Assembly: GCA_030642865.1 (NCBI GenBank)
Contig: DAOWMW010000024.1
Coordinates: forward strand, 1 to 10,157
Length of the DNA: 10,157 nucleotides
Direction: 5' to 3'
Source: Desulfobacteraceae bacterium
Lineage (GTDB): Bacteria > Desulfobacterota > Desulfobacteria > Desulfobacterales > BuS5
A program made the position numbers and the translations under genes. The notes beneath the pieces were generated by a model. That model was given only the letters and a program-made list of their open reading frames with translations, had not been told where the DNA came from and did not search any database. Of this stretch, positions 1 through 10,157 are shown piece after piece; position 1 is the stretch's first letter, and the number at the start of each line of letters is the position of its first letter.

Positions 1-2064
1 AAGATCACGGTCAAGACCTGTTTTTCGTATAATCTTTTGAACCCGTTTAAGCTTTTCCCCTGCCAGTGCAGCATCCGTACTCAGGGCATTATGGTATTCA
101 TCAATCAAAGCTGTGAGTTCCCTGTATTCCATATATGACCCCCCTTTTTCCAAGGGAGGAATCAAATGATCTATAATAACACCCCTTCCCCTTCTTTTAG
201 CCTGTATTCCCTCCCCAATATTGTCAACAATATAGGGATAAATATTTGGTATATCCTGGGCAAGAACCTCAGGAGGATCTGAAAGAGAGAGACCAACCTG
301 TTTTCCAGGGAGCCATTCATGGGTACCATGTTTTCCCAGGCTGATTATGGCGTTTGCATTAAATTTTTTTTTAAGCCACAAATAAAAGGCAATATATTGA
401 TGATGGGGATAAAGCTTTGTGTCATGATAAAGTTTTTCAGGGTCCGCAGAAAATCCCCTGGAGGGCTGGGCAACAAGAAGAATATTACCAAAATTAATGG
501 CGGGAATAATTATATTATTATTTTTTGCCATGAGCTTAAACTCATCGGGACTACCCCATTGACGGAGAACTTCTTCCTGAAAATGGGTGTCAAGTTCTTT
601 AAACCACTTCTTGTACTGTGTCACAGGTATTTGTATGACTTTCCCCTTTGTTATTAATTTATCCAGTTCTCCGGGAGCGTATGAACCCACATTTCTACCC
701 CCGAGGAGTATCAGCTTTTTTATTTCTTCCTCTGAAGGGAGGGGGTCTTTTATTGTGTACCCCTTCTTTTCCATGGCCTTTAAAATATTCGAAATAGATT
801 TAAAAAGATTAAGATAACTTGCGCCAATGTTCTGTTTTCCAGGGGGGTGGTTCCAGTAGAGTATGGCTATTTTTTTTTCTTTAGCAGACAGGGACTGAAG
901 TCTGTACCATCCTTTAATCCTCTTTATCAGAAAATCTATATTTTCTTCCATTGGTACTGTATCGAAAACCACATCGGTCATCTCTTTAAGACTAAAAGCT
1001 GTTTTTCCCCCAACCATGGAAGGTTCTATTGCTCCATTCTGTTCAGGCATGCATACCTGCCAGGCTATTCTCAAAGGAGAGATACCCACAGGGGATCTTT
1101 TCCACTTTTCAATGGTGACTGAATGGGCCAGAAGGGGCATGAACACAGGGGCATTTATCGCCTTTAAAATTCTTTTTGTCTCTTTGTCATCCCCTTTTAT
1201 GAATCTGAATAAAAAATCGCAAATTATTTGAACTCGCGGTTTTCCCTGTTTGTCCAGAAAAAACTCTTCCATAGATTCATGGTATGGGGGCCTTCCAAAA
1301 ACAGATAAGGTATTGATCTTTTCTTTTTCCAAAGAATTAACCATATAAGCCTCAACTTTCCCCCGCTCCTTTAGGACAGAGTTGGAAAAAGTATGTATAC
1401 CGACCCAAAACCCCTGGGGATTATATTTTCCACTATTTTTATACCATTTTATATATTCATCAAATGTGGAAAAAATATTTGGGGCATCAGGGTGAAATAT
1501 ACCAGATTTTGGGAGGAGGAAAGGTTTGTCATAGGAGTATTTCTCACCTTCCTTTGATAAGACCAGAAGGAGAAGATTTTTTACATTTTCATGGGTAGCT
1601 GATTTGTAGTACGCTTCTGTTTGAGCATTGAGCTCGATCTCTTTGCTTTTTAATTTGTCAGCAAGATATGCACACCGGAGACTGTAAACTTTTGAGCCTT
1701 TTTTTACATTAGAGGCCAAAAAATTTACAATCCCTTTATTCATGAAATCGGCTAATATTATGTCGCATTCCTGGATCTGGTCTTTTTTAACCCTGTTGCT
1801 TCTTATCTCCCGATCCGTATAAAAGGAGAAGGAATATCTGTCTGAAATTCCTGGAAGCTGTTTGATCTCTTTAAATGCCCTGGCTGCAACAATGCTGTCA
1901 CCGGACATTATAACCATGGCAATTTTTTTTTTAGCGATATCACCCTGGGCAGTGGAAGAAGTCAGAGAAAAAAGAATGAATACGAAAATAGAGATAATCC
2001 CCAGGCAGAAAGGGAGGCGGTGGAAAAAATTATTTATAAATGGGAATCGGCTAATTCTTGTCAT
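1..2064 (-). CDS. CobN-family chelatase large subunit with N-terminal export signal (partial, C-terminus beyond left edge)
   Basis: The frame is open for 688 codons from ATG 2064 to base 1 without a stop. CobN proteins are usually about 1,200-1,300 residues, so roughly the N-terminal half is present. The family signature is clear at residues 577-588 (GKHGTHEWLPGK), followed by GLSLSDPPEVLAQDIPNIYPYIV and DNIGEGIQAKRR, all typical of the CobN/BchH/ChlH porphyrin-chelatase core. Residues 1-16 are basic and polar, about 17-34 are strongly hydrophobic, and a possible signal-peptidase site follows STA at 37-39. The protein is therefore predicted to be exported or anchored in the inner membrane, unlike cytoplasmic CobN of aerobic cobalamin synthesis. 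The start overlaps the DUF2149 gene by 14 bp and has an AGAGGA ribosome site 8 bp upstream, indicating translational coupling. No CobS or CobT lies beside it; its companions are ExbB-like, DUF2149 and DUF2162 genes. It could be a cobaltochelatase or an HmuS-like enzyme acting on haem. Family assignment is firm; function is not. Confidence 0.9.
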   Translation of the reverse strand, partial: MTRISRFPFINNFFHRLPFCLGIISIFVFILFSLTSSTAQGDIAKKKIAMVIMSGDSIVAARAFKEIKQLPGISDRYSFSFYTDREIRSNRVKKDQIQECDIILADFMNKGIVNFLASNVKKGSKVYSLRCAYLADKLKSKEIELNAQTEAYYKSATHENVKNLLLLVLSKEGEKYSYDKPFLLPKSGIFHPDAPNIFSTFDEYIKWYKNSGKYNPQGFWVGIHTFSNSVLKERGKVEAYMVNSLEKEKINTLSVFGRPPYHESMEEFFLDKQGKPRVQIICDFLFRFIKGDDKETKRILKAINAPVFMPLLAHSVTIEKWKRSPVGISPLRIAWQVCMPEQNGAIEPSMVGGKTAFSLKEMTDVVFDTVPMEENIDFLIKRIKGWYRLQSLSAKEKKIAILYWNHPPGKQNIGASYLNLFKSISNILKAMEKKGYTIKDPLPSEEEIKKLILLGGRNVGSYAPGELDKLITKGKVIQIPVTQYKKWFKELDTHFQEEVLRQWGSPDEFKLMAKNNNIIIPAINFGNILLVAQPSRGFSADPEKLYHDTKLYPHHQYIAFYLWLKKKFNANAIISLGKHGTHEWLPGKQVGLSLSDPPEVLAQDIPNIYPYIVDNIGEGIQAKRRGRGVIIDHLIPPLEKGGSYMEYRELTALIDEYHNALSTDAALAGEKLKRVQKIIRKTGLDRDL

Positions 2065-2410
2065 CTGTCACATCCTCTGGAATATATATTACACGCCCGT
2101 CTTTAAGCTGATATGCAGTGCCAAGCCTGGTACCTTCTTCTCCCCCTGCTTTTTTATCGGTCACTTTCCTTACCTTTATATCCTTCCCCTTTTTTGTAAT
2201 AATTTTCCAGCTTCCCTCTGTTTTTTTCATAACAGTAATTTCACTTTCAGGGTTGAAAAAATCGAGTACCTGGTAAGTGGCCATGAGGGAAAGGAGCATG
2301 GCAACTATAAATACAAGGGCCACATCAAAAAGATTGGCAACCCCGTTTAACGGTTCTTCATGTTTTGCCATTAAAAGGTGATCAGAACGTTTTTTTTTCA
2401 AATATTTCAT
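2051..2410 (-). CDS. DUF2149-like protein, ExbD-like single-pass membrane protein
   Basis: This 119-residue protein has a basic cytoplasmic N-terminus (1-22), one transmembrane helix (about 26-46) and a soluble C-terminal part of about 70 residues, predicted periplasmic. The helix begins with NLFDVALVFIVAML, which places an acidic residue (Asp29) at its cytoplasmic end. That is the layout of ExbD, TolR and MotB, where the aspartate carries protons. The soluble part contains KDGRVIYIPED near the C-terminus. The start at 2410 is supported by a GAGGA ribosome site 7-8 bp upstream. The end overlaps the CobN-like gene by 14 bp. The assignment to DUF2149 is from memory of proteins of this size encoded beside CobN-like and ExbB-like genes; the ExbD analogy is inferred from topology and the aspartate. 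The likely role is stator partner of the neighbouring ExbB-like channel, coupling proton flow to the envelope chelatase. Confidence 0.8.
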   Translation of the reverse strand: MKYLKKKRSDHLLMAKHEEPLNGVANLFDVALVFIVAMLLSLMATYQVLDFFNPESEITVMKKTEGSWKIITKKGKDIKVRKVTDKKAGGEEGTRLGTAYQLKDGRVIYIPEDVTDDKN

Positions 2411-2513
2411 TGAATTCCTCGCTTGAAAGCGTATCCGTATCGTAACTATTCAGCCAATATATACCTGTTGCAATACACTGATTCAGCGTAGCTGAGTAGT
2501 TACTCCGTATCTT
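2411..2513. repeat. Imperfect inverted repeat in the exbB-DUF2149 spacer
   Basis: This 103-bp non-coding spacer interrupts an otherwise tightly packed operon. It holds a 12-bp inverted repeat with one mismatch: GTAACTATTCAG at 2442-2453 and CTGAGTAGTTAC at 2492-2503. An 8-bp direct repeat, TCCGTATC, occurs at 2434-2441 and again at 2504-2511, outside the two arms. Arms of this kind flanked by a short direct repeat suggest a small palindromic mobile repeat, but this is inference. No T-run follows either arm, so it does not look like an intrinsic terminator. Confidence 0.5.
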
Positions 2514-3149
2514 TTAAACAGTCGAAGAGTCACCATCAACCTTGGTCATAGCTTCTGTTACCAGATTTATATGGCGCATATCTTCCATGAGCCAGCGTTC
2601 TTTAACCACTGAAAAAAAATGTGCTGTAATGCCCAAAGCCAGTCCCACAACAGTTGTGGTAAAGGCAAGAATAAGGCTGGAAGAAAGTTGTGCCATATTT
2701 CCCTGGGTGAGACCGGCAAGACCGGTTCCCATGGGTATTAATGTTCCTATGAGTCCCAGACTGGGGCCTATGCGGACAATAAGACGTATTTTATCCACAT
2801 CCTTTAGCAATGAATATTCCTTGCGCTGGTTCAGGTCCTCCACCCGCTCCTCCATAAACTGGCTGTTTCCCTGGAGAATAGTATTTAATTCTTTAGCATA
2901 GTTTACTATATGAAGGGGCAGGCTTTTTTGAATTTTATCGGGTATATTTTTTCTTTTTTGAATATCCTCCAAAAAATCGGCCAACAATTCACTGGAACGA
3001 AACTGCCTCCGTTTTATCCATTCAGACAAAAAACTCCCTGTATATATAACCAGCCAAAGGGATAAAAAAATTAATAAAATTACAACCGGATAGAGCAGGG
3101 CAGTCGATATGGTATAAAGAACGGTTTGCAATGCAGGAAAAATATTCAC
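2514..3149 (-). CDS. MotA/TolQ/ExbB proton-channel family protein
   Basis: This 211-residue protein has the three-helix plan of ExbB/TolQ. Helix 1 spans about 13-37. A charged cytoplasmic stretch (42-120) follows, rich in Glu, Lys and Arg. Helices 2 and 3 span about 126-148 and 156-181. The signature is RIGPSLGLIGTLIPMGTGL (126-144), then GNMAQLSSSLILAFTTTVVG (150-169) with the pore-lining threonines TTT 164-166. These proteins assemble in the inner membrane with an ExbD-type partner and use proton flow to do mechanical work in the periplasm. The start is GTG at 3149, one base after the TGA of the upstream DUF2162 gene, with AAAGGAA just upstream. The partner here is most likely the DUF2149 protein encoded 103 bp downstream. 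No TonB, TonB-dependent receptor or flagellar gene is visible, so the driven component is inferred to be the CobN-like protein. Confidence 0.9.
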   Translation of the reverse strand: MNIFPALQTVLYTISTALLYPVVILLIFLSLWLVIYTGSFLSEWIKRRQFRSSELLADFLEDIQKRKNIPDKIQKSLPLHIVNYAKELNTILQGNSQFMEERVEDLNQRKEYSLLKDVDKIRLIVRIGPSLGLIGTLIPMGTGLAGLTQGNMAQLSSSLILAFTTTVVGLALGITAHFFSVVKERWLMEDMRHINLVTEAMTKVDGDSSTV

Positions 3150-3150
3150 A

Positions 3151-3897
3151 TCAATTCCTTTTTAAAAAATAGTTGTTAATAAATCCGATGCCCCCCAGTA
3201 GAACTGTGGAAAAAGCAAAAACAGTTGTACCAAAAGTATCTGCTTTGTTCACGGGACTATTGGAGCAGGCCATGGCAAAAGCGGCCTTTATATCCGGATA
3301 TATTGGAGCTATGATAACAGTCATTAAAAAATATAAAGAAATCAGAACCATGGTCATCCCTAAAAAAGAATTGTCCGCCCCAATTTTATGCCGGGCAGGA
3401 AAAATAACACCCAAGGTAATAATTATAATTCCGATGAAAAGAATAAAAAGTATTAAAGTTACCATAAAAGGGGATATGGAAAAAATGGAATAAGCAAGGG
3501 TCAGATTAAGGAGAATAACCGTGGCACATACGGGGCAGGGAAGAATCAGCAATAGAACCGAGCCTGGAAGATGATTCTCTTTTTTAGCCGAAGTCTGAAG
3601 AAGAAGACCTGTTCCCCAGAAAAGAAGCCCCAAAGCAACTGCAAGATGGAGCAGCATTCCATACTGGATCATATTCATGATCCTGTCCAGGTAATTTAAT
3701 AAATTAAAACGGGTGACACATAAATAAAGGGCGCAAAAAAGAATAAAATAGATAAGGCTTGTACCAAAAAACAAAAAAATTTTTTTAATGCCCGAGATGG
3801 TCCGGTTGTAGATCAGGGAACCCAGCCCCAGACCAACCTTTATTCCAAATACTGAAAAGGCAACCAGAATACCGGTTACCCATAGTTGTTTTAACAT
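3151..3897 (-). CDS. DUF2162-like polytopic membrane protein (putative transporter) with a CPVC motif
   Basis: The 248-residue protein is almost wholly hydrophobic, with about seven predicted membrane helices: roughly 5-29, 39-61, 78-100, 113-135, 143-165, 177-198 and 222-241. Helix 4 carries a buried Cys-Pro-Val-Cys motif (C121, C124) in LILPCPVCATVIL, a candidate metal or redox site. Further possible ligands are H84, H170 and C211. The assignment to DUF2162 (predicted transporters) is from memory of size, hydrophobicity and gene company; it is probable rather than certain. The gene ends 1 bp before the exbB-like start, so the two are co-transcribed. The start at 3897 has an AAAGGA ribosome site at 3907-3912, 9 bp upstream, which lies partly inside the base of a perfect 18-bp hairpin. 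It may move a metal ion, or act as the membrane platform for the ExbB/DUF2149/CobN set. Confidence 0.75.
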   Translation of the reverse strand: MLKQLWVTGILVAFSVFGIKVGLGLGSLIYNRTISGIKKIFLFFGTSLIYFILFCALYLCVTRFNLLNYLDRIMNMIQYGMLLHLAVALGLLFWGTGLLLQTSAKKENHLPGSVLLLILPCPVCATVILLNLTLAYSIFSISPFMVTLILFILFIGIIIITLGVIFPARHKIGADNSFLGMTMVLISLYFLMTVIIAPIYPDIKAAFAMACSNSPVNKADTFGTTVFAFSTVLLGGIGFINNYFLKRN

Positions 3898-3908
3898 TGT
3901 TATTTATC

Positions 3909-3950
3909 CTTTCCCCAGCTTCCGGGGTGAAGCCCGGAAGCTGGGGAAAG
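3909..3950. repeat. Perfect 18-bp stem, 6-base loop, at the DUF2162 ribosome site
   Basis: The arms 3909-3926 (CTTTCCCCAGCTTCCGGG) and 3933-3950 (CCCGGAAGCTGGGGAAAG) are exact reverse complements around the loop GTGAAG. In minus-strand mRNA the stem ends 11 bases before the DUF2162 start codon, and its base includes the AAAG of the AAAGGA ribosome site. Folding should therefore mask part of that site. No U-run follows on either strand, so it is not a standard intrinsic terminator. It could be a translational control element, an mRNA-stability stem or a dispersed palindromic repeat. Confidence 0.7.
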
Positions 3951-4106
3951 CCTTTCAAAAAAATCCTGGTATTATTAAAATAAAGTAAATTTAGCCAGTA
4001 AATATTCGGGTTGGTACTTTTTTTCAGGTTTTTCAAACAATTCGGAACACAATGAACGAATAATTGTTGGAATGGGACCAATAACCGATTGCCGTATTGT
4101 TCCTTT

Positions 4107-4133
4107 GTAGGGGCACGGTGCCCGTGCCCCTAC
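4107..4133. repeat. 12-bp palindrome of the GTAGGGGCACGG type
   Basis: The arms GTAGGGGCACGG (4107-4118) and CCGTGCCCCTAC (4122-4133) are perfectly complementary around a 3-base TGC loop. Its G+C content is far above the surrounding A+T-rich sequence, which suggests a dispersed repeat. Palindromes of this general form recur between genes in many bacteria (recollection). Neither strand has a following T-run, so terminator function is unlikely. Confidence 0.65.
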
Positions 4134-4261
4134 CATCAACAATTACAATAATTCAATGCACCACATTATATATTCTGGTCAATTTCTCGGTTTTTAACCA
4201 TTCATTTACTGGGTGTATCCTCTTGATAAAAAGTTTAGATTTTTGATCGAGTCCTAAAAGC

Positions 4262-5161
4262 CTATTTTTTATGGGGACACTTGTTAAAATGGCTGTCAGC
4301 AGCTTTTAAATGGTCAATCCATATTGCAACCATTTTATCATTTTCGGCTGTTCCTTTTAGTACAACATTACATTTGATACCTGATTCTGTAAGTATGGAT
4401 TTCCATGAATCAGCCTCATTCCCTGCCATATCATTTCTTGCATGGTCCCCTGCAACAGACATAAAAGGCATAAGGTATACCTTTTTGATTTTTTTCCCCT
4501 TTAACATTTTTTTTATATCATCAATACCAGGAGAACCTTCAACCGTCCCAATAAAGATATTCGGATCCATCTGCTGGAGGTTAAACATAAGCGCCGCGTA
4601 AAAAGCATTGGCAGGATGTGGTGTTCCGTGACCCATAAGAACAACAGCCTCTTTTTTCTTCCTTTTTTCAGGAATCGCACTTATTATGGCTTTTGCAACC
4701 CTTTCAATATCTTCCTGGGATGATAAAAGAGGATTTCCCACGACTACACCTTTAAACCCGTTGGGTATATGTTTAAATGCGTTTGCCGTATTAACAAGAT
4801 CATCATACTCTTCACCCCTGATTGTATGAAGAGATTGAATTACCACATAGGTAAAGCCTTCATCCATCATTTTCGCAAGGGCCATTGCAACTGAATCAAG
4901 ATTTTCCCTGTTTTCTTTTGCCAGTTTGTGGCGAATAATAGCTGATGTATATGCCCAGCGTACATCAACTCCTTTAAAGGTTTCTTTAACTTTGGTATCA
5001 ATATTTTTAAAAGAAATTTGCGCTTCAGGAATACTCGTGCCAAATGTAACAAGAAGTATCCCTTTTTTAAAAGGCCGATCATCTCCATGACCCGCAGCCC
5101 ATACAAATACCGGCAAACTCAGCATAAGAATAACTATTCCAGTAAATACCTTTGCTCTCAT
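4262..5161 (-). CDS. cbiK: Exported sirohydrochlorin cobaltochelatase, CbiK/CbiKP type
   Basis: CbiK inserts Co2+ into sirohydrochlorin (anaerobic cobalamin route) without ATP; periplasmic CbiKP forms exist in Desulfovibrio. The 299-residue protein starts with a signal peptide: basic MRAK, hydrophobic core about 6-20, probable cleavage after VWA (20-22). The mature chain opens with KKGILLVTFGTS. The metal-site residues are visible: H178 in MGHGTPHPAN, E208 in GTVEGSPG and H240 in AGDHARNDMAG. Their spacing of 30 and 32 residues equals that recalled for the catalytic His/Glu/His of D. vulgaris CbiKP. SLHTIRGEEY (110-119) is also characteristic. The two extra histidines recalled to bind haem in the D. 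vulgaris enzyme appear to be Asp120 and Asn127 here. The start at 5161 has a strong AAAGGAGGG ribosome site (5169-5177). The leader carries a cobalamin riboswitch and terminator, so expression should fall when cobalamin is plentiful. The last residues (NKCPHKK) include a Cys and a His. Confidence 0.93.
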   Translation of the reverse strand: MRAKVFTGIVILMLSLPVFVWAAGHGDDRPFKKGILLVTFGTSIPEAQISFKNIDTKVKETFKGVDVRWAYTSAIIRHKLAKENRENLDSVAMALAKMMDEGFTYVVIQSLHTIRGEEYDDLVNTANAFKHIPNGFKGVVVGNPLLSSQEDIERVAKAIISAIPEKRKKKEAVVLMGHGTPHPANAFYAALMFNLQQMDPNIFIGTVEGSPGIDDIKKMLKGKKIKKVYLMPFMSVAGDHARNDMAGNEADSWKSILTESGIKCNVVLKGTAENDKMVAIWIDHLKAADSHFNKCPHKK

Positions 5162-5205
5162 TGTTTTTCCCTCCTTTATAAAAAAAGATTATCTGTTATG
5201 GGCCC

Positions 5206-5247
5206 TAATAAATAAAAATACCCGGATTTATAAATAAATCCGGGTAT
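5206..5247 (-). terminator. Intrinsic terminator of the cobalamin riboswitch
   Basis: A perfect 13-bp stem is formed by 5235-5247 and 5218-5230 with a 4-base loop. In transcript order the arms read ATACCCGGATTTA and TAAATCCGGGTAT. The downstream arm is followed at once by TTTTTATTTATT. It lies between the aptamer and the cbiK ribosome site, the expected place for the expression platform of a transcription-terminating riboswitch. Confidence 0.85.
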
Positions 5248-5300
5248 CCCTTTTCCCCTCAAGATTTTTCCAGACGTCCCCTGTCCACGGGAAATACGTC

Positions 5301-5460
5301 TATTATTCAGGCAGGTCTTCTGACTCTTGGATCATCCTATTTTACTGTGCCTTCCCACAAACTTATAGTCTGCAGTGACAAAATACAGCTTTCGTCCCCA
5401 ATTACAGCGGCGGGCCCGTCCCGGAGTTTAACCGGGTTCCCTGATAAAATCCCTGAATAG
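5301..5460 (-). promoter_or_regulatory. Cobalamin (adenosylcobalamin-type) riboswitch aptamer
   Basis: Read on the minus strand, the conserved cobalamin-aptamer blocks occur in order. These are CAGGGAACC (about 5444-5437), GCCGCTGTAA (5411-5402), GTCACTGCA (5379-5371, the B12-box region), GGGAAGGC (5356-5349) and GAGTCAGAAGACCTGCC (5326-5310). The closing helix pairs CTATTCAGG (5460-5452) with CCTGAATAATAG (about 5311-5300). A further hairpin (arms 5272-5277 and 5296-5301) separates the aptamer from the terminator. The position in the leader of cbiK implies that cobalamin binding favours termination and represses cbiK, and perhaps the genes beyond it. The exact ends and ligand preference are inferred. 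Confidence 0.93.
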
Positions 5461-5468
5461 TTCTTCAA

Positions 5469-5497
5469 CTAATATATCACCTTAACAATATTTACAA
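5469..5497 (-). promoter_or_regulatory. Candidate sigma-70-type promoter for the riboswitch-cbiK transcript
   Basis: On the minus strand TTGTAA (5497-5492) and TATTAG (5474-5469) are separated by 17 bases. Each matches four of six consensus positions. Initiation about 7 bases further would fall near 5462, almost exactly at the 5' side of the first aptamer helix. The position is persuasive; the hexamers are only moderate. Confidence 0.45.
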
Positions 5498-5514
5498 TAA
5501 AAAATATCGGCTTA

Positions 5515-6858
5515 TTAATCTGCTTTTAAAAGATAATCAACAACCCTTTGCAGATGACGCAGAGTACTGCATTCCTTAACAGAAAAGCAATATGGGCTGT
5601 ATTTTTTAATCTCTGAATCACCTGTTCCCCATAGTGGGGGCGGCTCCGGATTGAGCCAGATTATTCTTTTACTTTTTTCTTTTATTTTTTTTAAAACGCC
5701 TGTTTCAGGATCACCATAATTGTTCCGTGCGTCTCCAAGAATCAAAACAGTTGTTTTGTTTGTAACTTTGCCAAGGGGTTTTTCCGCAAAATCTTTAAAC
5801 GCACGGCCATAATCCGTACCACTATAATCTATGCCTATTCCGTCCCCTTTTTGGAGGATGGCCAGTGTCTCACCTGCTTCATGCTTTTTAAAAATATGAC
5901 TTACTTCAACCAGATTTGAACAAAAAATATAGGAATTCATTTTTACAAGGGAATCATTCAGGCCATAGAGAAAAAGAAGCATGAACCGCACCACTGTCTC
6001 CACGGAACGGCTCACATCACACAGTACGGCAAGGCTGGGTCTATCTATTTTTTTCTTTTTCCAGCGGGGAGTAACCAAAATTCCATCATAAGCCATATTT
6101 GTCCGTAAAGTTTTTTTAATATCAAGGAACCCCCTCGTTGAAATTTTTTTTCTCCTTGAATGGAGATCATTTAAACGTTTAACCATTTTTTTAATAAGAA
6201 CCTGCATCTGGGCATAATCCCCCATCTCCAGATTGGATAATTTTACATCTTTAAGGTAATTTTCAACAAGCCTTCTGGTGGTGGAGCCGGAAAACAATGA
6301 GAGCTGCTTTTCCACATGATTTCTGACATTTTCAAAAAGAAGAGTTTTTGCTTCTTTTAATTTTTTCCCCTCCATGGGATTAAAAAATTTTCCTTGTAGC
6401 ATACGCCGGCTAATATCCGTATTTAAGCCCTCCATGCCCATTTGCAGCATTATCCTTCGTATATAGAGCCCCTTTTGGGTAAAAAAACTGATCTTATTAA
6501 CACTTGTTCTTTGAGCAGACGCTATTATTAAAACGGATAATTCGGCATTATTTTTTTCAAGCAAAAGCCTTGTGAGGTTATGGTCTCTATCCGTGGATAC
6601 CATATGGGAAGGTTTTCTTATTTCTGCTTTATTTTCATGGAAGAGAGCAGGAGAAAAAAAACTATCAAAACAATTATGAAACATCTCTTTTTCGGGTTGG
6701 GATTTTGCCAAAGCAGCAGCAAGTGAATCTTTAAAAACAGATCTGTTTCCATAGCCCACCAGACCAGCTGCACCCATGGCATCAATACTTTCTGATACTG
6801 ATATGCGTAAACCCGAACTTCTAAGGGCTGTAATAAAATTTTGCAGAATTTTTTCCAT
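5515..6858 (-). CDS. CoxE-type VWA domain protein
   Basis: This 447-residue protein has the CoxE-like layout. An N-terminal helical region (about 1-110) opens with FITALRSSGLRISVSESIDAM. A charged middle region (110-270) follows, then a C-terminal VWA domain (about 272-447). The metal-ion-dependent adhesion site looks complete: D281-x-S283-x-S285 (CDVSRSVE), T348 (SGTDYGRAF) and D376 (LGDARNN). RIIWLNPEPPPLWGTGDSE (398-416) is typical of the family. No signal peptide is seen, so it should be cytoplasmic. CoxE proteins usually work with a MoxR-type AAA+ ATPase, often encoded next door, to mature or insert metal into enzymes; CobT and BchD are distant functional parallels. No AAA+ gene is visible in the window, upstream or downstream. 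The start at 6858 fits the family N-terminus but lacks a clear ribosome site. The relation to the cobalamin genes downstream is positional only; no terminator is evident between this stop and the riboswitch promoter. Confidence 0.85.
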   Translation of the reverse strand: MEKILQNFITALRSSGLRISVSESIDAMGAAGLVGYGNRSVFKDSLAAALAKSQPEKEMFHNCFDSFFSPALFHENKAEIRKPSHMVSTDRDHNLTRLLLEKNNAELSVLIIASAQRTSVNKISFFTQKGLYIRRIMLQMGMEGLNTDISRRMLQGKFFNPMEGKKLKEAKTLLFENVRNHVEKQLSLFSGSTTRRLVENYLKDVKLSNLEMGDYAQMQVLIKKMVKRLNDLHSRRKKISTRGFLDIKKTLRTNMAYDGILVTPRWKKKKIDRPSLAVLCDVSRSVETVVRFMLLFLYGLNDSLVKMNSYIFCSNLVEVSHIFKKHEAGETLAILQKGDGIGIDYSGTDYGRAFKDFAEKPLGKVTNKTTVLILGDARNNYGDPETGVLKKIKEKSKRIIWLNPEPPPLWGTGDSEIKKYSPYCFSVKECSTLRHLQRVVDYLLKAD

Positions 6859-7241
6859 TTTTTGTTTAAAATTCGTGTAAATATTCAGTTATGACCTGAT
6901 TAATGGCGAAAACCCCATGGTGCAGCAGGAAAAAACAAAAAGAGTGGATAACTCCCACGCATGCCAGGTCGTAGCATTTTTAAAAAGTAGTATATCTCAT
7001 GAAGAAAACAGAAGTAAATTGATTTAACGAACTCCATCAGTACCATAGACTTTAAGATAATGATTTTGGGAAGGTCAGATTGATAAATATCTGTACGAGG
7101 CTTTTCAATTTATACATTACTGTTGCTCTCTAAGTTATTTTATAGTATTTTTTCATGGAGTAATCTTTGCATGGTCTGTTTGCTGATAAACAGATTGGAA
7201 TAAAGAATCACAAAAAAATAAGGGGTCAGGATAAAAACAGT
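6859..7241. other. Divergent intergenic region between the VWA gene and hisI
   Basis: This 383-bp stretch should carry the promoters for both divergent transcripts. I see no tRNA, known riboswitch or convincing gene. An in-frame ATG at 7167 would lengthen HisI by 25 residues, but those residues do not resemble the family. A weak minus-strand hairpin (GTGG/CCAC near 6945-6961) is followed by a T-rich run (TCTTTTTGTTTTTT); it might end a short transcript but the stem is only about four pairs. TATAGT near 7141-7146 could be a -10 element for hisI, without a good -35. Confidence 0.4.
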
Positions 7242-7622
7242 ATGGTTAATCTCGATTTTAAAAAAACAAAAGGACTTATTCCTGCCATAGTGCAGGAATA
7301 CAAAACCGGTGAGGTTTTGATGCTGGCTTATATTTCAAAAGAATCATGGGAAGCCACCCTGACAACAGGGAAGGCTACTTTTTTCAGCCGCAGTCGGCAG
7401 GAATTATGGGTCAAAGGAAAAACATCGGGTAATGTTCAAATCGTCAAAGAGATCAGGATCGATTGCGATAATGATACTGTTCTTTTAAAAGTAGATCAAA
7501 TAGGGGGTGCCGCATGCCACACAGGCCATAGAACCTGTTTTCACAAAATTATTGAAAATGGTAATGTAAAAGTGGTTGATAAACCTGTTTTTGATCCCAA
7601 AAAGGTATATAAAAATGAGTAA
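7242..7622 (+). CDS. hisI: Phosphoribosyl-AMP cyclohydrolase
   Basis: HisI opens the adenine ring of phosphoribosyl-AMP, the third step of histidine synthesis, in the cytoplasm. From ATG 7242 the product is 126 residues, normal for a single-domain cyclohydrolase with no HisE fusion. The core is [20 protein letters not shown] (11-30), then [16 protein letters not shown] (50-64). The metal sites are DCDND (74-78, Mg2+ ligands) and CHTGHRTC (92-99). The zinc cysteines are C75, C92 and C99. An upstream in-frame ATG at 7167 adds an unconserved lysine-rich tail, so 7242 is preferred; a GTCAGGA motif (7225-7231) serves as a modest ribosome site. The end overlaps hisG by 8 bp (ATGAGTAA), so the two are translationally coupled. 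Confidence 0.93.
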
Positions 7623-8490
7623 ACAATTGAAGCTTGGAATCCCCAAAGGAAGCCTCCAAAATGCAACAATATCCCTTTTTAAACGTTCGGGGTGGATTAT
7701 AAATATAAACGGAAGAAGCTATTTTCCAGAAATTGATGACAATGAAATCGACTGCGCCATATGCAGGGCTCAGGAGATATCCAAATATGTGGAGAGTGGT
7801 GTTCTGGATGCAGGCCTCACAGGTAAAGACTGGATAGCCGAAAACAATTCTGATGTTCATGTTGTAACCGATCTTGTTTATTCCAAGGTCAGTTCCAAGC
7901 CGGCACGCTGGGTCATTGCTGTTCCATATGACTCAGACATAAAAACCCTGACGGACCTTGAAGGAAAGACCATTGCTACGGAACTGGTTGAATTTACAAA
8001 AAAATATTTTTCTGAACGAAAGATTAATGTAAACGTCGAATTTTCATGGGGAGCCACCGAAGCAAAGGTAGTATCAAAACTTGCCGATGCCATTGTTGAA
8101 GTTACGGAAACAGAAAGTACCATAAAAGCACATGGCCTTAAAATTATTCGTGAATTAATGGAGACCAACACCCAGCTCATTGTAAATCATAAAGTATGGG
8201 AAGACCCTGTAAAAAAAGCAAAAATCGAACAGCTTGCACTTCTGCTTAATGGGGCACTTCTTGGAGAAAAATATGTGGGGCTTAAAATGAATACCTCTGA
8301 TATTAATCTTGAAAAAGTAGTCTCCCTTCTTCCAAGCCTTAATGCTCCCACAGTGGCACCACTTTACAATTCAAAATGGTTCTCTGTTGAAACAGTTGTC
8401 AGCTCAAATGCTGTACGAAAACTTTTACCCCAACTCCTAAAAAATGGAGCCGAAGGAATAATAGAATATCCGCTGAACAAAGTAATTTAA
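7615..8490 (+). CDS. hisG: ATP phosphoribosyltransferase, long form
   Basis: HisG joins ATP and PRPP in the first committed, histidine-inhibited step of histidine synthesis. The start at 7615 gives [18 protein letters not shown] at the N-terminus, as in the family, and is preceded by AAAAAGGT. The catalytic domains cover about 1-210. They show DAGLTGKDW (65-73), the GATEAKV turn (146-152) and the PRPP-binding stretch [18 protein letters not shown] (158-175). Residues about 215-291 form the ACT-like regulatory domain of long-form HisG, ending in a segment with WFSVETVV and [10 protein letters not shown]. The long form works as a hexamer and needs no HisZ partner, consistent with the absence of hisZ here. 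It overlaps hisI by 8 bp and lies 12 bp before engB. Confidence 0.95.
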
Positions 8491-8502
8491 AAAATCATTA
8501 TA

Positions 8503-9084
8503 ATGATAATTAAACATTCAAGTTTCATAACAAGTGCAGTAAAACCCCCCCAGTATCCTGAAACCTCTTTTCCTGAAATAGCTTTTGCGGGGCGTTCAAA
8601 TGTTGGGAAATCTACCCTTATTAATACTGTTATAAACCGAAAACGCCTGGTGAAGACCAGTTCTACCCCAGGAAGAACGCAGCTTATTAATTTTTTTGAA
8701 ATAAATAAATCATTTATATTTGTGGATCTTCCCGGATATGGATATGCCAGGGTCCCTGTGGCTGTTAAAAAATTATGGGGCCCCATGGTGGAGACATACC
8801 TTTCAACAAGAGCATTACTAAAAGGTGTTGTTTTAATCATGGACATCCGCAGGATACCGGGCGCCGAAGAATTACAAATGGCCCGGTTTCTCAATTATCT
8901 AAATATCCCGATAATATTTATCATAACCAAAGCAGATAAACTTTCAAAAACAAAACAGGCAAAACAGCATAAAGCCATAGCTGAAACTCTCATGGTAAAA
9001 AAGAGTGATCTGATAATTTTTTCAGCAAAATCACGCCTGGGAAAAGAGGCCGTTCTAAAGACGGTTGAGAAGTTAATTATATGA
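8503..9084 (+). CDS. engB: Ribosome biogenesis GTPase EngB (YihA/YsxC)
   Basis: EngB is a cytoplasmic GTPase needed for assembly of the 50S ribosomal subunit and, in many bacteria, for division. The 193-residue protein has the usual length and all G motifs: G1 GRSNVGKST (30-38), G2 within TSSTPGRTQ (52-60), G3 DLPGYG (75-80), G4 TKAD (142-145) and G5 SAK (174-176). The N-terminus, KHSSFITSAVKPPQYP, matches the family and supports ATG 8503. No Shine-Dalgarno sequence is visible in the 12 bp after hisG, so translation may depend on coupling to hisG. The stop overlaps the era start by 4 bp (ATGA). Confidence 0.95.
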   Translation: MIIKHSSFITSAVKPPQYPETSFPEIAFAGRSNVGKSTLINTVINRKRLVKTSSTPGRTQLINFFEINKSFIFVDLPGYGYARVPVAVKKLWGPMVETYLSTRALLKGVVLIMDIRRIPGAEELQMARFLNYLNIPIIFIITKADKLSKTKQAKQHKAIAETLMVKKSDLIIFSAKSRLGKEAVLKTVEKLII

Positions 9085-9986
9085 ACTATTCAAATAATTT
9101 TGAAAAGAATAAATCCGGTTTTGTGGCCATTATTGGTCCTCCAAATGCGGGAAAATCGACTTTTTTAAACAAAGTTCTTGGGATGAAAATTTCCATAACT
9201 TCAAAAAAACCGCAAACCACAAGAAACCGTATTGTTGGTGTATTAACAAGAGCCAATGCTCAATTTATCTTCATAGATACCCCAGGAGTACATAAGCCAA
9301 AAGGGGTATTAAACGAAAGAATAGTCGATGTGGCTGTTTCGGCCATTTCAGATGTTGATCTGGTTCTTGTTTTAATTGACGCTGCAAACAAAGATTCTGT
9401 TTCGGAACAACTTATCCTGGAACAGCTTGAAAAACAGAAACGGCCTGTTATCCTTGCTTTAAACAAGATAGATCTTCTGGATAAAAATATTCTTTTAAGC
9501 CAGATTGACAAATGGTCAAAAGCATACTCTTTTAAATCGATCATCCCTGTTTCAGCGAAAACCGGCACCCAGGTGGATGACCTCCTCGATGCAATGGAGA
9601 TATTCCTTCCAAAAGGACATTTTTTATACCCCGAAGATACCCTTACAGAATCCCCCACAAATTTTATTGTAGCGGAAATAATCCGTGAAAAAGCCTTCCG
9701 CCTGACAGGTCAGGAGCTACCTTATTCCGTGGCAGTAACCATCGATTTGTTTCAGGAAAAAAAAAGAGGCTCCATGGTTAAAATTTTCGCAACCATACAT
9801 GTGGAACGGGATTCTCAAAAAAAAATAATTATAGGAAAAAACGGAAGTAAAATAAAACAGATAGGCCAAAGCGCAAGACTCGATATTGAAAAAATATTAA
9901 ACACAAAGGTTTTTTTAAAACTTTTCATACGGGTTCAAAAAAACTGGAGTAAAGATACAAAGGCTCTTAGAAATTTTGGTTATTAA
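9081..9986 (+). CDS. era: GTPase Era
   Basis: Era binds the 3' end of 16S rRNA and acts in 30S subunit maturation, at the cytoplasmic face of the membrane. The 301-residue protein has the normal length and order. The GTPase domain has G1 GPPNAGKST (19-27), TTRNR (46-50) with the G2 threonine, G3 DTPG (66-69), G4 NKID (128-131) and G5 SAK (158-160). The C-terminal KH domain (about 205-290) shows the GxxG loop GKNG (252-255) and ends with IRVQKNWSKDTKALRNFGY, as expected. The start overlaps engB by 4 bp, giving translational coupling, and the two ribosome-assembly GTPases follow histidine genes in one compact operon. A palindromic repeat follows the stop. Confidence 0.97.
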   Translation: MNYSNNFEKNKSGFVAIIGPPNAGKSTFLNKVLGMKISITSKKPQTTRNRIVGVLTRANAQFIFIDTPGVHKPKGVLNERIVDVAVSAISDVDLVLVLIDAANKDSVSEQLILEQLEKQKRPVILALNKIDLLDKNILLSQIDKWSKAYSFKSIIPVSAKTGTQVDDLLDAMEIFLPKGHFLYPEDTLTESPTNFIVAEIIREKAFRLTGQELPYSVAVTIDLFQEKKRGSMVKIFATIHVERDSQKKIIIGKNGSKIKQIGQSARLDIEKILNTKVFLKLFIRVQKNWSKDTKALRNFGY

Positions 9987-10157
9987 ATGACAGTATCGTC
10001 CGGTTAGAGTTTTGCAAGAGGGAAGTTTACTTGTTTTTGTAGCGTATTGAATAAATTTCTTAGAATTTCTTAGTGCAGCGTAGCCAAAAAATTGCGATTG
10101 TTTGAGCGAGGCACGAGCGAGTTTCGCAATTTTGGCGAAGCAAACTTAGAAATTCAA
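9987..10157. repeat. Palindromic repeat region after era
   Basis: No gene is seen. A 10-bp tandem duplication, AATTTCTTAG, covers 10054-10063 and 10064-10073. A large imperfect palindrome spans about 10063-10155. Its inner arms are GCCAAAAAATTGCGA (10083-10097) and TCGCAATTTTGGC (10124-10136), complementary apart from two extra A residues. Its outer ends are GAATTTCT (10063-10070) and AGAAATTC (10148-10155). The loop contains the near-repeat GAGCGAG/CGAGCGAG. It may end the era transcript, but the lack of a clean T-run and the modular form favour a dispersed intergenic repeat. Confidence 0.55.

Follow-up and report, generated by a model that had tools for sequence, protein, structure and literature searches.

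A riboswitch-linked gene set around a CobN-like protein predicted to be exported may encode a corrinoid-branch chelatase machine of the cell envelope

The chelatase genes analysed here lie beside a cobalamin riboswitch in an uncultured relative of the Desulfobacterales, and we give even chances to the view that this locus specifies a corrinoid-branch chelatase machine in the cell envelope. Similar gene sets in bacteria and archaea suggest a machine that handles metals in B12-like rings and is related to HmuS, the CobN homologue of the Bacteroidota hmu operon. The window, that is the whole stretch of 10,157 nucleotides analysed, is an entire contig (C244). Its riboswitch (RF00174; 5293..5499, minus strand; 97 bits, gathering score 31.5, E 9.7e-24) and an intrinsic terminator, a hairpin of 17 pairs with a T-run (5214..5251, minus strand; z -3.8), are followed by genes for CbiK, DUF2162, an ExbB-like protein, DUF2149 and a CobN-like protein. 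The last four, all on the minus strand within 1..3897, stand where the first-pass annotation had placed them, and its description of tightly packed genes for a seven-helix membrane protein, an ExbB-type channel, a single-pass protein with an ExbD-like Asp and a CobN-family protein was confirmed by Pfam, by a hydropathy scan (which counts seven helices for DUF2162, two for ExbB and a single one for DUF2149, and places one at the N-terminus of CobN) and by the spacing (1-bp gap, 103-bp gap and 14-bp overlap). CbiK is separated from DUF2162 by 364 bp containing a perfect inverted repeat (3909-3950) and a dispersed repeat (about 3998-4150), together 3909..4150 with no strand assigned; a scan of this gap found no terminator-like site, so that cbiK through the CobN-like gene likely form one transcript, as judged from the sequence. 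A VWA_CoxE gene (5515-6858) was considered as an AAA+/VWA partner and rejected: its model matched the window ORF and none in 44 other loci scanned, and the gene is located before the riboswitch.

The CobN-like protein is an exported CobN/HmuS-type class I chelatase, of which the window holds the N-terminal 688 aa (1..2064, minus strand; PF02514, 515 bits) before its end cuts the gene. An exact overlap of 141 bp with another contig (C87) completes it to 1316 aa, with hydrophobic helices at 17-35 and 1291-1309 in the hydropathy scan. Export, as claimed earlier, is predicted from the N-terminal helix, and hydropathy predicts the architecture of HmuS, which has helix anchors at both termini. A Haloferax CobN glycopeptide was set aside as uninformative; it is listed as cytosolic in the accessible part of PMC8241124. 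The catalytic His, H579, matches HmuS His-538 in HFG(T/A)HG (29/29 exported bacterial rows). The HmuS motif LSLDHxxEFMGG with His-1209 is absent from the present CobN, which has LDNDDMFAFLGG with Asp-1030 instead. Asp occupies this position in every exported row from bacteria (29/29), in 14/15 exported rows from archaea and in 5/5 CobN-type plasmid rows, and His in 6/6 HmuS rows and also in BchH; among Bacteroidales CobNs, both riboswitch-linked ones have Asp (2/2) and the six others His (6/6). His-254 of HmuS (HGR haem site) is found in 6/6 HmuS versus 0/44 other exported rows, over a loosely aligned stretch, and HmuS residues 692-905 (9d26) are without an aligned counterpart; for the Met-rich insertion of domain IV, a count of alignment columns was uninformative. 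For trees, 61 rows were chosen from 85 candidates (77 plus 8 from plasmids), and then 43 of those 61; in the 43-row tree exported CobNs including HmuS split from cytosolic CobN/BchH (99/96), with the present CobN on the HmuS side and the plasmid CobN rows on the other. HmuS is also the best-scoring solved structure (493 bits vs 477 for CobN), and trees and structure match together uphold the kinship to HmuS that the first-pass annotation had pointed to. The NCBIfam CobN equivalog reached 402 bits against a cut-off of 1619, in a scan that covered the 688-aa part alone.

DUF2149 (2051..2410, minus strand; PF09919, 102 bits), the single-pass equivalent of HmuV, carries the ExbD-like transmembrane Asp D29, invariant together with N26 in 28/28 sequences including that of the window; the homologue search scored 7999 candidates and gave 7621 homologues, the best 120 of which were not diverse. 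Its match to ExbD is weak (hhalign 2.6%), the transmembrane Asp nevertheless aligning, and at E up to 0.1 PF09919 was the sole family listed, without ExbD (PF02472). The ExbB/TolQ-type channel (2514..3149, minus strand; PF01618, 41.5 bits, cut-off 22.9), equivalent to HmuU, is of the DUF2149-associated class (GTLIPMG motif) and matches classical ExbB at hhalign 97.9%. It keeps the Thr of TM2 and of TM3, and in its class a hydrophobic residue replaces the TM3 Glu that most of the classical ExbBs compared here have; all three we take to be proton-path residues. DUF2162 (3151..3897, minus strand; PF09930, 129 bits), with seven predicted transmembrane helices, has an intramembrane PCPxC and His84, and the PCPxC is kept in 63/63 sequences. 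HmuT lacks it in two sets (0/7 and 0/8) and matches DUF2162 weakly. The proposed likeness of the small genes to those of hmu stands for HmuU as ExbB and HmuV as DUF2149, named as such in print in the portions available, and is weak for HmuT. Presence of DUF2162 agrees with that of a C-terminal CC-x-H-x-C cluster on CobN in 61/67 CobN rows, namely CobNs of 1100 aa or longer from the fetched loci and the window, with L090 and L101 left out as cytosolic and with L099 and L100 (CC-x-x-T-C) scored as motif-less by the pattern. In three anammox loci the Cys motif occurs with no DUF2162 nearby, and a gammaproteobacterial relative (L234) has the Asp and neither DUF2162 nor the Cys motif.

Across the phylum, 37 loci with DUF2149 (41 including the window, minus L082-L085, in which DUF2149 is absent or scores 80 bits or less) contain ExbB in 35, CobN in 32, DUF2162 in 32 and CbiZ or a CbiK-like protein in 26; the Pfam DUF2149 model matched three loci below its cut-off, and those score as ExbD. 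Among the matches listed, a riboswitch lies upstream on the same strand in 26/35 phylum loci (L224 and L225 being outside the scan), within 3.5 kb in 23, where 0.24 would be expected; in the remaining 9/35 none was seen upstream, some of these being cut by contig ends. It is likewise upstream in 6/8 other non-Bacteroidota loci but in 0/6 Bacteroidota loci, and in the anammox locus L128 the one riboswitch seen is downstream of the gene set. The CbiK of the window (4262..5161, minus strand; PF06180, 259 bits) belongs with CbiK/CbiKP, having a predicted signal-like hydrophobic N-terminus and the periplasmic CbiKP of Desulfovibrio vulgaris (2xvx, 272 bits) as best PDB match. The exported CbiK of the first-pass annotation is thus predicted in the window, but was dropped as a constant partner, a signal-like N-terminus being found in 3/9 CbiK ORFs of the fetched loci and window.

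Several known systems share parts of this arrangement. In Bacteroidota hmu loci (PMC12583661, PMC10100974, PMC13227078, as far as available) an exported, doubly anchored CobN homologue lies beside ExbB-type and DUF2149 genes, as here, and HmuS is reported to demetallate without ATP (PMC12583661); hmu differs in its HmuT without PCPxC, in His-1209 and the haem-site His, both missing here, and in its control by iron rather than a cobalamin riboswitch. The cobN cluster on pSZ77/pGLOV01 of Trichlorobacter (Geobacter) lovleyi has the same order, DUF2162-ExbB-DUF2149-CobN, preceded by a TonB receptor and by cobalamin riboswitches in tandem, but differs in its two TonB receptors and classical ExbB-ExbD-TonB set, and no CbiK is annotated in 31.7 kb. 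Its authors noted in 2012 that CobS/CobT were missing and called the role of the cluster unknown (PMC3403914), and in the portions of that paper available DUF2162, ExbB and DUF2149 are not treated together as one unit. In Pseudomonas aeruginosa PA1922-1925 (PMC9431628, PMC8531726, in part), a TonB receptor, a CobN-like protein, a proton-channel family member and DUF2149 occur together under zinc control (Zur-regulated), and the marine relative L234 is similarly arranged; the Asp in L234 means that this residue need not indicate a corrin. The aerobic cobaltochelatase CobN-CobS-CobT shares PF02514, the catalytic His and the active-site Asp with the present CobN, and is described as cytosolic and ATP-driven (PMC12583661, in part). 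The present protein does not belong to that type, in which CobN is cytosolic and CobS/CobT or ChlI/ChlD lie in the locus; its ends are of the exported type. We take CbtX (COG3366) to be a family other than DUF2162, and an equation of the two was dropped. In the Desulfovibrio work from which CbtX was taken (PMC545781), cbiK lies downstream of a B12 element, as here, and the sections available group it with btuCDF/cbiL and cbtX rather than with CobN/DUF2149. Earlier papers noted B12-linked relatives, and in the parts available the system is left unresolved.

In the machine that we propose, the exported CobN would be anchored through its two terminal helices to the outer side of the inner membrane, and ExbB with DUF2149, like ExbB/ExbD, would act as a proton-driven motor, taking the mechanical role of the AAA+ proteins CobS/CobT or ChlI/ChlD and cycling CobN through its conformations. 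The CobN cleft would hold a B12-like ring, metal may pass between the CC-x-H-x-C cluster and DUF2162, which could be a metal permease or relay acting through its intramembrane PCPxC and His, and the exported CbiK would act in the periplasm as a second chelatase that binds tetrapyrroles. Scarcity of B12 would turn the gene set on through the riboswitch. The genes and their conserved linkage, the riboswitch, a predicted topology, the residue patterns and the tree come from the analysis itself; the driving of the chelatase by proton flow, its substrate, the metal path and the direction are what we infer. The fullest version is tentative, and we would wager against it as a whole: that a proton-motive ExbB/DUF2149 motor replaces the AAA+ proteins across bacteria and archaea, HmuU/V included, to strip cobalt or another metal from B12-like rings, or exchange it in them, on the outer side of the inner membrane, with the CobN tail passing metal to the PCPxC of DUF2162 as a cobalt permease. 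As to direction, metal removal or exchange takes about half of our expectation, cobalt insertion a little over a third and other outcomes the small remainder; against the proposed reading, stripping cobalt out of an intact corrin is very difficult. Class I chelatases of biosynthesis, CobN and ChlH, use ATP motors; a chelatase powered by protons would bring a new mode of energy coupling to metallocofactor chemistry. Such a machine would also give a function to HmuT/U/V, which the portions of print available leave open or assign to the TonB receptor, help to account for the CobN-like proteins of archaea, described in the available part of PMC12583661 as having an unclear role, and suggest a route for cobalt or corrinoid recycling by anaerobes. 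The Asp/His and PCPxC/CC-x-H-x-C patterns offer direct handles for mutants, with D1030, H579 and C1193/C1197 of CobN, C121/C124 of DUF2162 and D29 of DUF2149 as the residues concerned.

Other readings have to be weighed against this machine. Accessible parts of two reports draw HmuU/V as powering HmuR (PMC10100974, PMC12583661), and ExbB/DUF2149 might likewise power a TonB-dependent receptor, with CobN independent of them. The first-pass annotation had linked the locus to a riboswitch rather than to a haem receptor. No TonB receptor was found in the window, whereas most relatives also have one (31/37 loci). Against receptor powering, classical ExbD and TonB genes occur in addition to ExbB/DUF2149 in 8/37 bacterial loci and in pGLOV01. 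Archaea, among which Methanosarcina acetivorans has a DUF2149 match, have no outer membrane, and there ExbB/DUF2149 stand beside an exported CobN with a receptor in 0/13 loci with CobN. The twelve archaeal CobN-ExbB-DUF2149-DUF2162 loci lacking a receptor indicate that ExbB/DUF2149 probably serve the chelatase, and receptor powering is unlikely. A haem system, in which an HmuS de-chelatase works with another permease for iron, would suit the HmuS structure match, the haem-binding FetB among CbiK matches and the title of one paper that calls D. vulgaris CbiKP haem-binding. Against it stand the Asp for His-1209, the missing HGR-position His, the HmuS residues 692-905 without an aligned counterpart, the failure to find HmuY, and the riboswitch with CbiK, CbiZ and cbi neighbours. 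The Asp, the riboswitch and these neighbours also favour the corrinoid assignment made earlier, and we consider haem decidedly improbable.

The same machine might run in reverse, inserting cobalt into metal-free or wrongly metallated corrinoids that were taken up from outside, which is possible though somewhat unlikely. Its active-site Asp is that of the cobalt-inserting CobN, BtuF-CbiZ fusions (presumed exported) in 16/37 loci suggest ring salvage, and cobalt insertion into exogenous cobalamin has been speculated for Chlorobaculum (PMC8620254, in part); yet the one exported relative that has been tested takes metal out, and other branches are switched on under iron limitation or lie in the Zur regulon. 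It is very unlikely that the exported CobN depends on the AAA+ ChlI/ChlD of its genome, with ExbB/DUF2149 serving something else. The first-pass annotation had named, as a finding that would refute it, CobS/CobT genes elsewhere in the genome that co-evolve with this CobN while ExbB/DUF2149 serve another system. An ATP-type CobN-ChlD-ChlI does exist there (C158/C148 carry ChlI and ChlD), and ChlD matches also occur in four other genomes (G018, G008, G257 and G075) that lack a second CobN. The own-genome copies, however, adjoin cytosolic CobN paralogues only, ChlD matches are lacking from 7/17 genomes with exported CobN, and the partners are predicted on opposite sides of the membrane.

Some loci beyond the phylum tell against the proposed machine. 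A Bacteroidales locus of riboswitch, TonB receptor and CobN (L216) lacks ExbB/DUF2149, and its CobN is without the C-terminal helix. Among 47 archaeal ExbB loci, CobN was not seen within 7 kb in 34, many of them short contigs, and lies within that distance on the same strand in 13, being of the exported type in 12/13; in these twelve, DUF2149 and DUF2162 are in line (12/12). CobQ was rejected as a general archaeal partner, as it lies directly by ExbB/DUF2149 only in L121 and L133, with a further archaeal match in L149. Some archaeal ExbB loci adjoin genes for giant CARDB/DUF3344 surface proteins.

On sequence grounds, the Hmu envelope chelatase of Bacteroidota has a relative, of the corrinoid branch, in the gene set studied here; this set is widespread and, within the literature searched, little described. 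It occupies the minus strand of C244, a contig coextensive with the window and belonging to a genome that is 67% complete, and runs from a cobalamin riboswitch (5293..5499) through an intrinsic terminator (17-pair hairpin, T-run) to genes for CbiK (4262..5161), which has a signal-like N-terminus, DUF2162 (3151..3897), an ExbB-type channel (2514..3149), DUF2149 (2051..2410) and a CobN-family protein (1..2064). This last gene is interrupted at the end of C244, and an identical 141 bp opens contig C87; joined across the two, CobN has 1316 amino acids with a hydrophobic helix as its last element. The next gene on C87, mtnA-like on sequence reading, is convergent and the operon therefore ends there. 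Hydropathy predicts a helix at either end of CobN; DUF2162 has seven predicted helices, ExbB two and DUF2149 a single one. The cbiK/DUF2162 gap contains perfect inverted repeats (3909-3950 and 4107-4133), and positions 3998-4150 are a dispersed repeat with copies on contigs C57, C226 and C189 at 91-97% identity. A VWA_CoxE protein gene (5515-6858) ends 16 bp before the riboswitch, and no MoxR-type ATPase gene was seen beside it within the window.

Among PDB matches of the joined CobN, the haem de-chelatase HmuS scored best (493 bits), followed by CobN (477 and 458) and ChlH (404). A careful tree of 43 rows split exported proteins (bacterial, archaeal and HmuS) from cytosolic CobN/BchH at 99/96 and placed the HmuS rows in a single clade (100/100); a quick tree of 61 rows, the set in which residues were counted, was concordant. 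The catalytic His is present in 60/61 rows. At the position of HmuS His-1209, exported rows have Asp in 29/29 bacteria and 14/15 archaea, and HmuS rows have His (6/6). Cytosolic rows there have Asp in five (L201, which is unannotated, and four annotated as CobN), His in three (BchH, the window genome's own C148 protein and a Methanothrix protein) and Cys or Gly in three. The cytosolic CobN-type proteins of loci L166, L090 and L101 combine Cys or Gly at this site with a CC-rich motif. All six HmuS rows have the HGR haem-ligand His and none of the 44 remaining exported rows does, although alignment is loose in this stretch.

Among the matches listed, a same-strand cobalamin riboswitch lies upstream within 9 kb in 26 of the 35 phylum loci, against 0.24 expected from uniform placement, and within 3.5 kb in 23; nine lack one, some of them cut by contig ends. 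Scanned loci of anammox bacteria, Nitrospira, Verrucomicrobia and Poribacteria carried a riboswitch in 7/8 cases, and it lay upstream of the set in 6/8 scanned other-bacterial loci; in the anammox locus L128 it is downstream, the scanned sequence stopping before the region further upstream. None was found in the six Bacteroidota loci scanned. The order of Phocaeicola, which we take to be Bacteroidales, served as an out-of-sample test set: PF02514 occurred in 9/119 genomes, and eight loci were scanned. Both riboswitch-bearing CobN loci had Asp and all six without a riboswitch had His. Asp appears to track B12 control, not export, because it is carried both by riboswitch-linked L216 (riboswitch, TonB receptor, CobN) and by L218, whose cytosolic CobN is accompanied by ChlI and ChlD. 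ExbB/DUF2149 are absent from L216, so a local motor is not universal. The Bacteroidales sequences are related, and few independent events therefore lie behind the Asp/riboswitch match.

DUF2149 was present in 34/296 genomes drawn from the phylum (31 exceeding the Pfam cut-off) and in 8/58 closer genomes, the window genome counted in both. Forty-one loci were read, the window among them, and the 37 with DUF2149 above 80 bits formed the basis of linkage counts: ExbB accompanied it in 35, CobN in 32, DUF2162 in 32, a TonB receptor in 31, TonB in 11 and ExbD in eight. The five without CobN comprise one with a broken DUF2149 and four about 5 kb or less from a contig end. CbiK-like genes occur in 12/37, and a BtuF-like binding protein fused to a CbiZ amidohydrolase in 16/37 (L070:7902-9953 and 15 more loci); this fusion is presumably exported and would remove the corrinoid loop on the outer side of the inner membrane. 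In genomes G145, G091 and G167 the CobN-family match is divided between two adjacent open frames of about 800 and 500 amino acids.

Two further CobN genes exist in the window genome (G000). One is cytosolic, followed by ChlD and ChlI (L001 on C148 and L045 on C158, with near-identical CobN C-termini), and has a His-type active-site motif, TDLDHYYEFFGG, as in HmuS/BchH. The other, on C259, is an N-terminal part alone, of cytosolic type, behind SBP_bac_5-type ABC transporter genes (L044:1-6819: an apparent TonB receptor end, SBP_bac_5 protein, two permeases, two ATPases, CobN start), possibly a second metal-tetrapyrrole or nickel uptake locus. Seven of 17 genomes with exported CobN gave no ChlD match, and four others had ChlD matches yet no second CobN.

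We propose that the ExbB/DUF2149 pair is the motor of the chelatase. The ExbD-like Asp of DUF2149 is kept in 28/28 sequences, and its formal similarity to ExbD is weak; most classical ExbBs from the same loci have a Glu in TM3 that the partner ExbB lacks, though it retains the Thr of TM2 and that of TM3. PMC10100974 describes hmu-like operons under a B12-riboswitch, interprets HmuU/V (ExbB-like and DUF2149) as the power source of HmuR, and takes HmuV as diagnostic of haem transport, a use that the present survey does not support. PMC3403914 gives the role of a pSZ77 CobN without CobS/T as unknown. In the mostly non-subscription literature searched, neither a proton-driven chelatase nor this gene set as one system was seen described (PMC8620254, PMC10434189, PMC13227078, PMC6460266, through which Rodionov 2003 on BtuS is cited, PMC545781, PMC11124144, PMC4063343, PMC2667541, PMC8241124, PMC3087415, PMC8531726, PMC9431628 and PMC12583661 were also consulted); five papers in that literature mention DUF2149 and none mentions DUF2162.

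PCPxC is present in 63/63 DUF2162 sequences, within helix 4 by hydropathy with His84 in helix 3, and in none of seven HmuT, nor in eight further HmuT. The C-terminal C-C-x-H-x-C of CobN occurs in 26/29 bacterial and 12/15 archaeal exported rows (with four Cys in a further two). The Cys/His motif of CobN agrees with DUF2162 at the locus in 61/67 CobN rows, the six disagreeing being the truncated loci L048 and L059, the variant motif of L112 and three anammox loci; from this agreement we infer metal hand-over between the two proteins.

A wider survey through ExbB relatives in named genomes covered the best 80 of at least 557 loci, and in these CobN lay near ExbB on the same strand in 24/26 other-bacterial, 7/7 Bacteroidota and 13/47 archaeal loci. 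One of the 13 archaeal CobN loci (L101) is of the cytosolic type; the other 12 all have DUF2162, ExbB, DUF2149 and CobN in one line. No TonB receptor was found in the 13; archaea have no outer membrane. Some archaeal ExbB/DUF2149 pairs accompany CARDB/DUF3344 surface proteins instead, and the motor may therefore serve clients other than the chelatase. The pair adjoins giant surface proteins in archaeal L121, L133 and L137, as does ExbB, seen alone, in L093; CARDB/DUF3344 were detected in those of L121, L137 and L093, and a cobyric acid synthase gene adjoins in L121 and L133. On a Pseudoalteromonas plasmid (L234:5626-10435), and likewise in L073, ExbB-DUF2149-CobN occurs with neither DUF2162 nor the C-terminal Cys cluster, and the L234 arrangement resembles the Zur-regulated PA1922-1925.
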